A DNA stretch of 64,000 nucleotides, from contig JABUFA010000005.1 of the NCBI GenBank assembly GCA_013314755.1, positions 62,001 to 126,000 of the forward strand, in the 5' to 3' direction. The notes below the pieces were generated by a model. The model saw nothing but the letters and a program-made list of their open reading frames with translations. It did not search any database and was not told where the DNA came from. This DNA comes from Chthonomonadia bacterium. Its GTDB lineage: Bacteria > Armatimonadota > HRBIN16. Both the position numbers and the translations under genes were made by a program. Of this stretch, positions 1-64,000 are shown piece by piece. The number at the start of each line of letters is the position of its first letter. The first letter of the stretch is position 1.

Positions 1-1
1 G

Positions 2-988
2 GACGGCTCGCAGGCTTCCGATATGGCGCCCGGCGTGGCAAGCAATAAGCTGGAACTGGAGCGTGCATACGCCGAGACGGTCCAGCGCGAACTTCAACAG
101 CAGCTGGATGCCGTCTTGGGACCGGGCAAATCGCGTCTGACCGTAACCGCCGAGCTGGACCTTGACCGCGAAGAGGTGAACCAGAAACAGATAGAGACCG
201 GTCCCGATGGGCAGGGCACACCCATCAGTGAAACGCGAACCGAGGAGACCGTGCGCGGCGCAGGTCCGCGAGGCACGGGTGCTACCGGGGCTGTGCCCAC
301 CTATCCGATGTCTCCTGCCGGTTCGCCCGGTGAGTACAAACACTCTTCCACCACCACCAACTACGAGGTGGGGCAGAGTACCATCCACCGGGTGAAGACG
401 CCTGGCAGAGTGGTGCGCCTGTCGGTGGCGGCGATGATAGACGCCTCTGTGCCGCAGGAGCAGGTGGAGAAGGTACGCACCTTTCTGGAGGGAGCGGTTG
501 GTGCGGAGGCAAACGACCCGAACCGCCGTTTTCGCGTGATTGTGGAAAGCATCCCGTTTGACAACACCTTAGCGAAAGAGGCGGAAGCGGCACGGAAGCA
601 GTTTGCCAGCCGCCAGATCATCGACACCGCCCTGCGCTACCTGCCTCTGGCGATGCTGTTGATTGTTCTGCTGTTGCTGGCGAAGGCTCTGCGACCGGCG
701 CGCGTGGCACAGACGCCGGAAGGCGTGGTGATGTCCCTGCCGGGTGGCACTTTGCCGGAGGAGGGCGCGGGTGCCAGTGAAGAGGAGCAACTGGCTGAGC
801 AGGTGGCTGAAGCGGTCACCAGAAAAGCGCGAACTGCGGGTGAAGAGCTACCCGAGGAAGAGGTGGAGATTAAACCCATCCGCGAGCGCGTGGATGTGAA
901 CCTCGAGAGCGTCATCCGGCTGGCGGACCAGAAGCCGGAGAAAGTGGCGATGTTGATCAAAGGCTGGCTGGCGGAGGATGAACGATAA
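2..988 (+). CDS. fliF: Flagellar MS-ring protein FliF, C-terminal part (cut by window edge)
   Basis: FliF forms the membrane-embedded MS ring of the flagellar basal body. The reading frame is open from base 2, so about 328 C-terminal residues are present and the N-terminus lies outside the window. A hydrophobic segment (YLPLAMLLIVLLLLAKAL, coded near 640-700) is the second transmembrane helix. It is followed by an acidic linker and a C-terminal helix ending in KVAMLIKGWLAEDER, the part known in the family to bind FliG. The stop overlaps the fliG start by one base (TAATG), indicating translational coupling. Identity is also supported by the following fliG-fliH-fliI-fliJ order. Confidence 0.93.
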   Translation, partial: DGSQASDMAPGVASNKLELERAYAETVQRELQQQLDAVLGPGKSRLTVTAELDLDREEVNQKQIETGPDGQGTPISETRTEETVRGAGPRGTGATGAVPTYPMSPAGSPGEYKHSSTTTNYEVGQSTIHRVKTPGRVVRLSVAAMIDASVPQEQVEKVRTFLEGAVGAEANDPNRRFRVIVESIPFDNTLAKEAEAARKQFASRQIIDTALRYLPLAMLLIVLLLLAKALRPARVAQTPEGVVMSLPGGTLPEEGAGASEEEQLAEQVAEAVTRKARTAGEELPEEEVEIKPIRERVDVNLESVIRLADQKPEKVAMLIKGWLAEDER

Positions 989-2010
989 TGGCAAGGCAAA
1001 CTTCAACCTCTTCGCTGACGCATCGCCAGAAGGCGGCGGTGATGATTGTGGCGATGGGACCGGAGGTGGCGGGCAAAGTGCTGCGCCATCTGGACGAGGA
1101 TGAAGTGGAACAAATCACCCTGGAAATCGCCCGCATGGGCAAGATTGCGCCGGAGGTGCGCGAAGCCGTTATCGAAGAGTTCCACGAGCTGTGTGTGGCA
1201 CAGGAGTATATTGCCGAAGGTGGCTTACAGCACGCGCGGCAGGTGCTGGAGAACGCTTTTGGTCCTGAGAAAGCCAACGAGCTCATCACGCGCGTGATTC
1301 AGGCGATGCAGATTGTGCCGTTTGACTTCATCAAGAAGACCGACCCCAGCCAGCTGCTGAACTTCATTCAGGATGAACACCCGCAGACGATTGCACTGAT
1401 ACTGGCGTATCTGCCGCCCAACCACGCGGCGCAGGTGTTGCAGGGACTTCCGCCCGAACTGCGTGCAGAGGTGGCACACCGTATCGCGATTATGGACCGC
1501 ACCCCACCTGACGTGATTCGCGAGGTGGAGAAAGTGCTGGAGCGCAAGCTCTCGTCCGTGATTTCTCAGGACTTCACCACCGCGGGCGGCGTGAAGGCGC
1601 TGGTGGAGCTGTTGAACTGGGTGGACCGAACCAGCGAGCGCATGATACTGGACAGCCTCTCCGAGACCAACCCCGAGCTGGCGGAAGAGGTCAAGAAGAT
1701 GATGTTCGTCTTCGAGGACATCGTGCAGCTGGACGACCGCTCCATCCAGCAGGTGCTCAAAGAGGTGGATATGAAGGAGCTTGCGCTTGCGCTGAAGGGC
1801 TGCAGCGAGGAGGTACAGCAGCGCATCTTCAAGAACATGTCCGAACGTGCGGCGAACATGCTCAAGGAGGACATGGAGTTCATGGGTCCGGTGCGTCTGC
1901 GCAACGTAGAGGAGGCGCAGCAGCGCATCGTGGCAATCATCCGCCGTCTGGAGGAAGCGGGCGAAATCGTCATCGCGCGAGGCGGCGGTGCAGAAGAGAT
2001 GGTGGTTTAA
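988..2010 (+). CDS. fliG: Flagellar motor switch protein FliG
   Basis: FliG is the rotor switch component that couples the stator to rotation and sits on the FliF ring. The 340 residues match the usual family length. Visible features are the N-terminal part with KAAVMIVAMGPEVAGKVLRH, the middle domain with QDEHPQTIALILAYL (the EHPQ motif), and a C-terminal charged helix with DDRSIQQVLKEVD, the torque-generating region. ATG at 988 overlaps the fliF stop. Second gene of the flagellar operon. Confidence 0.97.
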   Translation: MARQTSTSSLTHRQKAAVMIVAMGPEVAGKVLRHLDEDEVEQITLEIARMGKIAPEVREAVIEEFHELCVAQEYIAEGGLQHARQVLENAFGPEKANELITRVIQAMQIVPFDFIKKTDPSQLLNFIQDEHPQTIALILAYLPPNHAAQVLQGLPPELRAEVAHRIAIMDRTPPDVIREVEKVLERKLSSVISQDFTTAGGVKALVELLNWVDRTSERMILDSLSETNPELAEEVKKMMFVFEDIVQLDDRSIQQVLKEVDMKELALALKGCSEEVQQRIFKNMSERAANMLKEDMEFMGPVRLRNVEEAQQRIVAIIRRLEEAGEIVIARGGGAEEMVV

Positions 2011-2013
2011 GCC

Positions 2014-2715
2014 ATGCAGGGGCAGGTGCTGAAAGGCGAACGGCTGGTGCGATTTACCCGGTGGGTAGGTGCGCCTCTGCTGGGGCTGCAGGAGAACACA
2101 GAACAACAGAAGCAGGAAGAGCCTTCCGGTCCCACTCCTGAAGAACTGCTGGCGGAGGCGAAGCGGGTACTGGCAGAGGCACATCGGCAGGCGGAACAGA
2201 TGAGACAGGATGCGGTGCGCAAGGGATATGCCGACGGCTTGCAGATAGGGCGGGAGGAGGGCTTGCGCGAGTATCAGCAGGCTATCGACGCCCTGCGCCA
2301 GGAGGTACAGAAGCTGGTAGACGCCCTGCTCGCTGAGCGACAGAGGCTGTGGGAGGAGATGGAGCCGCAGATTCTGGACATGGTGCTGGATATCGCCCGC
2401 AAGGTTTTGCGCGAGGAGATACAGGCTCGGCGCGAGGCGACCCTCTCCATCATCAAACATGCCCTGCGGCGCGTCGCCGATACTGAACATGTGCGTATCC
2501 GCGTGCACCCGGACGACCTGCAAATCGCCCGCGAGCATCGCGAGGACTTCCTTGCCGTCTGTGACGGGGTCAAACAGATTGAGATTGTGGACGACCAGCG
2601 CGTGGGAGGCGGGGGATGCATCATTGAGACGCCCAGCGGCACCATCGATGCCTCCCTGCGCACGCAGATGCAGTCGGTAGAAAAGGTGCTGAGAGAGGGT
2701 GAGCAGGCGGCATGA
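2014..2715 (+). CDS. fliH: Flagellar export ATPase regulator FliH
   Basis: FliH is the cytoplasmic stator/negative regulator of the FliI ATPase in flagellar type III export. The 233-residue protein has a long charged coiled-coil middle (roughly residues 45-120, rich in A, E, Q, R) and a C-terminal domain containing [17 protein letters not shown] and [17 protein letters not shown], both typical of FliH/V-ATPase E-subunit-like proteins. It starts 3 bases after fliG and its TGA overlaps the fliI ATG (ATGA), so the two are coupled. Confidence 0.9.
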
Positions 2716-4052
2716 GCGTAGACCTTCTGCCACCACTGTCCCCTCCCGATTTGTCGGCGGCGAGGGAACGCCTGCGTCTGCTGGACCCGATTAAGGTACA
2801 CGGGCGCGTCCAGCAGGTTATCGGGCTGGTGATTGAAAGCGTTGGTCCCGCTGCGCGGGTGGGCGAGGTGTGCGAAATCCACTTCCAGCGCACGCGCCCG
2901 CCCATCTTTGCCGAGGTGGTGGGCTTTCGCCAGAACAGGGTGCTATTGATGCCGTTGGGCGAGATGGAGGGCATCACGCCGGGCAGTCAGGTGGTGGCGA
3001 CGGGCATGGTGCATAAGGTTCCGGTCGGCGAGTGCCTGCTGGGGCGCGTGCTGGATGGACTGGGCAGACCGATGGACGGCGGACCGCCAATCACTCCCGA
3101 CACTCTGTATCCTGTCAATCGTCAGCCTCCGAACGCTTTGACCCGCAAGCGCATCACCGAGCCCATCAGCCTGGGAGTGCGCGCGATTGACGGCTTGCTG
3201 ACGGTGGGTAGAGGACAGCGTATCGGAATCTTCGCCGGGTCGGGCGTGGGGAAGAGCACCCTGCTGGGAATGATTGCTCGCTACACCAGCGCAGATGTGA
3301 ACGTGATTGCGCTCACGGGCGAACGAGGGCGCGAGGTGCGCGAGTTCATGGAAGAGGACCTTGGCGAGGAGGGGCTGAAGCGGTCGGTGGTGGTCGTGGC
3401 AACTTCGGACCAGCCCGCGCTGCTGCGCATCAAAGCGGCGATGGTGGCGACTACGATTGCCGAGTACTTCCGCGACCAGGGGCTGGATGTGCTGTTGATG
3501 ATGGATTCGGTGACGCGCCTGGCACTGGCACAACGCGAGGTGGGGCTGGCTATCGGTGAGCCTCCTGCCACTCGCGGCTATACGCCCTCCGTTTTCGCTC
3601 TTCTGCCGCGTCTCTTAGAGCGTGCAGGTACTTCGGACAGGGGCACGATTACCGGGCTTTACACCGTGCTGGTGGAAGCCGATGATATGAACGAGCCGGT
3701 TGCCGACACGGTGCGCGGTATTCTGGACGGGCACATTGTGCTGTCGCGTGCGCTGGCACACCGCAACCATTACCCGGCGATTGACGTGCTGGCAAGTGTA
3801 TCGCGCGTGATGCCGCAGATTACGGACGACGAGCACCGGCGGTTGGCGGGGCAGGTACGCAAAGTACTGGCAAACTATGCCGAGGCGGAGGACCTGATTA
3901 ACATCGGCGCATATCAGCAGGGCAGCAACCCCGACGTGGATTACGCCCTGCGCTACATCGGCAGGGTACGCGAGTTCCTTCAGCAGGGCAAGATGGAGGG
4001 CTGTTCGCTGGAGGAAACGATTGGGCGACTGAGGGCGTTGTTCGCGGAGTAG
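2712..4052 (+). CDS. fliI: Flagellum-specific ATPase FliI
   Basis: FliI is the hexameric ATPase that energises flagellar protein export and resembles the F1 beta subunit. The 446 residues include the Walker A motif GSGVGKST (about residues 176-183), [13 protein letters not shown], the Walker B region [19 protein letters not shown] and the downstream [14 protein letters not shown]. Length and motif order are normal. ATG at 2712 overlaps the fliH stop. A four-base gap leads to fliJ. Confidence 0.97.
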
Positions 4053-4056
4053 TGCG

Positions 4057-4527
4057 ATGCGGCGGTTTGTGTTCTCATTGCAGAAGGTGCTGGACTATCG
4101 CCGACGGCTGGAGGAGCAGGCGATCCGTGATTTCGCGGAGGCGCAGAGGCAGCTGGAGCATGAACGGTCAACTCTTGCACGTTTGATCGCTTTGCGTGGA
4201 GAGTGCCTGAATCGCTCGCAGAGGAAGCACCAGCTGGTGGTGGAGATGCTGGATGTGGAGCAAAACTATCTTTCCGTGCTGGAGGAGCGTATTGAGGCGC
4301 AGCGCCAGCGTGTCGCGGAGGCGGAGAGGGTGCTGGAAGAGCGCCGGCAGGCGTTGATAGAAGCACAGCGCGAGCGCAAAACGCTGGAACGCCTGCGCGA
4401 AAAGCACTACGAACGCTGGCGACAGGAGTTCCTGCGCACCGAACAGCAGGCGCTGGATGACCTCGCGACCGTGCGGGCGGTGTTCCAGCCGGGCGAGATG
4501 AGCATTCATGTGGGAGGTGGGGAATGA
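4057..4527 (+). CDS. fliJ: Flagellar export protein FliJ
   Basis: The 156-residue protein is almost wholly a charged coiled coil, beginning with MRRFVFSLQKVLDYRRRLEE, the usual N-terminal signature of FliJ. FliJ acts as the central stalk and chaperone escort for the FliI-FliH export ATPase. Position directly after fliI supports the call, because FliJ sequences are poorly conserved. Its stop overlaps the next start (ATGA at 4524). Confidence 0.88.
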   Translation: MRRFVFSLQKVLDYRRRLEEQAIRDFAEAQRQLEHERSTLARLIALRGECLNRSQRKHQLVVEMLDVEQNYLSVLEERIEAQRQRVAEAERVLEERRQALIEAQRERKTLERLREKHYERWRQEFLRTEQQALDDLATVRAVFQPGEMSIHVGGGE

Positions 4528-5057
4528 GCGACCTTTACGCACAGGCTGTCGCCCGAATGCACGCTCTGTGGCAGAGGGTGGAGCAGTTATCTGCCGGCAC
4601 GCTGCCCGTTCCTCAGCCGGTGACGTTTGCTCAGGTACTTCGCACTGCCCAGCGCGGGGCGGGCGCCGCGCTTCCTGTTCCTATCAGCGAACTGATAGCG
4701 CGTGTCGCCCGTGAGGAAGGCGTGGATGAGGCACTGGTGCGGGCGGTGGTGCAGGCGGAGTCGGGTGGCAATCCCAACGCCGTTTCGCCCAAGGGGGCAA
4801 TGGGACTGATGCAGTTGATGCCCCGCACCGCCGAGGCGATGGGCGTCAGCGACCCCTTTGACCCCGAGCAGAATCTGCGCGGCGGTGTGCGCCTGCTGAA
4901 AGGACTTTTGAACGAGTTCGGTGATGTGCGCCTTGCGCTGGCAGCGTATAACGCGGGCGGTCCTGCCGTGCGCCAGTACGGCGGAATCCCGCCCTTCGCG
5001 GAGACCCGCAGGTTTATTCAGCGTGTATTGCAGGCGTGGCAGGGTGATGAACGGTGA
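4524..5057 (+). CDS. Lytic transglycosylase (SLT domain) in the flagellar operon
   Basis: The 177-residue protein has an N-terminal variable part of about 60 residues and a C-terminal SLT domain. The catalytic Glu lies in VVQAESGGNPNAVSPKGAMG, followed by LMQLMPRTAEAMG and LALAAYNAGGPAVRQYGG, the conserved order of soluble lytic transglycosylase domains. Such enzymes cut peptidoglycan so the flagellar rod can pass. No signal peptide is seen, so export through the flagellar apparatus (as for FlgJ) is possible, by inference. ATG overlaps the fliJ stop and the TGA overlaps the next GTG. Confidence 0.88.
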   Translation: MSDLYAQAVARMHALWQRVEQLSAGTLPVPQPVTFAQVLRTAQRGAGAALPVPISELIARVAREEGVDEALVRAVVQAESGGNPNAVSPKGAMGLMQLMPRTAEAMGVSDPFDPEQNLRGGVRLLKGLLNEFGDVRLALAAYNAGGPAVRQYGGIPPFAETRRFIQRVLQAWQGDER

Positions 5058-5560
5058 AACGCTTGCTGGTGTTAGTGGTGATATTGTTGATTCTGGTGGG
5101 TGTGCCGTACGGTCTGGCGAAGGTCGGTATCATCCCGGTCGCCAGGCTCACCGCGAAGAACCCTGCCCTGGCGAAATTCGCTCGGTCGGTTGGGCTCTTG
5201 CCCCGTCCGCGAAGCGTAAAGGCGGATACCAAACAGCCGGATAACACTTCTCCGCAAAAGCGCACAGAGCCGCCCACCATTACATCTCGTCCCGCACAGC
5301 CATCTTCTGTTCCTTCTGTGCCTCTGAACTCTTCGGCTAACTCTGCACAGGACGCTACAGCCCGACAGGTTGGCTGGCTGGCAAAGGTGTATGAAAACAT
5401 GGAGCCGGAGGAGGCGGTGCGTATTCTGGATAAGATGAACGACCGCGAGGTCATCGCCCTTCTGCGTCGGATGAAACAGCGGCAGGTGGCGCAAATCCTC
5501 GCGCTGATGCCTCCCGACCGCGCCGCCCGCCTCTCCAAAACGCTGATGGTTCAGCGATAA
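5054..5560 (+). CDS. MotE-like flagellar motor/chaperone protein (MgtE_N-like domain)
   Basis: The 168-residue protein starts at GTG 5054, overlapping the previous stop. It has one N-terminal transmembrane helix (LLVLVVILLILVGVPYGLA), a proline/serine/threonine-rich linker, and a C-terminal helical domain with YENMEPEEAVRILDKMND and ILALMPPDRAARLSKTL. These are typical of the MgtE_N/FliG-middle-like domain found in MotE proteins. MotE stabilises the stator protein MotC in other bacteria. Here the role is inferred from domain and operon position. It is the last gene of the flagellar block in this window. Confidence 0.75.
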   Translation: MKRLLVLVVILLILVGVPYGLAKVGIIPVARLTAKNPALAKFARSVGLLPRPRSVKADTKQPDNTSPQKRTEPPTITSRPAQPSSVPSVPLNSSANSAQDATARQVGWLAKVYENMEPEEAVRILDKMNDREVIALLRRMKQRQVAQILALMPPDRAARLSKTLMVQR

Positions 5561-5583
5561 TACCGTTTCCGCGCTTTCGGCGG

Positions 5584-5589
5584 TATAAT
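5584..5589 (+). promoter_or_regulatory. -10 box TATAAT for a probably leaderless transcript
   Basis: A perfect TATAAT ends six bases before the ATG at 5596, so the predicted transcription start falls at or next to the start codon. No Shine-Dalgarno sequence can fit. The -35 region is not convincing. Confidence 0.5.
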
Positions 5590-5595
5590 AGAAGC

Positions 5596-6441
5596 ATGAG
5601 CAACCCGTTCCCCGGCATGAACCCATATCTGGAGCGGTACTGGCGGGATGTGCACGCCAGACTGATAGTATATGCCTGCGACGCCCTGCAGGAGCGTCTG
5701 CCGCCCGGGCTGATAGCGCGCATTGAGGAGCGCGTCTATGTGGATATTCCCCGCGAGGGCATCAGCCGCGTTATCTACCCCGATATCCGCGTGAAGGAGA
5801 TTTACCAGCCGTTCACGTCTTCAGGAGGAACGGCAACAGCCACTGCAACCGCCCTGGAAGAGGCTGTTGCCACTGCCACGCGCATCATCGTGGAACTGGA
5901 GGAGGAGCCGATTACCGAAACCTACATTGAGGTGGTGGACCTTGCCGGAGGGCAGGTTGTGACCGTGATAGAGGTGCTAAGCATCTCCAACAAGGTGCCG
6001 GGTGCGGGGCAGGATGCCTACCGTCAGAAGCAGAAGGGCTTGCTGGAGGCGCGGATAAACCTGGTGGAGATTGACCTTCTGCGCTCAGGCGAGTGGGTGC
6101 TGAGTATGCCGGAGAGCAGTCTGGCGCCGTCTCAGCGCGCGCCCTATGTGGTCTGTGTGTTCCGAGGCATCCGTCCGCGTCAGCGGGAGGTGTACCCCAT
6201 CTATCTGAATCAGCCTCTGCCCACTGTTGACATCCCTCTGCGCCCGAGTGACGCAGACGTGCCCCTGAATCTGCAGGAGGTTCTGAACCGCTGTTACGAG
6301 GCGGGGCGTTACGACACGCTGATTGATTACTCGTATGACCCTGAGCCTCCGCTGGACCCCGAGAGCGCGAAGTGGCTGAACCACCTGCTGGTGGAAAAGG
6401 GGCGCAGGAAGGCGCAGGTCACTCCCCCCACGCCAGCCTGA
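5596..6441 (+). CDS. DUF4058 family protein
   Basis: The 281-residue protein begins MSNPFPGMNPYLERYWRDVH, the hallmark opening of DUF4058 proteins, which are common in cyanobacteria, Armatimonadota and planctomycetes and have no established function. A middle stretch YIEVVDLAGGQVVTVIEVLS and a C-terminal EYD-type acidic region fit the family. The start is set by the ATG just after the TATAAT box. It is convergent with the metallopeptidase gene and the two overlap by 23 bases at their 3' ends. Confidence 0.85.
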   Translation: MSNPFPGMNPYLERYWRDVHARLIVYACDALQERLPPGLIARIEERVYVDIPREGISRVIYPDIRVKEIYQPFTSSGGTATATATALEEAVATATRIIVELEEEPITETYIEVVDLAGGQVVTVIEVLSISNKVPGAGQDAYRQKQKGLLEARINLVEIDLLRSGEWVLSMPESSLAPSQRAPYVVCVFRGIRPRQREVYPIYLNQPLPTVDIPLRPSDADVPLNLQEVLNRCYEAGRYDTLIDYSYDPEPPLDPESAKWLNHLLVEKGRRKAQVTPPTPA

Positions 6442-7078
6442 CCATCCTGTAGCCAATGGGGTCGTACCCGGCGAGTTGCTCGCGCATGAAGGGGTAGAAG
6501 TCGTTCTTGCCGAAGTATGCCTCCGACAGTTCGGCGAAGTATTCCTGTTCGTTCGTCAGGGCGTATGCTCTCTGCTTCCCGCCCCGGATGTAGTCCACCT
6601 GTTCGTACAGCCCTCGCTGTAGTGCGTGACGATAGGCGATACGCACGGCACGGTTATCGTATCCCAGCACCTGATGATGGTACGCGTGCGCCATCTCGTG
6701 AAGGAGCATCCACGGCTGTTCACCGCGCGACCACAGGACGAAGTTGCGGGCGTTGTTAATCTCAATGCCGCCTGCCTTCTCCGGGTTGTAGCCATGCTCT
6801 CTCAGCCATTCTGCAGAAGGATGGTACTCCGCGGCGCCGTTCGGCTTGTTTTCCCATTCCAGCCAGATTCTCACCCGCCGCAGGTGGGCGAGGGCTTCAG
6901 CCGGCACGACGCGCACGATTTGACGTGCCTGTCCTTCCAGTTCGCGCAACGCCTCCTTAGCGTCGGCGGGGTGTTTCAGCACCTCGTGATGAATCAGCAC
7001 CGTAAAGCCCACAATCTGTCGTGGCACATAGGCGCTCAACGGTTGATTCAGGTTTCGCTGTGATGCCTGCGCGAACAC
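6419..7078 (-). CDS. Zinc metallopeptidase of unknown family (HEMAH motif)
   Basis: The 219-residue protein carries LLHEMAHAYHHQVLG (about residues 124-138), a gluzincin-style HExxH zinc site, and downstream NEQEYFAELSEAYFG, which supplies a plausible third zinc ligand (E) and resembles lethal-factor-like peptidases. Start is GTG at 7078, with an AGGGAGG ribosome site before it; no in-frame ATG is nearby. No signal peptide is seen. It lies 14 bases after mfd on the same strand and is probably co-transcribed. Substrate is unknown. Confidence 0.7.
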   Translation of the reverse strand: MFAQASQRNLNQPLSAYVPRQIVGFTVLIHHEVLKHPADAKEALRELEGQARQIVRVVPAEALAHLRRVRIWLEWENKPNGAAEYHPSAEWLREHGYNPEKAGGIEINNARNFVLWSRGEQPWMLLHEMAHAYHHQVLGYDNRAVRIAYRHALQRGLYEQVDYIRGGKQRAYALTNEQEYFAELSEAYFGKNDFYPFMREQLAGYDPIGYRMVRLAWGE

Positions 7079-7092
7079 GTTCCATGCCCTCC

Positions 7093-10000
7093 CTATCTGC
7101 CCACAGGTTCTTTCAATGCGTTCTCCAGCAGGTCAAACATGTCGGCAATTGCCGAAAGCGGGGAGCTTGCGTCCGTCAGCGACAGGCGCACCCCTTCCCC
7201 GGTGAACTGATGCTGGCGATAGACATGCGCCAGCGCACGCACCGCCTGCGGCGTCAGCCGAACATGGCTGGCGAAACGGATATTTGCCCATTTCTTGTCC
7301 GCTTTCACCTCCGCCACGCCGATGCGCGCCGCCTGCAGGCGCAGGCGCAACAGCCACAGCGCGTTCTGCACCACCTCCGGCAGGGGACCGAAGCGGTCGC
7401 GCAGTTCGTGCTCTATCTCGTCCACATCTTTGTTCTGGCGCACCGCCGCCATCTTCTTATAGAACAGGATGCGCTGAGACTCGTCCGCGATGTAGCTGGC
7501 AGGGATGTACACGTTCACGGGCACATCCACGGGCGGCAGGTAGAAGGTCTCTTCGGGCTGACCGCGCAGCTCACGGATAGCCTCCGCCAGCATCTCGGCG
7601 TACAGTTCAAAGCCGACGGAAATCATCGCGCCGTGCTGTTCCGCACCAAGCAGGTTGCCCGCGCCGCGAATCTCCAGGTCGCGCATCGCCAGCTTCAGCC
7701 CCGAACCCAGCCCGGCAAACTCGCGCAGGGCGTTCAGGCGTTGCTGGGCGCGTTCGTCCAGCCGCGCGTCGTTGCGGTAGAAGAAGTAGGCGTACGCCTG
7801 TCGGTCACTGCGCCCCACGCGCCCCCGCAGCTGATATAACTGCGCCAGTCCCAGCCGGTGCGCGCGCTCCACAATCAAGGTGTTGGCGTTGGGCACGTCC
7901 AGCCCGTTCTCAATGATGGTGGTACACACCAGCACGTCGAAGTCGTGATGGTAAAAGCCCAGCATCACCTCTTCCAGCTCGTCATCGGGCATCTGTCCGT
8001 GCGCGACTCGGATACGGGCGAACGGCACCAGCTCCTGTACGTGCTGTGCGACATGATAGATGCTCTGCACGCGGTTGTGCACGTAGTACACCTGTCCGCC
8101 GCGCTCCATCTCGCGAAGGATGGCTTCACGCACCACATCATCGTCGTACGGGCGCACAATCGTGCGTACCGGCAGGCGTCCCACAGGCGGGTCGTTGATA
8201 ACACTCATCGCACGCAGTCCGCCCAGCGCCATGTGCAGAGTTCGCGGGATGGGGGTGGCGGTCAGCGTCAGCACATCCACCTGCGTGCGAAGGCGTTTGA
8301 TGTGCTCCTTCTGCGCCACGCCGAATCGCTGTTCCTCGTCCACAACCAGCAAGCCCAGGTTGTGGAACTGCACATCCTTGGAAAGCAGGCGATGCGTGCC
8401 GATAACCACGTCCACTGCTCCCACGCGAAGCCCCTCTATCACCTCTTTTTGTTCCTTTGGGGTGCGGAAGCGGTTCAGCAGTTCCACGCGGATGGGATAG
8501 GCAGCGAACCGCTCGCGGAAGGTGTTGTAATGCTGAGCGGCGAGCACGGTGGTGGGACAGATGACCACGACCTGCCTGCCCTCCATCACCGCCTTGAACG
8601 CGGCGCGAATCGCCACCTCTGTTTTGCCGAAGCCCACATCACCGCAAATCAGCCGGTCCATCGGCTTGCGGCTGGCTTCCATGTCGCGCTTCACTTCCAA
8701 AATAGCGCGGCGCTGGTCAGGCGTCTCGTCGTATGGGAACGCCGATTCCATCTCCTGCTGCCAGGGGGTATCCGCGCTGTAAGGTGGTCGCTCAGCGGAT
8801 TCGCGGGCGGCGTAGAGGCGTATCAATTCCTCCGCTATCTTGCGTGCTTTTGCCTTCGCCCGTCGCTTGGTCAGCGCCCAATCCGAACCACCCAGCCGGT
8901 GCACCTCGGGGGGGTTGTCTTCCGAGCCGATGTACTTCTGCAGGCGGTCAATCTGGTCGGTGGGAACCAGCAGGGTGTCGGGTGGAGCGTAGTGGATGAG
9001 CAGGTAGTCGCGCCGCACGCCCAGCACCTCACGCTGGACAATGCCCCGATAGATGCCGATACCGTGATGGATATGCACCACGTAATCGCCGGGGCGCAGG
9101 TCAAGGATGGAAGAAAGCGGGATGCCCTCGTGCACCCGGCGTCGCAGGATTCGCAGGCGACTTGCCCCGAACAGCTCCGCATCGGTCAGCACCACCAGCC
9201 TCGCCTCTTCCCACAGGAAGCCGCTGGAAAGCCGGGCGTGCACCACCACCAGCGCACCTCGCTGGTCGTCCTGCGGGAGGTCGGTGGGGTACAGGTCGTG
9301 CTCTTCCAGTATCTCGCTGACGCGGTGAGGCTGTTCGGTAGCCACTACGACCACACAGCGACCCTCCAGCCAGTTACGGATAGTGCCCATCAACGCAGGC
9401 AGCTGTCCGCGGTAGCCGGGCAGGGCGCGGGCATTCATCTCCTGTTCGCGCACTTTGGGTATCAGCTCGCGCGGTGAGGGGATACTGCTGAACGCCATCC
9501 ACTGCCGATGCGCAAGGATATGCGCGAGCACGGTAGCAAAACCTTCGGGTTGTGGCACGGCAAGCGGCAGGTTCGCCCACAGTCGCTCGACAGGGAGCAT
9601 CTCGCCGCGTTTCGCCCGGTGCGACAGCACGTCCAGCGCGTCGCGACTGCTCTGCCCGTACGCCGTCTGTTGCTGGAGCGGCTCGTCCAGTACTACCAAG
9701 CAGTCAGAAGGCAGATATTGCAGGGCGCAGACGCCCGGATGGAGCAGGGCGATATAGTGCTCCAACCGATCGAACGTCACGCGGTTCTGCAGGCGCAGGA
9801 TGTCGTCCTCAATCCGCTGGCGCAGTTGTTCAGCGGAGCGTCCCGCGCCTTCCGCCACGAGTTGCTGAACGGTTTCCTCCAGCAGGCTCTGCAGGCGCTC
9901 ACAGGCTTCCTGAACGCTTGCGCTCTGCCACCATACTTCGCGGGCGGGGGTGATGGTGCATTCGTCCAGATGTCCGGCGGAGCGCTGGGAATCGGGGTCA

Positions 10001-10638
10001 AAGGGCTGGATTCGCTCGATTTCGTCGCCGAAGAACTCCAGACGCACCGGCTCGTCGGCGTGCACGGGGAACACGTCCAGAATGCCTCCGCGTCGGCTGA
10101 ACTGTCCGCGCTGGGCGACCATCTCCTCGCGCTCGTAGCCGAGGTTCACCAGCTGGCGCGTCAACCACTCCATATCCACCATCTCGCCCCGGCGCAGGGT
10201 GAAAGTCGCTTCGCGCACCGATTCGGGGGGCAGGGTTGGCTCTAAGAGACTCTGGGGCGTGGCAATCAGTACCCTCGCCTGACCGGTAGCCACCTTCCAC
10301 AGCGATTCGATGCGACTGCCTATCAGATGCAGGTCGGGTGGGGCATCTTCAAAGAGCTGCTCCAGCATAGAGGGAAGCACCACCACCTGCGCTTCGGGCA
10401 CGCCCAGCACGGCGAGGTCGCCTGCGAGTGTTTCTGCCCGCTGAGTATCTGCCACCAGCACGCAGAGCAGGGGATGACCTTCAGCCACCGCGCCGGCAAT
10501 TATCAGGGGTAGCAGGTTTCCCGATACGCCGATGAACTCCGTGCGGTGGGAGGCAGGGGTGAACAGATGAGCGAACACCCGCACGCCCGGCAGAGCGTGC
10601 AGAGCAGGCACGATCTCATGCAGACGCCTGACGTCCAT
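7093..10638 (-). CDS. mfd: Transcription-repair coupling factor Mfd
   Basis: Mfd is the ATP-driven translocase that removes stalled RNA polymerase and recruits UvrA. The 1181 residues match the family. Order: N-terminal UvrB-like module (GISGNLL... region), RNA-polymerase-interacting CarD-like domain (DLRPGDYVVHIHHGIGIYRG), helicase motif I ICGDVGFGKTEVAIRAAF, DEEQRFG (motif II), TLTATPIPRTLHMAL, the second RecA domain with VCTTIIENGLDVPNANTLIV and QLYQLRGRVGRSDR, and the C-terminal TRCF domain. A TACAAT box lies just upstream on this strand. Confidence 0.97.
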   Translation of the reverse strand: MDVRRLHEIVPALHALPGVRVFAHLFTPASHRTEFIGVSGNLLPLIIAGAVAEGHPLLCVLVADTQRAETLAGDLAVLGVPEAQVVVLPSMLEQLFEDAPPDLHLIGSRIESLWKVATGQARVLIATPQSLLEPTLPPESVREATFTLRRGEMVDMEWLTRQLVNLGYEREEMVAQRGQFSRRGGILDVFPVHADEPVRLEFFGDEIERIQPFDPDSQRSAGHLDECTITPAREVWWQSASVQEACERLQSLLEETVQQLVAEGAGRSAEQLRQRIEDDILRLQNRVTFDRLEHYIALLHPGVCALQYLPSDCLVVLDEPLQQQTAYGQSSRDALDVLSHRAKRGEMLPVERLWANLPLAVPQPEGFATVLAHILAHRQWMAFSSIPSPRELIPKVREQEMNARALPGYRGQLPALMGTIRNWLEGRCVVVVATEQPHRVSEILEEHDLYPTDLPQDDQRGALVVVHARLSSGFLWEEARLVVLTDAELFGASRLRILRRRVHEGIPLSSILDLRPGDYVVHIHHGIGIYRGIVQREVLGVRRDYLLIHYAPPDTLLVPTDQIDRLQKYIGSEDNPPEVHRLGGSDWALTKRRAKAKARKIAEELIRLYAARESAERPPYSADTPWQQEMESAFPYDETPDQRRAILEVKRDMEASRKPMDRLICGDVGFGKTEVAIRAAFKAVMEGRQVVVICPTTVLAAQHYNTFRERFAAYPIRVELLNRFRTPKEQKEVIEGLRVGAVDVVIGTHRLLSKDVQFHNLGLLVVDEEQRFGVAQKEHIKRLRTQVDVLTLTATPIPRTLHMALGGLRAMSVINDPPVGRLPVRTIVRPYDDDVVREAILREMERGGQVYYVHNRVQSIYHVAQHVQELVPFARIRVAHGQMPDDELEEVMLGFYHHDFDVLVCTTIIENGLDVPNANTLIVERAHRLGLAQLYQLRGRVGRSDRQAYAYFFYRNDARLDERAQQRLNALREFAGLGSGLKLAMRDLEIRGAGNLLGAEQHGAMISVGFELYAEMLAEAIRELRGQPEETFYLPPVDVPVNVYIPASYIADESQRILFYKKMAAVRQNKDVDEIEHELRDRFGPLPEVVQNALWLLRLRLQAARIGVAEVKADKKWANIRFASHVRLTPQAVRALAHVYRQHQFTGEGVRLSLTDASSPLSAIADMFDLLENALKEPVGR

Positions 10639-10678
10639 AACCTGCGATTATTGTACCCCGATTTTGCGCAAAGGGCAC

Positions 10679-10708
10679 TTGTCAAACTGTTACCTGAACA
10701 GTTATACT
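10679..10708 (+). promoter_or_regulatory. Promoter with inverted-repeat operator
   Basis: TTGTCA (10679-10684) and TATACT (10703-10708) are separated by 18 bases. The spacer is almost filled by a perfect inverted repeat, AACTGTT-ACCTG-AACAGTT (10685-10703), where a repressor could block polymerase. It has the CTGT/ACAG half-sites of proteobacterial LexA boxes but with 7 rather than 8 bases between them, so LexA is only one candidate. It drives the gene at 10743 and probably the thioredoxin gene. Confidence 0.55.
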
Positions 10709-10742
10709 CTATGTTAGTCTCTTGGGAAGGAATGACACGGCG

Positions 10743-11072
10743 GTGGACCTGCAGACGTTTAAAGAACTGGTTTATCGGGAGTTTGGCGAACACCTGGAGC
10801 ACGCTACTCCTGCCAACGTGCGCGAGTTTCTGGACAGGCTCCAGATGCAGGAGGTTGCCCGCAGACTGCCGGGCGAACGTTTTGAAATCCACGAAACAGG
10901 CACCACCTACGAGGAGATTATCAAGGACTTCTTTGCGCGCGTGCTGGAGATGCCCCGTGATGAGGCGATTATTCTGCTGTGGACGCTGGCGATAGACCTT
11001 GCGTTTGCTGCCGTCGAGCATCAGTACGCGGAATATTTTGCCTCTCTGTTCAAAGACCTTGACCAGTACTAA
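10743..11072 (+). CDS. Small helical protein of unknown function
   Basis: I do not recognise this 109-residue protein. It is predicted to be mostly helical, with an alternating acidic and basic pattern (LQTFKELVYREFGEHLEHA) and a C-terminal hydrophobic helix (EAIILLWTLAIDLAFAAVEH) that may be buried rather than transmembrane. GTG at 10743 is chosen because GGAAGG precedes it. A TTG at 10722 in frame is possible but overlaps the ribosome site. It is followed after 18 bases by the thioredoxin-TPR gene and likely shares its promoter. Confidence 0.6.
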   Translation: MDLQTFKELVYREFGEHLEHATPANVREFLDRLQMQEVARRLPGERFEIHETGTTYEEIIKDFFARVLEMPRDEAIILLWTLAIDLAFAAVEHQYAEYFASLFKDLDQY

Positions 11073-11090
11073 ATTCAAGGAGGTGCAAAC

Positions 11091-11951
11091 ATGCAGGACG
11101 CCCTGCGAAAAGTTGCGCCTGCGATGGCTTTGTTTTGGGTGGTTACGACAGCACACGCTGACGGCATCGCGTGGCTCCACTCATACGACGAGGCGCTGAA
11201 GCAGGCGAAAGAGAACAACAGGGTGGTGATGATCGACTTCTACACCGACTGGTGAGGCTGGTGTAAAAGGCTGGACCAGGATACCTTCTCCAGCGAGAAG
11301 GTGGTTCAGCTGGTGGGGCAGGTTGTCCCGCTGAAGCTCAATGCGGAAAAAGAGGGCGCAGAGGTTGCCCGCAAGTATCGCATCCGCGGCTATCCCACCG
11401 TGCTCTTCGTGGATAGCGAGGGGAACACCATCGGTAAAATCGTCGGATACCTGCCGCCCGACGCCTTCGCCAAACAGCTCACACAGATTACCGAATCCCA
11501 CAAGGCGCTGCCAGAGCTTCTTCAGCGCGTCCAGCAGAATCCCCAGGACGCCGAGGCGCTTGCCCGCCTGACGATGATATATGCCATGCGGGAGGATGAA
11601 GCGAAAGCAACCGAGACTCTGCAATCGGTGGAGAAGGCGGACCCGCGCAACGGAACGGGACTGCTTGGCGCCGCGTACAACGCCGTCGGTGACCTCTTTC
11701 AGAACGCCCGGCAGTTCCAGAAGGCTATCTCCTTCTTCCGCAAAGCGGCAACGCTGAGCAAAAAGCCCGAAGAGATTTCTTACGCCCGGCTGAGCATTGC
11801 CGTCTGTTACCTGAGTACGGGCGACTCTAAGAACGCTCAGCGCGAGCTGGAGGCAGTGGCAAACATGAAGAACGCTCCCGAAGATGACCGTCAGGTTGCC
11901 CGTCAGCTGCTGGAGCGACTTCGTGCACAGCCCCAAAACCAGAAACGGTAG
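11091..11951 (+). CDS. Candidate selenoprotein: exported thioredoxin-fold/TPR protein with in-frame TGA (U-G-W-C)
   Basis: Read through one TGA (11253-11255, codon 55), this frame gives 286 residues. A signal peptide (residues 1-23, ending TTAHA) precedes a thioredoxin-like domain: VVMIDFYTDW, then TGA, then GWCKRLDQDTFSS, and later KYRIRGYPTVLFVD with the cis-Pro. Relatives of this thioredoxin family normally have Cys-x-x-Cys there, so the TGA replaces exactly the nucleophilic Cys. A C-terminal TPR-like helical region follows (about residues 140-275). AAGGAGG sits just before the ATG, and 232 codons after the TGA are intact. Leading reading: selenocysteine in a UxxC redox motif outside the cytoplasm. 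Alternatives: a nonsense mutation or a sequence error (TGC/TGT to TGA). Confidence 0.65.
11282..11303 (+). promoter_or_regulatory. Candidate bacterial SECIS hairpin
   Basis: The RNA can fold TACCTTCTC / GAGAAGGTG (eight Watson-Crick pairs plus one G-U) around a CAGC tetraloop at 11291-11294. Thirty-five bases separate the TGA from the loop, within the 16-37 range described for bacterial SECIS elements. The expected G in the first two loop positions is absent. A weaker alternative nearer the TGA is CTG-GAC-CAG (11271-11279), whose loop starts with G, closed by GGTGT/ATACC (11260-11264 and 11281-11285); it cannot fully coexist with the first. Confidence 0.4.
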
Positions 11952-11960
11952 GTGTTTTTT

Positions 11961-11986
11961 GCCCCTCCCCGAAGTGGAGGGGCTTT
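11961..11986 (+). terminator. Rho-independent terminator
   Basis: GCCCCTCC (11961-11968) pairs with GGAGGGGC (11976-11983) around a seven-base loop and is followed by TTTCT. It lies ten bases after the thioredoxin-TPR stop and closes that transcript. Confidence 0.8.
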
Positions 11987-11998
11987 CTACACAACCTC

Positions 11999-12028
11999 TT
12001 GCACTGGATGAATCGCACGGGGTACACT
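11999..12028 (+). promoter_or_regulatory. Putative promoter of the LON-domain gene
   Basis: TTGCAC (11999-12004), an 18-base spacer and TACACT (12023-12028) lie about 50 bases before the ATG at 12082, just after the preceding terminator. Confidence 0.4.
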
Positions 12029-12081
12029 CTATGCGTGATGAACATCAGATACGTGCAACATAACTACTGGGGAGTTTTTGG

Positions 12082-12765
12082 ATGGAACCGCTGGTAACGT
12101 TGCCGCTGTTTCCATTGCATGCTGTTCTGTTTCCGGGAATGCCTCTGCCTCTGCACATCTTTGAAGAGCGCTACCGCCAGATGATGCACATGGTGCTTGA
12201 GCAGGACAGACAGTTCGGGGTAGTGCTTATCCGGGAAGGCAAGGAAGTCGGCGGACCGGCGGTACCCTACCACTGGGGCACGGTTGCCCAGATTACCGCT
12301 TTGCAGAACCGCCCGGACGGCTCCATGAACCTGTGGACCATCGGCGAACAGCGTTTTCGCATTGTGCAGATTGTTCAGCATGAGCCGTTCATGGTGGCGA
12401 AGGTCATGTTACTGCCCGATGTGTGTGACGGCTGCGAACAGCGTGTTCTGCCCCTCGTGCACCGGGCTACCGACCGGCTGGAGCAGTACGTCCGCCTGCT
12501 GTTCAGTGCCGAGGGCAGTAAACATTTTGTGATAGAGCTCCCCAATAATCCCCGCGTTCTGGCGAACACGATTGGCGCCATCCTCCAGGTTCCCCTGATA
12601 CAGAAGCAGAAGCTTTTAGAGATAGACGACGTGGTTCAGCGTTTGGAAGCAGGGCTTGCTCTGCTGGAAGAGGAGATTGAACGCCTTCTGCTGAAGTCGG
12701 TGGAACAGCCTGCGGCGACCGTTCATCTCTTCCGCCCGGAGGAGAAGGTGGTCTCGCGCAATTAA
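12082..12765 (+). CDS. Stand-alone LON substrate-binding-domain protein
   Basis: The 227-residue protein opens with LVTLPLFPLHAVLFPGMPLPL and HIFEERYRQMM, the signature of the N-terminal LON (PUA-like) domain of protease Lon. There is no AAA+ or Ser-Lys protease part, so this is the single-domain form found widely in bacteria. Function is not established; binding of unfolded protein or RNA is proposed for such domains. A C-terminal helix bundle (EEIERLLLKSVEQPA) completes it. The next gene begins 20 bases downstream, possibly in the same operon. Confidence 0.88.
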   Translation: MEPLVTLPLFPLHAVLFPGMPLPLHIFEERYRQMMHMVLEQDRQFGVVLIREGKEVGGPAVPYHWGTVAQITALQNRPDGSMNLWTIGEQRFRIVQIVQHEPFMVAKVMLLPDVCDGCEQRVLPLVHRATDRLEQYVRLLFSAEGSKHFVIELPNNPRVLANTIGAILQVPLIQKQKLLEIDDVVQRLEAGLALLEEEIERLLLKSVEQPAATVHLFRPEEKVVSRN

Positions 12766-12785
12766 CCCCCGTCAGGAGGAATACC

Positions 12786-13796
12786 ATGCGAACAGTAACC
12801 CTTATCCCGGGCGACGGCATCGGTCCCGAAGTGGTCGAGGCGGCGGTGCGCGTGGTAGAGGCGACTGGCGTGCCTGTACAGTGGGAGCGGTTTGAGGCAG
12901 GCACCGAGGTGGTGAATAAATACGGCACGCCCCTGCCCGATGAGGTGTTCAACTCTATCCTGACCAACCGTGTTGCGCTGAAAGGTCCTATCACTACCCC
13001 CATCGGCGCGGGCTACAGCAGTCCAAACGTGATGCTCCGCAAGCGATTGAATCTCTTTGCCAATGTGCGCCCCGCCCGAAACCTGCCCGGTGTTCGCACG
13101 CGCTACGAGAACGTGGACCTGGTGGTGATCCGCGAAAACAGCGAAGACCTCTACTCTGGACTCGAGCACATCGTGGTGCCGGGCGTGGTGGAGAGCCTCA
13201 AAATCATCACCGAGGCCGCCAGCCTGCGCATCGCGCGCTTCGCGTTCGAGTATGCGGTAAAACACGGTCGCAAGAAAGTGACCGCGGTGCACAAGGCAAA
13301 CATCATGAAGCTGAGCGATGGGCTGTTTCTGGAGTGCTGTCGGCGAGTGGCGCGCGATTACCCGCAGATAGAGTATGAAGAGCTGATTGTGGACAATACC
13401 TGCATGCAGTTAGTGACCCGCCCTGAGCGTTTTGACGTGATGGTGATGGAGAACCTGTACGGCGATATTGTTTCGGACCTGTGCGCGGGGCTTGTCGGCG
13501 GCCTGGGCTTAACCCCCAGCGCGAACGTGGGGGAGAACGGTATTGTGGTATACGAAGCGGTACATGGCTCCGCCCCGGATATCGCCGGCAGGAACCTGGC
13601 GAACCCCATCGCGCTCATCCTGTGCGGGGCGATGATGCTGGAAGACCTCGGCGAGGTGCGGGCAGGTGAGCGAATACGCAAGGGCGTGTACCGCGTGCTG
13701 AGCGAGGGCAAAGTACTCACCCCCGACCTGGGCGGCAACGCCACCACCACCCAGATTACCGACGCCATCATCGCCGCGATGGAGGAAGAGGCTTAG
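12786..13796 (+). CDS. NAD-dependent isocitrate dehydrogenase family enzyme
   Basis: The 336-residue beta-decarboxylating dehydrogenase carries TLIPGDGIGPEV at the N-terminus, LFANVRPARNLPG and VVIRENSEDLYSG in the substrate region, the catalytic Lys context VTAVHKANIMKLSDG, the metal-binding ENLYGDIVSDLCAGLVGGLG and the cofactor loop VHGSAPDIAGRNLANP. The S-P-N-V-x-L-R-K substrate loop favours isocitrate over 3-isopropylmalate; homoisocitrate cannot be excluded. It would act in the TCA cycle. It is convergent with tdh, the two stops overlapping. A good ribosome site (AGGAGG) precedes ATG 12786. Confidence 0.85.
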   Translation: MRTVTLIPGDGIGPEVVEAAVRVVEATGVPVQWERFEAGTEVVNKYGTPLPDEVFNSILTNRVALKGPITTPIGAGYSSPNVMLRKRLNLFANVRPARNLPGVRTRYENVDLVVIRENSEDLYSGLEHIVVPGVVESLKIITEAASLRIARFAFEYAVKHGRKKVTAVHKANIMKLSDGLFLECCRRVARDYPQIEYEELIVDNTCMQLVTRPERFDVMVMENLYGDIVSDLCAGLVGGLGLTPSANVGENGIVVYEAVHGSAPDIAGRNLANPIALILCGAMMLEDLGEVRAGERIRKGVYRVLSEGKVLTPDLGGNATTTQITDAIIAAMEEEA

Positions 13797-14827
13797 TCCG
13801 GGCGCAGAATCACCTTACCGCATTTGCCGGTATCAATCAGCTCCATCGCCTTTGCGATTTCGGAAAAGCCGACCTCGTGCGTAATAACGGGGCGCACGTC
13901 CAGCCTGCCCGAAGTGAGCAGTTCCTGCATCTGTTCCCAGGTCTGGTAGAGCCGTCGCCCGACGATGCCCTGAACCTCCAGCCCTTTGAATATTACGTCC
14001 TCGGCAAAGTCAACCTCTATGGGGTCGCTGGGGATGCCCATCAGAGTTACTCTTCCACCTGGGCGCGCAATGCGGAAGCCGACCTTTACCGCTGAAGGCG
14101 CCCCCGACATCTCCAGCACCACGTCAACGCCCTCGCCGTGTGTGCGAGCCAGGATGGTCCTTTCCACATCCTCCTTCGTGGGGTCTATCAGCACATCTGC
14201 GCCCATCTGTTCCGCCATCTGCAGGCGATAGGGGTGCTTTTCTACGGCAAAGACGGTGCTGGCATGGCAGGCTCGGGCGATGCCCACACTGAACAACCCC
14301 AGCGGTCCACAGCCCAGCACCGCGACGGTGCGCCCTTCCAGCGGACCAGCCAGCGATGCATGAACCGCATTGCCCAGTGGGTCCTGAATGGCGGCAACCT
14401 CCACGGGCACCTGGGGCGGGGTAGGACGGGCATTGGCTTCAGGGATGAGCACCAGCTCTGCCCACACGCCATCGGTATCCACGCCCAGAATGCGCGTGTT
14501 GCGACACACGTGCGCCTGTCCATGCCGGCACTGGTAGCAGGTGCCGCAGACGATATGCGACTCGCTGGCGACAAAGTCGCCCGCTCTGCGCTCGGTCACC
14601 CCTTCGCCCACAGCAATAACCTCACCGGCAAACTCGTGTCCTAAGATGCGCGGGGGATGGATGCGGTGTGCTGCCCAGTTGTCCCAGTGCCAGATGTGCA
14701 CGTCGGTGCCGCAGATAGACCATGCATGAGGCTTTACCAGTACATGACCCGGGGGTATAGTGGACGGGTCTGCTATATCTACCACCTCGCCGCCGGCTTC
14801 GGGGCGAGTTTTGACAATCGCTCGCAT
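13793..14827 (-). CDS. tdh: L-threonine 3-dehydrogenase
   Basis: A 344-residue zinc-dependent medium-chain dehydrogenase that would oxidise threonine to 2-amino-3-ketobutyrate. Visible are the catalytic zinc Cys in SICGTDVHIW, the GHE motif (ILGHEFAGEVIAVG), the structural zinc cysteines CGTCYQCRHGQAHVC, and the NAD site VLGCGPLGLFSVGIAR. Length equals E. coli Tdh. A related polyol dehydrogenase is the main alternative. A TATAAT box upstream on this strand (near 14863) and GGAGAGGAG before the ATG support the start. Confidence 0.88.
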   Translation of the reverse strand: MRAIVKTRPEAGGEVVDIADPSTIPPGHVLVKPHAWSICGTDVHIWHWDNWAAHRIHPPRILGHEFAGEVIAVGEGVTERRAGDFVASESHIVCGTCYQCRHGQAHVCRNTRILGVDTDGVWAELVLIPEANARPTPPQVPVEVAAIQDPLGNAVHASLAGPLEGRTVAVLGCGPLGLFSVGIARACHASTVFAVEKHPYRLQMAEQMGADVLIDPTKEDVERTILARTHGEGVDVVLEMSGAPSAVKVGFRIARPGGRVTLMGIPSDPIEVDFAEDVIFKGLEVQGIVGRRLYQTWEQMQELLTSGRLDVRPVITHEVGFSEIAKAMELIDTGKCGKVILRPD

Positions 14828-14894
14828 CCTATGTTGCTCCTCTCCACAGTGTTCACAGTTTGATTATATGCCTTTATCTTGTTGACCGCAACCT

Positions 14895-15386
14895 TTATTC
14901 GGCAGGGCGCTCCTTCTGCTGGCGTTCTTCCAGCAAAGCCTCCAGCTCAGCGACCGATTCCAGGTCCTTAGGGCGTCCGGTCGCTCGTTTCAGGCGAATG
15001 AGCGTTTCAAGGTCGACAACGCGTACCGGCGTTCCGGCAATCTCCACCTGCACGGTGTGATTGATGAGGTTCTCGTAAGTGCCTCCACCCGGTACCTCAG
15101 CCCACAGGTCGATGTAGCCTTCGGTGGTGTGAAGGGTGAAGTTCAGCCCGCGCTGTACCGTACGCGCATCCCAGATGAAGGGCAGTCCTTCGGGAGCATC
15201 TCGCAGGTAAGGACGATAGGGAGCCAGCGCATCTACCAGACGCTGTATATTTTGGGGCGTGCGTTGGTACAGGATGTCCATATCTTGCGTCAATCGTGCA
15301 GAGCCGTGCAGAACGCCTGCCATCCCACCGATAAGGATATACTCCACGTTGTGTTCTGCGAGCGATTTGAGCAGATTGAGAAACAT
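14895..15386 (-). CDS. Nucleotidyltransferase-fold protein (MNT/AbiEii-like), possible toxin partner
   Basis: The 163-residue protein has YILIGGMAGVLHGSARLTQDMDI, a GG...D-x-D motif typical of minimal nucleotidyltransferase-fold proteins, and a C-terminal LKRATGRPKDLESVAELEALL, commonly seen in the AbiEii/DUF6036-like group. It follows the small gene at 15390-15581 with only three bases between, so the two form a pair resembling nucleotidyltransferase toxin-antitoxin modules. Activity as a toxin is inference only. Stop 15 codons short of the neighbouring tdh promoter region. Confidence 0.65.
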   Translation of the reverse strand: MFLNLLKSLAEHNVEYILIGGMAGVLHGSARLTQDMDILYQRTPQNIQRLVDALAPYRPYLRDAPEGLPFIWDARTVQRGLNFTLHTTEGYIDLWAEVPGGGTYENLINHTVQVEIAGTPVRVVDLETLIRLKRATGRPKDLESVAELEALLEERQQKERPAE

Positions 15387-15389
15387 CTC

Positions 15390-15581
15390 TTACTCCCCGC
15401 GCAACCGCTTCCCCGCCTCCCGTAACTTCTGGGCAAACTGAAGGAGCTCCTCCAGGCGGCGCAAGCGCTCTGCCGGTGAAAGGCGCAGGTTCGCTCGCAG
15501 GAGACTGCGGTCTATACCCTGTTTGTACGCCTCAATCACCGGGTCAGGTTCCAGCGGCTGTTGCAGATAATCGCGTTCCAT
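15390..15581 (-). CDS. Small helical partner of the nucleotidyltransferase gene
   Basis: A 63-residue protein beginning MERDYLQQPLEPDPVIEAYK and containing LRANLRLSPAERLRRLEELL, a short arginine/leucine-rich helix seen in small proteins encoded beside MNT-type nucleotidyltransferases. ATG 15581 is preferred over upstream in-frame starts because TATAAT lies nine bases before it, which would put upstream starts outside the transcript. Role as antitoxin or subunit is unproven. Confidence 0.55.
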   Translation of the reverse strand: MERDYLQQPLEPDPVIEAYKQGIDRSLLRANLRLSPAERLRRLEELLQFAQKLREAGKRLRGE

Positions 15582-15591
15582 CCCGCTCTCA

Positions 15592-15597
15592 TTATAC
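15592..15597 (-). promoter_or_regulatory. -10 box TATAAT of the nucleotidyltransferase pair
   Basis: On the minus strand a perfect TATAAT ends nine bases before the ATG at 15581, implying a leader of only a few bases. A weak TTGGGC lies about 19 bases upstream. Confidence 0.5.
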
Positions 15598-15752
15598 TGC
15601 ATCGGCGTTGACACTGCCCAAAGAGATGTCAGACCCTACTCGCAGGATTACCGTTTTGGTAGGCTTTAACAACCTCTTAATACGCCTTTAACCGCTAGTT
15701 AATCTAGAAATTGTATACTGCGGGACGATACACCTTGCAAGGAGGAGGTCTG

Positions 15753-16550
15753 ATGAAGCACCGAGCCTTTACGCTCATTGAGCTGCTGGTAGTTATCGCG
15801 ATTATCGCGATACTGGCGGCGATCCTGTTCCCCGTCTTCTCGCAGGCGCGAGAGAGCGCCCGACAGAGCAACTGTCTGTCCAACCTCAAACAGATTTCGC
15901 TGGCGAACCTGATGTACTGCCAGGACTATGACGAAACCTTCGTGCCCGTTGGAGGAACCATCGAACAGCCCTGGCCTCCTGCCGGTCGGCTGACGGTGGA
16001 CGGCACCATCAAGCCGTTCAATGGCTGGTCCATGAACCTGTTGCCCTACATTAAGAACCGCGACCTGTTCCAGTGTCCATCAATGGATAAGATTTTCCAA
16101 GGCAGCGGCGACTGCGCCGCTTTCAACGGACAGCGTATGACCAACCACTACGCCTACAACTTCTGGCTGGGCGCGGACGACTCGTATCCGAACTATGCTG
16201 TGTCAGCCGACGGGACCGTCAACCTGACCAGCCCTCTGACGCTTTCGGCGGTGGTTCAGCCAGCGAACGTGATTTCGCATTTCCACTCGGGTTCTGTTCC
16301 GCCTTATGGTGCTACATGGGGATGCGTGTACGTCACTATTGAACTACCGGACTTTTACAACAAAATTCGCCCGCGCATCCGCCACAAGAACGGCGACAAT
16401 CTCGCTTTTGTAGACGGACACGCCAAGTGGTTCGAGTTGCAGGAAGCCGACTCTGGAGGGCGGCGCCGCACCATCTACATCTGGGCATCTAAGGGAATCT
16501 GGATGTTCCCGTTCTATCCCGATCGCACGGGAGGCTTCCCTGTGCTCTAA
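15753..16550 (+). CDS. DUF1559-type pseudopilin with prepilin N-terminus
   Basis: A 265-residue protein starting at ATG 15753 after GGAGGAGG. The N-terminus [20 protein letters not shown] is a class III prepilin signal cleaved before F by a PilD-like peptidase and N-methylated. The helix is followed by [20 protein letters not shown], a motif repeated in this family, and the C-terminal half ends with FVDGHAKWF, the H-x9-DG type motif. Such secreted pseudopilins occur in large numbers in Armatimonadota and planctomycetes; their function is not known. A hairpin at 16617-16640 may end the transcript. Confidence 0.9.
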
Positions 16551-16616
16551 GCGGGTGATAAAGCCCGCCTCGCCGAGCCGAAAGGAAGACAGGCACATAC
16601 AGGTCGAATCCGTACG

Positions 16617-16646
16617 GGGTGGAGGTGTTTGCCTCCACCCTTCTCC
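16617..16646 (+). terminator. Hairpin after the first pseudopilin gene
   Basis: GGGTGGAGG (16617-16625) and CCTCCACCC (16632-16640) form a nine-pair stem around TGTTTG, followed by TTCTCC. The T-run is short, so it could be an attenuator or processing site before the next gene. Confidence 0.5.
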
Positions 16647-16671
16647 AAACTTGCCGTAAGGAGCCGAAGGG

Positions 16672-19257
16672 ATGAGAACGATTTTGTTCATTGCGTTAGC
16701 GCTGGTTGCATCCATCTGTGCGCGTTCCGCACCTCAGGATCCGATGCGTGTGGGTCATCAGAACGATGGCGCAACTGTTGTATCCACCGCACAGCTGGTG
16801 CGTCCAGCGGGGGAAAGCCTGCAGTTTGGTGGGCGACCGGTGGACATGGTACTGTCGCCAGATGGGCGGACGCTTTACCTCAAGGACAATCGGGGCATTG
16901 TGGTTGTAGATGTGGGGAGCTGGAAGGTTCGCCAGGAACTGCTCTTCGGGCGCGGGGGAAGCTCCATGTACGGCATCGCGGTTTCCCCGGACGGCAAAAG
17001 TGTTTATGTGACGAACGCGAGCAGTCAGATACGTCAGGCGAAGGTAAACGCGGACGGAAGCCTGCAATGGTCTACCTCAATCGATATGCCTGCGCCTTCT
17101 GTGGGGGGCGAAAGCTATCCCTGTGGTATCGCCCTGAGCGCGGATGGAAAGACCGCCTATGTTGCGCTCTCACGCAATAACAGCCTCGCAATTGTTGACC
17201 TTTCGCAGGGCAGGGTGGTGGCGCAAATCGGCGTTGGGGTCGCCCCGTTTGCCGTGAAGGTTTCGCGTGACGGGCGAAGAGCGTATGTCTCCAACTGGGG
17301 TGGGAGACATCCCCGCGAGGGCGAACGGACGGCAACCACCTCAGGTACGCCTGCGCTTGTAGACGCCCGCGGTGTGGCGGTGAGTGGAACCGTTTCGGTG
17401 GTAGACCTTGAGGCGCAGAGGGTGATTGCGGAGATAGAGGTGGGTTTACAGCCATGTGCGCTGGCGCTGGACGAACAGCATGGAAGGCTTTACGTCGCCA
17501 ACGCCAACTCGGACACGGTGAGCGTGATAGATACCAAGAACCTGCAGGTAGTGGAGACCATCTCTGTGCGTCCCGACCCTTCTCTGCCGTTTGGCAGTAT
17601 GCCGAACGCGCTGGCGCTCAGCCCGGATGGCGGCACGTTGTACGTTGCCAACGGAGGAAACAACGCAGTAGCGGTCGTGCGCATAGACAACCGGCGCAAT
17701 CGCAGCCGGGTTATCGGCTTCATACCGGCAGGCTGGTATCCGGGCGCGGTGGCTACCGATGGCAGATGGGTCTTTGTCGCCAATGTGAAGGGAGTGGGGT
17801 CGCGTGCCCCGCGTTCCGAGCAGAAGGGCTGGAACGTTTATCAGTTCCTCGGCACGGTCAATAAGGTTCCCATCCCCAACAGTCGCCAGCTTGCCCGTTA
17901 CACCGCACAGGTCAAGCGAGATGCTCGCGTGCCGCAGGTGCTTCGTGCCTGGGAAAAGGCGCAAACGGGCAAAAAGCCGGTGCCTGTGCCCGAAAGAGTA
18001 GGGGAGCCGTCGGTATTTGAACACGTGGTGTACATCATCAAGGAGAACCGCACCTACGACCAGGTTTTCGGGGACATTGGAAAGGGAGCCAGCGAGCCTT
18101 CGCTGTGCATCTTTGGCAGGGATGTCACTCCCAATCATCATGCCCTTGCCGAGCAGTTCGTTCTCCTGGATAACTACTACTGCAACGGCGTGAACTCGGC
18201 GGATGGACATGCGTGGTCCACCGAGGGCAATGCTTCTGCCTATCTGGAGCGGTCGTTCGGCGGCTGGACGCGCAGTTACCCCTTTGGCGATGACCCGCTG
18301 TCTTACTCCTCCACCGGCTTCATCTGGGACCACGTGCTGATGGCTGGGCTTTCGTTTCGCAACTATGGCGAGATGGACTATGCTGAACCAGAACCGAAGG
18401 ATGCCACCTTCACCGACATCTACCGCGACTTTGTGCAGGGCACGCGGCGTATCCGCTTCACTCAGAACATCGGTATAGAAAACCTGCGCCGATACTCCTG
18501 CCGCGAATATCCGGGCTGGAACATGCGCATTCCGGATGTGCTCCGCGCGGAAGTGTTCCTGAAGGAGCTGAAGGAGTTTGAGCGCAAAGGTTTCTTCCCC
18601 AACCTCGTGATTATCTACCTGCCTCAGAACCACACTTCGGGCACACAGCCGGGAATGCCAACACCGCGGGCGCACGTGGCGGATAACGACCTCGCGCTCG
18701 GGCGCATTGTGGAGGGCATTACCAAAAGCCGATTCTGGCCCAAGACATGCATCTTTGTTATGGAGGATGACCCGCAGGACGGTTTTGACCACGTGGATGG
18801 GCACCGCTCGCTCTGTCTGGTTATCAGTCCGTACACCAGACGGGGGGCGGTGGTCAGCGAGTTTTACAATCAGACCTCTGTGCTACACACCATCGCACGC
18901 ATTCTGGGGTTTCCTCCGATGAACCAGATGACTGCCATGGCGCCGGTGATGACCGCCTGCTTCACCGACAAGCCCGATTTCACCCCGTATACCGCTCTAC
19001 CTAACCGAGTGCCGCTGGATGAACTGAACCCGCCGCTGAGTTCGCTCAACAAAAAGGAGCAGTACTGGGCGTTACGCAGTCTTCACCTGCCGCTGGATAA
19101 GCCCGACCTGTGCGAGGAGGATTTGCTGAACCGCATCCTGTGGCATGCGGTACGGGGCGTGGACGCACCCTATCCCGAAGAGTACGCGGGCGCGCACGGC
19201 AAGGGCTTGAAGGCGCGGGGGCTGGTGCTGGTACCGGAGGAGGAAGAGGAAGATTAA
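16672..19257 (+). CDS. Exported beta-propeller (YncE-like) and phosphoesterase fusion
   Basis: An 861-residue protein with a signal peptide (MRTILFIALALVASICARS). Residues about 45-380 are repeated YVTN-type propeller blades (for example LYVANANSDTVSVIDT and LSPDGGTLYVANGG). Residues about 440-780 match the phosphoesterase/phospholipase C-acid phosphatase family: IKENRTYDQVFGDIGKG, YCNGVNSADGHAWSTEGN, NHTSGTQPGMPTP, EDDPQDGFDHVDGHRS, with metal-binding Asp/His/Asn. Substrate is not known; extracellular phosphate release is an inference. The protein ends in an acidic tail. Similar fusions are annotated as bifunctional YncE/alkaline phosphatase family proteins. Confidence 0.87.
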   Translation: MRTILFIALALVASICARSAPQDPMRVGHQNDGATVVSTAQLVRPAGESLQFGGRPVDMVLSPDGRTLYLKDNRGIVVVDVGSWKVRQELLFGRGGSSMYGIAVSPDGKSVYVTNASSQIRQAKVNADGSLQWSTSIDMPAPSVGGESYPCGIALSADGKTAYVALSRNNSLAIVDLSQGRVVAQIGVGVAPFAVKVSRDGRRAYVSNWGGRHPREGERTATTSGTPALVDARGVAVSGTVSVVDLEAQRVIAEIEVGLQPCALALDEQHGRLYVANANSDTVSVIDTKNLQVVETISVRPDPSLPFGSMPNALALSPDGGTLYVANGGNNAVAVVRIDNRRNRSRVIGFIPAGWYPGAVATDGRWVFVANVKGVGSRAPRSEQKGWNVYQFLGTVNKVPIPNSRQLARYTAQVKRDARVPQVLRAWEKAQTGKKPVPVPERVGEPSVFEHVVYIIKENRTYDQVFGDIGKGASEPSLCIFGRDVTPNHHALAEQFVLLDNYYCNGVNSADGHAWSTEGNASAYLERSFGGWTRSYPFGDDPLSYSSTGFIWDHVLMAGLSFRNYGEMDYAEPEPKDATFTDIYRDFVQGTRRIRFTQNIGIENLRRYSCREYPGWNMRIPDVLRAEVFLKELKEFERKGFFPNLVIIYLPQNHTSGTQPGMPTPRAHVADNDLALGRIVEGITKSRFWPKTCIFVMEDDPQDGFDHVDGHRSLCLVISPYTRRGAVVSEFYNQTSVLHTIARILGFPPMNQMTAMAPVMTACFTDKPDFTPYTALPNRVPLDELNPPLSSLNKKEQYWALRSLHLPLDKPDLCEEDLLNRILWHAVRGVDAPYPEEYAGAHGKGLKARGLVLVPEEEEED

Positions 19258-19264
19258 CCTGATA

Positions 19265-19696
19265 CTTCACACTGTTCAGGCTGGAAGTCGCAGGCAACGA
19301 ACAGGTTAGCCTCTGCCAGTATGGAGTGCTGAAGCCATGCTTCAGCAGTTCAAACTCAGCCTCCGCAGGAGGCTTCGTTATGAGTAGCCCGCAACTTCCA
19401 TCTGCAGGGGTGTTTTTAAGGCAACCTTGCGATTGGAAATCGCAGGCAACACACAACGAAACCTGCTGAGGCAGGTTAGGGTCTGCTGAAGCAAGCTTCA
19501 GCACTCCAAAGAGATTAGCCTCCACAGGAGGCTTTGTCTTTGGTAGCCCGCAACTTCAGTTGCAGGGGTGTTGTTCAGGCAACCTTGCGACTGAAAGTCG
19601 CAGGCAAAACCTGCTGGCGCAGGTTAGGTTTGCTGAAGCAAGCTTCAGCACTCCAAAGGTGGCCTGGGGTAACCCGCAACATCCAGCGGCAGGGTT
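19265..19696 (+). repeat. Modular cluster of short palindromes, three imperfect tandem units
   Basis: This non-coding stretch consists of about three copies of a 125-160-base unit. Each holds several hairpins: GCTGAAGC-x-GCTTCAGC (first copy 19328-19346), AGCCTCC-x-GGAGGCT, ACCTGCTGAGGCAGGT, and the stretch GCAACCTTGCGA plus its partner TCGCAGGC. GTAGCCCGCAAC recurs at 19384 and 19543, and as GTAACCCGCAAC at 19669. The third unit lacks the AGCCTCC hairpin. The same unit appears inverted near 33 kb, so it is a dispersed genomic repeat. No ORF or transposase is associated. Confidence 0.8.
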
Positions 19697-19756
19697 CTTC
19701 CTCCGATGGTTTTACCGAGTTTCTCCAATTTCGTCTCAAAAATCACGGAAAACCCC

Positions 19757-19785
19757 TTGACAACCAGAGGCACTTTTGGTATATT
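19757..19785 (+). promoter_or_regulatory. Strong sigma-70-type promoter of the regulator-pseudopilin pair
   Basis: TTGACA (19757-19762), exactly 17 bases, then TATATT (19780-19785). Transcription would start near 19792, leaving a leader of about 14 bases before ATG 19806 with AGAGGA as ribosome site. Confidence 0.8.
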
Positions 19786-19805
19786 TGGAGCAAAGAGGAA
19801 CGGAT

Positions 19806-20990
19806 ATGGGTAAACCCTCGACAAACAACCTGGTATCGCCTTCCGCGATTGTGGTGGCAAACGTCCTGCGCGAGCGAGTGTTAAGCGGCGAATATCGCGA
19901 CCAGGGCTGGTTGCCAACAGAGCGAGAACTGGCGCAGGAGTTCGGTGTGAGCCGCACCATCGTTCGACGTGCTATTGAAGAGCTGGAGCGGCAGAATCTG
20001 GTGGTGCGCTCGCCCCGCTGTCGCCCCGTTGTGCGCCGCCCGGAGGTGTCTCCCGTTCAGCAGGAAGCGCGTCGGCTTACGCTTGGGCTGTGGATATGGC
20101 CAAGTGCTACCTTCCCCGGTGCTTCCGCGATTCTGCGCGGAATCTATCGAACACTGGATGCAAACCGCTATCGCCTGATTGTAGAGAGCCCGGTAGATAC
20201 CGACTGGCGGTCGGTGGTGCACAGCGAAGCGCAGTTTCTGGAGCGCATTACCCGTGACAGAGACGTGGCGGGTGTGCTGTTATGGTATCTGGGAGGTGAG
20301 GCGAACCTGCCCGTGCTTCGGCATGTGCGTAATGCTGGTATACCTCTGGTATTTTTGGACCGTTTGCCACCAGAAGGCTTTCCTGCAGACTTCGTGGGGG
20401 TGGATAACCGGCACGCTGCTCAGCAGGTGGTGCGGCACCTGATCAGCCGCGGGCATCGCGTGATTGCCCATATCACCAACGTGGATAACGCTTCCACCGT
20501 GTACGAACGCTTGCAGGGGTATCGCGATGCTCTGCTGGAGGCTGGTATCCCGTTCAGCCCGGAGCTGGTGCTGACGGAGACTGTTGGCTCGGAGGACGGC
20601 TACCACAGCGTGTACGAGTCGCTTGCCGAGCAGGTGTTGAATCTGCCAGGACCTCCCACCGCTGTATTTTGTGTACACGATGTGCAGGCACTGCGGCTGG
20701 TTGAGGCGTTGAGGTCAAGGGGTGTGCGGGTTCCAGAAGATATTGCCGTTGCCGGCTTTGATGGACTGGAGCGCTGGATGCCGGGATCACCGTTCCTCAC
20801 CACCGCGAATCAGCCGTTTGAGCGCATCGGGGAGTGGGCTGCGCGGCTGCTGCTGCGGCGCATTGAACTCGGCGAAAAGGCTCCTTACCAGCATATCCTG
20901 CTGGAGGCGCCTCTTAGCATACATGCCTCTTCGCGCCACCCGCGCCGAGAGGCGGAAACTCATTCTAGTGTCAGGAGGGAATCCCTATGA
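19806..20990 (+). CDS. GntR-type transcriptional regulator with LacI-like ligand domain
   Basis: A 394-residue regulator. Residues about 10-75 are a GntR winged helix ([31 protein letters not shown]). From about residue 90 a periplasmic-binding-like fold follows, with [37 protein letters not shown], the hinge-side [35 protein letters not shown] and [20 protein letters not shown], as in LacI/AraR-like sugar sensors. Ligand is probably a sugar, unidentified. The stop overlaps the start of the next pseudopilin by four bases, so the two are coupled. Confidence 0.88.
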
Positions 20991-21766
20991 AACGCAGAGC
21001 GTTCACCTTGATCGAGTTGCTCGTGGTGATCGCCATCATCGCCATTCTGGCGGCGATCCTGTTCCCGGTGTTTGCTCAAGCCAGAGAGAAGGCACGGCAG
21101 GCGAGCTGCACGAGCAACCTGAAGCAAATCGGGCTTGCCATGCGCATGTACATGGACGACTATGACCAGACCGTCGTGCCCGGTTACCGCTACCTGGACG
21201 ACGCACTGACCCAGATCCTGTGGTACATTGACCTGCTGGACCCCTACGTCAAGAACGCAGGCATCTGGAAGTGCCCGAGCCGCTCGAACTACACCGAGTG
21301 GAACCGTGCCTTCCTGCCGGAAGGTGAGGGACCGAACAAGCGCCGACTGTACTGGTCGTACTCGTTCAACAACACCTGGAACTGCTGTGGCATCCCAAGC
21401 GACCGCCCAGAAGCACAGAACTTCACCGGCGACCCGCTGGGGCGCTACATTCCTTATCCGCAAGAGGCTGCCTTCGCTGAGCCTGCCAAGCTGCTGACGG
21501 TGATGGACGGTTGCACCATGCAAATCTGGGCAGCAGCCTATCCGTCGCCCTTCCTGGGAGCAGACACCTGGCATGGCTTCGACTATCTCGCAGGTGGCAC
21601 GCGGGAGAGCAGTGCGTGGGGACGGTGCAAGGCATCGGTTCGCCTCGCGCACAACGACATGTTCAACGTGCTGTTCATGGACGGGCACGTGAAGTCGCTG
21701 AAGGAGACCACCTTCGAGATGTGGAACGCGCGGCCGGGTAACACCTACACCTGGGTAATGCGCTAA
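20987..21766 (+). CDS. DUF1559-type pseudopilin coupled to a GntR-LacI regulator
   Basis: A 259-residue protein with [20 protein letters not shown] at the start (class III prepilin signal) and [20 protein letters not shown] after the helix, closely like the gene at 15753. The C-terminal part contains [17 protein letters not shown], the H...DG motif. ATG 20987 lies inside the regulator stop (ATGA) with AGGAGGG upstream. Cysteine pairs in the middle suggest an exported, disulfide-bonded domain. Function is unknown. Confidence 0.9.
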
Positions 21767-21779
21767 GTATCAGGCAGTT

Positions 21780-21803
21780 GGCTGGGTGCGTGTGCACCCA
21801 GCC
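21780..21803 (+). terminator. Strong hairpin after the second pseudopilin gene
   Basis: GGCTGGGTGC and GCACCCAGCC form a perfect ten-pair stem around GTGT; CCTTTAG follows. It sits 14 bases after the stop. The weak T-run allows partial read-through to the small gene at 21830. Confidence 0.6.
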
Positions 21804-21829
21804 CCTTTAGCAGAAGGAGGAGATGTGCC

Positions 21830-22048
21830 ATGAAGAAGGAAGTGGGGCCCGGAATTATCATCGCGGTTATCGTGGTGGTGCTGGCGATAATCGCGTACTT
21901 CTACTACAGCAAGACCGCAACCCCACCACCGCAGGAAGCGAGCGTTTTCGGAGCGGATGGACCGACCGGCGGAGCGCGTGACGGCGCAGGCGGACCGGGA
22001 ATGACCCCTGATGTTATGCCTCAAGCCGCACCGCAAACACCGCGATAG
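21830..22048 (+). CDS. Small single-pass membrane protein
   Basis: A 72-residue protein with one transmembrane helix (GIIIAVIVVVLAIIAYFYY, residues 8-26) and a glycine/proline-rich tail (GGARDGAGGPGMTPDVMP). AGAAGGAGGAGATG lies before the ATG, an excellent ribosome site. I recognise no family. It follows the pseudopilin gene and may belong to the same secretion-related unit. Confidence 0.65.
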   Translation: MKKEVGPGIIIAVIVVVLAIIAYFYYSKTATPPPQEASVFGADGPTGGARDGAGGPGMTPDVMPQAAPQTPR

Positions 22049-22091
22049 ATACGCTCAATCCGATTTGTCGTGGTTCACGCCACGGCAACCC

Positions 22092-22145
22092 GCCCGGCGG
22101 ACACATCAGGCTCCTTTCCTCACAGAGGTCTGCCGGGCTGTTTCG
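22092..22145. terminator. Hairpin between convergent genes
   Basis: GCCCGGCGGA near 22093 pairs with TCTGCCGGGC near 22129 (one mismatch), leaving a long loop, and is followed by TGTTTCGTTTT. It could terminate the small membrane protein transcript and, read the other way, uvrB. Confidence 0.45.
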
Positions 22146-22147
22146 TT

Positions 22148-24142
22148 TTACCGCTTGTGCACAGGCGGAAATAACTGCTTCAGTCGGAAGATTTCATCCC
22201 GAATCTCGGCGGCGCGTTCAAACTCGAGGGCTTTCGCCGCGGCCTTCATCTCCTTCTCCAGCTCGGCAATCACGGTGTGGATGTCTTCAGGAGTGGCGTT
22301 ATCGGGCAGGGAAGGACGGGCAGAGTACGCCTCCCGCTTTTCGGCGACCTTTTCCGCGCGAACCACTTCGCGCACTGCCTTGATGATGCTCTGAGGGGTG
22401 ATGCCGTGCTTTTCGTTGTACTCCATCTGCACGCGCCGGCGACGGTTGGTCTCGTCAATGGCTCTCTGCATCGAGCGGGTGATGTGGTCGGCGTACAGGA
22501 TGACCTGTCCGTTGACGTTGCGCGCCGCCCGCCCGATGGTCTGAATCAGCGAAGTCTCTGAGCGCAGAAAGCCCTCTTTGTCGGCGTCCAGGATAGCGAC
22601 CAGCGACACCTCTGGCAGGTCCAGCCCCTCGCGCAGGAGGTTTATGCCCACCACCACGTCGAACACGCCCAGCCGCAGGTCGCGCAGTATCTCCGCCCGC
22701 TCGATGGTCTGCACGTCGGAATGCAGGTACTGCACGCGAATGCCCAGCTCCTCCAGGTAGGCGGTCAGGTCTTCCGCCATCTTCTTGGTAAGTGTGGTAA
22801 CCAGCGTGCGCTCGCCCCGTTCCACCCGCAGGCGGATTTGCTCCACGAGGTCATCAATCTGCCCCTTGGTGGGCTTAACAATCACCTCAGGGTCTACCAG
22901 CCCGGTGGGTCGGATAAGCTGCTCCACAATCTGTTCGCTGTGTTCGCGCTCGTAGGGTCCGGGTGTCGCCGAAACGAAGATGACCTGTTTCCAGAGCTGC
23001 TCCAGCTCTTCGAACTTCAGCGGTCGGTTGTCCAGCGCGGATGGCAGGCGAAAACCGTATTCTACCAGCGTCTCCTTGCGCTGGCGGTCGCCGTTGTACA
23101 TGCCGTGCAGCTGCGGAATGGTCTGATGCGACTCATCAATGAAGACCAGATAGTCTTCGGGGAAGTAGTCCAGCAGGGTATGGGGGCGTTCACCCGGCTG
23201 TCGTCCGTCAAAGTATCGCGAGTAGTTCTCAATGCCCGAACAGTAGCCCAGTTCACGCATCATCTCGAGGTCAAACTCGGTGCGCTGGCGCAATCGCTGT
23301 GCTTCCAGCAGTTTGCCCGCTGCCTCGAACCTCGCGCACTGCTCCTCCATCTCCTGCCGAATCTGCGCGATGATGCTGTCCAGCCTGTCCCAGGGAGTGA
23401 CGTAGTGGGTGGCAGGGAAGATACTGACGCTGTTGCGCGACTGAAGCACCTCGCCGGTGAGCGGGTCTATCAGTGTAATCTTCTCCACCTCGTCGCCGAA
23501 GAACTCAACGCGGGTGAGGATGTCTTCGTCGGCGGGCAGGATTTCCAGCACGTCGCCGCGCACGCGGAAAGAGCCTCGTTCGGTCAGGAAATCGTTGAAG
23601 TTGAACTGCATGCGCACCAGCTGACGACGGATTTCCTCGAGGTCATACGCCTTGCCCCGGTGCAGAACCAGTACCTGCTGTTTGTACTCCTCAGGAGAAC
23701 CCAAGCCGTAGATACAGGATACGCTGGCGACCACAATCACGTCGCGTCGCTCCAGCACTGCCTGAGTGGCGGCATGGCGCAGGCGGTCTATCTCGTCGTT
23801 GATGGAGGCGTCTTTCTCGATATAGGTATCGGTCTGCGGGATGTACGCTTCGGGCTGGTAGTAGTCGTAATAAGAGACGAAGTACTCCACAGCGTTTTCC
23901 GGGAAGAACTCCCGAAACTCCTGGGTGAGCTGCGCTGCCAGCGTTTTGTTGTGCGCGATGACCAGCGTGGGGCGGTTCAGCCGGGCGATGACCGATGCCA
24001 TCGTGAAGGTTTTGCCGCTTCCCGTGACGCCCAGCAGGGTTTGAAAGCGATAACCTTTCTGCACGCCTTCGACCAGCTTCTCTATCGCCTGAGGCTGGTC
24101 ACCGCGAGGGGTGTAGTTCGGATTCAGTTTGAAGGTGTCCAT
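22148..24142 (-). CDS. uvrB: Excinuclease ABC subunit B
   Basis: UvrB is the damage-verifying helicase-like subunit of nucleotide excision repair. The 664 residues match the family. Walker [15 protein letters not shown], the beta-hairpin region [17 protein letters not shown], the [17 protein letters not shown] motif, [17 protein letters not shown] (motif VI) and a C-terminal UVR domain ([20 protein letters not shown]) that binds UvrC are all visible. ATG 24142 ([10 protein letters not shown]) is chosen because GGAGGCGAGAG precedes it; an upstream in-frame start lacks support. uvrA and uvrC are not in the window. Confidence 0.97.
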
Positions 24143-24202
24143 TCTCTCGCCTCCGCCAGGAGCAGTATACCTGAGCACGAGGGTCACGAACAAGCGAAGC
24201 CG

Positions 24203-24982
24203 TCAGTCCCGATTACCGTTGCCTTCTCTCAGCCTCCGCAGTTCCTGCTCCAGTTCGCGCAGGCGTGCCTCCAGCTGAGCGCGCAGACGCGCCTCCTCCT
24301 CTGCCCGACGCGCCTCCGCCTCTAACTGTTGCTCTGTCTGTACGAGACGTTCGCACAGGTCAAGATACTGTTCCTGCACCTCCTGGATAGGGGGTAGGAA
24401 CGCCTGTTTCACCGGGTCCCAGAGGCGTACGATGTAGCCATCGTCTTCCGCGCGGACCATCAGGCGCAGTTCCAGCTGTTCGCTGGTTGCCCACCATTCG
24501 TGGTCGTTCGGGCGTTCGTTCGGTACCTCTTCATACTTTCCCTTGACCAGCCGGTGCAGCAGGATCGGGTGAAACAGATACTCGCGCTTAACGTCCACGA
24601 TGAAGCACTCTTTCACGCCCAGCCGCTCGTACAGCCGAAACTTTCTGTAGAGGTCTTCTCCGGCGGTGGAGCGCGAGGTCAGTTCAAAGATAACGTCTGG
24701 CGCCTTTCCGATTTCCCACACCTTCCATGAGGGGTGCCGGGGATACTTGGGCACGCCGAAAGCCACGTAAATGTCGGGCGCAACCCGCTGGCTGGGGTTT
24801 CCCTCGACCCAGTACAGAAACTGATTGCCCGCCACGTACACATCCTCGCGATTGGCGAAGTATGCCTGCAGGGCGGCGATAAGGTAAATCATTGCTTCCA
24901 GGTGTTCAGGACTCTCCGCCATCGGTTTTCCATCCGAATAGGGGTATTCCACTACCCGCTTCTTCTGGGTAGCCACCGCCAT
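24203..24982 (-). CDS. Uma2 family endonuclease-like protein (DUF820)
   Basis: A 259-residue protein of the PD-(D/E)XK-fold Uma2/DUF820 family, abundant in cyanobacteria and Armatimonadota, biological role unknown. Seen are VAPDIYVAFG (the PD part), PDVIFELTSRSTAGED (E/DxT region), KFRLYERLGVKECFIVD and a long C-terminal coiled coil (residues about 195-255, rich in E, A, R). ATG 24982 with GAGGTG before it is chosen; ATG 24988 is also possible. TATAAT (minus strand, 25002-25007) supplies a -10 box. It lies 60 bases from the start of uvrB. Confidence 0.82.
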   Translation of the reverse strand: MAVATQKKRVVEYPYSDGKPMAESPEHLEAMIYLIAALQAYFANREDVYVAGNQFLYWVEGNPSQRVAPDIYVAFGVPKYPRHPSWKVWEIGKAPDVIFELTSRSTAGEDLYRKFRLYERLGVKECFIVDVKREYLFHPILLHRLVKGKYEEVPNERPNDHEWWATSEQLELRLMVRAEDDGYIVRLWDPVKQAFLPPIQEVQEQYLDLCERLVQTEQQLEAEARRAEEEARLRAQLEARLRELEQELRRLREGNGNRD

Positions 24983-25088
24983 GGTCATCACCTCATCCTC
25001 TATTATAGCCTGTGTGATAACAGGAAGGGAAGGTATCAGCGTGGCGGAATCGGAACATAAATGTAACGATTGCTGAGAGGTTGAGGTT

Positions 25089-25994
25089 GTGAAGCGGATA
25101 GAGGGTACTTTTCTGCAGTTCTGGTGGAGTATGCGCGAGGTCGATGAGGCGCAGTGGGAGCGTGAAATCGCCGCGATGCACACCGCCGGGATGCGCACGA
25201 TTATCCTGCAATGGATGCAAGCCGATGGCAAAAACCTTTTTGAACCGCCTGATCCCTTCCCGCACCTGCTGAACATCGCACACGGGCAGAAGATGCGTGT
25301 GGTGTTCGGTCTGCGCCATGATGGCAGATGGTGGAGGGAGTGGGGGAATGCGGAGTACCTGCGGGAAGAGGCGAGGGAGAGTATCGCACTGGCGCGGGAG
25401 GTACACCGTCGTTACGGCAAACACCCTGCCTTCGCCGGTTTCTATGTCCCCTATGAAATCTGGGACGGCTCCTTCACCGAGGCGCAAACGGCACAGATTG
25501 CAGAGTTACTGCGCACCATCGGTCAGGCGTGTCGGCAGATTGCGCCGGGCAAACCGGTGTTGGTTGCCCCCTTTTTCGCCGGGCTGATTCCCCCCGAGCG
25601 GTTCGAGCAGCTATGGCTGAGCCTGTTGAAGGACAAGCCGGTGGATGTGGTGGCTCTGCAGGATGGCGTGGGCGCGCGCGGCTGGGACGATGAGATTGAA
25701 AAGCGAGTGCCGCCCTATTTTTCTGCCATGCAGAGAGCCTGCCGCCAGCGTGGCGTGAAGCTCTGGTGCGACCTGGAGTGTTTTCGCCTGACCAACAATA
25801 ACCCGTCGCGCCCCGCTTTTGCGCCCGCCCCGGCGGAGCGCATCGTCCAGCAGCTGAAGGCGGTTTCGCCCTACGTGGAGCGTGTGGTGACCTTTGATTT
25901 CTACCACTACATGAGTCCGCACCGCGGCGAGGCACAGCGGGCACTGTATGAGGGCTATCTGCGCCTGGTGGTCAACAAAGGCATAGCGGGGTAG
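25089..25994 (+). CDS. DUF4434 domain protein (glycosidase-like TIM barrel)
   Basis: A 301-residue protein from GTG 25089. It contains GTFLQFWWSMREVDEAQWE, MHTAGMRTIILQW, FAGFYVPYEIWDG and VDVVALQDGVGARGWDD, which match the DUF4434 TIM-barrel family related to glycoside hydrolases. The conserved acidic residues (E in VPYEIWDG, D in ALQDG) are candidates for catalysis. No signal peptide, so cytoplasmic. It heads a set of sugar-related genes; substrate unknown. Confidence 0.78.
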   Translation: MKRIEGTFLQFWWSMREVDEAQWEREIAAMHTAGMRTIILQWMQADGKNLFEPPDPFPHLLNIAHGQKMRVVFGLRHDGRWWREWGNAEYLREEARESIALAREVHRRYGKHPAFAGFYVPYEIWDGSFTEAQTAQIAELLRTIGQACRQIAPGKPVLVAPFFAGLIPPERFEQLWLSLLKDKPVDVVALQDGVGARGWDDEIEKRVPPYFSAMQRACRQRGVKLWCDLECFRLTNNNPSRPAFAPAPAERIVQQLKAVSPYVERVVTFDFYHYMSPHRGEAQRALYEGYLRLVVNKGIAG

Positions 25995-26003
25995 GAGAAT
26001 CGG

Positions 26004-27140
26004 CTACCTTTCGGCTACTACCTTCACACGGCTTTCCACAGTGGGGTCTATTTGCACTCCCAGCCCGGGTGATTGGGGCACGTGGATTTGTCCCCCGTGC
26101 GGCTGAAGCGTGTCGCCGGTAAAACGGTCCGCAAGGAACTGCGGAGCGTTCAGCGCGCAGGGGAAGCGTATCTCTGCCCAGCTGTAAAGGTGCAACGCCG
26201 CTGCGAGGGCGATGTCCGGGTCGGTCAGTCCCGAACCGAGCACCAGCAAGCCGTTCTCCTTCAGCAGGTTCACAATCTGGCAGGAGTACCACAGACCTGC
26301 GTTGCGTGCAGGCTTCAGGGCGATGCCGTCCATCATGCCCAGCGCGATGAACTCTGCCGTTTCCACTGGTGACAGGATACCTTCGTCCATCAGGATAGGC
26401 AAGGCGCCCTGCCGACGCAGAGTCTGGTAGGCACGGATCTGCGCAGGGGGCAGGGGCGACTCCAGCACATTGACGCCGGCGTCTGCGAGGCGAGGGGCAA
26501 CCTGCAGAGCGGTTTCTAACGTATAGCCGGTGTTGGCATCCGCCCACAGGAAGCAATCGGGGGCGTTCCGGCGTACCATCTTTGCTAACTGAACGTCATA
26601 ATCCGGCGTCTGGGGCGAACCCACTTTGATGTTGAAGTGGCGATATCCCCGTCTGAGACCCTCTTCCATCTGCCTTTCTGCCTCGTCCATATCGGGCGAC
26701 GCCACCGTCCAGCTGAGGGTGAGTGTGATGCAGGATGACCCACCCAGCAGCTGCGAGACCGACAATCCACGCTTCCTGCCCGCGAGGTCATAACAGGCGA
26801 TATCGATTCCCGCCTTGCACATGGGCTGACCGGTGGAGAAGGCGGGCTTAATCGCTTCGTGCATTCGGGCGTGAATCTGCTCGATATCTTCGGGGTCGGC
26901 GCCGAGTATCGCTGGCGCAAGGTAGTGTCGAAGGGTGGTCTCCACCGTTTCCGGCGTCTCGTACGACCATGTGGGCATAGGAATCGCCTGTCCCCAGCCC
27001 TGATTGCCCTCGTCATCTGTGAGGCGAATCAGTATGGAGGGGCGTCGTGCCACGCCGTCCGCGCCCGGCTTGAGGAACTTGAATGCGCCAGCCACGCGAT
27101 AGTCCACCCGGCACATCTCCACGCGCACGATACGGCTCAT
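26004..27140 (-). CDS. Enolase-superfamily enzyme (mandelate racemase/muconate lactonizing group)
   Basis: A 378-residue enzyme with the N-terminal capping domain and a TIM barrel. The K-x-K-like motif HFNIKVGSP, metal ligands in LWADANTGYT (D), VLESPLPP (E) and ILMDEGI (D/E), and the late KPARNAGLW region match sugar-acid dehydratases and dipeptide epimerases of the superfamily. The exact reaction cannot be told from sequence. Gene order with an oxidoreductase on the same strand (18 bases away) suggests sugar or sugar-acid catabolism. Confidence 0.8.
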   Translation of the reverse strand: MSRIVRVEMCRVDYRVAGAFKFLKPGADGVARRPSILIRLTDDEGNQGWGQAIPMPTWSYETPETVETTLRHYLAPAILGADPEDIEQIHARMHEAIKPAFSTGQPMCKAGIDIACYDLAGRKRGLSVSQLLGGSSCITLTLSWTVASPDMDEAERQMEEGLRRGYRHFNIKVGSPQTPDYDVQLAKMVRRNAPDCFLWADANTGYTLETALQVAPRLADAGVNVLESPLPPAQIRAYQTLRRQGALPILMDEGILSPVETAEFIALGMMDGIALKPARNAGLWYSCQIVNLLKENGLLVLGSGLTDPDIALAAALHLYSWAEIRFPCALNAPQFLADRFTGDTLQPHGGQIHVPQSPGLGVQIDPTVESRVKVVAER

Positions 27141-27158
27141 CGTCCGTCTCCCGCCTTC

Positions 27159-28274
27159 CTATGTTTTGGGTGGTGCAGGGTGGCGTTTGATGTTCGCCCG
27201 CAATCCATCGGTGGTGTAGAAGGGGTCATCGGGCGAGAGAGGCAGGGTAACCCGCTGTCCGGTGCTGGCGGATTTGTAGATGGCGGTGATAACCTCCAGA
27301 CTTTTGCGCGCCTCGGCGCCGCTGACCTCTGGCTGTCTGCCCGTGTGGATGGCATCCAGCACATTCTGCAACTGCGCGGCATGACCTCCATACGGAGAGA
27401 CAGGTGCGGTGTCTGCGATGGTACGCAGTTCCTCGATACGCTGGGTATCCGGTTCCCCGAACCCATTGGGAAACGGGCGCATGGCGAAAATGTTCAGCGC
27501 AGGCAGGGTCAGGTCGGCGTGCTCGCAGGTTATCTCGATGCGGTCGGTGTTCTGATGGGCGCAAACGGTGTTAACGAGGCTTGCCATCGCCCCGCTCTCG
27601 AAGCGCAGGATGGCGCACGAAAGGTCTTCTACCTCCACATCGTGCGTGTAGGTATCCATCTCGGCGTATACGCTAACCACTCGCTCCCCGGCAAGCCAGA
27701 GCATGGCGTCGATCATGTGCACGGCGTGGTTGATGGTCACACCTCCGCACTCTTTGTCCCATGTTCCTCGCCACCAGAGGTCGTAATAGCTTCTGCCTCG
27801 CCACCACAGGCAATCGGACTTCGCCAGCACCAGCCTGCCCATCGCGCCGCCCTTCAGCAGGTGCTTTGCCTTCAGAAACTCGGGGCGGTAGCGATTCTGG
27901 AAAACACCTGCCAGCACTCTACCCGCACGTTCGGCTGCGGCAATCATCTGGTCGCAGTCGGCTAAGGAGGGGGCAATGGGCTTCTCCACCCACACATGCT
28001 TGCCTGCCTGCAGAGCATCTATAGCGATGGACGCATGATTGAACGGAGGGGTGCACACCGAAACGAGGTCGATATCCTCGTTCGCCAGCATCTCTCGATA
28101 GTCGCCATACGCGCGCACCGACTCCCCAATCTGCCGGGCAAACTCCTGCGCCTTCTCTACGAACACATCCGCCACCGCAACCACTTCACACTGGTCGGCA
28201 AACTGCTGGTAAGCGTTCAGGTGCGCGTGCGCGATAGAACCGGTGCCCACAATGCCGATGCGAAGCTTTTCCAT
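27159..28274 (-). CDS. Gfo/Idh/MocA-family oxidoreductase
   Basis: A 371-residue NAD(P)-dependent dehydrogenase. The Rossmann motif RIGIVGTGSIAHAHLNAYQ opens the protein, and VSVCTPPFNHASIAIDALQAGKHVWVEKPIA includes the catalytic EKP motif. The C-terminal beta-sheet domain (GVTINHAVHMIDAMLWL, with the conserved H-x3-D) is normal. ATG 28274 is chosen by homology to the usual start; longer in-frame versions add non-homologous sequence. Probably acts on a free sugar or polyol, with the neighbouring enolase-superfamily enzyme. Confidence 0.88.
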   Translation of the reverse strand: MEKLRIGIVGTGSIAHAHLNAYQQFADQCEVVAVADVFVEKAQEFARQIGESVRAYGDYREMLANEDIDLVSVCTPPFNHASIAIDALQAGKHVWVEKPIAPSLADCDQMIAAAERAGRVLAGVFQNRYRPEFLKAKHLLKGGAMGRLVLAKSDCLWWRGRSYYDLWWRGTWDKECGGVTINHAVHMIDAMLWLAGERVVSVYAEMDTYTHDVEVEDLSCAILRFESGAMASLVNTVCAHQNTDRIEITCEHADLTLPALNIFAMRPFPNGFGEPDTQRIEELRTIADTAPVSPYGGHAAQLQNVLDAIHTGRQPEVSGAEARKSLEVITAIYKSASTGQRVTLPLSPDDPFYTTDGLRANIKRHPAPPKT

Positions 28275-28429
28275 CGTGTTTCTGCCCCCACATCCAGACA
28301 TACCTGCTGGTATATTCGCCCTCGGCAGGGAGCCGTCCTGCGCCTTTAGCAGGATTAAACGGTTCGGGAGATGAATCGTGCTTTCGCCCACCTTGGCTGG
28401 GAGCGCACAGATATTCGGGGGAGTGGAGC

Positions 28430-29350
28430 ATGAAACTGCGACTGATACACATGGTTGGCAAGTTAGTCAGGGTGCAGTACGGTGACGTTACCGTGCTGGA
28501 ATACCACTATCAGCCCGACGTGCCGCCAGAGGAAAGTCCCAAACCGTATATCCATCCGCTGGCGACGCCGCAGGGGGACGTGCTTTCTCTCTATCGCCCG
28601 CACGACCACCCCTGGCACCATGGACTGTACTTCGGTTGGGCGTCGGTGAACGGTGTGAACCTGTGGGGCGGCGCTTCCTACGTGCGCGGTCAGGGATACG
28701 TGAACCGTCATGACCACGGCGCGATGATTCACGAAGGATGGGACAGGCTGACAGTAGATAAGGCGGGCGTTTGGATGGAGGAACGGATACTCTGGCGGGA
28801 CGTGGAGGCTCGCCCGATGGCGCGTGAGCGGCGAACGCTGGTGGTGTACCACCCGCAGAACGATAATAGCCTGTTGGTTACCCTGCAGGCAGAGGTGCGA
28901 GCCGAGCCGCAGCAGGCTCCCCTGCGCTTCAGCTCACCCATGATAGAGGGGCGGCCAGACCCTTCGGGCTACAGCGGGCTGACCCTGCGCCTGCCGCGCA
29001 GCATGACCGGAGGCGAGATGTTCAACTCTGAAGGCTCTACGGGCGATGCGGTGATGGGGCAGCGGGCGCGATGGGTGTGTTATACGGGCGGGCTGGACGG
29101 CTCGTGCAAGGTATGCAGTGTGGCAATATTTGACCATCCGAGCAACCCGCGCCATCCGGTGCATTTCTTCGTGCGCACCGTGCCCTATGGCGTGTTGAAC
29201 CCCGCCCTGTGCTGGGACGAGGTGTACGTGCTGGAGGCAAGTCAGGCTCTGCGCCTCGCTTACGGGGTATGGGTGCATGTGGGCAGAGCCGAACCCGCGC
29301 AGGTGCAGGGCGTTTACGAGCAGTGGTTGCAGTCCGTGAAGGCTCAATAG
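28430..29350 (+). CDS. DUF6807 (PmoA-like) family protein
   Basis: A 306-residue protein with HPLATPQGDVLSLYRPHDHPWHHGLYFGWASVNG, a histidine-rich motif diagnostic of the DUF6807/PmoA family, and GLTLRLPRSM later. The family is common in Planctomycetota and Armatimonadota next to sugar oxidoreductases; it is named from a methane monooxygenase subunit similarity but its role is unknown. It starts after GGAGTGGAG and is divergent from the Gfo/Idh/MocA gene. It overlaps the 3' end of the next, oppositely oriented gene by seven bases. Confidence 0.82.
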   Translation: MKLRLIHMVGKLVRVQYGDVTVLEYHYQPDVPPEESPKPYIHPLATPQGDVLSLYRPHDHPWHHGLYFGWASVNGVNLWGGASYVRGQGYVNRHDHGAMIHEGWDRLTVDKAGVWMEERILWRDVEARPMARERRTLVVYHPQNDNSLLVTLQAEVRAEPQQAPLRFSSPMIEGRPDPSGYSGLTLRLPRSMTGGEMFNSEGSTGDAVMGQRARWVCYTGGLDGSCKVCSVAIFDHPSNPRHPVHFFVRTVPYGVLNPALCWDEVYVLEASQALRLAYGVWVHVGRAEPAQVQGVYEQWLQSVKAQ

Positions 29351-32300
29351 CGCGCCTGCACCCTGAGAGTGCCTCCTTCTGCGCTGAGTCGAATGCGGTC
29401 GCCCTCGAAATCGCGGTGTTCCCGTCCGTTTACCAGCACCCGGCGGATGGGCTTTCTCTTCGGATGGCGCAGATGCAGGAAAACGGTAGTCGGTTGCGAT
29501 GACTCGGACAGCGTGATCTCCGCTTCTATCGTGCCCCGTGCCACCTGAGAGTGGATGCGGTATGTCACCGCACCAAAACGGGTCAGCAGGTTCTGTACGG
29601 CAATCGTTTTGCCGTCGCTCAGCCAGTAGCTAGGCACTAAGGGGGCGAGGTGCAGTTCGCCTTCCCTTTCGGTTGCCAGCATGAAGCGCGTCTGTTGCAG
29701 GAAGTAGCCCGTTTCGTGCGTCTTGTTCCACGCGCCGACGTTGTTGAAGTGTTCCCACAGCCACAGCGTCTCCTCGTTCAGCAGGGAGGCGAGCATGTTG
29801 AAATAGGAGCGGATGAACGGCTTCGCGTCCAGACGCATGGCGTAGATTTCGGGGTTGCGCGTGTAGTAGGGCTGAACCTTAGAGAAACCGCCCAGATTGA
29901 ACCAGTCCTTGCGGTTTTGCTCTGCCGGGTAGTCGAACCAGCCGCTCTCCAGAAAGGCGACGTCTTCCAGATAGTCTATAATCCACTCCGTCTCCTGCGA
30001 GTCGGGGGAGAGCACGCCCTGCGGCACGAGCTGGTGCGCGCCGAGCTCCACGTCGTATGCCCAGCTGCGGTTGGCGTCCTCGCCGGGGAAGAGATAGGCG
30101 GTAGGGGCAGGGCAGTGCACCTGCGAGGGTGAGCCGGGTATCCATGCGCCGTTCTGCAGGGGAACGACGGGCATCTGCGCCTGAGTCCGCTTGTAGGCAC
30201 GGAGGATGTCCTTGCGGAACCGCTCCGCATCCTGGAGGAGTTCACTCGCGCCCTGTGTGCCAATATCCGCCAGCGCACGGACAGCATGGTGAAGCCCCGC
30301 ATAGTAGTAGCCGTTGAGCGCGAAGTAGTAGGCGTAGGCGTTCCAGTCAGCCATCACGCCCGGAGGCATCAAGCCGTATTCGGGCACAGGGTTACCGCTG
30401 GCATCACGACGCATGTTTTTCTCGCGCTGGCGCAAGGTCCAGAGGCAGACGTTCTCCACCGCAGGAGCCACCTGGCTCAGCCATTCCCGGTCGCGGGTCA
30501 GCGCATAGTATTCGCCCAACGTCCACAGGTGCCAGCCTGTTCCCATCAGCGTGTAGCCAGTGGTTAGGTAGCCTGCCGGGTGATAACGATGCACGAAATA
30601 GTCCAGCGCACGCCTGGCGAACTCGCGATGCCCCAGCAGTAACATGCCACGGATGACCGAATGCGCCTCGCTCTCCAGCGGACCATAAGCCATAGAGGCA
30701 ATCCACGCTGCGACGCGCCTGCCATCCTCTTCGTTGCGGGCGGCGAGCAGGCAGTGTACCTGTGAGGCGCGGATGACGTTGAGCAAAAGGGGGTCCGGTA
30801 TCTCAATGTGCGTGGCACTGCTCATCACGTCCCGCCAGTAGCGTTCCGTTCGGGCGAGCGCCGTCTGAATATCGGGGATGGCGAAGGTCTCTCCTGTTTG
30901 CCAGGCGGGCAGAGCCAGCACTATCTGTCGCTTCCCGTTCGGGGGCAGAGCGGTCGTCAGTGAGATGGTGCTGTCCTGCACGCTGCTGTTCCATCCAGCT
31001 TCTGCCGGGCGCACCACTGCGCTGACCTTCCCATCGTGCAATATCGCATAGCCGTCGGGCAGGGCAGAAACCTCCGCCTGAGGCTGAATGTTGAGGTTGA
31101 CCTGTGCGCTGGCTGGCTCGTCTGACCTATTTTCTGCTTCCACAAGAGCGAGGCAGAGGGCGTGCTGATAGAGCCATCCGTTCGAGTCGGGCAGGGGAGC
31201 GTCGTCCAGCGGCGCCACGAAGGTGGTTTGGCGATACACAACGTGTCCATCGCGCCAGGTGATGACCGGGATGGGTAGCCAGCCGCCGTGCAGGCGTCGT
31301 TCCGTCCACTGGGCGCGTCCCTCTGCAGGCTGGAGGCGTATCTGCGTTTCGTTGTAGCGTAGAGTGCCGTCCCGCTCCACGATAAACTTGCGGTTATCGC
31401 ACGCGAGTGACAGCAGGATGGGTCCGTTGTTTTGCGCTTTGTGATGCGTCTTCTGCATCGCCTGCGCGAAGGTCTGCTCGGGGAGCTGGCGGACGCGCTG
31501 GAGAACGGTCTTGCGGCGGGTTGTTCTGCGCTTAAAGTCCTCTATGGTCAGGTTCGGGTCGCGCGAAACGAGCACGCCAGCGTGAGGCACATACGCCGCG
31601 CCATGGGCAAGCACGTCATCCACCGCAACGCCGAAAGCCGTGTCGGGCAGGGCGATACGAAGCACCGTGCGGTCGGCTTTAAGCGTGGAGGTTTTGCTGT
31701 AGCGCACGCGCAGTCGCATGGGGTTCTGTCCATCCCAGGAAATGGTGTGTGTCGTGCCTCCGTCGGTTGTTATCTCACCGTTGTAAACGCGGATGGTGGT
31801 TTCTCGGGGAGATTCCTGCCGAAGCACCAGCTCGGTCTCATCCCAGCGCGAGGAGGTGAAGGCGCGGATGGCGCGTATCCGCACGGGTTCTGCCGAGGGC
31901 GCAAAGGTCCAGCGCACCTTGCGCACGCCGTACATTGCCCCCTGCAGTCCGCGCCAGTCGGGACGGAAGGTCCACTCGCTTTCACGCTGTTCCACCGAGG
32001 CGGGCAGTGGAACCCATCTGCCCTGCCAGTGCGATTCGCCTACCCACGCCTGCAGTTGGACGGGCTCCGACGCCGGCGGTGCGGAGGCGAAGTGCAGATG
32101 CAGTTCCGTAAGACGCCTTCGCTCCAGCCAGTGCAAGCCAATACTGCCGCCCTTTTGCGCGTCCATGGGCACGGTGTACACGCCATCCCCGTCGGGCGGG
32201 AGAGGGGTCTCCAGAAAGAGGTCCTCCGCCAGATACTCTTCGGTGCGTCCGGCTCTGCAGCCCTCGGTGCGCTGGGGGTCGGAAGTCATCACCCGCGCGA

Positions 32301-32853
32301 AGGGAGCGACATCCACCTTGGTCGTTTCGCCCGGCACGCTTCTGGGCTTTGTGGAGCGGGCGAGGCGTGCCTCTGCCCAGTTTGCGCAGTCGCAGGTGAT
32401 ACCGTCTCCCGCGTCGGTGACCACGAGGCGCAGTTCGCCCGCGCCCTCCACGCGGATTCGCACGGGCAAGGGTGGGTCGGTTTCGCGCCTCACGCCGCTG
32501 TCGAACCGCTTTTTACCGTCCACATACACCTGAAACACCACACTGCCGGTTGTGCCCTGTTGCCACTGCACGCCGACTTCCGCCTCGAACAGCGCGTATT
32601 CCCCGTTCAGGTCCACGACGATTTCGCCCGGTGCGTGGTGTCCCAGCCCTTTGGCGTAGGTTTTTTCGCCGATGCGCAGAGGCAGTGGCGTCCCTCCGGG
32701 CGCGTGGGCGCAGGTATCTATTCCCAACTCGCCCCAGCCCTGCTGAAAGACAACGAAACGATGTAGAAGGTCGCTGAGATACTCGGTAGCCGGCTGTGCG
32801 GAGCCGGTGACCGCCAGCGTGGAACCCAGCAGAGAGACCAGACAACACACCAT
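29344..32853 (-). CDS. Large secreted NPCBM-domain glycosidase-like protein
   Basis: About 1169 residues. A hydrophobic N-terminus (LVSLLGSTLAVTGSA) suggests export. Residues about 30-165 form an NPCBM/NEW2 carbohydrate-binding domain (GLGHHAPGEIVVDLNG, VVFQVYVDGKKRFDSG). The later part (about 650-1090) is an alpha/alpha six-barrel-like region with WYALTRDREWLSQVAP-type helices and TGWHLWTLGEYY, as in glycoside hydrolases acting on plant or host glycans. The catalytic residues are not assigned. ATG 32853 is chosen; TTG at 32856 is the alternative, and TAG blocks the frame further upstream. Confidence 0.75.
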   Translation of the reverse strand: MVCCLVSLLGSTLAVTGSAQPATEYLSDLLHRFVVFQQGWGELGIDTCAHAPGGTPLPLRIGEKTYAKGLGHHAPGEIVVDLNGEYALFEAEVGVQWQQGTTGSVVFQVYVDGKKRFDSGVRRETDPPLPVRIRVEGAGELRLVVTDAGDGITCDCANWAEARLARSTKPRSVPGETTKVDVAPFARVMTSDPQRTEGCRAGRTEEYLAEDLFLETPLPPDGDGVYTVPMDAQKGGSIGLHWLERRRLTELHLHFASAPPASEPVQLQAWVGESHWQGRWVPLPASVEQRESEWTFRPDWRGLQGAMYGVRKVRWTFAPSAEPVRIRAIRAFTSSRWDETELVLRQESPRETTIRVYNGEITTDGGTTHTISWDGQNPMRLRVRYSKTSTLKADRTVLRIALPDTAFGVAVDDVLAHGAAYVPHAGVLVSRDPNLTIEDFKRRTTRRKTVLQRVRQLPEQTFAQAMQKTHHKAQNNGPILLSLACDNRKFIVERDGTLRYNETQIRLQPAEGRAQWTERRLHGGWLPIPVITWRDGHVVYRQTTFVAPLDDAPLPDSNGWLYQHALCLALVEAENRSDEPASAQVNLNIQPQAEVSALPDGYAILHDGKVSAVVRPAEAGWNSSVQDSTISLTTALPPNGKRQIVLALPAWQTGETFAIPDIQTALARTERYWRDVMSSATHIEIPDPLLLNVIRASQVHCLLAARNEEDGRRVAAWIASMAYGPLESEAHSVIRGMLLLGHREFARRALDYFVHRYHPAGYLTTGYTLMGTGWHLWTLGEYYALTRDREWLSQVAPAVENVCLWTLRQREKNMRRDASGNPVPEYGLMPPGVMADWNAYAYYFALNGYYYAGLHHAVRALADIGTQGASELLQDAERFRKDILRAYKRTQAQMPVVPLQNGAWIPGSPSQVHCPAPTAYLFPGEDANRSWAYDVELGAHQLVPQGVLSPDSQETEWIIDYLEDVAFLESGWFDYPAEQNRKDWFNLGGFSKVQPYYTRNPEIYAMRLDAKPFIRSYFNMLASLLNEETLWLWEHFNNVGAWNKTHETGYFLQQTRFMLATEREGELHLAPLVPSYWLSDGKTIAVQNLLTRFGAVTYRIHSQVARGTIEAEITLSESSQPTTVFLHLRHPKRKPIRRVLVNGREHRDFEGDRIRLSAEGGTLRVQARY

Positions 32854-32919
32854 CAACCGAATCTACCCCCGCAAGATGTTTGGGAGCTGTTCGCGGTGAG
32901 ACGGAAGGGTTCCTGCTTG

Positions 32920-33110
32920 CTGGCAGCTTTGGAGTGCTGAAGCTTGCTTCAGCAGACCCGAACCTGCCTCAGCAGGTTTCGTTCTGGGTAGCCTGCGATT
33001 TCCAATCGCAAGGTTGTCTTGAAAAACATCCCTTGCGGATGCTGAGTTTGAACCGCTGAAGCATGGCTTCAGCACTCCATAGTAACAGCGATTTCCAATC
33101 GCAAGGGCAA
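32920..33110 (-). repeat. Inverted copy of the palindromic repeat unit
   Basis: Contains TTTGGAGTGCTGAAGCTTGC, the exact reverse complement of a stretch in the 19.3-19.7 kb cluster, followed by GCTGAAGC-x-GCTTCAGC hairpins at about 32936 and 33055, an AACCTGCCTCAGCAGGTT palindrome and GCGATTTCCAATCGC twice. It fills the gap between the glycosidase-like gene and the secreted-protein gene and carries no ORF. Confidence 0.75.
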
Positions 33111-33129
33111 GATAAGAGGGAAAGGCAAC

Positions 33130-33945
33130 CTACTCTCTATGGTTCTGCACCAGCACGCGCTTGCGCACCAGTGCCAGTTCGCGTTCTTCGGCGTCCACGG
33201 CGCGCGCCTCAATGACATATTCGCCATCAGGCACCTGGGTGCTGTTCCAGCGGAAGACGGTCGGGAGCACGTTGGACGTGCCGATGAGTGTGCCGTCTAC
33301 CGCGAAGAACACGAACCGAACTCGTTCCGCGTATTTGGCGGTCACCTCCAGGTTCAGGATACCGTCCACCACCGGCAGCTTCTCGCGCTGGGCGCGGGCA
33401 ACACTGCGTTGAACCGCTTGCTGGGCTTCGGCGTCCAGTCGCTGGGCGATGAACTGTGCGATTTCCGCGCGCCGCGTCTCGTCGTCGGTGGCAATCTGAA
33501 GCACCCACACGTCGCCCACCCTGTAGCGGTAGCCGGGCGGTAGCGAATAGGCGACGCGCCCCTCCTGAATGGTCAGCCGAACGGTACATCCCTGCAGGGG
33601 CAGGGAAAACAGCAGAGAACCCTTCGGCAGGTCGGTCACGAGGGCAGAGGGGTCTTTTCTGTCTGCTGGCACCAGCCTGACCGCATCGCGCCCGTTGTGC
33701 TGAAGGAGCCACGTGCCGTCGGGTTGCAGGGCGGCGCTTGCGGGTGGGAGCTTGCCTGTGGCGAGGCGAGAGGGCAGAGCGATGATGCGCCCGATAACGG
33801 TATATCGCTCTCCGCCGTCGGTGCTGATGCTGACCGTACCGCCGGGCAGGAGCACGATTCGGATGCGCAGAGCCTCCTCTGCCCTCGCCACACTCCAGCT
33901 GAGCAGACAGACGCATAGCAGGGTTGCAACGGGTATTTTCATCAT
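33130..33945 (-). CDS. Secreted protein with Ig-like C-terminal domain
   Basis: A 271-residue protein with a clear signal peptide (MKIPVATLLCVCLLSWSVARA). The middle holds beta-rich sequence (TVRLTIQEGRVAYSLPPGYRY) and the C-terminus (ILNLEVTAKYAERVRFVFFAVDGTLIGTSN..., VPDGEYVIEARAVDAEERE) resembles a bacterial Ig-like domain. I do not recognise a family. Its ATG overlaps the nadA stop (ATGA), so it is translated from the nadA transcript, though a functional link is not evident. Confidence 0.65.
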   Translation of the reverse strand: MMKIPVATLLCVCLLSWSVARAEEALRIRIVLLPGGTVSISTDGGERYTVIGRIIALPSRLATGKLPPASAALQPDGTWLLQHNGRDAVRLVPADRKDPSALVTDLPKGSLLFSLPLQGCTVRLTIQEGRVAYSLPPGYRYRVGDVWVLQIATDDETRRAEIAQFIAQRLDAEAQQAVQRSVARAQREKLPVVDGILNLEVTAKYAERVRFVFFAVDGTLIGTSNVLPTVFRWNSTQVPDGEYVIEARAVDAEERELALVRKRVLVQNHRE

Positions 33946-35069
33946 GCCACAGGGGTAGCCGCCATCTGCTTTGCCGCTTCGGTGACTTCAATCATGCGGT
34001 CTAACGCCACACGCGCCCAGTGGGCGACCTTTTCGGGAACCTTCACCTGGTTGACCACGTTGCCCTGTGCCAGATTCTCCATCGCCCAGCACAGATACGA
34101 CGGGTGGATGCGGTACATCGTCGAGCATGGGCAGACGATGGGGTCCAGGCACATGATGAACTTGTCGGGATGTTCCGCCGCCAGGCGATGCACCAGGTTG
34201 ATTTCAGTGCCCACCGCCCACTTGCTTCCCGGCGGCGACTCGTGGATGACCTTCACGATATATTCGGTGGAACCGTCGCAGTCGGCGGCTTCCACCACCT
34301 CGCGCCGGCATTCGGGGTGAACGACCACCTTGATGCCCGGATACATCCTTCGCGCCGCCTGAATCTGCGCTACGGTGAATCGCATGTGCACCGAACAGTG
34401 CCCTCGCCAGAGGATGAGTTTGGCGCGGCGCAGAGCCTCTTCCGTATTGCCCCCCAGCGGAAGGTCGGGGTCCCACACGACCATTTCGGTATCGGGGTCA
34501 ATGCCCATCTTAATGCCGGTGTTGCGTCCGAGGTGCTGGTCGGGGAAGAAGAGCACCTTTTCCGCCTGCCCGAACGCCCACTCCAGGATGGCACGTGCGT
34601 TGGATGAGGTGCACACGATGCCGCCGCGCTCGCCGCAGAACGCCTTGAGGTTGGCGGCGGAGTTCATATAGGTGACGGGCACGATGGTTTCGGGCGGGAA
34701 GAGCGCGGTGAGGTCGCGCCAGCAGGCACGCACCTGATAGATGTTCGCCATATCCGCCATCGAACAGCCAGCGGACATGTTGGGCAAAATCACTTTCTGG
34801 TAGTCCGGGGTGAGGATATCGGCGGTTTCCGCCATGAAGTGCACCCCGCAGAAGACAATGAACTCCGCTTCGGGATGGCGCGTAGCATCCCGGGCGAGTT
34901 TATAGCTATCGCCGCGATAGTCGGCGTGCTGGATTATCTCATCGCGCTGGTAGTGATGTCCCAGAATCACCACACGCTCGCCCAAAGCCTGTTTTGCCCG
35001 GCGGATACGCTCATGCGTTTGCTCGTCGGACAGCTGGGAATACTCAGGTGGCAACGGAGCCTGTACCAT
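33942..35069 (-). CDS. nadA: Quinolinate synthase A
   Basis: NadA condenses iminoaspartate with dihydroxyacetone phosphate to quinolinate in NAD synthesis, using a [4Fe-4S] cluster. The 375 residues show VILGHHYQRDEIIQHADYRG, FCGVHFMAETADIL (first cluster Cys), MSAGCSMADMANI, and near the C-terminus DPIVCPCSTMYRIHPSYL (last cluster Cys), plus VHPECRREVVEAADCDGSTEYI. Normal length for the long form. nadB and nadC are not in the window. Start has GGACAGGAGAAG before it. Confidence 0.95.
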   Translation of the reverse strand: MVQAPLPPEYSQLSDEQTHERIRRAKQALGERVVILGHHYQRDEIIQHADYRGDSYKLARDATRHPEAEFIVFCGVHFMAETADILTPDYQKVILPNMSAGCSMADMANIYQVRACWRDLTALFPPETIVPVTYMNSAANLKAFCGERGGIVCTSSNARAILEWAFGQAEKVLFFPDQHLGRNTGIKMGIDPDTEMVVWDPDLPLGGNTEEALRRAKLILWRGHCSVHMRFTVAQIQAARRMYPGIKVVVHPECRREVVEAADCDGSTEYIVKVIHESPPGSKWAVGTEINLVHRLAAEHPDKFIMCLDPIVCPCSTMYRIHPSYLCWAMENLAQGNVVNQVKVPEKVAHWARVALDRMIEVTEAAKQMAATPVA

Positions 35070-35160
35070 CTTCTCCTGTCCTTTCTACGCTATGCACCAG
35101 TCCCGGTTGCACGGGACGGGGATGTTGGCGCACAGCACATGATGTGGTTTTCTGTGCTTA

Positions 35161-35190
35161 AGTATACCGAAGGACAGAAGCAAGATGCAA
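35161..35190 (-). promoter_or_regulatory. nadA promoter
   Basis: On the minus strand TTGCAT (35185-35190) and TATACT (35161-35166) are separated by 18 bases. It gives a leader of about 90 bases before nadA. Confidence 0.5.
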
Positions 35191-35245
35191 TACCGCTGAG
35201 CAGGAAGGGGGGTATGGAAGCCACACCCCCGCATACTCCCTCCGC

Positions 35246-35929
35246 TCAGTCATCCCCAATCGCGCCGAAGTTGCGAACCAGCACGCCAAAGTCAAACAGG
35301 GTGACCTCCTCGTCACCGTCCAAATCCGCATCTGCATTCCAGTTCGGGTCGCCGGGCATACTGCCAAACGCCGCCACCAGCGCACCAAAGTCAAACAACG
35401 TCACCTCATTGTCGCCGTCCACGTCGCCGTTCACGAGACTGAAGTTCGCTACCCCAGTCCCGTTCACCGCCACCGAAGGGAGCGTCTGACGCAACCAGTG
35501 CGACGCCTTCACCGACAGGTCATATACCCCCTCTAACGGAGCCACCAGCGAGAGACCACCCGAACCGTTCAACGACAGCGTATGCACCTGCAACGGCGTC
35601 AGGATGCCCGGCGCCCGAACCTGCAGTTCCACAGGAACCAGCGTCACATCTCCCCCGAAGTCCAGCAGGTTCACCACCCCGCTGAGGGTGGCGTAGCGCA
35701 CGAACCAGAAGCCATCGGTGAGGTCAAAGGTTCTCCCTGTATGCAGTAGGCTGGCTCCGAAGGCGACGGGCTGTCCGACCGTGGAACCCAGCTGGAAGTC
35801 GCCGCCAGTGCTGAAGGTGACGCCGCCGCTGGTGATTGCGCTCCACGAGAGGTCGTAGTTCCCTCCCGACTGTGCGAAGGTGAGCGATGCTGTGCTCAGC
35901 AGAACAAGTATACCGAGTAGTTTTCGCAT
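35246..35929 (-). CDS. Secreted protein with two dockerin-like repeats
   Basis: A 227-residue protein with signal peptide MRKLLGILVLLSTASLTFAQ, an N-terminal beta-rich region and a carboxypeptidase-regulatory-like middle part (YDLSVKASHWLRQTL). The C-terminus has two calcium-binding dockerin type I-like repeats (NGDVDGDNEVTLFDFGALVA and DADLDGDEEVTLFDFGVLVR). In this phylum such repeats are usually surface-anchoring or structural modules rather than parts of a cellulosome. It lies 30 bases after the repetitive surface protein gene on the same strand. Confidence 0.85.
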   Translation of the reverse strand: MRKLLGILVLLSTASLTFAQSGGNYDLSWSAITSGGVTFSTGGDFQLGSTVGQPVAFGASLLHTGRTFDLTDGFWFVRYATLSGVVNLLDFGGDVTLVPVELQVRAPGILTPLQVHTLSLNGSGGLSLVAPLEGVYDLSVKASHWLRQTLPSVAVNGTGVANFSLVNGDVDGDNEVTLFDFGALVAAFGSMPGDPNWNADADLDGDEEVTLFDFGVLVRNFGAIGDD

Positions 35930-35959
35930 TGTCGTGAGCCTCCTTTCTCGGTGTGGAGC

Positions 35960-37720
35960 CTACTGCTTCACAGGCGTTTCCCGTTCCGGTTCAGGGTGGT
36001 AAAAAATGCCCCGCTCTTTGGGTTGTCCATACAGTTCCGGGTTCAGGTACTTGCCCTTAATCTCGTCCTCCTTCTCCTGCTCGGTCTGGTAGCCATACCT
36101 CTGCACCCAGCGGTCGTTGCGGATGGCTTTTACCTCCCAGGAGACCTCTACGTATGGTTTGCTGGTGCGGATGACAAACTGGTTGTTCTGAATCTTTCTG
36201 ACCACCTTCGCCAGCACGAAATCATCGCTGTCGTCTATCACCGTGAGGTGATAGGTGGGGTCGCGGTTGATGCTGTCGAAGTAATCAGGGAGCGCAATGG
36301 TGGCATAGCCTCTGGCATCGGTCACCACGTTGCCGCGATACAGGTTATATGGCTCGGGACCTTCGGTGCAGAAGTGGTTGAGGTAGTAGTTTTCGGGGTT
36401 GAGGGGGTGGTCTATCCGGAACGTTTTGGTGCCGGTGACACCCAAACGCCCATTGCCATAGAGGGCGTACCCCGCTCCACCGCTGGGTGCGGTACCGTAA
36501 ACGCCGACGGCGGCGGAAGCGGAACTGCTCGTGATTCCCAACACACCGTAGGTGATGCCGCCAGTGGCGGTTGCATAGCCGACTACGCCTCTGCCACTGG
36601 AACTGTCGCTTTGTCCATACAGGCCGGTGGTACCACCTGTGGTGGCGATTGCATAGCCAAACACGCCTATGCCACTGTCGCTGTTGCTTTGCCCAATCAC
36701 GCCGTACGTGATGCCGCCAGCGGCGGTTGCCAGTCCCAACACGCCGGTGCCACTGGTGCTGTCGCTTTGTCCCAGCAGACCGAAGGTGTGGCCGGTGGAG
36801 CTGGTTACCAAGCCGAATACGCCCGTGCCCTCGGTGCTGGCGCTTTGCCCCCACACGCCATTGCTGCCGGTATTAGACGCATAAATAGCAGGGGCGTCCG
36901 CGCTTGCTTCTACATGCAGACGGTGGGTGGGGCTGCTGGTGCCGATACCCACATTCCCGCCCGGCTGCACAAACAGGCGGGCGTCAGCAACACCAGTTTC
37001 AGCGAGATTGAACCCTCCGTTCAGAGAGTTCAAATGCCACTTGTTCCGACTGGCATCGTCCTTAAATTGGATCCACTCCGAATTGCCACCCACACCCTGA
37101 ATCGTCAACGGGCGATTAGGATTGCTCGTGCGGATCCCCACGTAAGCGGTGTAGTAAATGTTAGTGCCGGATACCTGCCAGAGGAGGTCCGTCAGGTCAT
37201 CACCGGGAGACCACGCATTGCCATCCCATTTCAGCACCTGACCTGCACCAGGAGCATTGCTGGCAACAGCCCGACCCTGCAAACCGGCCACCCTCGGGTC
37301 CGGATATGTCCCCGAAAGGTCACCACCCGCTGCCCCCACAGGCGATGCCACACCTGCCCGAACCGCATAGGGCACAGCGTTCACCTTCACACGGGGAGAC
37401 AGCGTGGTGTAACTGCCCGAACCGGCAGGACGCACCGCAATCTGAAGGTAACGATCGCTGCCGTCCCACACGTTGCCGAAGTCCAGCTCCACACTGAACA
37501 CCCCCCATGCTACGTTCACATTGCTTCTGGTGAGGGTTGAGCCGACCTGCGAGCCTCCCGCAGCGGCTGTCCAGAGGCTGAACTGGAAGTCAAAGTTTCC
37601 GTTGGCGGGAACGCCTGTTTGTTTAAGCATTCCCTGATAGGTAAAGATTTGGGCGTCTGCGAGGGCGGAGCAAAGAAGAATGCCTCCCACCGCGCAGACC
37701 ATCGCGAGCATCAGTCGCAT
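35960..37720 (-). CDS. Repetitive secreted surface protein (tail-fibre-like)
   Basis: A 586-residue protein with signal peptide MRLMLAMVCAVGGILLCSALADA. Residues about 25-110 are a conserved N-terminal domain (FTYQGMLKQTGVPANGNFDF... SLWTAA). About 290-420 contain at least four copies of a roughly 29-residue glycine-rich unit built around G-x-x-GQS-x-S-x-G-x-GV-x-G, which would give an elongated fibre. A C-terminal globular domain (YHLTVIDDSDDFVLAKVV) follows. The family is common in Armatimonadota and planctomycetes; adhesion is a guess. Paired with the dockerin protein downstream. Confidence 0.75.
   Translation of the reverse strand: MRLMLAMVCAVGGILLCSALADAQIFTYQGMLKQTGVPANGNFDFQFSLWTAAAGGSQVGSTLTRSNVNVAWGVFSVELDFGNVWDGSDRYLQIAVRPAGSGSYTTLSPRVKVNAVPYAVRAGVASPVGAAGGDLSGTYPDPRVAGLQGRAVASNAPGAGQVLKWDGNAWSPGDDLTDLLWQVSGTNIYYTAYVGIRTSNPNRPLTIQGVGGNSEWIQFKDDASRNKWHLNSLNGGFNLAETGVADARLFVQPGGNVGIGTSSPTHRLHVEASADAPAIYASNTGSNGVWGQSASTEGTGVFGLVTSSTGHTFGLLGQSDSTSGTGVLGLATAAGGITYGVIGQSNSDSGIGVFGYAIATTGGTTGLYGQSDSSSGRGVVGYATATGGITYGVLGITSSSASAAVGVYGTAPSGGAGYALYGNGRLGVTGTKTFRIDHPLNPENYYLNHFCTEGPEPYNLYRGNVVTDARGYATIALPDYFDSINRDPTYHLTVIDDSDDFVLAKVVRKIQNNQFVIRTSKPYVEVSWEVKAIRNDRWVQRYGYQTEQEKEDEIKGKYLNPELYGQPKERGIFYHPEPERETPVKQ
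36480..36870 (-). repeat. Coding tandem repeats of about 87 bases
   Basis: Four or five diverged copies of a glycine/serine-coding unit lie inside the surface protein gene, visible as recurring GCTTTGTCC and ACGCC...CC spacing. They encode the GQS fibre repeats. Confidence 0.6.
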
Positions 37721-37874
37721 CGGTGTATCCTCCCTTTGCTAAAGATTGGGATGGGAACTGCACGGTGGTTGGTGGTTCATCCATCGTGAGATTCTCATCA
37801 CAAAAATCTTAGCATGAATAAATAGTAAAAGTCAAGAGATTTTGTTCGGACGCACCGGTTTTTTCGAGAACTTT

Positions 37875-38012
37875 ATGAACGCAGCGCAGTACAAGGAAAC
37901 CGCTGGATGTTTCGCATATGTGGCGGACGGTAACAACCGGACCCGCGTGGTGGCTTACGACGAGGAGGGTCGGCAGGCTCAGGCGATGGTTCCCGTCGCG
38001 CTGACGCGGTAA
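37875..38012 (+). CDS. Doubtful short ORF or gene remnant
   Basis: Forty-five codons (MNAAQYKETAGCFAYVADGN...VPVALTR) in a 526-base gap between the surface protein gene and the multicopper oxidase. The composition is coding-like (GC-rich, VADGNNRTRVVAYDEEG) whereas both flanks are AT-rich. There is no ribosome site and no recognisable family, so it may be the end of a decayed gene. The rest of 37721-38147 holds nothing else that I can recognise. Confidence 0.25.
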   Translation: MNAAQYKETAGCFAYVADGNNRTRVVAYDEEGRQAQAMVPVALTR

Positions 38013-38147
38013 AGACTTCTTCTGCTGTATTTGTTGCCTCTGTCTGACGGTATAGCGATCGCGTTCGCTAACGTCGGGCAGAGGCTATTTTCACACAATA
38101 AACATTATTCATTCACTTTTTTATACACAACATATATCAAAACTCTA

Positions 38148-38176
38148 TTGACATCAATGATTTTTTATTCTAGAAT
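38148..38176 (+). promoter_or_regulatory. Consensus sigma-70-type promoter of the multicopper oxidase gene
   Basis: TTGACA (38148-38153), exactly 17 bases, TAGAAT (38171-38176), set in a strongly AT-rich tract (38090-38180). The start would be near 38183, with a leader of about 60 bases and GAGGAGGAGG before ATG 38247. Confidence 0.8.
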
Positions 38177-38246
38177 ATAGGTACAAGAAGAGACACGCGC
38201 TACGATCACGCGCGCCGACACTACCTCGAGGAGGAGGTGCACACCA

Positions 38247-40058
38247 ATGAAGGTCTTGACCGTAACAGCCCTGACGTTGTGGGCGGTGATTTTCTGTGCC
38301 GTTACGACCAGCGCACAGGTTCCCTTGCCCGGTTGGTCTATTCCCAAGTATGTGGAGCCCCTGCCGATTCCCCCGGTGATGACGCCAAGCTCGCACGACC
38401 CCTGCTACTATGAGATTGGCGCATACCCGATTGAACAGCAGGTGCTTCCGCCTCCGTTTCCCAAGACGCGGGTGTGGGGCTACGGCACCAGCAAAGAGAC
38501 CGCCAGATGGCCTGCCGCAACGATAGAGGTGACGCGCGGAGTGCCCATCAGGATTCGGTGGACGAACAACCTGGTGGACGACAACGGCTATCCCATTCCG
38601 CATCCGCTACCGATTGACACCACGCTTCACTGGGCGAACCCTCTCGCAGGCATGCACGTGGGACATGGAATGCCCTATAGCGGTCCCGTGCCGATTGTCA
38701 CCCACGTACACGGCGGGGAACAGGAGGCTGCCAGCGACGGGCATCCCGACGCATGGTTTACCCCGTATTTCATGCACAAGGGACCCGGATGGGTGAAGGA
38801 AGTTTACGAGTACTCCCTTGAGCAGCCCGCGACCACCCTGTTCTACCATGATCACGCTCTTGGCATCACCCGTCTGAACGTGTACATGGGATTGGCGGGC
38901 TTCTTTATCATTCGCGATCCAGCCAATGAGCCTGCCAATCTGCCAGCGCCGGCACCAAGGCTGGGCGACCCGCCAGGGATGCGCTATTACGAGATACCCC
39001 TGGCAATTCAGGACCGGATGTTCGACACCAATGGGCAGCTGTATTACCCGGCTATGGGCGTCAACCCATCCATCCACCCCTTCTGGGTGCCCGAGTTCTT
39101 TGGGGACGTCATTTGCGTAAACGGCAAGCCATGGCCCTATCTTGAGGTAGAGCCGCGCAAGTACCGCTTCCGCATCGTGAACGGTTCCAACGCCCGTTTC
39201 TACACGCTCTACCTGTCCAACAACCGACCAATTATCCAGATAGGAACGGACGGCGGCTATCTGCCCGCACCGGTGACGCTGCGCGATCTGACCCTTGCGC
39301 CGGGCGAGAGGGCGGATGTCATCGTCGACTTCAGCGGCTTGCCCGTGGGCACGCGCATACTGCTGAAAAACGGTGCAAAGGCGCCGTATCCCCATGGTAC
39401 GCCGCCGGATCCTCAGACCACCGCTCAGGTGATGGAGTTCCGGGTGGTGCCTCTGACCGCGCCGGATACCAGTGTCATTCCGCCCACGCTGAACACCATC
39501 CCGAAGCTGACACCGGACTCACCGAAGCGCGTGCTGACGCTGACCGAGCTAATGGGGCCCGGCGGTCCGATAGCCATGTTCCTTGACGGCAGACGGTGGG
39601 ACGCTGCCGCTTCGGAAGTCCCCCGTGTTGGTTCCACGGAAGTGTGGGAAATTGTCAATCTGACGGCGGACACCCATCCCATTCATCTGCATCTGGTACA
39701 GTTCCAGCTGCTGAACCGGCAGAAGTTCCAGATGAACAAGTACATGAGGCATTACATGATGTTGAACCCGGTGCTTCCCACTGACAACCCGGTTAATCCG
39801 CCAATTGAACCTTATCTTCAGGGGAAGCCGATGCCTCCAGCACCCAACGAAATGGGATGGAAGGATACCATTCAGGCGCATCCCGGCGAGGTCACGCGCA
39901 TCATTGTTCGCTTCGCACCCATCGCCTCTAACTACAGTAGCCCGGGTGTTAACCTGTATCCCTTTGACCCCACCGCAGAACCCGGCTACGTGTGGCACTG
40001 CCACATTCTGGAGCACGAAGACAACGAGATGATGCGTCCTCTGAAACTGCAGTGGTAA
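38247..40058 (+). CDS. Secreted multicopper oxidase (CotA/bilirubin-oxidase-like)
   Basis: A 603-residue protein with signal peptide (VLTVTALTLWAVIFCAVTTSA). The four copper-binding segments are in order: THVHGGEQE, FYHDHALGI, HPIHLHLVQF (type 1/type 3) and HCHILEHEDNEMM near the C-terminus, where the H-C-H-x3-H-x4-M spacing gives a type 1 site with axial Met. The domain layout fits three-domain laccases of the CotA type, which oxidise phenols, bilirubin or metal ions (Mn, Cu, Fe). Its true substrate is unknown. It is isolated, with its own promoter and terminator. Confidence 0.92.
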   Translation: MKVLTVTALTLWAVIFCAVTTSAQVPLPGWSIPKYVEPLPIPPVMTPSSHDPCYYEIGAYPIEQQVLPPPFPKTRVWGYGTSKETARWPAATIEVTRGVPIRIRWTNNLVDDNGYPIPHPLPIDTTLHWANPLAGMHVGHGMPYSGPVPIVTHVHGGEQEAASDGHPDAWFTPYFMHKGPGWVKEVYEYSLEQPATTLFYHDHALGITRLNVYMGLAGFFIIRDPANEPANLPAPAPRLGDPPGMRYYEIPLAIQDRMFDTNGQLYYPAMGVNPSIHPFWVPEFFGDVICVNGKPWPYLEVEPRKYRFRIVNGSNARFYTLYLSNNRPIIQIGTDGGYLPAPVTLRDLTLAPGERADVIVDFSGLPVGTRILLKNGAKAPYPHGTPPDPQTTAQVMEFRVVPLTAPDTSVIPPTLNTIPKLTPDSPKRVLTLTELMGPGGPIAMFLDGRRWDAAASEVPRVGSTEVWEIVNLTADTHPIHLHLVQFQLLNRQKFQMNKYMRHYMMLNPVLPTDNPVNPPIEPYLQGKPMPPAPNEMGWKDTIQAHPGEVTRIIVRFAPIASNYSSPGVNLYPFDPTAEPGYVWHCHILEHEDNEMMRPLKLQW

Positions 40059-40066
40059 ACGTCTCA

Positions 40067-40093
40067 GGGGCAAGCTCACTGTGAGCTTGCCCC
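40067..40093 (+). terminator. Hairpin terminator after the oxidase gene
   Basis: GGGGCAAGCTCAC and GTGAGCTTGCCCC form a 13-base inverted repeat around a single base. There is no T-run, so it may act as a barrier or RNA 3' end protector. Confidence 0.6.
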
Positions 40094-40183
40094 GTCCTTC
40101 AACCAACCCGCACCGCTTGACTTCTTCTGCGTCATTCCGCAAAATGTAAGGGATACTTTTCGTGGAACGGAGGCAACCTATCC

Positions 40184-42010
40184 ATGCGATACAGGCTGTT
40201 TGCAGTTGTTGCGGTGCTGTTTTGGCTTGTCACCGGTGCTGTCTGGGCTTCGGTTTCGAAGATAAGCATCCTTGTGAGGCTGGAAGACCCCTCGCAAAAT
40301 GCACTTTCCCTGCAATACACTCTGCAAGGTGTGGATTCGCGCACCCTGACGGTTGCCATACCAACGTGGACCCCCGGCTGGTATCAGACCATGCCATACA
40401 GCGAGGGTATCAGCGACCTGCAGGCAGAGAACGAGCGTGGTGAACCGCTGACTGTGGAACCTCTGACGCACTACAGCTGGCGGATTAACACGGGCGGAGC
40501 GCAAACGGTGCGTCTGCGCTATCGGGTGCACGCGCGCGAGGATGGCATGGGCTTCTTCGGCGTGGCGATGGGGGCGCATCACGCTTTTATCAACGGTGCT
40601 GCTGCCTTCCTGTACGAGATGGACTCGAAAAAAGCCCCTCATGAAGTGCGGTTTCAACTGCCGGTTGGCTGGCAGGTAGCAACGGCAATGGACTTTGTAG
40701 AGCAGAGCGAAAGCAGGGCTTTTGGCGATAAGGGCGATGTGTTCGTTGCCCCGAACTACGATGAACTGATAGATAGCCCCGTTCAGATGGGGCGTTTTGA
40801 GGTGCGCGATTTTCGGGTGCGAGGTGTGCCGATGCGCGTGGTGTTCGCTTCGGAGAGCGGGCAGATTCTGTGCAATATGGACCGGGTTGCCACCGATTTC
40901 CAGCGCATTGCTGGCGTTGGTATTGACCTGTTCGGTGGTGCGCCGTTCAAACGTTATCTTTTCATCGTGCACCTGAGCGGACGGGGGTTTGGCGGCGGGC
41001 TGGAACATCTCAACTCTACGGTGCTGAACGTGCCCGACCGACGCGACCTGAACATCAATGGGCTGGCGGCGCATGAGTATTTCCACGCTTGGAACGTCAA
41101 GCGCATCCGCCCAAAGGTGTTGGGACCGTTTGACTACACTCAGCCGGTGCGCACGAAGGCGTTATGGTGGTGCGAGGGGGTTACCGACTACTATGCCAGT
41201 CTTTTGCTGGTGCGTGCAGGTCTTGTCGGCGACCGAGCGTTCTGGCAGGACATGGAGCGCGAAATCCAGTCGTTGGAGAATAATCCTGCCCGCGAACGGG
41301 TGAGCCTGGAGGAAGCCAGTTGGAACGTGTGGGAAGGCAACGGCATGGGTTACGGTGGCTTAAGCTACTACAACAAAGGCAAGGTGGTGGGATTTTTGCT
41401 GGACGTGTACATCCGCGGCGTCACCGGCAACCGCAAGAGTCTGGACGATGTAATGCGTTTTCTGATGGAGCGGTACGCCTATCCCTTGCCCGGCTTCGAG
41501 GAGGACGGCATCTTGCAAGCCATCAATCGGGTGGTTGCTCAGGATGTGGGCGCCCTGTATCGTCGTATGGTGCAGAGCACAGAGCCTTTGCCGTATGACG
41601 AGATTCTGAGATACGCGGGCTTCCGACTGGAACGCCAGAGCACCTCCACAACGTATTTCGGGTTGACCAGCGTGGTTGACGATATAGGGCGTGTGATCGT
41701 GCAGGCGGTGGATTCACAGAGCCCGGCGTTCGTGATGGGGCTGCGAGCGGGAGATATCGTGATGGAAATCGACGAACTGCCTGCCGAAAATACGCGGGTG
41801 GAGGACGTGGTGGCGCGCAAGAAGCCCGGCGATCCCATCAAGATAGCGGTCTGGCGAAGTGGAAGACTGGTGGTGATGGACGGCCGGGTTGGTGGCGAGA
41901 CCTATTCCACCATTCGCCTGGTGCCTGTGGAAACCAGTGATGAGGCGGTGATACGGGTACGTGAGGGCTTACTGCGCGGCGCCACACGTGTCTCTGCGTC
42001 ATTACGTTAG
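40184..42010 (+). CDS. M61 (glycyl aminopeptidase) family metallopeptidase with PDZ domain
   Basis: A 608-residue protein with signal peptide (MRYRLFAVVAVLFWLVTGAVWA). The N-terminal beta domain is followed by the catalytic part with AAHEYFHAWNVKRIRP (HExxH zinc motif) and WWCEGVTDYYA (third zinc ligand E), the M61 signature. Residues about 505-580 form a PDZ-like domain (SPAFVMGLRAGDIVMEID). Members cut N-terminal Gly/Ala peptides. Start at ATG 40184, with GGAGGCAACC before it. The next gene starts 31 bases downstream. Confidence 0.9.
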   Translation: MRYRLFAVVAVLFWLVTGAVWASVSKISILVRLEDPSQNALSLQYTLQGVDSRTLTVAIPTWTPGWYQTMPYSEGISDLQAENERGEPLTVEPLTHYSWRINTGGAQTVRLRYRVHAREDGMGFFGVAMGAHHAFINGAAAFLYEMDSKKAPHEVRFQLPVGWQVATAMDFVEQSESRAFGDKGDVFVAPNYDELIDSPVQMGRFEVRDFRVRGVPMRVVFASESGQILCNMDRVATDFQRIAGVGIDLFGGAPFKRYLFIVHLSGRGFGGGLEHLNSTVLNVPDRRDLNINGLAAHEYFHAWNVKRIRPKVLGPFDYTQPVRTKALWWCEGVTDYYASLLLVRAGLVGDRAFWQDMEREIQSLENNPARERVSLEEASWNVWEGNGMGYGGLSYYNKGKVVGFLLDVYIRGVTGNRKSLDDVMRFLMERYAYPLPGFEEDGILQAINRVVAQDVGALYRRMVQSTEPLPYDEILRYAGFRLERQSTSTTYFGLTSVVDDIGRVIVQAVDSQSPAFVMGLRAGDIVMEIDELPAENTRVEDVVARKKPGDPIKIAVWRSGRLVVMDGRVGGETYSTIRLVPVETSDEAVIRVREGLLRGATRVSASLR

Positions 42011-42041
42011 GCGTCAGTAAACAAGGAGCAAACGAAATCTG

Positions 42042-42548
42042 ATGGGCAGGACAGGGCGTTTCCTGTGGTATGTGGGACCGATGATAGTGTGGATGGGGCT
42101 GATTTTTGCTCTGTCCACCGAGCTGGGTTCGGCGGCGCATACGGCGGGTTTGCTGTACAGGCTGTTACAGCGTTTCTTTCCCGACTGGCTGGCGCAGGCA
42201 AGCCCGGAGGAGCTGTTCGAACTGCATTACTGGATTCGCAAGGGAGCGCACTTCACCGAGTATTTCATCCTTGCCCTGCTGGCTTACCGGGCTTTCCGCT
42301 ACGGTGAGGCGTGGCGACACTGGCGTGCGCTGGGTTTTTCGGGCAGTTTCAGCATCCTGTACGCCTTCACCGACGAGTTCCATCAGGTCTTTGTCTCCTC
42401 GCGCGGTCCCGCCCTGCGCGACGTTGGCATTGATGCGTTAGGCGCGATGACCGGGTTTGTGCTGATGGCTTTGCTGTATGCCTGGCAGAGCGCACGCAGT
42501 GCTACTCGCCCGGGCATGATGCATGCGGCTACTCGCGCGACCGACTGA
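42042..42548 (+). CDS. VanZ-like family membrane protein
   Basis: A 168-residue protein with about four transmembrane segments and the VanZ motifs KGAHFTEYFILALLAYRA and FTDEFHQVFVSSRGPALRDVGID. VanZ-like proteins are widespread; their link to glycopeptide resistance is by name only in most bacteria. ATG 42042. It is convergent with the TPR gene and overlaps it by 20 bases at the 3' ends. Confidence 0.88.
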   Translation: MGRTGRFLWYVGPMIVWMGLIFALSTELGSAAHTAGLLYRLLQRFFPDWLAQASPEELFELHYWIRKGAHFTEYFILALLAYRAFRYGEAWRHWRALGFSGSFSILYAFTDEFHQVFVSSRGPALRDVGIDALGAMTGFVLMALLYAWQSARSATRPGMMHAATRATD

Positions 42549-43458
42549 CATCCTCGCGCACGCGGCGCACGAACACGGAGTCGTATGCCCCCAGCCTGCC
42601 CGCTTTGCGATAGTGCGCAGCGGCATGTTTCGCCATGCCCATCCGTCGGTAGGTATCCGCAAGCAGGTAGTGATAGCTCGGGTTATCCGGGTTCAGGCGT
42701 ATCGCTTGGCGGAAGGCAGAGGCGGCTTTGGGCAGTGCACGGGCGTGAAGGTACAGGATGCCCAGACAGGCGCTGTAGTAATCGTCGTGGGGGGCGAATA
42801 CGGTTGCCAAGTGCATCTCGCGCACGGCGTCTTCGTACTGCTTCAGGCGAGCGAGCATATCTGCCAGTGCATAGTGATAGAAGGCGTCTGAGTGTGCCAT
42901 CTGCACGCACAGGGTCATCTGCTCAATGGCTTCGCGGATTTCGCCGTGTTCGAACAGCGTTTTGGCGAGGCGGTAGCGGTAGAAAGGATTTTGCGGACTG
43001 AGTTCCACTGCTTTGCGATATTCTGCGATAGCCACTTTCAGCAAGCCGTATCGGCGGTAGACCTCTCCCAATCGGAAGTGCGGCTCTGCCCGCCGGGGGT
43101 GACTGCGTGCCGCTTTGCGATAGTGGCGCACCGCCTTGAAGGACATATCCGCCAGCAGGTAGGCTTCGGCGATGCGCAGGTGGGCGTCCAGCGATTCGGG
43201 GTCTGCCTGTATCATGCGCCGATAGGCGTTGATTGCCTCCTCGACAAGCCCCTGTTCGAGACGCTCGTCGCCCTCGCGGGAGGCTTCCTGTGCCTCTTCA
43301 GGCGCAAGAGCAGCCTCCATATCTGCGCCCTCGAGGTCGTTTGCCACTATCGCCTCGAGGCGTGCAGCCTCTTCTGGCGTGAGCGCCTCGATGTCCACGA
43401 GGTCCAGCTCGTCCAGCCACAGGTTCGGGTCATTATCCAGGTCGTACGGGTACTCCAT
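42529..43458 (-). CDS. TPR repeat protein
   Basis: A 309-residue soluble protein with an acidic N-terminus (DLDNDPNLWLDELDLVDIEA) and about six tetratricopeptide repeats from residue 70 onward (for example AHLRIAEAYLLADMSFKAVRHYRKA, AEPHFRLGEVYRRYGLLKVAIAEYRKA; each about 34 residues). No signal peptide or catalytic domain. TPRs act as protein-binding scaffolds; the partner is unknown. It is divergent from the exosortase operon, and its start is 356 bases from that of the exosortase gene. Confidence 0.8.
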   Translation of the reverse strand: MEYPYDLDNDPNLWLDELDLVDIEALTPEEAARLEAIVANDLEGADMEAALAPEEAQEASREGDERLEQGLVEEAINAYRRMIQADPESLDAHLRIAEAYLLADMSFKAVRHYRKAARSHPRRAEPHFRLGEVYRRYGLLKVAIAEYRKAVELSPQNPFYRYRLAKTLFEHGEIREAIEQMTLCVQMAHSDAFYHYALADMLARLKQYEDAVREMHLATVFAPHDDYYSACLGILYLHARALPKAASAFRQAIRLNPDNPSYHYLLADTYRRMGMAKHAAAHYRKAGRLGAYDSVFVRRVREDVSRSRE

Positions 43459-43681
43459 TCCTGACTTCTACAAACCCCTCACTATAATAGTGGCATCCGC
43501 AGGTTTTGGCACAAGTGTTTCGCCTGTTCGCACCTATGCATTAAACCAGAAGGGATGTGCGTGAGTCAAGCAGTGCACAGGTTTCTGGTAGATTATCGTG
43601 TGCGTTTTCCCCGTAGTTTTACTGGTTTTACCTGAAAAAAGTTATGAATTTTGGGTTTCTACAGGGGTTTACCTTCAGGAG

Positions 43682-43696
43682 TGGTACGATTCTTGC
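43682..43696 (+). promoter_or_regulatory. Sigma-54 (-24/-12) promoter of the exosortase/exopolysaccharide locus
   Basis: TGGTACG-ATTC-TTGC: GG at 43683-43684 and GC at 43695-43696 with exactly ten bases between, against the consensus TGGCACG-N4-TTGC. Only one base of the core differs. Transcription would start near 43708, about 107 bases before the exosortase ATG. Sigma-54 control with a PrsR-type activator is known for other PEP-CTERM/exosortase systems. The rest of the 43459-43814 gap shows only a palindromic ACTATAATAGT at 43481-43491. Confidence 0.7.
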
Positions 43697-43814
43697 ATTA
43701 TGTATATAGTGGAAGACGAACGGGGCAGTAGACCCCGTGACATAGAGAGGGGAAAAGAGGTAGTATTATTGTTGTGGTTCGCTCGACCATGACGCGAATG
43801 AAGGAGTGAAGTGA

Positions 43815-44672
43815 ATGGAACTGGAAGCAGTAGAGCGGCAGCCGGTAGCATCCGCGATAGACCGACGGCAGATATTTTTTCTGCTGGTATCGGTAGCCCT
43901 GTTTGTCGGCTTTTTCCTGCCGAGCATTGTCTTCCTTGTGGAGCGGTGGTCGAGCAGCGAGGAGTTTTCGCACGGTTTTCTGGTGCCGCTGGTCAGCCTG
44001 TTTCTGCTCTGGCGCAAGCGGGAGGTGATTCGTCAGACACCTTTACAGGTTTGCCCGTGGGGCTTGCTGGTTATGGCGCTTGGCTTGCTGATGCAGGTCG
44101 CCAGCGAGTGGGCGTCGGTAGCGTTTCTAAAATCGCTGGCGGTTCCCGTGGCGCTGGGAGGGTTGGCATGGTATCTGACGGGCACGCGCATGATGCGAGT
44201 AGCCCTGTTCCCGTACCTCTTCCTCTATTTCGCTGTACCATGGCCCGACTTTATGATTGAGTTGCTCAGTGTGCCACTGCAGCATTTCAGCGCCGCGTCG
44301 TCTGCCATGCTGCTGGGGTTGATGGGAGTGCCCATCGAGCGGGATGGAGTGCACATGTGGACGCCGCGCTTTGACGTGGAGGTGGCAGTGCCATGTAGTG
44401 GTATCCGTTCCATGGTGGCAATACTGGGCATCGCCGCGCTCGTCGGTTACCTGACGCAGGGCAGGTTGTGGGCAAAAGGTGCGGTGTTTCTGTCGGGCAT
44501 ACCGATTACGATGCTGGCAAACATCCTGCGCATTGCGGCGATTGTGGTGATGGGGCACTACATTAGTGCGGATTTCGCCATGACCTTTTTCCATGACTAT
44601 TCTTCGCCATTTCTGTTTTTCATTTCGGCGTTAAGCCTTTTGGGCGTCAAAAAGATAGTAGAGAGGGTATAA
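43815..44672 (+). CDS. Exosortase
   Basis: A 285-residue integral membrane transpeptidase-like enzyme that processes PEP-CTERM-type sorting signals. It has about eight transmembrane segments. The catalytic Cys is in VAVPCSGIRSM (residue about 194), the Arg in LANILRIAAIVV and the His in FFHDYSS, all diagnostic. Early WSSSEEFSHGFLVPL is the conserved family opening. Followed four bases later by the EpsI gene and led by a sigma-54 promoter. No PEP-CTERM substrate was found in this window. Confidence 0.95.
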   Translation: MELEAVERQPVASAIDRRQIFFLLVSVALFVGFFLPSIVFLVERWSSSEEFSHGFLVPLVSLFLLWRKREVIRQTPLQVCPWGLLVMALGLLMQVASEWASVAFLKSLAVPVALGGLAWYLTGTRMMRVALFPYLFLYFAVPWPDFMIELLSVPLQHFSAASSAMLLGLMGVPIERDGVHMWTPRFDVEVAVPCSGIRSMVAILGIAALVGYLTQGRLWAKGAVFLSGIPITMLANILRIAAIVVMGHYISADFAMTFFHDYSSPFLFFISALSLLGVKKIVERV

Positions 44673-44676
44673 TATA

Positions 44677-45354
44677 ATGAAAAAAGAGTACCGTCCGAAC
44701 TACTGGATAGTAATCGCGATGTTCCTGGTGGCGTGGGGTATGGTGGTGTACGCCAGGCAAGCGGAGAATCGCGTGGTCACATTCCCGATAGATACTCGGG
44801 AGGTTCCCTATAGCATCGCGGGTTTTCAGATGGTGCAGGAGCAGGATCTGGATGACCTGTCGAAACAGATGCTGACTCCCGATGCATACATCGTGCGCAA
44901 CTACGCGAACGAGGCGGGGTATCCTGTCAATGTATTGGTAATCTATGGACACCGCAAAGAGACCTTCCATTCGCCAGGGTACTGTCTGCCCGGTGGCGGA
45001 TGGGCTATTCAGAAGAAAGAAGTGGAGCGCATTCCTGTGGTTGCTCCAGATGGCAGAGAATACGAAGCGGAGATGAACAGGTTTCTCCTGCAGAAAAATG
45101 AGCAGAAGCAGGTCGTGCTTTACTGTTTTGTGGAAGGTGGGCGGGTAACCCCGAGCATCTTCCGGCATAACTGGTATCTTTTGCAGGACAGATTACTGCA
45201 TCGTCCGGCGATGGGCGCGCTCCTGCGAATCATCGTGCCTGTTGCCGATAATGAGCAACGGGCGGCAGAAATCGCGCGGGCGTTCGCGCGTGAACTGGTG
45301 CCCATCGTCCAGCATCAACTGGTCGGGAAGCAAGCGAAGCGTACGAAGGAGTGA
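44677..45354 (+). CDS. EpsI family protein (exosortase-associated)
   Basis: A 225-residue protein with one N-terminal transmembrane helix (YWIVIAMFLVAWGMVVYA) and an extracytoplasmic EpsI/DUF3485 domain: VLVIYGHRKETFHSPGYCLPGGGW is the family motif with conserved His and Cys. Members are encoded directly after exosortase in exopolysaccharide loci, sometimes as one fused protein. Function is unknown. A TATAAT overlaps the exosortase stop but probably by chance. Confidence 0.88.
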   Translation: MKKEYRPNYWIVIAMFLVAWGMVVYARQAENRVVTFPIDTREVPYSIAGFQMVQEQDLDDLSKQMLTPDAYIVRNYANEAGYPVNVLVIYGHRKETFHSPGYCLPGGGWAIQKKEVERIPVVAPDGREYEAEMNRFLLQKNEQKQVVLYCFVEGGRVTPSIFRHNWYLLQDRLLHRPAMGALLRIIVPVADNEQRAAEIARAFARELVPIVQHQLVGKQAKRTKE

Positions 45355-45363
45355 GAGAGACAC

Positions 45364-47763
45364 ATGAGTTCGGTCATCATGAACGAACCGGGTACGAGCA
45401 CAAACCAGTGGGATTTCTGGCGGATATATCGCATCCTGCGCAAACGGATATGGTTGATTCTGGCAACGGTGATTATCACCGTTGGCACGGCGGCGATAGG
45501 ATTGCAGTTCTTCGGGAAGCAGTACATCGCTTACCGCTACGTACAGCCCTCCGAGAGCATCCTGCGCCCTCCGGGCGAGCGCGCATCAGATGCCGAGCGT
45601 GGGGCGCGGGACCGAAAGCTGGCGACCCTGCTCCAGCTGGCGAACTCGCCGAATATTGTGGAGCTTGCTATGGCGCAGACGTATGCGGATATTGCGATGC
45701 CGGGCGAGGATGTGCCACTTGGTCGTGAGAGCGTCACGGTGCTGAGTGACGTCGGGTTGAGCCGTGAAGAGATTGCGCAGATGCGCCAGAAAAATGCCAT
45801 AGGTGCGCAGGTCAATACCACTTCCGGTGAGAGCGGGCGTGTGAACACAGACCTCATTGTGTTCACCGCGAAGGCGCCCCGTGCGGAGCAGGCAAAAGCG
45901 ATTGTAGATACGTTCAGCGTGGCGTTTAAAAAGTTCTATGAGGAGTACAGCCGCCAAAGCCTGCGAGCAAATGTGGATTTCCTGAAACGCGAGCTGGACA
46001 GTGCACGCCGGAAACTGGAGGCAAAGGAGAAGGAGCTGAAAGAGCTTCGCCGCCAGAAGGGGATAGTGGACCTGGCTTCTGCGGTGCAGGGAGACTACTC
46101 GGTGCTGACTCCTCTGCGAGCGAAGCTGGAGGATTTGCAGTCGCAGCTGGCATCCACACGCGCTGCGCTGGAGGTAAAGCGCCAGCAGTTTGCCCAAACG
46201 CCGGAAACCCTTCCCGACCCGGCGGGCAAAACGGTCGCTGCGCAGGCACTGGAAAAAGAGCTTGCTGACCTGACCACCCAATATACCAGCTTGAAGGGCA
46301 CCTATACTGAAGAAAATCCTATCATGCAGCAGTTACAGCGACGCATCCGGCAGGTGCAGCAGCGGCTGCAGGAGGAGGAGAGCAAACGTCCGCGCCTGGC
46401 AAACCCCGCTTACGCCACGCTGCGTGAAGAGATACGCACTTTGCAGGCAAAGGAAAAGGAGCTGGCAACTGCACTGGCGCAGACACAGGCACAGGTAGCG
46501 AAGTATGAGGGGCGCCTCTCCAACTATCAGGGGCTGGACGTGGACATTCAGGCAGCGACAGCCGACTACCAGCTGCTTTTGGAGAACTATAACCGGCTGT
46601 TCTCGCAATACCAGGCGGCAGTGCTCAACCTGAACGCAAACACCGAGAGCTTTATCACGCTGATGGGGCAGACAGTCGTAGAAGGTCCTGTACAAGCTGG
46701 TCCGAACCCCATGCAGGTACTCATCGCAGCCATACTGCTCAGCCTGTTTTTGGGCATCGGCATTTCGGTGGGACTGGAGGTCGTGGACAATACGGTCAAG
46801 ACCACGCATGATGCTCAGCAGCTGATTGGTCTGCCTGTGACGGGGGTCATTCCCCGTCTGGAGAGTGGCGACAGAAATCTGCTGCCCAAGATTACACATA
46901 TCCAGCCGGCATCGCCGCACGCGGAATCGTACCGCTTCGTGGGGGAGGACCTTCTGCTCACCTTAGAAGAGCACCCCGACATTCGCTCCATCATGGTCGC
47001 AACGGTGCGCCCTGGCCAGGGTGGTACCTCCACCATTGCGAACCTGGCTATCACGCTGGCGCAGGGTGGCAAGCGGGTGATACTGGTAGATGGCGACATG
47101 CGGCGCCCATCCCTGCACAAAGTATTCAACATCAGCAATGATGTGGGGCTGAGTTCAGTGCTATCGAACGGGTTGCAGATAGCCGAGGTACTCCGCCCGA
47201 CGGAGGTAGATAACCTGGTGCTGGTGCCCGCCGGTCCGATACCCAAAAACCCGTGGCAGCTGCTTCGTTCGCAGAAGATGCAGGAGGTGGTGGAGGCGCT
47301 GGAGCAGAGCTGCGACATCGTGCTGTTTGATACGCCCAGCGCGGCGGTGTTCGCGGACGCTTCCGTGATGGCGTCACTGGTGGACGGTGTGATTGTTGTC
47401 GTACGGGCGAACCACATTCCACGCGGCAGTGAGCTGCAGGTGAAGCATCTGCTCAACAAAGCGAAGGTCAAACTGCTCGGCGTTGTGCTGAACGATGCGG
47501 CGCCGGAGATGGTGGACAGCTACTACTATCACAGTCACTACTACCATCACACCAACGGCAAGGGCGAGTTGCCTCCGCCCAGCGGAGCGAAGCCCTCGTC
47601 TGGTTCAAAGCCTGTGGCAGTAAGGCAAGCGAAGGGCAAGCGAGTAGTGTCCACACCGCAAGCGAAAGAGTCTGAGAAGACGCACATCGTTCCCGTAGAT
47701 CCCAACGCACGGGTCGAGGTGCGCCGGGAGGATGTGCTTGGACAAGGAGAAAGTGGAGAATAG
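45364..47763 (+). CDS. Wzz/BY-kinase polysaccharide chain-length protein with altered P-loop
   Basis: A 799-residue bacterial tyrosine kinase of the Wzc type. Residues about 15-45 hold the first membrane helix and Wzz domain, 180-400 a long coiled coil, about 455-475 the second membrane helix (QVLIAAILLSLFLGIGI), then the CpsD-like kinase domain. The P-loop reads RPGQGGTST (551-557 core) where GEGKST is usual, so the ATP-binding Lys is Gly here. Walker A' ILVDGDMRRPSLHKVF and Walker B DIVLFDTPS remain. A Tyr/His-rich cluster (SYYYHSHYYHHT) sits after the kinase domain, the usual autophosphorylation site. Controls export and chain length of the polysaccharide. Confidence 0.88.
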   Translation: MSSVIMNEPGTSTNQWDFWRIYRILRKRIWLILATVIITVGTAAIGLQFFGKQYIAYRYVQPSESILRPPGERASDAERGARDRKLATLLQLANSPNIVELAMAQTYADIAMPGEDVPLGRESVTVLSDVGLSREEIAQMRQKNAIGAQVNTTSGESGRVNTDLIVFTAKAPRAEQAKAIVDTFSVAFKKFYEEYSRQSLRANVDFLKRELDSARRKLEAKEKELKELRRQKGIVDLASAVQGDYSVLTPLRAKLEDLQSQLASTRAALEVKRQQFAQTPETLPDPAGKTVAAQALEKELADLTTQYTSLKGTYTEENPIMQQLQRRIRQVQQRLQEEESKRPRLANPAYATLREEIRTLQAKEKELATALAQTQAQVAKYEGRLSNYQGLDVDIQAATADYQLLLENYNRLFSQYQAAVLNLNANTESFITLMGQTVVEGPVQAGPNPMQVLIAAILLSLFLGIGISVGLEVVDNTVKTTHDAQQLIGLPVTGVIPRLESGDRNLLPKITHIQPASPHAESYRFVGEDLLLTLEEHPDIRSIMVATVRPGQGGTSTIANLAITLAQGGKRVILVDGDMRRPSLHKVFNISNDVGLSSVLSNGLQIAEVLRPTEVDNLVLVPAGPIPKNPWQLLRSQKMQEVVEALEQSCDIVLFDTPSAAVFADASVMASLVDGVIVVVRANHIPRGSELQVKHLLNKAKVKLLGVVLNDAAPEMVDSYYYHSHYYHHTNGKGELPPPSGAKPSSGSKPVAVRQAKGKRVVSTPQAKESEKTHIVPVDPNARVEVRREDVLGQGESGE

Positions 47764-47767
47764 AGCA

Positions 47768-48817
47768 ATGAAGGAATCTCACGTGGAAGCTGCCTCGTGG
47801 CAGAAGCAGCCCGCGAGGGAAGAGGGTCCTCTGCTGTCAATCTGGACGCAGGAGAACGAAATGGCGCGTAAGCGGAGAGTGCTCATCGTGGGAGCCGGTG
47901 AGGTTGGGCATCTACTGGCGCGCAATCTACAGGAGGCCGGTTACGAGGTGGTCGGTTTTATCGACGATGAAATCGAGTGCACCATCGATGGATTGCGCGT
48001 TCTGGGAGCACGCGCCGATATAGAGCGCATCGTCCATGATTATGAGGTGGACGAGGTCATCATTGCCTATGCTCCCACCTGGCAGCAACGTCTGGCTGAG
48101 ACGTTGGTACGCAACGGGCATCGTCGCGTGCAGGTCAAGATGGTGCCCAGTATTGTAGAGGTTGTGTTAAACGGACCCAGTGTAAACACAGTGGGGGATA
48201 TTCCTGTTGTGGACATCACGCCCCGCCTTCCGTCACGGCGGCTGCTGATAGCCAAACGAATCTTTGACGTGGTGTTTGCTTCTGTAGCTTTGCTGATTTC
48301 GTTTCCATTCCTTCTGGTTGCGGCGGTGGCAATCAAGCTATCTTCTCAGGGACCGATAATTTACAAACAGGAGCGTGTGGGCAAGGACGGCAGGCGGTTC
48401 TATATCCTTAAGCTTCGCACCATGGTACGCGACGCGGAAAAGCACACGGGGCCGGTACTGGCAAGCAAGGGAGATCCCAGAATCACACCAGTGGGGCGCA
48501 TTTTGAGAGCAACAAAGATGGATGAAGTGCCCCAATTTGTCAACGTGCTTCTGGGGCACATGAGTGTTGTTGGACCTCGCCCGGAACGTCCAGAATTCGT
48601 AGAGGAATATAAAGAGCGCATACCGCACTATGATGAGCGTCACCAGGTGAAACCCGGCATCACCGGACTAGCGCAGGTGATGGGAGGGTATCATACCAAA
48701 GTGCATGAGAAGTTGCGCTACGACCTGATGTATATCTACCATATGTCGCTAAAGCAAGATATAAAGATTATTCTGCTAACCATCTGGACCATTTTAAAGC
48801 GCCGGGAGGGGTGTTGA
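47768..48817 (+). CDS. Initiating sugar-phosphate transferase (polyprenyl phosphotransferase) with Rossmann N-terminus
   Basis: A 349-residue protein. Residues about 30-140 form a Rossmann-type domain (RVLIVGAGEVGHLLARNLQEAGYEVVGFIDD), as in WbaP/EpsE-like enzymes and PglD. From about residue 165 the bacterial sugar transferase domain follows: KRIFDVVFASVALLI (membrane re-entrant helix), KQERVGKDGRRFYILKLRTM, DEVPQFVNVLLGHMSVVGPRPERPEFV and KPGITGLAQV. It transfers the first sugar phosphate to undecaprenyl phosphate. ATG 47768 has GGAGAATAGAGC before it; a later ATG 47861 would lose nothing essential. Confidence 0.9.
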   Translation: MKESHVEAASWQKQPAREEGPLLSIWTQENEMARKRRVLIVGAGEVGHLLARNLQEAGYEVVGFIDDEIECTIDGLRVLGARADIERIVHDYEVDEVIIAYAPTWQQRLAETLVRNGHRRVQVKMVPSIVEVVLNGPSVNTVGDIPVVDITPRLPSRRLLIAKRIFDVVFASVALLISFPFLLVAAVAIKLSSQGPIIYKQERVGKDGRRFYILKLRTMVRDAEKHTGPVLASKGDPRITPVGRILRATKMDEVPQFVNVLLGHMSVVGPRPERPEFVEEYKERIPHYDERHQVKPGITGLAQVMGGYHTKVHEKLRYDLMYIYHMSLKQDIKIILLTIWTILKRREGC

Positions 48818-50160
48818 TGGGGGTCAGGGTTGAAACCCCAGTACTGAGGCGGGATTTGCTGGTATGGGGCATCGCAGCAATAGTGGGCATAGCGGCAGGG
48901 GTTTCCCTGCTACTCGTGGACATAGCGTTTGTTGTTGGTGTTGTTGGCGCAATTATTGCCGCTTGTATATTCCTTGTTAATCCGTTTGCGGGGTCCATTA
49001 CGTTTATCGCGTTTTATTACCTGCGCCCTGTTGATTTCTTTCCGCAGCTTGCGATGCTGCGTATTCCACTGTTTATCGCCAGCATTACCTCCACAGGCTT
49101 ATTTGTCAAACTGCTTCTTACGCGCCAAAAACTCATTGAAGGTTGGTATGTCAAGTGGTTTATTGCGTGGTGGATAGTCATGTTCCTATCAGTGCCTCTA
49201 TCGTTGTACCGTTCGCAATCGTTCTCCGCCGCGCAGGACTTCGCGAAGAGCGTGGCGATGGTCTGGATGATTTACATGACCATTCGGACCGAGAACCAAA
49301 TAATGTTCGCTGTGCGAATGCTGGCGTGGATGGCGCTTTGGCTGGCAGGTTCGGGGATTTACAATTATATGACCGGCAACGTGGAGGTGAGCGGGGAACT
49401 CCAGCGCGCAGGAGCAGAGAGTAACATGCTGGGAGACCCCAACGACCTGGCAGCTTATATCCTGATGCTTTTCCCATTGTGCTACTACCTTTTCTTCAAC
49501 GACCCGAAACGCTGGCTGAGGCTGATTTACGGCGCTGCCATGCTGACTATTCTCGTCGCTGTGGTTTACACAGGGTCCCGCGGTGGGTTTATTGGTCTGA
49601 TAGCCCTGCTTTTTCTATTATGGTTGTTCTCCAAACGCAAAATACTGGGGCTGTTTATCGGGTTGGCTGTATTTGGGGCAGTCTGGTTTGCTGCGCCAGC
49701 GGAATATCGTGAGCGTATGCGTAGTATCACCAATTACCAGCAGGACGAATCCGCTATGAACCGAGTAGAGTACCGCAAAGCGGCTGTACGCATGTTCAAG
49801 CACAATCCATTCACTGGGATTGGATTGGGGAACTTTCGTGACTTTGCGCGCGACTTCGGGGCGCCTGCTTCGCAAACAACGCATAACATGTACTATCTAG
49901 TACTGGCAGAGTTGGGGGGACTCGGCTTGTTTGTCTTCTTAAATATCTGGCTGCGCAGTCTTAAGGCTGCATGGCAGATTGCGCGTTCTCGCATGTGGTT
50001 ATTGAATGCGTTAGGGATGGGAGCTTTCGTAGGGCTGCTGAACTTGATGGTAACCGGCTACTTCCTGTCCATTTCTTACTATCCGTATCAGTATATCTTG
50101 ATGGCTCTGGTGGTATCAGCTCATGCACATCTCCTGCCGAGAGGAGAGTTGACGACGTGA
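48817..50160 (+). CDS. O-antigen ligase/polymerase-like membrane protein
   Basis: A 447-residue polytopic protein with about ten transmembrane segments and the ligase/polymerase pattern GDPNDLAAYILMLFPLCYY and FTGIGLGNFRDFARDFG with a large loop and TTHNMYYLVLAELGGLGL, typical of the O-antigen ligase family (RfaL/Wzy). Start ATG 48817 overlaps the preceding stop (TGATG) after GGGAGGGG; GTG 48811 is the alternative. It is the probable polymerase for the repeat unit built by this locus. Confidence 0.82.
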   Translation: MGVRVETPVLRRDLLVWGIAAIVGIAAGVSLLLVDIAFVVGVVGAIIAACIFLVNPFAGSITFIAFYYLRPVDFFPQLAMLRIPLFIASITSTGLFVKLLLTRQKLIEGWYVKWFIAWWIVMFLSVPLSLYRSQSFSAAQDFAKSVAMVWMIYMTIRTENQIMFAVRMLAWMALWLAGSGIYNYMTGNVEVSGELQRAGAESNMLGDPNDLAAYILMLFPLCYYLFFNDPKRWLRLIYGAAMLTILVAVVYTGSRGGFIGLIALLFLLWLFSKRKILGLFIGLAVFGAVWFAAPAEYRERMRSITNYQQDESAMNRVEYRKAAVRMFKHNPFTGIGLGNFRDFARDFGAPASQTTHNMYYLVLAELGGLGLFVFLNIWLRSLKAAWQIARSRMWLLNALGMGAFVGLLNLMVTGYFLSISYYPYQYILMALVVSAHAHLLPRGELTT

Positions 50161-51341
50161 TGGAGGAACGGGTGTTCATCGCCTGCGTCCTGTTCGTTGG
50201 GTATACCTACGTAGGATACCCGGCTTTGCTGTGGCTGATTAGCAAGCTTAAGGCACAAAGAGACCAAGCCTGCTCAGAGCCAGATGTTCTGCCCACAGTT
50301 ACAGTGGTTATCGCTGCGCATAATGAGGAAAGTAACATTGCACGTCGGTTAGAAAATATCCTGCGATGCGAGTATCCCCCTGAGAAATTGGATATTGTAG
50401 TTGCGTGTGACGGTTGCACAGACCGCACTGTGCAAATTGCACGCGAGTACGCGGCAGTAACAGTACTTGATCTTCCACGACGGGGTAAAGCGGCAGCGCT
50501 TAACGACGGGGTTGCCGCCGCAAGAGGCGAGGTGGTGGTGTTCACTGACGCGCGACAACGTTTTGCGACTGATGCGATTATGTATCTGGTAAAGACGTTA
50601 CATTGTCCACGTGTCGGGGCTGTGGGGGGCGAGTTGGTGTTGTTAGACCAAGAGGGCGCCCCGCAATCCATGGGGGCTTACTGGTCTTACGAAAAGATGC
50701 TCCGCAAGCTTGAGGCGAGAGTTAGTTCACCAGTGCAGTGCAGTGGAGCCATCTATGCTATCTGGCGCAAGCACTTTGCAAGTATGCCTGAGGGCTTAGT
50801 GCTGGATGATATGTGGATTCCTTTGCACGTGGCACGAGCAGGTTATCGTATGGCGCTTGAGCATCGGGCGAAAGCATACGACACCGTCACCCCTACTTAC
50901 GACCGAGAGTTCAGGCGCAAGGTTCGCACGCTGGCAGGCAACTATCAGCTGATGTGGATGGCGCCCTGGCTGTTGTTGCCGGTGGTAAACCCGCTGTGGT
51001 GGCAGTTTATTTCGCATAAGGTTTTTCGCCTGTTAGTGCCTTATGCACTGGCGGGAATGTATGTGGCTTCGTGGGCGCTTTTGCACCAGCCATATGGTAC
51101 GGCGCTGGTAGCGTCGCAGAGTGTCTTCTACCTGCTGGGAGCGCTCGCCTGGGCAATTCCCTCACTGGCTCGCAGGTCTCGGCTGGTGGGACTGGCTGGG
51201 TCGTTTCTGAGTCTGAACGCGGCGGCGGCGGTCGCGCCAGTGGCGTTTGTGCTGGGCAGAGGGCGGGTAAAATGGGAACGCTCACCCATGATGTCCCCAC
51301 AAACAACGGGTGAAGAGGGAAGAAAGGTGAGGACATATTGA
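50160..51341 (+). CDS. Family 2 glycosyltransferase
   Basis: A 393-residue inverting enzyme with an N-terminal transmembrane segment, the GT-A domain starting TVTVVIAAHNEESNIARRLENIL, the metal/nucleotide DxD-like region VVFTDARQRF, a QCSGAIYAIWR acceptor part and LDDMWIPLHVARAGYR, then C-terminal transmembrane helices (about residues 290-375). ATG overlaps the stop of the preceding gene (TGATGG). Polysaccharide synthase-like; sugar not known. Confidence 0.87.
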   Translation: MEERVFIACVLFVGYTYVGYPALLWLISKLKAQRDQACSEPDVLPTVTVVIAAHNEESNIARRLENILRCEYPPEKLDIVVACDGCTDRTVQIAREYAAVTVLDLPRRGKAAALNDGVAAARGEVVVFTDARQRFATDAIMYLVKTLHCPRVGAVGGELVLLDQEGAPQSMGAYWSYEKMLRKLEARVSSPVQCSGAIYAIWRKHFASMPEGLVLDDMWIPLHVARAGYRMALEHRAKAYDTVTPTYDREFRRKVRTLAGNYQLMWMAPWLLLPVVNPLWWQFISHKVFRLLVPYALAGMYVASWALLHQPYGTALVASQSVFYLLGALAWAIPSLARRSRLVGLAGSFLSLNAAAAVAPVAFVLGRGRVKWERSPMMSPQTTGEEGRKVRTY

Positions 51342-51345
51342 GGAG

Positions 51346-52788
51346 ATGCTTCGTCACTTAGTCAAAGACTCCGCCATATACGCCGTTGGTACCATCGCCA
51401 GCCGATTGGTGGGCTTCATCATGATACCGGTGTACACGCGGGTGCTGACGCCTGCGGATTATGGTATCATCGAGACTATAGTGAGAATAGTGGACATAAT
51501 CAGCCTGTTTCTCGCCTTGGGGCTGGCGGAAGCGCTATTACGTCATTACTATATCGCGAAAGATGAAGACGACCGAAAGCGTCTTGTTGGTACAGTATTC
51601 ACCCTGAATCTTGCGGTGGTAGCTGTTGGTAGTCTACTGGTTCTGCCGTTTTCATCTTATCTGGCAGAGATGGCTTTCGGGCACCACCGATATGCCCACT
51701 ACGTTGCCGTAGCGCTCATCGGCATGCTAGTAGGCAATCTCATTGAGATTCCATTGACTCTCTGGCGTGCGGAAGGCAAGGCATGGCGTTTTACTACCGT
51801 ATCTTTAATGAAATTAACTACCCAGCTGACTACCAACATCGTGCTTGTGGTGTGGTTAAGGTGGGGTGTTTGGGGCGTGGTGCTCAGCGGGTTAATCAAT
51901 GCGGTTGTTTGGTCTGCGGTGCTGGCAGTGGTAGTTAGGAGGCAGTATGGACTGTGCTGGGACCTACAATGGATTAAGCCAGTGCTCCAGTATGGTCTGC
52001 CTTTGGTGCCCGCTGCACTGTCGCAGTTTGTCCTTCATTTCAGCGACCGTTTCTTCCTCACGCGCTACGCAACCGAGAGTGAACTGGGATTGTATTCGTT
52101 GGCGTATCGGTTTGGTATGCTGGTGAGCGTGTTCTTCGGTATTATAAGCAGAGCATGGTGGCCGTGGGTATTTCGAGTTGCTGAGGACGAAAACAGCTCA
52201 GCGCTTTTGCGCCGAGGTTCCGCTTTTATACTTCTGGCGGGGGCAGTGTTTTGCGCGGGAGTGATACTTGGATCTTCTCCTGTAATTCGCCTTGTCGCCG
52301 CTCCGCCGTTTTGGAAAGCAGCGGAGTTTGTTCCCCTGCTAGCAATGTCCTACTGGTTCTTTATCTCCAGCTCTGCCCTGCGTATAGGCTCTCTGATTGG
52401 TAACCAGACGATGTCATTTGCTAAGGCTAATCTGTTGAGTGCTATAGCGTGTCTGGCTCTTAACGCCTGGCTTATTTCTCATTACTCGACGTGGGGGGCG
52501 GTCTATGCAACGTTTGGTTCATTTGTCATATTCAGTCTGTCCGTATGGATTAGTGCCCAAAGGATACATCCCATCGCACATGATACCACCGCTTTCGCGC
52601 TGGCAATAGGAGTTATGTTAATTTCTACATGGCTTGACTCTCATTTGCATCTTGTTCTATGGGCGGATGCGCTTGTTCGGTTTGTGCTCTGGGTGCTTCT
52701 GAGTTCAGTCATTGTCGTTTACTTTGTGCATAGCCACCAGATTCGGCTTCCGCTCGTGCGAGTGCGGACGAGAGGGCGAGAAGCATGA
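51346..52788 (+). CDS. Polysaccharide flippase (Wzx-like)
   Basis: A 480-residue protein with about 12-14 transmembrane segments of the MOP superfamily. The N-terminus YAVGTIASRLVGFIMIPVYTRVLTPADYG is the typical opening of Wzx/RfbX oligosaccharide flippases, which move lipid-linked repeat units across the membrane. Starts four bases after the glycosyltransferase stop. Its TGA overlaps the ATG of the next, damaged gene (ATGA). Confidence 0.9.
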   Translation: MLRHLVKDSAIYAVGTIASRLVGFIMIPVYTRVLTPADYGIIETIVRIVDIISLFLALGLAEALLRHYYIAKDEDDRKRLVGTVFTLNLAVVAVGSLLVLPFSSYLAEMAFGHHRYAHYVAVALIGMLVGNLIEIPLTLWRAEGKAWRFTTVSLMKLTTQLTTNIVLVVWLRWGVWGVVLSGLINAVVWSAVLAVVVRRQYGLCWDLQWIKPVLQYGLPLVPAALSQFVLHFSDRFFLTRYATESELGLYSLAYRFGMLVSVFFGIISRAWWPWVFRVAEDENSSALLRRGSAFILLAGAVFCAGVILGSSPVIRLVAAPPFWKAAEFVPLLAMSYWFFISSSALRIGSLIGNQTMSFAKANLLSAIACLALNAWLISHYSTWGAVYATFGSFVIFSLSVWISAQRIHPIAHDTTAFALAIGVMLISTWLDSHLHLVLWADALVRFVLWVLLSSVIVVYFVHSHQIRLPLVRVRTRGREA

Positions 52789-54333
52789 AAAAAACAACAG
52801 GTCTATTGTGTTATGGATTACAGCATCTGTATCTATATTCTACGTTGCAGCTGTAGCGGCGCCGCATGGACCTGGCATTACGTCGGATTCAATACACTAC
52901 ATAACTGCGGCAACCAATCTGCTGAAAAGCGGGGAGCTGAACACTTTCACCGGTGTGCAATGGTGTCGTACGCTCCTTTGCTATCATGGATTTACGCGCT
53001 GTGGGTGGCAGCGGGATTGTCTCCGCAGGTGGGGGCAATCATCACCAGTGCCGTCAGTCTGGGGGCTGTGGTGTGGATAGCGGGATTGTGGCTTCGTGAA
53101 CTCTTTTCTGTAAGTAATAGGATCTGGATTGGGGGGCTGCTGGCGGTGTTGCTATGTCGTCCTCTGCTCTGGTATGGGCCGTATGCGCTGAGCGAAGCTC
53201 CGTTCATGGCGCTAGTGCTTAGTGCACTGTGGAACTCGTGGCGATACACCCATACCCAGCAGCCCCGCTTTCTGATATGGAGCGTGCTGTTGAGCGCGCT
53301 AAGTCCGTTGATGCGTTATATCGGTGTTTCAGTTGTTGTAGCAGGTGGAGTGTTTCTGCTGTGGGGGTTGTCTGTGCCTTTGCATCAGCGGTTTGCAATT
53401 GCCTCTGGATATGTGATGCTTGGTCTTTTCCCATTGGCGCTATGGGCGTTGCGTAATCACGCGGTATCGGGCACCTTTTTCGGCGTGCGTGAGCCGAGCG
53501 ACTACAATCTCAGGCAGATGGTGTTTGAAACCCTGTGGAGCTGGCATCGCTGGGTATTCCCTGTGGCTTTCGAAAACAGCGTGAGCTTGTTTGGGATTGT
53601 CTTGTTGCTTCTTGCCGGGACAGCATGGCTTGCGCTTTACAGATCTCGTCGCATTCTTACTCAATCGCCTGCTCTTTACTCTGCGCTGTGTGTGGCGGGG
53701 GTTTTTGTGCTATCATATAGCCTGCTATTCGTCGCTACCGCCAGCGGTGTCAAGTTCGAAGGCTTCTCGGAACGCTTGTGGTTGCCCATTAGCATCCCTG
53801 TGGTATTAATCGGGGCGATCGTGTATCGGTTAGGGGTGAGTGAACGCTCTTGGATGAGCCGTACTGCGCTGGTGGGGATAACGGCTTTATGGCTGGGGTG
53901 GCTGTGTTCTGGCGCGTTAATGGCAGCATCAACAGTGCAGCAGGCGTTGTCTCATCAGTTGGGCGTGTTCAGCACAGCGCAGTGGCATAGTTCTGAAACG
54001 GCAGGTTACTTGCGTCAGCACCGACTTGCCGGCAAGGTGTTCAGCAACTTCCCAGAGCCTCTGTTCTATCTGACGGGGGTGGTCGCGCAACAGACGCCAC
54101 ACAAGGGACCGATGCGTGTGGCTTCCGAAACGTTCCCAAGAAACCTGCCGCAGTTCCTGCAGGTTGTACGACAGCATCTGGAGCGGGGCGAACAGGTGTA
54201 TATTGTCTGGTATAATGACCCATCGCGCAGTGGATATATGTATACGATGGGTGAGCTGAATCAATATCTGGTACTAAGAGATGTTCAGCGATTGAGCGAT
54301 GGACAGGTTTATCAGGTGACAGGGGTGCTTTAA
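52785..54333 (+). pseudogene. Membrane glycosyltransferase-like gene broken by two one-base deletions
   Basis: A polytopic protein of about 515 residues is split over three frames. From ATG 52785 the seven-A run (52788-52794) needs one more A to continue as KKNNRSIVLWITASVSIF, a membrane helix, then GITSDSIHYITAATNLL. Near TGG 52960-52962 one more G would restore VSYAPLLSWIYALWVAAG and the remaining open frame to the stop at 54333. About ten transmembrane helices resemble the ArnT/GT39-like lipid-linked sugar transferase fold, but no family is certain. Start overlaps the flippase stop; the TAATG end overlaps the next gene. Slippage, read errors or a true pseudogene are all possible. Confidence 0.7.
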
Positions 54334-55403
54334 TGCATTGTGAGGTGGTTCCAATGGAGAATGATATGGCGCAGCACGTTGCCGAACGTATACGGAAGAG
54401 ACTGAAAGTAATGGGATGGAGCTGCGGTCGTTCCGACGCGACAAAGGCTTTCCTAAGCGATGTGCAAATCCAACAGGTTCCGCTTCAGTGTCTATGTGGG
54501 CAGTCTGGTGATGACGTAGTGGTTGCCGACTATGACCGGTACGGTATTCCTCTTCGTACTGTACTCTGTCTGCACTGTGGCTTATTGCGTTCTGATCCCT
54601 ATTATACTGAGGAGTCTTTGGCGATATTCTATGCGCAATACTACCGTAAGATTTATTCAGGGGCGGATACCCGGGCGATTGAGTACATTTTCGAGAGCGA
54701 GTGGCGAAGGGGTGAGAGCATTTATAAACTCGTTAGGTCAGTAGGGTTCTCACCCAAAGTAGTTTATGATATTGGGTGTGGTGCAGGGGGGACGCTTGCT
54801 TACCTGTCAGCGCAGGGGTGTACTGTCTACGGATGCGACTTTGATGAAGACTATCTCGACAGAGCGCGGCAGGCTGGGGTTATTGCGCACAAAGGGGGCA
54901 TTGACACGCTTGCTTCATACACCCCTGCCGATTTGATAATCCTACACCACGTGCTGGAGCACTTGAGGGACCCAATAGCGCTGCTAAAGGAAGCGCGGAA
55001 ACTGCTTAGCTCCAACGGTGTCATTTATATCGCGCTACCAGGTGTGTTCAATATTGGAAAGCAGTATCCGTATCTTGGGTATTTTTTCCAAAACGCCCAT
55101 GCGTGGCACTTCTGTCTGCAGACTCTAGACAGCATCGCGAGCAGAGCGGGATTGAGGCGTGTTTTTGGTGATGAGGTCATAGAGTCCCTTTACGTGCCCT
55201 CAGGAGAGATGCCTTTTGTCGCTACTGACCACGGGTTGCCGGCGAATATCCTGAACTATGTTTACAAAGTTGGTGAGGACACGAAATGGAAGTGCCGACT
55301 TGCAGTGATGGACAGATGCATGCGTTACACATTCCGGCGCGTAGGTGGGGGGAGAGTTTACAGAATGTACAGATTTGCAAAACGGATGGTGGTCAGGCGA
55401 TGA
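54333..55403 (+). CDS. SAM-dependent methyltransferase with N-terminal zinc-ribbon-like region
   Basis: A 356-residue protein. Residues about 45-85 hold paired cysteines (CLCGQSG and CLHCGLLRSD) as in sugar/lipid methyltransferases with a zinc-finger start. The class I fold has motif I VVYDIGCGAGGTLAYLSAQG, ADLIILHHVLEHLRDPIALLKEA (motif IV-like) and a C-terminal region of unknown role. It likely methylates a sugar of the polysaccharide. ATG 54333 overlaps the preceding TAA; ATG 54354 is an alternative. Confidence 0.82.
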   Translation: MHCEVVPMENDMAQHVAERIRKRLKVMGWSCGRSDATKAFLSDVQIQQVPLQCLCGQSGDDVVVADYDRYGIPLRTVLCLHCGLLRSDPYYTEESLAIFYAQYYRKIYSGADTRAIEYIFESEWRRGESIYKLVRSVGFSPKVVYDIGCGAGGTLAYLSAQGCTVYGCDFDEDYLDRARQAGVIAHKGGIDTLASYTPADLIILHHVLEHLRDPIALLKEARKLLSSNGVIYIALPGVFNIGKQYPYLGYFFQNAHAWHFCLQTLDSIASRAGLRRVFGDEVIESLYVPSGEMPFVATDHGLPANILNYVYKVGEDTKWKCRLAVMDRCMRYTFRRVGGGRVYRMYRFAKRMVVRR

Positions 55404-56623
55404 GAGAGACAATACAAGCGGTGGCGATTATTCCTGCACGCGGTGGTTCGAAAGGGATTCCTCGCAAGAACCTGCAGGAGGTTGGAGGGATACCGCTTAT
55501 CGGGCGTTCAGTGCTGGCGGCGCGTGGTGCAAGGCACGTGCAGGCGGTATATGTCTCGACTGATGATGCCGAGATTGCCTCTGTAGCACAGGAATACGGG
55601 GCTCAGATTATCTGGCGCCCTGCGGAACTGGCAACCGATACCGCATCGTCCGAGTCGGCGCTACTGCACGCGCTGGAGATGCTTCGCGAGCACGGGTCTG
55701 AAGTGGAACTAATCGTATTTATACAATGCACCTCGCCGTTTGTTGAGCCGCAGGATATTGATGCTATGATAGAGAAGATGCAAGAGGAACAGGCTGACTG
55801 TATTTTTACGGTAACGCCATTCCACGGTTTTCTGTGGAAAAGCGACGCACAGTTAGGCGCTGTTGGGGTTAATCATGACCGTGCAGTGCGCCCCCGCCGA
55901 CAGGAGAGGGCACCGCAATTTCTGGAGACAGGCGCGGTGTATGTGATGCGCACGGGGGGGTTCTTACGGACAAGGCATCGCTTTTTCGGCAGGGTGCTGA
56001 TGTATGAAGTTCCCCCCGAGCGCAGTATAGAAATAGACGAGCCTGCCGATCTCTTTGTGGCGAACGCCATAGAGCAATGGTTCAAAGTACAGGCACGCAA
56101 GCGTGATCTGCCAGCCAGAATAGAAGCACTTGTGTTTGATTTCGACGGGGTATTCACCGATAACCGAGTAATCGTGTTGCAGGACGGGACAGAGGGAGTG
56201 GTATGCGACCGCGGGGATGGCTGGGGTATCGCGCAGCTGCGCCAGCAAGGGATCCCGATGGTGGTCATCTCAACCGAGACCAATCCAGTAGTAGAGGCGC
56301 GTTGTCGCAAGCTAGGCATCCCCTGTCTCATTGGAGTGAGGAATAAGCGATCTACCTTGCACGGATGGCTTCAGCAGAACGGTATTTCTGCCGAAAATGT
56401 AGTGTACGTGGGTAACGACGTCAATGACCTGGAGTGTATGCGGGAGGTGGGGTGTGCAGTTGCACCAGCGGACGCTCATCCCGAGGTTCGGCAAGTCGCA
56501 CACATTATACTTGACTCGTGTGGCGGACGGGGAGCATTGCGAGAGCTAGCAGAGCTGATAATTGAGTCGAACAGGGTTTCTGAGGGAAAAGGGCAAAGAA
56601 GTCAAGAGCAAGAGGAGGTATAA
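55400..56623 (+). CDS. CMP-nonulosonate synthetase fused to HAD (KdsC-like) phosphatase
   Basis: A 407-residue fusion. Residues 1-225 are NeuA-like: AIIPARGGSKGIPRKNLQEVGG (nucleotide site), FIQCTSPFVEPQDID, ETGAVYVMR and IEIDEPADLFVAN. Residues about 235-395 are a KdsC-type HAD phosphatase: LVFDFDGVFTDNRVIV (nucleophile D), STETNPVVEARCRKLGI and YVGNDVNDLECMREVG. The joint protein would dephosphorylate a nonulosonate-9-phosphate and couple the sugar to CMP. The same domain order occurs in animal CMAS and some bacterial enzymes. ATG 55400 overlaps the methyltransferase stop. Confidence 0.9.
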   Translation: MRETIQAVAIIPARGGSKGIPRKNLQEVGGIPLIGRSVLAARGARHVQAVYVSTDDAEIASVAQEYGAQIIWRPAELATDTASSESALLHALEMLREHGSEVELIVFIQCTSPFVEPQDIDAMIEKMQEEQADCIFTVTPFHGFLWKSDAQLGAVGVNHDRAVRPRRQERAPQFLETGAVYVMRTGGFLRTRHRFFGRVLMYEVPPERSIEIDEPADLFVANAIEQWFKVQARKRDLPARIEALVFDFDGVFTDNRVIVLQDGTEGVVCDRGDGWGIAQLRQQGIPMVVISTETNPVVEARCRKLGIPCLIGVRNKRSTLHGWLQQNGISAENVVYVGNDVNDLECMREVGCAVAPADAHPEVRQVAHIILDSCGGRGALRELAELIIESNRVSEGKGQRSQEQEEV

Positions 56624-56627
56624 GAAG

Positions 56628-57509
56628 ATGGCGCGCACTATTCGTATCGGGGATAGGCTGGTTGGCGACGGACAGCCCGTGTATATCATTGCGGAAATCG
56701 GCATCAATCACAACGGCGACGTCGAGATAGCGAAGCGACTTATCGACGCTGCGAAGCTGGCAGGTTGTGATGCGGTCAAGTTCCAGAAGCGCACTCCAGA
56801 GCTGTGCGTTCCGCCTGAACAACGCAACATCCCTCGCGAAACGCCCTGGGGGTTGATAACCTACATGGAGTACCGTTACAAAGTGGAGTTCGGTTACGAG
56901 CAGTATGCGGAGATAGACCGCTACTGCAAACAGCAGGGGATTGCCTGGTTTGCGTCGTGCTGGGACATACCGTCGGTAGACTTTATCGAGCAGTTTAATC
57001 CTCCCTGTTACAAAGTGGCATCGGCGTTGTTGACGGATGATGCTTTGCTCAAGCGTATCAACGACACAGGCAAACCCGTTCTGTTATCAACAGGCATGTC
57101 CACAATGGAAGAGATACGACATGCTGTGTCGTTAATTGACCCTGACCACCTCATCATCATGCACAGTACCAGTACCTACCCCTGTCCGCCTGCGGAGCTG
57201 AACCTGCGGGTGATTCAGACCCTGTCCCGCGAGTTTGGATTGCTGGTCGGCTACTCAGGGCATGAGGTAGGATTGCAGACCACCTATGCCGCTGTGGTGC
57301 TGGGTGCGTGTGTCGTAGAGAGGCATATCACCCTAGACCGCGCCATGTGGGGTACGGATCAGGCAGCGTCGGTGGAGCCTGGTGGGTTCATGCGCCTGGT
57401 CAGAGACATTCGGGTTATCGAGCAGGCTCTCGGCGATGGCGTGAAGCGAGTGTACGAAAGCGAGATGGCAGCACGCGCTAAACTGCGTCGCGTGCCTTCG
57501 GCGGAGTAG
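56628..57509 (+). CDS. Sialic-acid/nonulosonate synthase (NeuB-like) without SAF domain
   Basis: A 293-residue synthase of the NeuB barrel: IIAEIGINHNGDVEIAKRLI, AVKFQKRTPELC, WFASCWDIPSVDFIEQF, KVASALLTDDALLKRI, LLSTGMSTMEEI, IMHSTSTYPCP and VGYSGHEVG with HITLDRAMWGTDQAASVEP. It would join PEP with ManNAc or a related sugar. The C-terminal SAF/antifreeze-like domain (about 60 residues), which normally closes the neighbouring subunit's active site, is missing: the protein ends RAKLRRVPSAE. Start at ATG 56628 after GAGGAGG; substrate and product (Neu5Ac, Kdn, legionaminate-like) undetermined. Confidence 0.88.
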   Translation: MARTIRIGDRLVGDGQPVYIIAEIGINHNGDVEIAKRLIDAAKLAGCDAVKFQKRTPELCVPPEQRNIPRETPWGLITYMEYRYKVEFGYEQYAEIDRYCKQQGIAWFASCWDIPSVDFIEQFNPPCYKVASALLTDDALLKRINDTGKPVLLSTGMSTMEEIRHAVSLIDPDHLIIMHSTSTYPCPPAELNLRVIQTLSREFGLLVGYSGHEVGLQTTYAAVVLGACVVERHITLDRAMWGTDQAASVEPGGFMRLVRDIRVIEQALGDGVKRVYESEMAARAKLRRVPSAE

Positions 57510-57513
57510 CACA

Positions 57514-58965
57514 ATGGTTTCGCAAATGACGTTCCCATCCACCATTGTTTACGGAAACGATGCTGTTGCCTGGCGTACCGAGCAGGCACGCACGCGGATA
57601 TGGTCATCTCCAGCGCGCGAGATGCTGGTGCAGTATCTGGATGCAGTGCGTGTCTGTTATCAAACGAAAGGCAACTGGAAGCAAGTTCCATATCGCTACT
57701 ATCTACAGGTGCAATCAAACTTCCAGCAAAGATGGTGGAATCAGAGTCGTCCTGATATGCAGAAGGTACACGCAGACTGGCTGGTCTACGGTGGCTGTGA
57801 ACGACAGACGGAGATGCGGATGATGCATCGATTGGTCTCCGCGATGCTGGAAAGGGGCGCCTGCCTCGCTTACCTTGTGCGCTTCGGTAGTTCAGAGCAC
57901 GAGTCTCTTCGTCCACTGGCAGAGCAGTATCCCGTGCAGATGAAGTTGGTAGACCTGTATCATGGGTTAGGCGCGGACCGGCGACGCCTTTCTGCCGCTG
58001 CCGTGCAACAGGCATGGCAGCATTTCTGTGTGGTAAACGACCTGATAGGCAAAGAGCTAAGAATATCTGAGCGAACGTTTTCGTTCTTCCTCGGAGCGAT
58101 GGCGCGCAGGATGCTGTGGGAGAGGCTGAAACCTTTCCTATCATATGATCGTTTACTGGTGCGCAACCATTTCGGCTCACTGGACTCGGTTATTGCACTG
58201 GATGCTTTGCTGGCAGGCAAGCCTGTTGTGACGTTACAGCACGGTGTGATTTCGTCTTCGGGGTTTTTCCCAGTACTTGCAACCACAGTTTTGACCTTTG
58301 GACGGAGTTCGGCAGATTTCTTGAAGCGGGAAGACGAACGTTTTGCCAGATGGTGCAATACCTCGGTTTACGCCAGAAGCTACATACCCGTCGGGTCGTT
58401 GTTTGACGAAATCCACAGTGTACCAGAAGGGTTTCACTACCGCACGATTTTGCTGATTGACCAGTATAACCCTGGAGCAAGTGCCTTTTACGGACTGGAA
58501 GAGGCTTTCCGTCGCCTACCAGAGGTGGTGCTCGAAGTCGCACGGCGGGTTGCGGGAGCGCGTATTACACTTCGGTTGCACCCCTCACAGAAGCAGCTAC
58601 CAGGATGGGTGAAAGACGCATCAGAAGACATTATTATTTCACAAGGTAGGCCTTTACGTGAAGACCTGGCGTGTTCTACGCTGGCGGTAGGTCTCTTCAG
58701 CGGGGCACTTACCATTGCTGCAGCGTCAGGTGTGCCTACCTTTTTCCTGTGGGAGCCGGGATGGTTCTACACGCCGGACCTGTCATGCTTTGCGAATGGC
58801 AACTTTGTCTCTGCCGAGGAGTTTGTGGAGCGAGCAGTAGCTTGCCTGACCTCTCGGGATGCCTATCAACAGGAAAGGCGGCTTGCTATGCATAATGCGG
58901 AAGGGTATTACGCCGGAGGCAGACAGACGGACTTTGAACTGGTTGTGGACGAAATAAACCGCTAG
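57514..58965 (+). CDS. GT-B-type glycosyltransferase with HP motif, candidate nonulosonate transferase
   Basis: A 483-residue protein that I cannot assign firmly. Residues about 215-260 include LDALLAGKPVVTLQHGVISS; about 350-365 LRLHPSQKQLPG contains an HP motif; and ACSTLAVGLFSGALTIAAASGVPTFFLW follows, resembling the CMP-binding half of polysialyl/KDO-type transferases and of capsule glycosyltransferases. The D/E-D/E-G motif of classical bacterial sialyltransferases is not evident. It starts four bases after neuB, so use of the CMP-sugar made by the two preceding genes is likely but inferred. Confidence 0.6.
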   Translation: MVSQMTFPSTIVYGNDAVAWRTEQARTRIWSSPAREMLVQYLDAVRVCYQTKGNWKQVPYRYYLQVQSNFQQRWWNQSRPDMQKVHADWLVYGGCERQTEMRMMHRLVSAMLERGACLAYLVRFGSSEHESLRPLAEQYPVQMKLVDLYHGLGADRRRLSAAAVQQAWQHFCVVNDLIGKELRISERTFSFFLGAMARRMLWERLKPFLSYDRLLVRNHFGSLDSVIALDALLAGKPVVTLQHGVISSSGFFPVLATTVLTFGRSSADFLKREDERFARWCNTSVYARSYIPVGSLFDEIHSVPEGFHYRTILLIDQYNPGASAFYGLEEAFRRLPEVVLEVARRVAGARITLRLHPSQKQLPGWVKDASEDIIISQGRPLREDLACSTLAVGLFSGALTIAAASGVPTFFLWEPGWFYTPDLSCFANGNFVSAEEFVERAVACLTSRDAYQQERRLAMHNAEGYYAGGRQTDFELVVDEINR

Positions 58966-59033
58966 AGATACCGATGCCAATTGGACAATGGCGATGGAAA
59001 AATGTCTATGAGATCCTGCGGAGGTGCAGCCGA

Positions 59034-61769
59034 ATGCTTCGAAACGTGATGGCATGCACAACATTGATATGTTTGTCATCAATGAACGTTCTTGCTCAGT
59101 CACTCGAACCTCAAGTAATCTGGGCAATGCCCAAATCTGCGCGTATCAAGTGTGTCACCCAGCAACCGGGCAGGATGACGGTAGAGTACGGTACTACCCC
59201 GGCGCTGGGCAACACATCGACGCCCGAGATGCGCGACTGGCCCGACAGAGATGTTACCCGCCACTATGTGAACATCACAGGACTGCAGCCCAACACGCAA
59301 TACTATTACAGGGTGCGTGTTGACCTGCAGGACGGAGGGCAGCTGGTCAGCGATGTTCGTACGTTTCGCACCTTCCGGGCGTTTTCGCACATCTTGCCCA
59401 CCGTGCGCTATTCGTCATATATCATTGGGAGCGATTGGTCCAGTAACGATACGAACGCGCCATACCATGAATGGAACGCTGAGCACTACGACCTGAACAT
59501 TGCCTACGCTTTCGAGAACGCCGCTGAGGTCAAGCGGTATAATCCCGACGCGGTAATGATACGTTACGATAATATCACGAACAGCTACGCTGGGGCTTGG
59601 CGTGAACAGAACATGCACTGGATGCGATGGGCTGAACAGCAGGGCATAAGCTACGAACATGTTGCTCTGCATTATGCAGTAGATACGGAAGTTCAGACTA
59701 GTACTCCCATAAATGACAGGGGTTACCTAAGTGCATGGGTTCTCACGTATAAGGTTGAGAGGTTCGACCATGCAGGCAAACGCTTCCCTGATGGTATTGG
59801 GAAATGGGTAGCATTCGGTTTGGCTTTGCGGTTTGATATTCTGTATTTGGATTTCAGCAGCTATGCCTCAGGAGGATACGATGGGGTGTGGGAATACTGC
59901 AATGGTATAGACGCTCAGGGGAACCCAATCAGTTGGGCGCCCTTGACCATTGTAGAGGACACAACGATGGAGAACGGACAGCGGTTCGCACGTAACGGAT
60001 ACATACGTTTTGTACCGCCAAAGGAAAGAACGGAATGGGTTCGTGCTTACATCGGCTATACTTCACCGCCTCCCCCTCTTGAGAGATGGTTTTATATTCG
60101 CTTCCGCGTAACGCAAACAGGCACCTCAAGTCCGGTGGTTACTAGTTTCCAGAACGAAGACTTTGTCAAAACTGGTAGCGCCAGTGACCGCCAGATTATT
60201 CCCGGTTGGGATAGCTCGTGGGAAGACAATCCAAACAATAACGGTGACCCCGAGTACAATCCTAATCCCCCCTCTGCTGGCGGACCAGGTGTGGCAAAAT
60301 CTGCTAGGTTCAAGTGGTGGAGCAGAGTTTGGTATTACAGACCAGATCTGCAGCGATTTATGACAAATGTGTTTGACCCGTACTATCAACAGTGGCTCAC
60401 CCAAGCATGGTTTGACTACATTTTCCAAACATATCCAGCGTTGGACGGTTGGTACTGCGATAACTATACTTTGGAGACCAAGCCTCTTACACCTGTGTCA
60501 CCGTCGACCTCTCGCTTGGTAGAACTTGATCCGTACGACACTTATGCTTATGCTCTTGGCATGGGAGAGTTGATGGAGAAGTGCAGTATCAGTCTGACGG
60601 AAAGAGGGAAAATCTCAGTAGCGAACAATTTCGTTGGTCTTTCTCCCGCCGATGACTGGAGCAATCCGCGGATTAATGCCCAGCCTGACCGTCTGTGGAT
60701 GTACTTTGCACCAGCCATTGCGAATCGCGAAATAACAATGCAGCTTGCGCAGTATTACGGAGGACACGCTCGTTACAGCACGCTTAACACTCTGTTTGCG
60801 GAGATGGCTTATCGTGTAAGCCGTGGAAACTACCATGTGCCTATGTATGCCTACACACAGGCTGTGAAATCTGACAAAAACACGCAGGACTGGTGGTATC
60901 GCGAGAAGATGTTTGCGTTGGCAGCTTACCTGCTGGTCAAAGATGTGGAAGACGAGTATCTCTATCTGAACGCATGGCATCAAAACTTTTTCTACGGCGA
61001 GTTTCTGACCGACCCATCAAGCTCCTTAAACAGGTACTATATACCAGGTATCCCCAAACAAAAGGCATATTATATTGACGCAGCCACCTATGATTTCGGT
61101 AGACCTGTGACAACGGTGGGTGCATCTTACACCCAGTGGGTGGCATACCCTAATTCATGGATGCCAGGGATTATTCCGGGCTTGTTTGTTATTTATTATA
61201 CAGACCAGGCGCCAGCTTATGATAGCAACGGTAATTTCCTTGGAAATACCTCCAAAACATGGTATTTTGCCAGAAGGTACACCAACGCGCTGGTGGTGCT
61301 GAGAACTGGCGATAGCCGAAACGTGCTGGATGAACGAAGCATGAATGAACACACGGCGTTCGACCTTGGGGGGAACTATCGTCGGCTGCAGGCAGATGGT
61401 TCGCTGGACCCTACCCCGATAAACCGTTTGAACCTGAGGGTTCAGGAGGCGGCGATACTTATCCCGACCGACCAGCCCCCTCCGGCGAACCCCGACGTGC
61501 GCATTACCGTCTCTTCCGACAAAACTAATCCACGTCCTCTCGACGTCGTCACGGTGACCATTACCGCATTAAACAGTGGATCATCTGATGCCATTAATGT
61601 CCGTATCCGCCATGACATTCCCGCGTCGGCGACCTATGTGCTGGGCAGTCTTAGAATTAATGGAGTGGTACAGCCTGACCCTTCCGACAGAACAAAGATT
61701 GACGTAACGATACCTTCTATTCCTGCAGGTGGGCAGGCTACAGTAGTATTTCAGATGGTGATACGGTGA
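59034..61769 (+). CDS. Secreted FN3/TIM-barrel-like/DUF11 protein in the polysaccharide locus
   Basis: A 911-residue protein. Start ATG 59034 is chosen because GGAGGTG precedes it and a signal peptide follows (MLRNVMACTTLICLSSMNVLAQ). Residues about 25-110 are a fibronectin-III-like (purple-acid-phosphatase N-terminal-like) domain (YVNITGLQPNTQYYYRVRVD). A large aromatic-rich middle (WYCDNYT, WWYREKMFALAAYLL) resembles secreted glycoside-hydrolase-like barrels, unassigned. Residues about 810-911 are a DUF11 domain (VVTVTITALNSGSSDAINVRI). No PEP-CTERM or LPxTG signal. A role in trimming or binding the polysaccharide is speculation. Confidence 0.65.
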   Translation: MLRNVMACTTLICLSSMNVLAQSLEPQVIWAMPKSARIKCVTQQPGRMTVEYGTTPALGNTSTPEMRDWPDRDVTRHYVNITGLQPNTQYYYRVRVDLQDGGQLVSDVRTFRTFRAFSHILPTVRYSSYIIGSDWSSNDTNAPYHEWNAEHYDLNIAYAFENAAEVKRYNPDAVMIRYDNITNSYAGAWREQNMHWMRWAEQQGISYEHVALHYAVDTEVQTSTPINDRGYLSAWVLTYKVERFDHAGKRFPDGIGKWVAFGLALRFDILYLDFSSYASGGYDGVWEYCNGIDAQGNPISWAPLTIVEDTTMENGQRFARNGYIRFVPPKERTEWVRAYIGYTSPPPPLERWFYIRFRVTQTGTSSPVVTSFQNEDFVKTGSASDRQIIPGWDSSWEDNPNNNGDPEYNPNPPSAGGPGVAKSARFKWWSRVWYYRPDLQRFMTNVFDPYYQQWLTQAWFDYIFQTYPALDGWYCDNYTLETKPLTPVSPSTSRLVELDPYDTYAYALGMGELMEKCSISLTERGKISVANNFVGLSPADDWSNPRINAQPDRLWMYFAPAIANREITMQLAQYYGGHARYSTLNTLFAEMAYRVSRGNYHVPMYAYTQAVKSDKNTQDWWYREKMFALAAYLLVKDVEDEYLYLNAWHQNFFYGEFLTDPSSSLNRYYIPGIPKQKAYYIDAATYDFGRPVTTVGASYTQWVAYPNSWMPGIIPGLFVIYYTDQAPAYDSNGNFLGNTSKTWYFARRYTNALVVLRTGDSRNVLDERSMNEHTAFDLGGNYRRLQADGSLDPTPINRLNLRVQEAAILIPTDQPPPANPDVRITVSSDKTNPRPLDVVTVTITALNSGSSDAINVRIRHDIPASATYVLGSLRINGVVQPDPSDRTKIDVTIPSIPAGGQATVVFQMVIR

Positions 61770-62878
61770 GCATGAAAAGCTTTCGTATCTTACAAACTCT
61801 GGCTGGGCTTCATCTTGGAGGAGCAGAGCAGCTGGTCGCTTCGCTGTCGGCGTGGCTGCAGTCGCGAGGACACGAAGTTGTGGTGGCAAACCTTACCGCT
61901 GAACGCGCGATGATGTACGCTTTTGAACGGGAGAACATCCGCGTTGTGCAAGCAGAGGACAGAAGATTGTTATCACGCTGGTACCCGTGCCGGCTCGCGA
62001 AGCTAATCCACCAGTTCCGTCCCGATGTCGTACACTGTCATAACACTGCGTGGCTCAAAACGGCGTCCGCTTGCTGGTGGACAGGGACTCCCTGTGTATT
62101 CACGTTGCATAACTACCACGATCGGTGGTTGCAACAACACGCCAGACGCTTGCGTTCCGCTGCTCGGTTGACAAGCTTCTGTGTGGGGGTGGCTCCGGGG
62201 ATCGAGCAACTGTTTACGCAAATACTAGGTGTTCCCGCCGAACGCACAGCGTATATCCGTAATGGTATTGCCGACGTGTATATGTCTAACCCGCCGGCGC
62301 CTGACTGGGGAATGCCTATTCCTAAGAATGCTGTCGTTGTTGCAATGGTAGCACGCTTTGATGGACATCAAAAAGATCAATCTACTCTGGTGAGAGCAGT
62401 ACAAATGGCACGTCAGAGCGTTCCTAATCTGCACCTGGTGCTGATTGGCGACGGTCCACACCGCCCTGCTGTCGAAGTTCTCGTAGATGATTTGAATGCG
62501 AGAGGCTATGTGCACTTTCTGGGAATGCGTGGTGATGTGCATGTTCTATTGCATCATGTAGATCTATTTGTGCTTAGTTCCAAGATAGAAGGTGAATCGC
62601 TGGCGATTCTGGAGGCGATGTCTGCTCAACGACCTATCATTGCAACCGCGGTAGGGGGCACGCCAAGCTTGCTGGCAAACGGAGAGTGTGGAGTGCTAGT
62701 GCCGCCAGGTGATGCGCAGGCGATGGCGCAGGCAATTGTGGATCTTTTGCAGAATAGGGAAAAGGCTCAGCAGCTGGCGGCTTTTGCCAGACAGAGGTTT
62801 TTGCGCGAGTATACGATAGACAGGATGGCGGAACGGTATCTGGAACTGTATGTGAAGGCGATTGCGAGCAGGAGGTGA
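61766..62878 (+). CDS. Family 4 glycosyltransferase
   Basis: A 370-residue retaining GT-B enzyme: [20 protein letters not shown] at the start, [15 protein letters not shown] (acceptor side), [37 protein letters not shown] and [26 protein letters not shown] with the E-x7-E signature (EGESLAILE). GTG 61766 overlaps the preceding TGA; ATG 61772 is equally likely. It presumably adds one sugar of the repeat unit. Confidence 0.9.
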
Positions 62879-62888
62879 TTCTGTCAAA

Positions 62889-63611
62889 TTGCGTACAATC
62901 ATCATGAAAATTCGTCGCCAGGACGCGCCTTGGGCTGCGTGGGTGTACCGTAGCGTTAAAGCGTGGCAACGTTTCAGCGTGCCATGTATCAAACCATTAC
63001 ATGGTGTGCTCTACCTTCTATATCGCGTGTTTCTGTCTACTTACTACTGGCTACGTCATGCCTTATGGGATGTGCCTTTGTTTGCTTCTCAATGCGCTCG
63101 AGTGGGGAAGGGATTGCGACTGATAAGAGGTATTCCGCGCCTATTAGGATACGCGCGTATCGAGTTAGGAGACTATGTGGTGCTTCATGGCTCTTCTGAG
63201 ATATGTGGTGCAAAGGTTTTTGATGATCCGGTGCTCATCATTGGCAGCCACTCCCACCTAGGAAACAATCTTCTCATCATGGTGGCGAAACGAGTGCAAA
63301 TCGGAAACCATTGTCTGATTGCCAATGATGTTACCATAGCTGATAATGATGGACATCCCATAGACCCCGAGAAACGCCTCCGCGATCTGCCTCCAGAACC
63401 ACAGGCTTGTAAGCCGGTAATTATTGGAGACAATGTGTGGATTGGTAAAGGTAGCATTATCTTAAAGGGGGTAACCATCGGTGAGGGTGCAGTAGTGGCG
63501 GCAGGCAGTGTTGTTACCAAGGATGTGCCAGCATATACTCTGGTTGCAGGTAATCCCGCTCGAGTGATTAAAAGCCTGGGTTCCAAAGGAGAGATGCCCT
63601 ATGAGCGATAA
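62889..63611 (+). CDS. Hexapeptide-repeat O-acetyltransferase-like protein
   Basis: About 240 residues. The C-terminal half is a left-handed beta-helix ([31 protein letters not shown]... [33 protein letters not shown]), the acyltransferase fold of WbbJ/maltose acetyltransferases with its DNVWIG and NPAR motifs. The N-terminal region has hydrophobic helices ([13 protein letters not shown]). AGGAGGTGATT precedes the start; TTG 62889 is chosen for spacing, ATG 62904 is possible. Likely O-acetylates the polysaccharide. Confidence 0.8.
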
Positions 63612-64000
63612 ATATTCTCTCCTTTTCATACAGCCTGGAGTATCTTGGAAATCTGTACCGAGTATTGAGCGGATGGGTTTGCAATTAACCCGAGAACTAA
63701 AAGTGCGCGGCTACAAGATTACATGGGCCCCCATCTTGACCAAGTGGATAGAGAATGAAGACAGCATTTCACTCATCCGCCTTGCGCGACAGGAGGGATT
63801 TGAAGTTAATCCACTGATTTTGCCTCGCAAGTACGATATCCGTCATTCTGTCCTCACCTTTCACGAATACCTTGGTCGTCTAAAGTGCGACGTGGTGTGT
63901 GCAACAGGCTATAAGGCCGGCATTATAACTGCTTTTACACCGCATAAAGCAACTATTGAAGTTTTGCGCGGCTGGACAGGGCATACGCTTCAAGTGCGTT
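63601..64000 (+). CDS. Probable glycosyltransferase, N-terminal part (cut by window end)
   Basis: 133 codons from ATG 63601, which overlaps the acetyltransferase stop by 11 bases. The start [20 protein letters not shown], then [17 protein letters not shown] and [19 protein letters not shown], resembles the N-terminal domain of GT4-type glycosyltransferases. The active-site domain is outside the window. Confidence 0.6.

Follow-up and report, generated by a model that had tools for sequence, protein, structure and literature searches.

An interrupted thioredoxin-TPR gene

The window (the whole 64,000-nucleotide stretch of DNA analysed here, from a Chthonomonadia bacterium) carries at 11091-11951 of its + strand, on which the parts of the gene, its signals and its upstream neighbour also lie, a gene of 286 amino acids that ends with TAG at 11949-11951. 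It is defined by its frame, its Pfam matches, a structural model and a homologue in another species of the same genus (genome G005, the genome of the window being G000). The initial annotation had described a ribosome site, a signal peptide, a frame intact but for one TGA, and a terminator. A Shine-Dalgarno-like AAGGAGG is indeed found at 11077-11083, ahead of the ATG at 11091, as it is ahead of the G005 copy, and translation agrees that the TGA at 11253-11255 (residue 55) is the sole internal stop of the 286 codons, which read ...VVMIDFYTDW-U-GWCKRLD... around it. Residues 1-23 (11091-11159, MQDALRKVAPAMALFWVVTTAHA before DG) look by eye like a signal peptide, and the homologues have similar N-termini, some of them resembling those of lipoproteins; this part of the description holds as a likeness, from which the protein is probably exported. 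The terminator stands only in part: a stem (GCCCCTCC...GGAGGGGC, with a short T run behind it) can be read by eye at 11961-11983, but it is absent from the output of a terminator scan.

Upstream, a 116-aa gene with no Pfam match (10722-11072) ends 18 nt before the ATG and is possibly co-transcribed. It is kept in most of the genus, next to a gene whose product has a LON substrate-binding domain; a dehydrogenase completes the flanks. On inspection the flanks in other phyla look unrelated, so that the neighbourhood, considered as a clue to function, suggests no partner. Frame statistics were likewise set aside as uninformative: the 64-kb window holds 72 open-stop-open arrangements of similar size, 35 of them with TGA, which is what the window itself leads one to expect. 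As stop-split long frames are this common in a window that is rich in GC, only comparative evidence counts.

The read-through protein matched the Pfam models Thioredoxin_7 (7e-17), Thioredoxin_2 (PF13098, 1e-15) and Thioredoxin (2e-13), and then several TPR models. The thioredoxin-fold domain (11160-11483), with DFYTDW-U-GWCK and a cis-Pro at P102, is delimited by PF13899, PF13098 and PF00085, by the AlphaFold (AF2) model and by VIA; the helical TPR-repeat region (11505-11930) is delimited by TPR_19 (7e-8), by other TPR models and by model helices at residues 123-279. The AF2 model, built from 22 sequences (mean pLDDT 93.2), shows a thioredoxin fold at residues about 24-140 followed by eight TPR-type helices. 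The U/CxxC motif sits at the first helix and the cis-Pro is present, as in the UxxC class of the thioredoxin superfamily, and the TGA aligns with the invariant Cys of Thioredoxin_7 and Thioredoxin, that is, at the first Cys of a Cys-x-x-Cys motif where the initial annotation had placed it.

The TGA codon and the selenocysteine machinery

The host genome (3.95 Mb, 98.7% complete, a draft assembly of 88 contigs) encodes every component of the selenocysteine (Sec) system for which the initial annotation had proposed to search: selA (582 bits), selB (434 bits, 2 kb from selA), selD (383 bits) and the Sec tRNA (72.9 bits, the cut-off being 47; called tRNA-SeC(tca) by ARAGORN). Judged by its sequence, the selD gene (G000:C47:36348-37274, L010) is itself a selenoprotein gene, with a single in-frame TGA in GUASKL, at the UxxK site familiar from SelD of the Sec type (PMC13188914). 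With the machinery present and selD carrying a TGA of its own, UGA is available as a Sec codon in this host.

The gene of G005 is 74% identical to that of the window and has TGA at the same codon, while other relatives carry Cys there in the alignment, the two patterns that a Sec codon in place of Cys had been expected to leave. Between the two species the sequence downstream of the TGA gives a dN of 0.146 against a near-saturated dS of 1.77 (dN/dS 0.083), and the nucleotide differences fall 38/29/113 on the three codon positions, from which it follows that the part past the TGA is translated and under selection. The 231 downstream codons are conserved among homologues as well, so the conserved-looking protein of the initial annotation is confirmed, with purifying selection on the rest of the frame. 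The G005 copy also terminates with TGA; a codon passed at one site and obeyed at another implies that its decoding needs a local signal or context.

A scan of 291 genomes of the window's phylum, Armatimonadota, for the active-site motif, with TGA, TAA, TAG or TGG allowed at the variable codon, found matches in 10 genomes, all with TGA, and the reversed pattern, used as a control, found none in the 291. All 10 of these genomes have selA, as against 13 of the 23 with only a Cys form of the TPR protein (one-sided Fisher test, p = 0.012, calculated by hand on species that are not independent). A protein search added further TGA forms, FYTEWUGWCK and FYAEWUHWCK. Among 84,980 genomes, one per species, the TGA motif occurs in 39 stretches, mostly from Poribacteria, then from Planctomycetota and Armatimonadetes, with single records from Latescibacterota, Calditrichota (Calditrichaeota) and Bacteroidetes, and the frames of these stretches run on with related sequence. 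In the Bacteroidetes record (L082) Pfam gives no TPR match at an E-value of 0.001.

The scans also brought up thioredoxin selenoprotein candidates without a TPR tail (L118, L119, L133 and L103:3673-4092, the last being identical with L132), with the motifs FYTDWUGYCK (G109), FYADWUGFCK (G138 and G140) and FYADWUTYCK (the second copy in G167); G140 combines a TPR form with Cys and a short form with Sec. Five long frames of 672-882 aa, each with a single in-frame TGA in a thioredoxin-like region (G042:C63:19564, G010:C281:2117, G039:C212:5976, G059:C242:3348 and G034:C18:138421), are possibly further selenoproteins of the phylum.

A SECIS-like hairpin and the competing readings

Behind the TGA lies a SECIS-like RNA element that overlaps the coding sequence (11253-11318) and is marked by synonymous conservation, fold strength and covariation. 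In the 22 codons that follow the TGA, 17 synonymous codons are the same and 2 are changed between G000 and G005; elsewhere in the gene the counts are 76 and 81 (Fisher test, p = 5e-4). The 60-nt segments past the TGA fold more stably than their synonymous shuffles, by 2.6 (G000) and 3.0 (G005) standard deviations. Across the whole set of genes the mean fold score is -1.11 for Sec forms and -0.53 for Cys forms (p = 0.012). A 9-bp stem, with its 5' arm at 11269-11277 (GGCTGGACC) and its 3' arm at 11303-11311 (GGTTCAGCT), is common to the Sec genes of Armatimonadota and Phycisphaerae, as judged from the shared fold and covariation; it encloses a predicted upper hairpin at 11283-11302 (ACCTTCTC-CAGC-GAGAAGGT), in which the changes between G000 and G005 sit in the loop and in the bulge beneath.

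The core of the stem is complete (6 of 6 pairs) in 9 of the 11 Sec genes of the window's lineage and Phycisphaerae and in none of the 30 Cys genes, which are a fair control because the stem was noticed on Sec genes. The two remaining Sec genes have the stem in a shifted register (L061) or 5 of the 6 core pairs (L101), and one family member with UHWC in place of UGWC (L067, from G170) has the same conserved stem. Pairing is found in 92% of the cells of an alignment of 10 Sec sequences, against 16-44% for slid-partner controls; four stem pairs show changes on both sides, and none of 500 shuffles reached the covariation score, figures to be read with the stem having been chosen after viewing the folds of Sec genes and with related sequences not being independent. 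In the most variable pair the wobble base of a Leu codon is matched with the opening base of a Gln, Glu, Lys or Arg codon (as G-C, C-G or U-A), a coupling that protein constraint alone would not lead one to expect. The covarying hairpin is thus as expected of a bacterial SECIS. An Rfam scan of 11000-11500 matched no SECIS family; bacterial SECIS elements are poorly covered by Rfam.

A single SECIS for all lineages was rejected, the stem being absent from Poribacteria and several Planctomycetota. The Poribacteria have a different hairpin by fold prediction, CGGC-UGGAU-GCCG. For three Planctomycetota (L089, L099 and L100) and the Bacteroidetes record the synonymous-shuffle test gave no good hairpin behind the TGA motif, and Sec decoding is less certain there.

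Three other accounts of the TGA have to be weighed. Since a single base change turns TGC or TGT into TGA, and the 88-contig assembly is a draft, one might suspect a pseudogene or an error of sequencing or assembly; but the same TGA turns up across several phyla in genomes that were assembled independently of one another, in every case where the Cys belongs, and the motif scan met no TAA or TAG there; an RNA element follows it, and beyond it dN/dS is 0.083 with synonymous sites near saturation, so that we regard such decay or error as very improbable. We give as little credit to a genuine stop with two products, in which an internal restart would yield a separate TPR protein. An ORF of 216 aa that begins with GTG is available for it at 11301-11951, but the upstream product would amount to one half of the thioredoxin domain; the stretch from TGA to GTG (GWCKRLDQDTF...) shows conservation at the protein level, Cys58 and K59 being invariant in it; and the sequence at the GTG point is varied in other Sec genes. 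Were UGA read as Trp or Cys, whether through reassignment or through readthrough of an unspecific kind, the product would keep Cys58; such decoding is nonetheless hardly credible given that the site aligns with Cys rather than Trp, that the terminal TGA of the G005 gene rules against a global reassignment, and that a complete Sec system accompanies a hairpin specific to Sec genes.

Selenocysteine at residue 55, in place of Cys as the initial annotation had proposed, agrees instead with the machinery, the conservation of the TGA, the selection downstream and the covarying hairpin. Computation has demonstrated this evidence at the level of genome, conservation and RNA, and there is strong support for reading the gene as one for a selenoprotein.

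Place of the family and its proposed role

UxxC thioredoxin selenoproteins have long been known (PMC1088965, PMC1794560), and the window protein is like them in having Sec for the N-terminal Cys of CxxC, selA, selB, selC and selD in the genome, and a hairpin past the UGA. It differs in its probable export and in its fusion to a long TPR region. The subfamily with FYTDWUGWCK ranges over Armatimonadota, Poribacteria, Planctomycetota and others. Among the 119 selenoprotein families inventoried in 2026 are Trx (PF00085), thiol:disulfide interchange protein (PF13098) and Trx7/PDZ. A Trx-TPR selenoprotein is missing from that inventory, and Armatimonadota and Poribacteria go unmentioned in it (PMC13188914); searches of the open-access literature for selenoproteins of these two phyla gave no description of the family either. 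The window protein falls short of the cut-off of every model in NCBIfam 20.0, the scores of the selenoprotein models being 80.9 of 805 for TsoB (NF045694), the best, 19.1 of 300 for Trx7/PDZ (NF041199) and 19.9 of 275 for VPGUxxT. TsoB and Trx7/PDZ are thioredoxin-like selenoproteins too, with other domain partners and, in Trx7/PDZ, a CxxU motif. Within these three sources the protein is undescribed, as had been supposed.

It is nevertheless conceivable that the protein represents, in another phylum, a selenoprotein already catalogued, such as the 'thiol:disulfide interchange protein' predicted in 2006 (PF13098, UxxC; reference WP_011366075.1), with which it shares a Pfam domain (the 1e-15 match) and a motif class, the comparison having covered the Pfam domain and the description. 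The 2006 sequences were given for Geobacter and Syntrophus, two names that appear in no title among the 39 FYTDWUGxCK records, no NCBIfam model claims the window protein, and the 2026 inventory gives no TPR fusion, all of which makes this identity unlikely, though less so than the three other accounts of the TGA. The Trx-TPR selenoprotein family is judged to be real and is probably uncatalogued, with a mechanism of a known kind.

Structure comparison places the protein near two non-selenium systems. The best whole-length Foldseek match is E. coli YbbN/CnoX (E = 5.5e-8), and as the rmsd is 21 over 279 columns, the domain order is shared and the orientation is different. The likeness to CnoX (PDB 3qou) rests on this order, an N-terminal thioredoxin domain followed by C-terminal TPR repeats; apart from the inter-domain orientation, the window protein reaches 15.6 bits, against a cut-off of 25, with Pfam TPR_20, which we take to be the TPR family of CnoX. 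CnoX, with an SxxC or WCxPC motif, is described as serving proteostasis in the cytoplasm (PMC6282202), whereas the window protein has UGWC and an N-terminus that looks like a signal peptide. Cooperation with GroEL/DnaK is a further mark of CnoX. At the level of the domain, Foldseek and VIA point to the C-terminal domain of DsbD, to DsbH and to thioredoxin, the VIA Z being about 16 for thioredoxin and for C-terminal domains of DsbD. Of thioredoxin-type domains, those of DsbD and DsbH match best both in profile and in structure, and an envelope localisation would be a further likeness; but the window protein has a TPR tail and no membrane electron-transfer domain, and it scores 73.5 and 46.4 with the DsbD and DsbH models (cut-offs 330 and 190).

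The best explanation overall, to which we assign a probability of about 0.93, is that UGA55 is decoded as Sec by means of a SECIS, in what would be an exported UGWC Trx-TPR protein and most likely an envelope reductase. SelB and the Sec tRNA would insert Sec at codon 55 under the guidance of the hairpin, which starts about 13 nt past the UGA. Sec55 and Cys58 would then make up the UGWC active site of a thioredoxin that carries a TPR module, with Sec55 as the nucleophile that attacks disulfides or oxidised thiols and Cys58 as the resolving residue. The TPR part may recruit client proteins of the envelope, whose disulfides and oxidised thiols the thioredoxin part would reduce or isomerise, a direction of catalysis that we infer. 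Electrons would come from an envelope donor, perhaps the DsbD-like protein with FYADWCLPCK that occurs in the genus (named by its appearance only). An envelope thiol/selenol reductase with a client-binding TPR module is thus the most likely biochemical role. In Caulobacter CnoX, reductase and holdase work are combined (PMC6282202), and a similar role outside the cytoplasm is therefore plausible. One might speculate further, with some doubt, that these proteins are widespread and uncatalogued 'seleno-chaperedoxins' of the envelope, Sec-nucleophile holdase-reductases with lineage-specific SECIS elements and repeated exchange of Sec and Cys even within one genus.

In a tree of 70 sequences (40 Sec and 30 Cys) the two forms are intermingled, with about 10 changes between them, at least 3 of which are forced by well-supported branches. 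Only 2 of the 10 genomes of the window's genus have the gene, so it is dispensable; in the 6 gene-less genomes whose flank can be read, the LON-domain gene and the 116-aa gene are direct neighbours. Most of the genus keeps selA, and the gene is accessory and not the sole use of Sec there.

As standard gene callers truncate at TGA, the family is likely to be mis-annotated in at least six phyla. Our analysis adds to the selenoproteome a Trx-TPR architecture that is probably exported, documents the use of Sec in Armatimonadota and Poribacteria, and supplies a SECIS with clear covariation. The Sec form of G021 and the Cys form of G063, sisters with full support in one genus, offer a natural pair in which to ask why selenium is kept or dropped.
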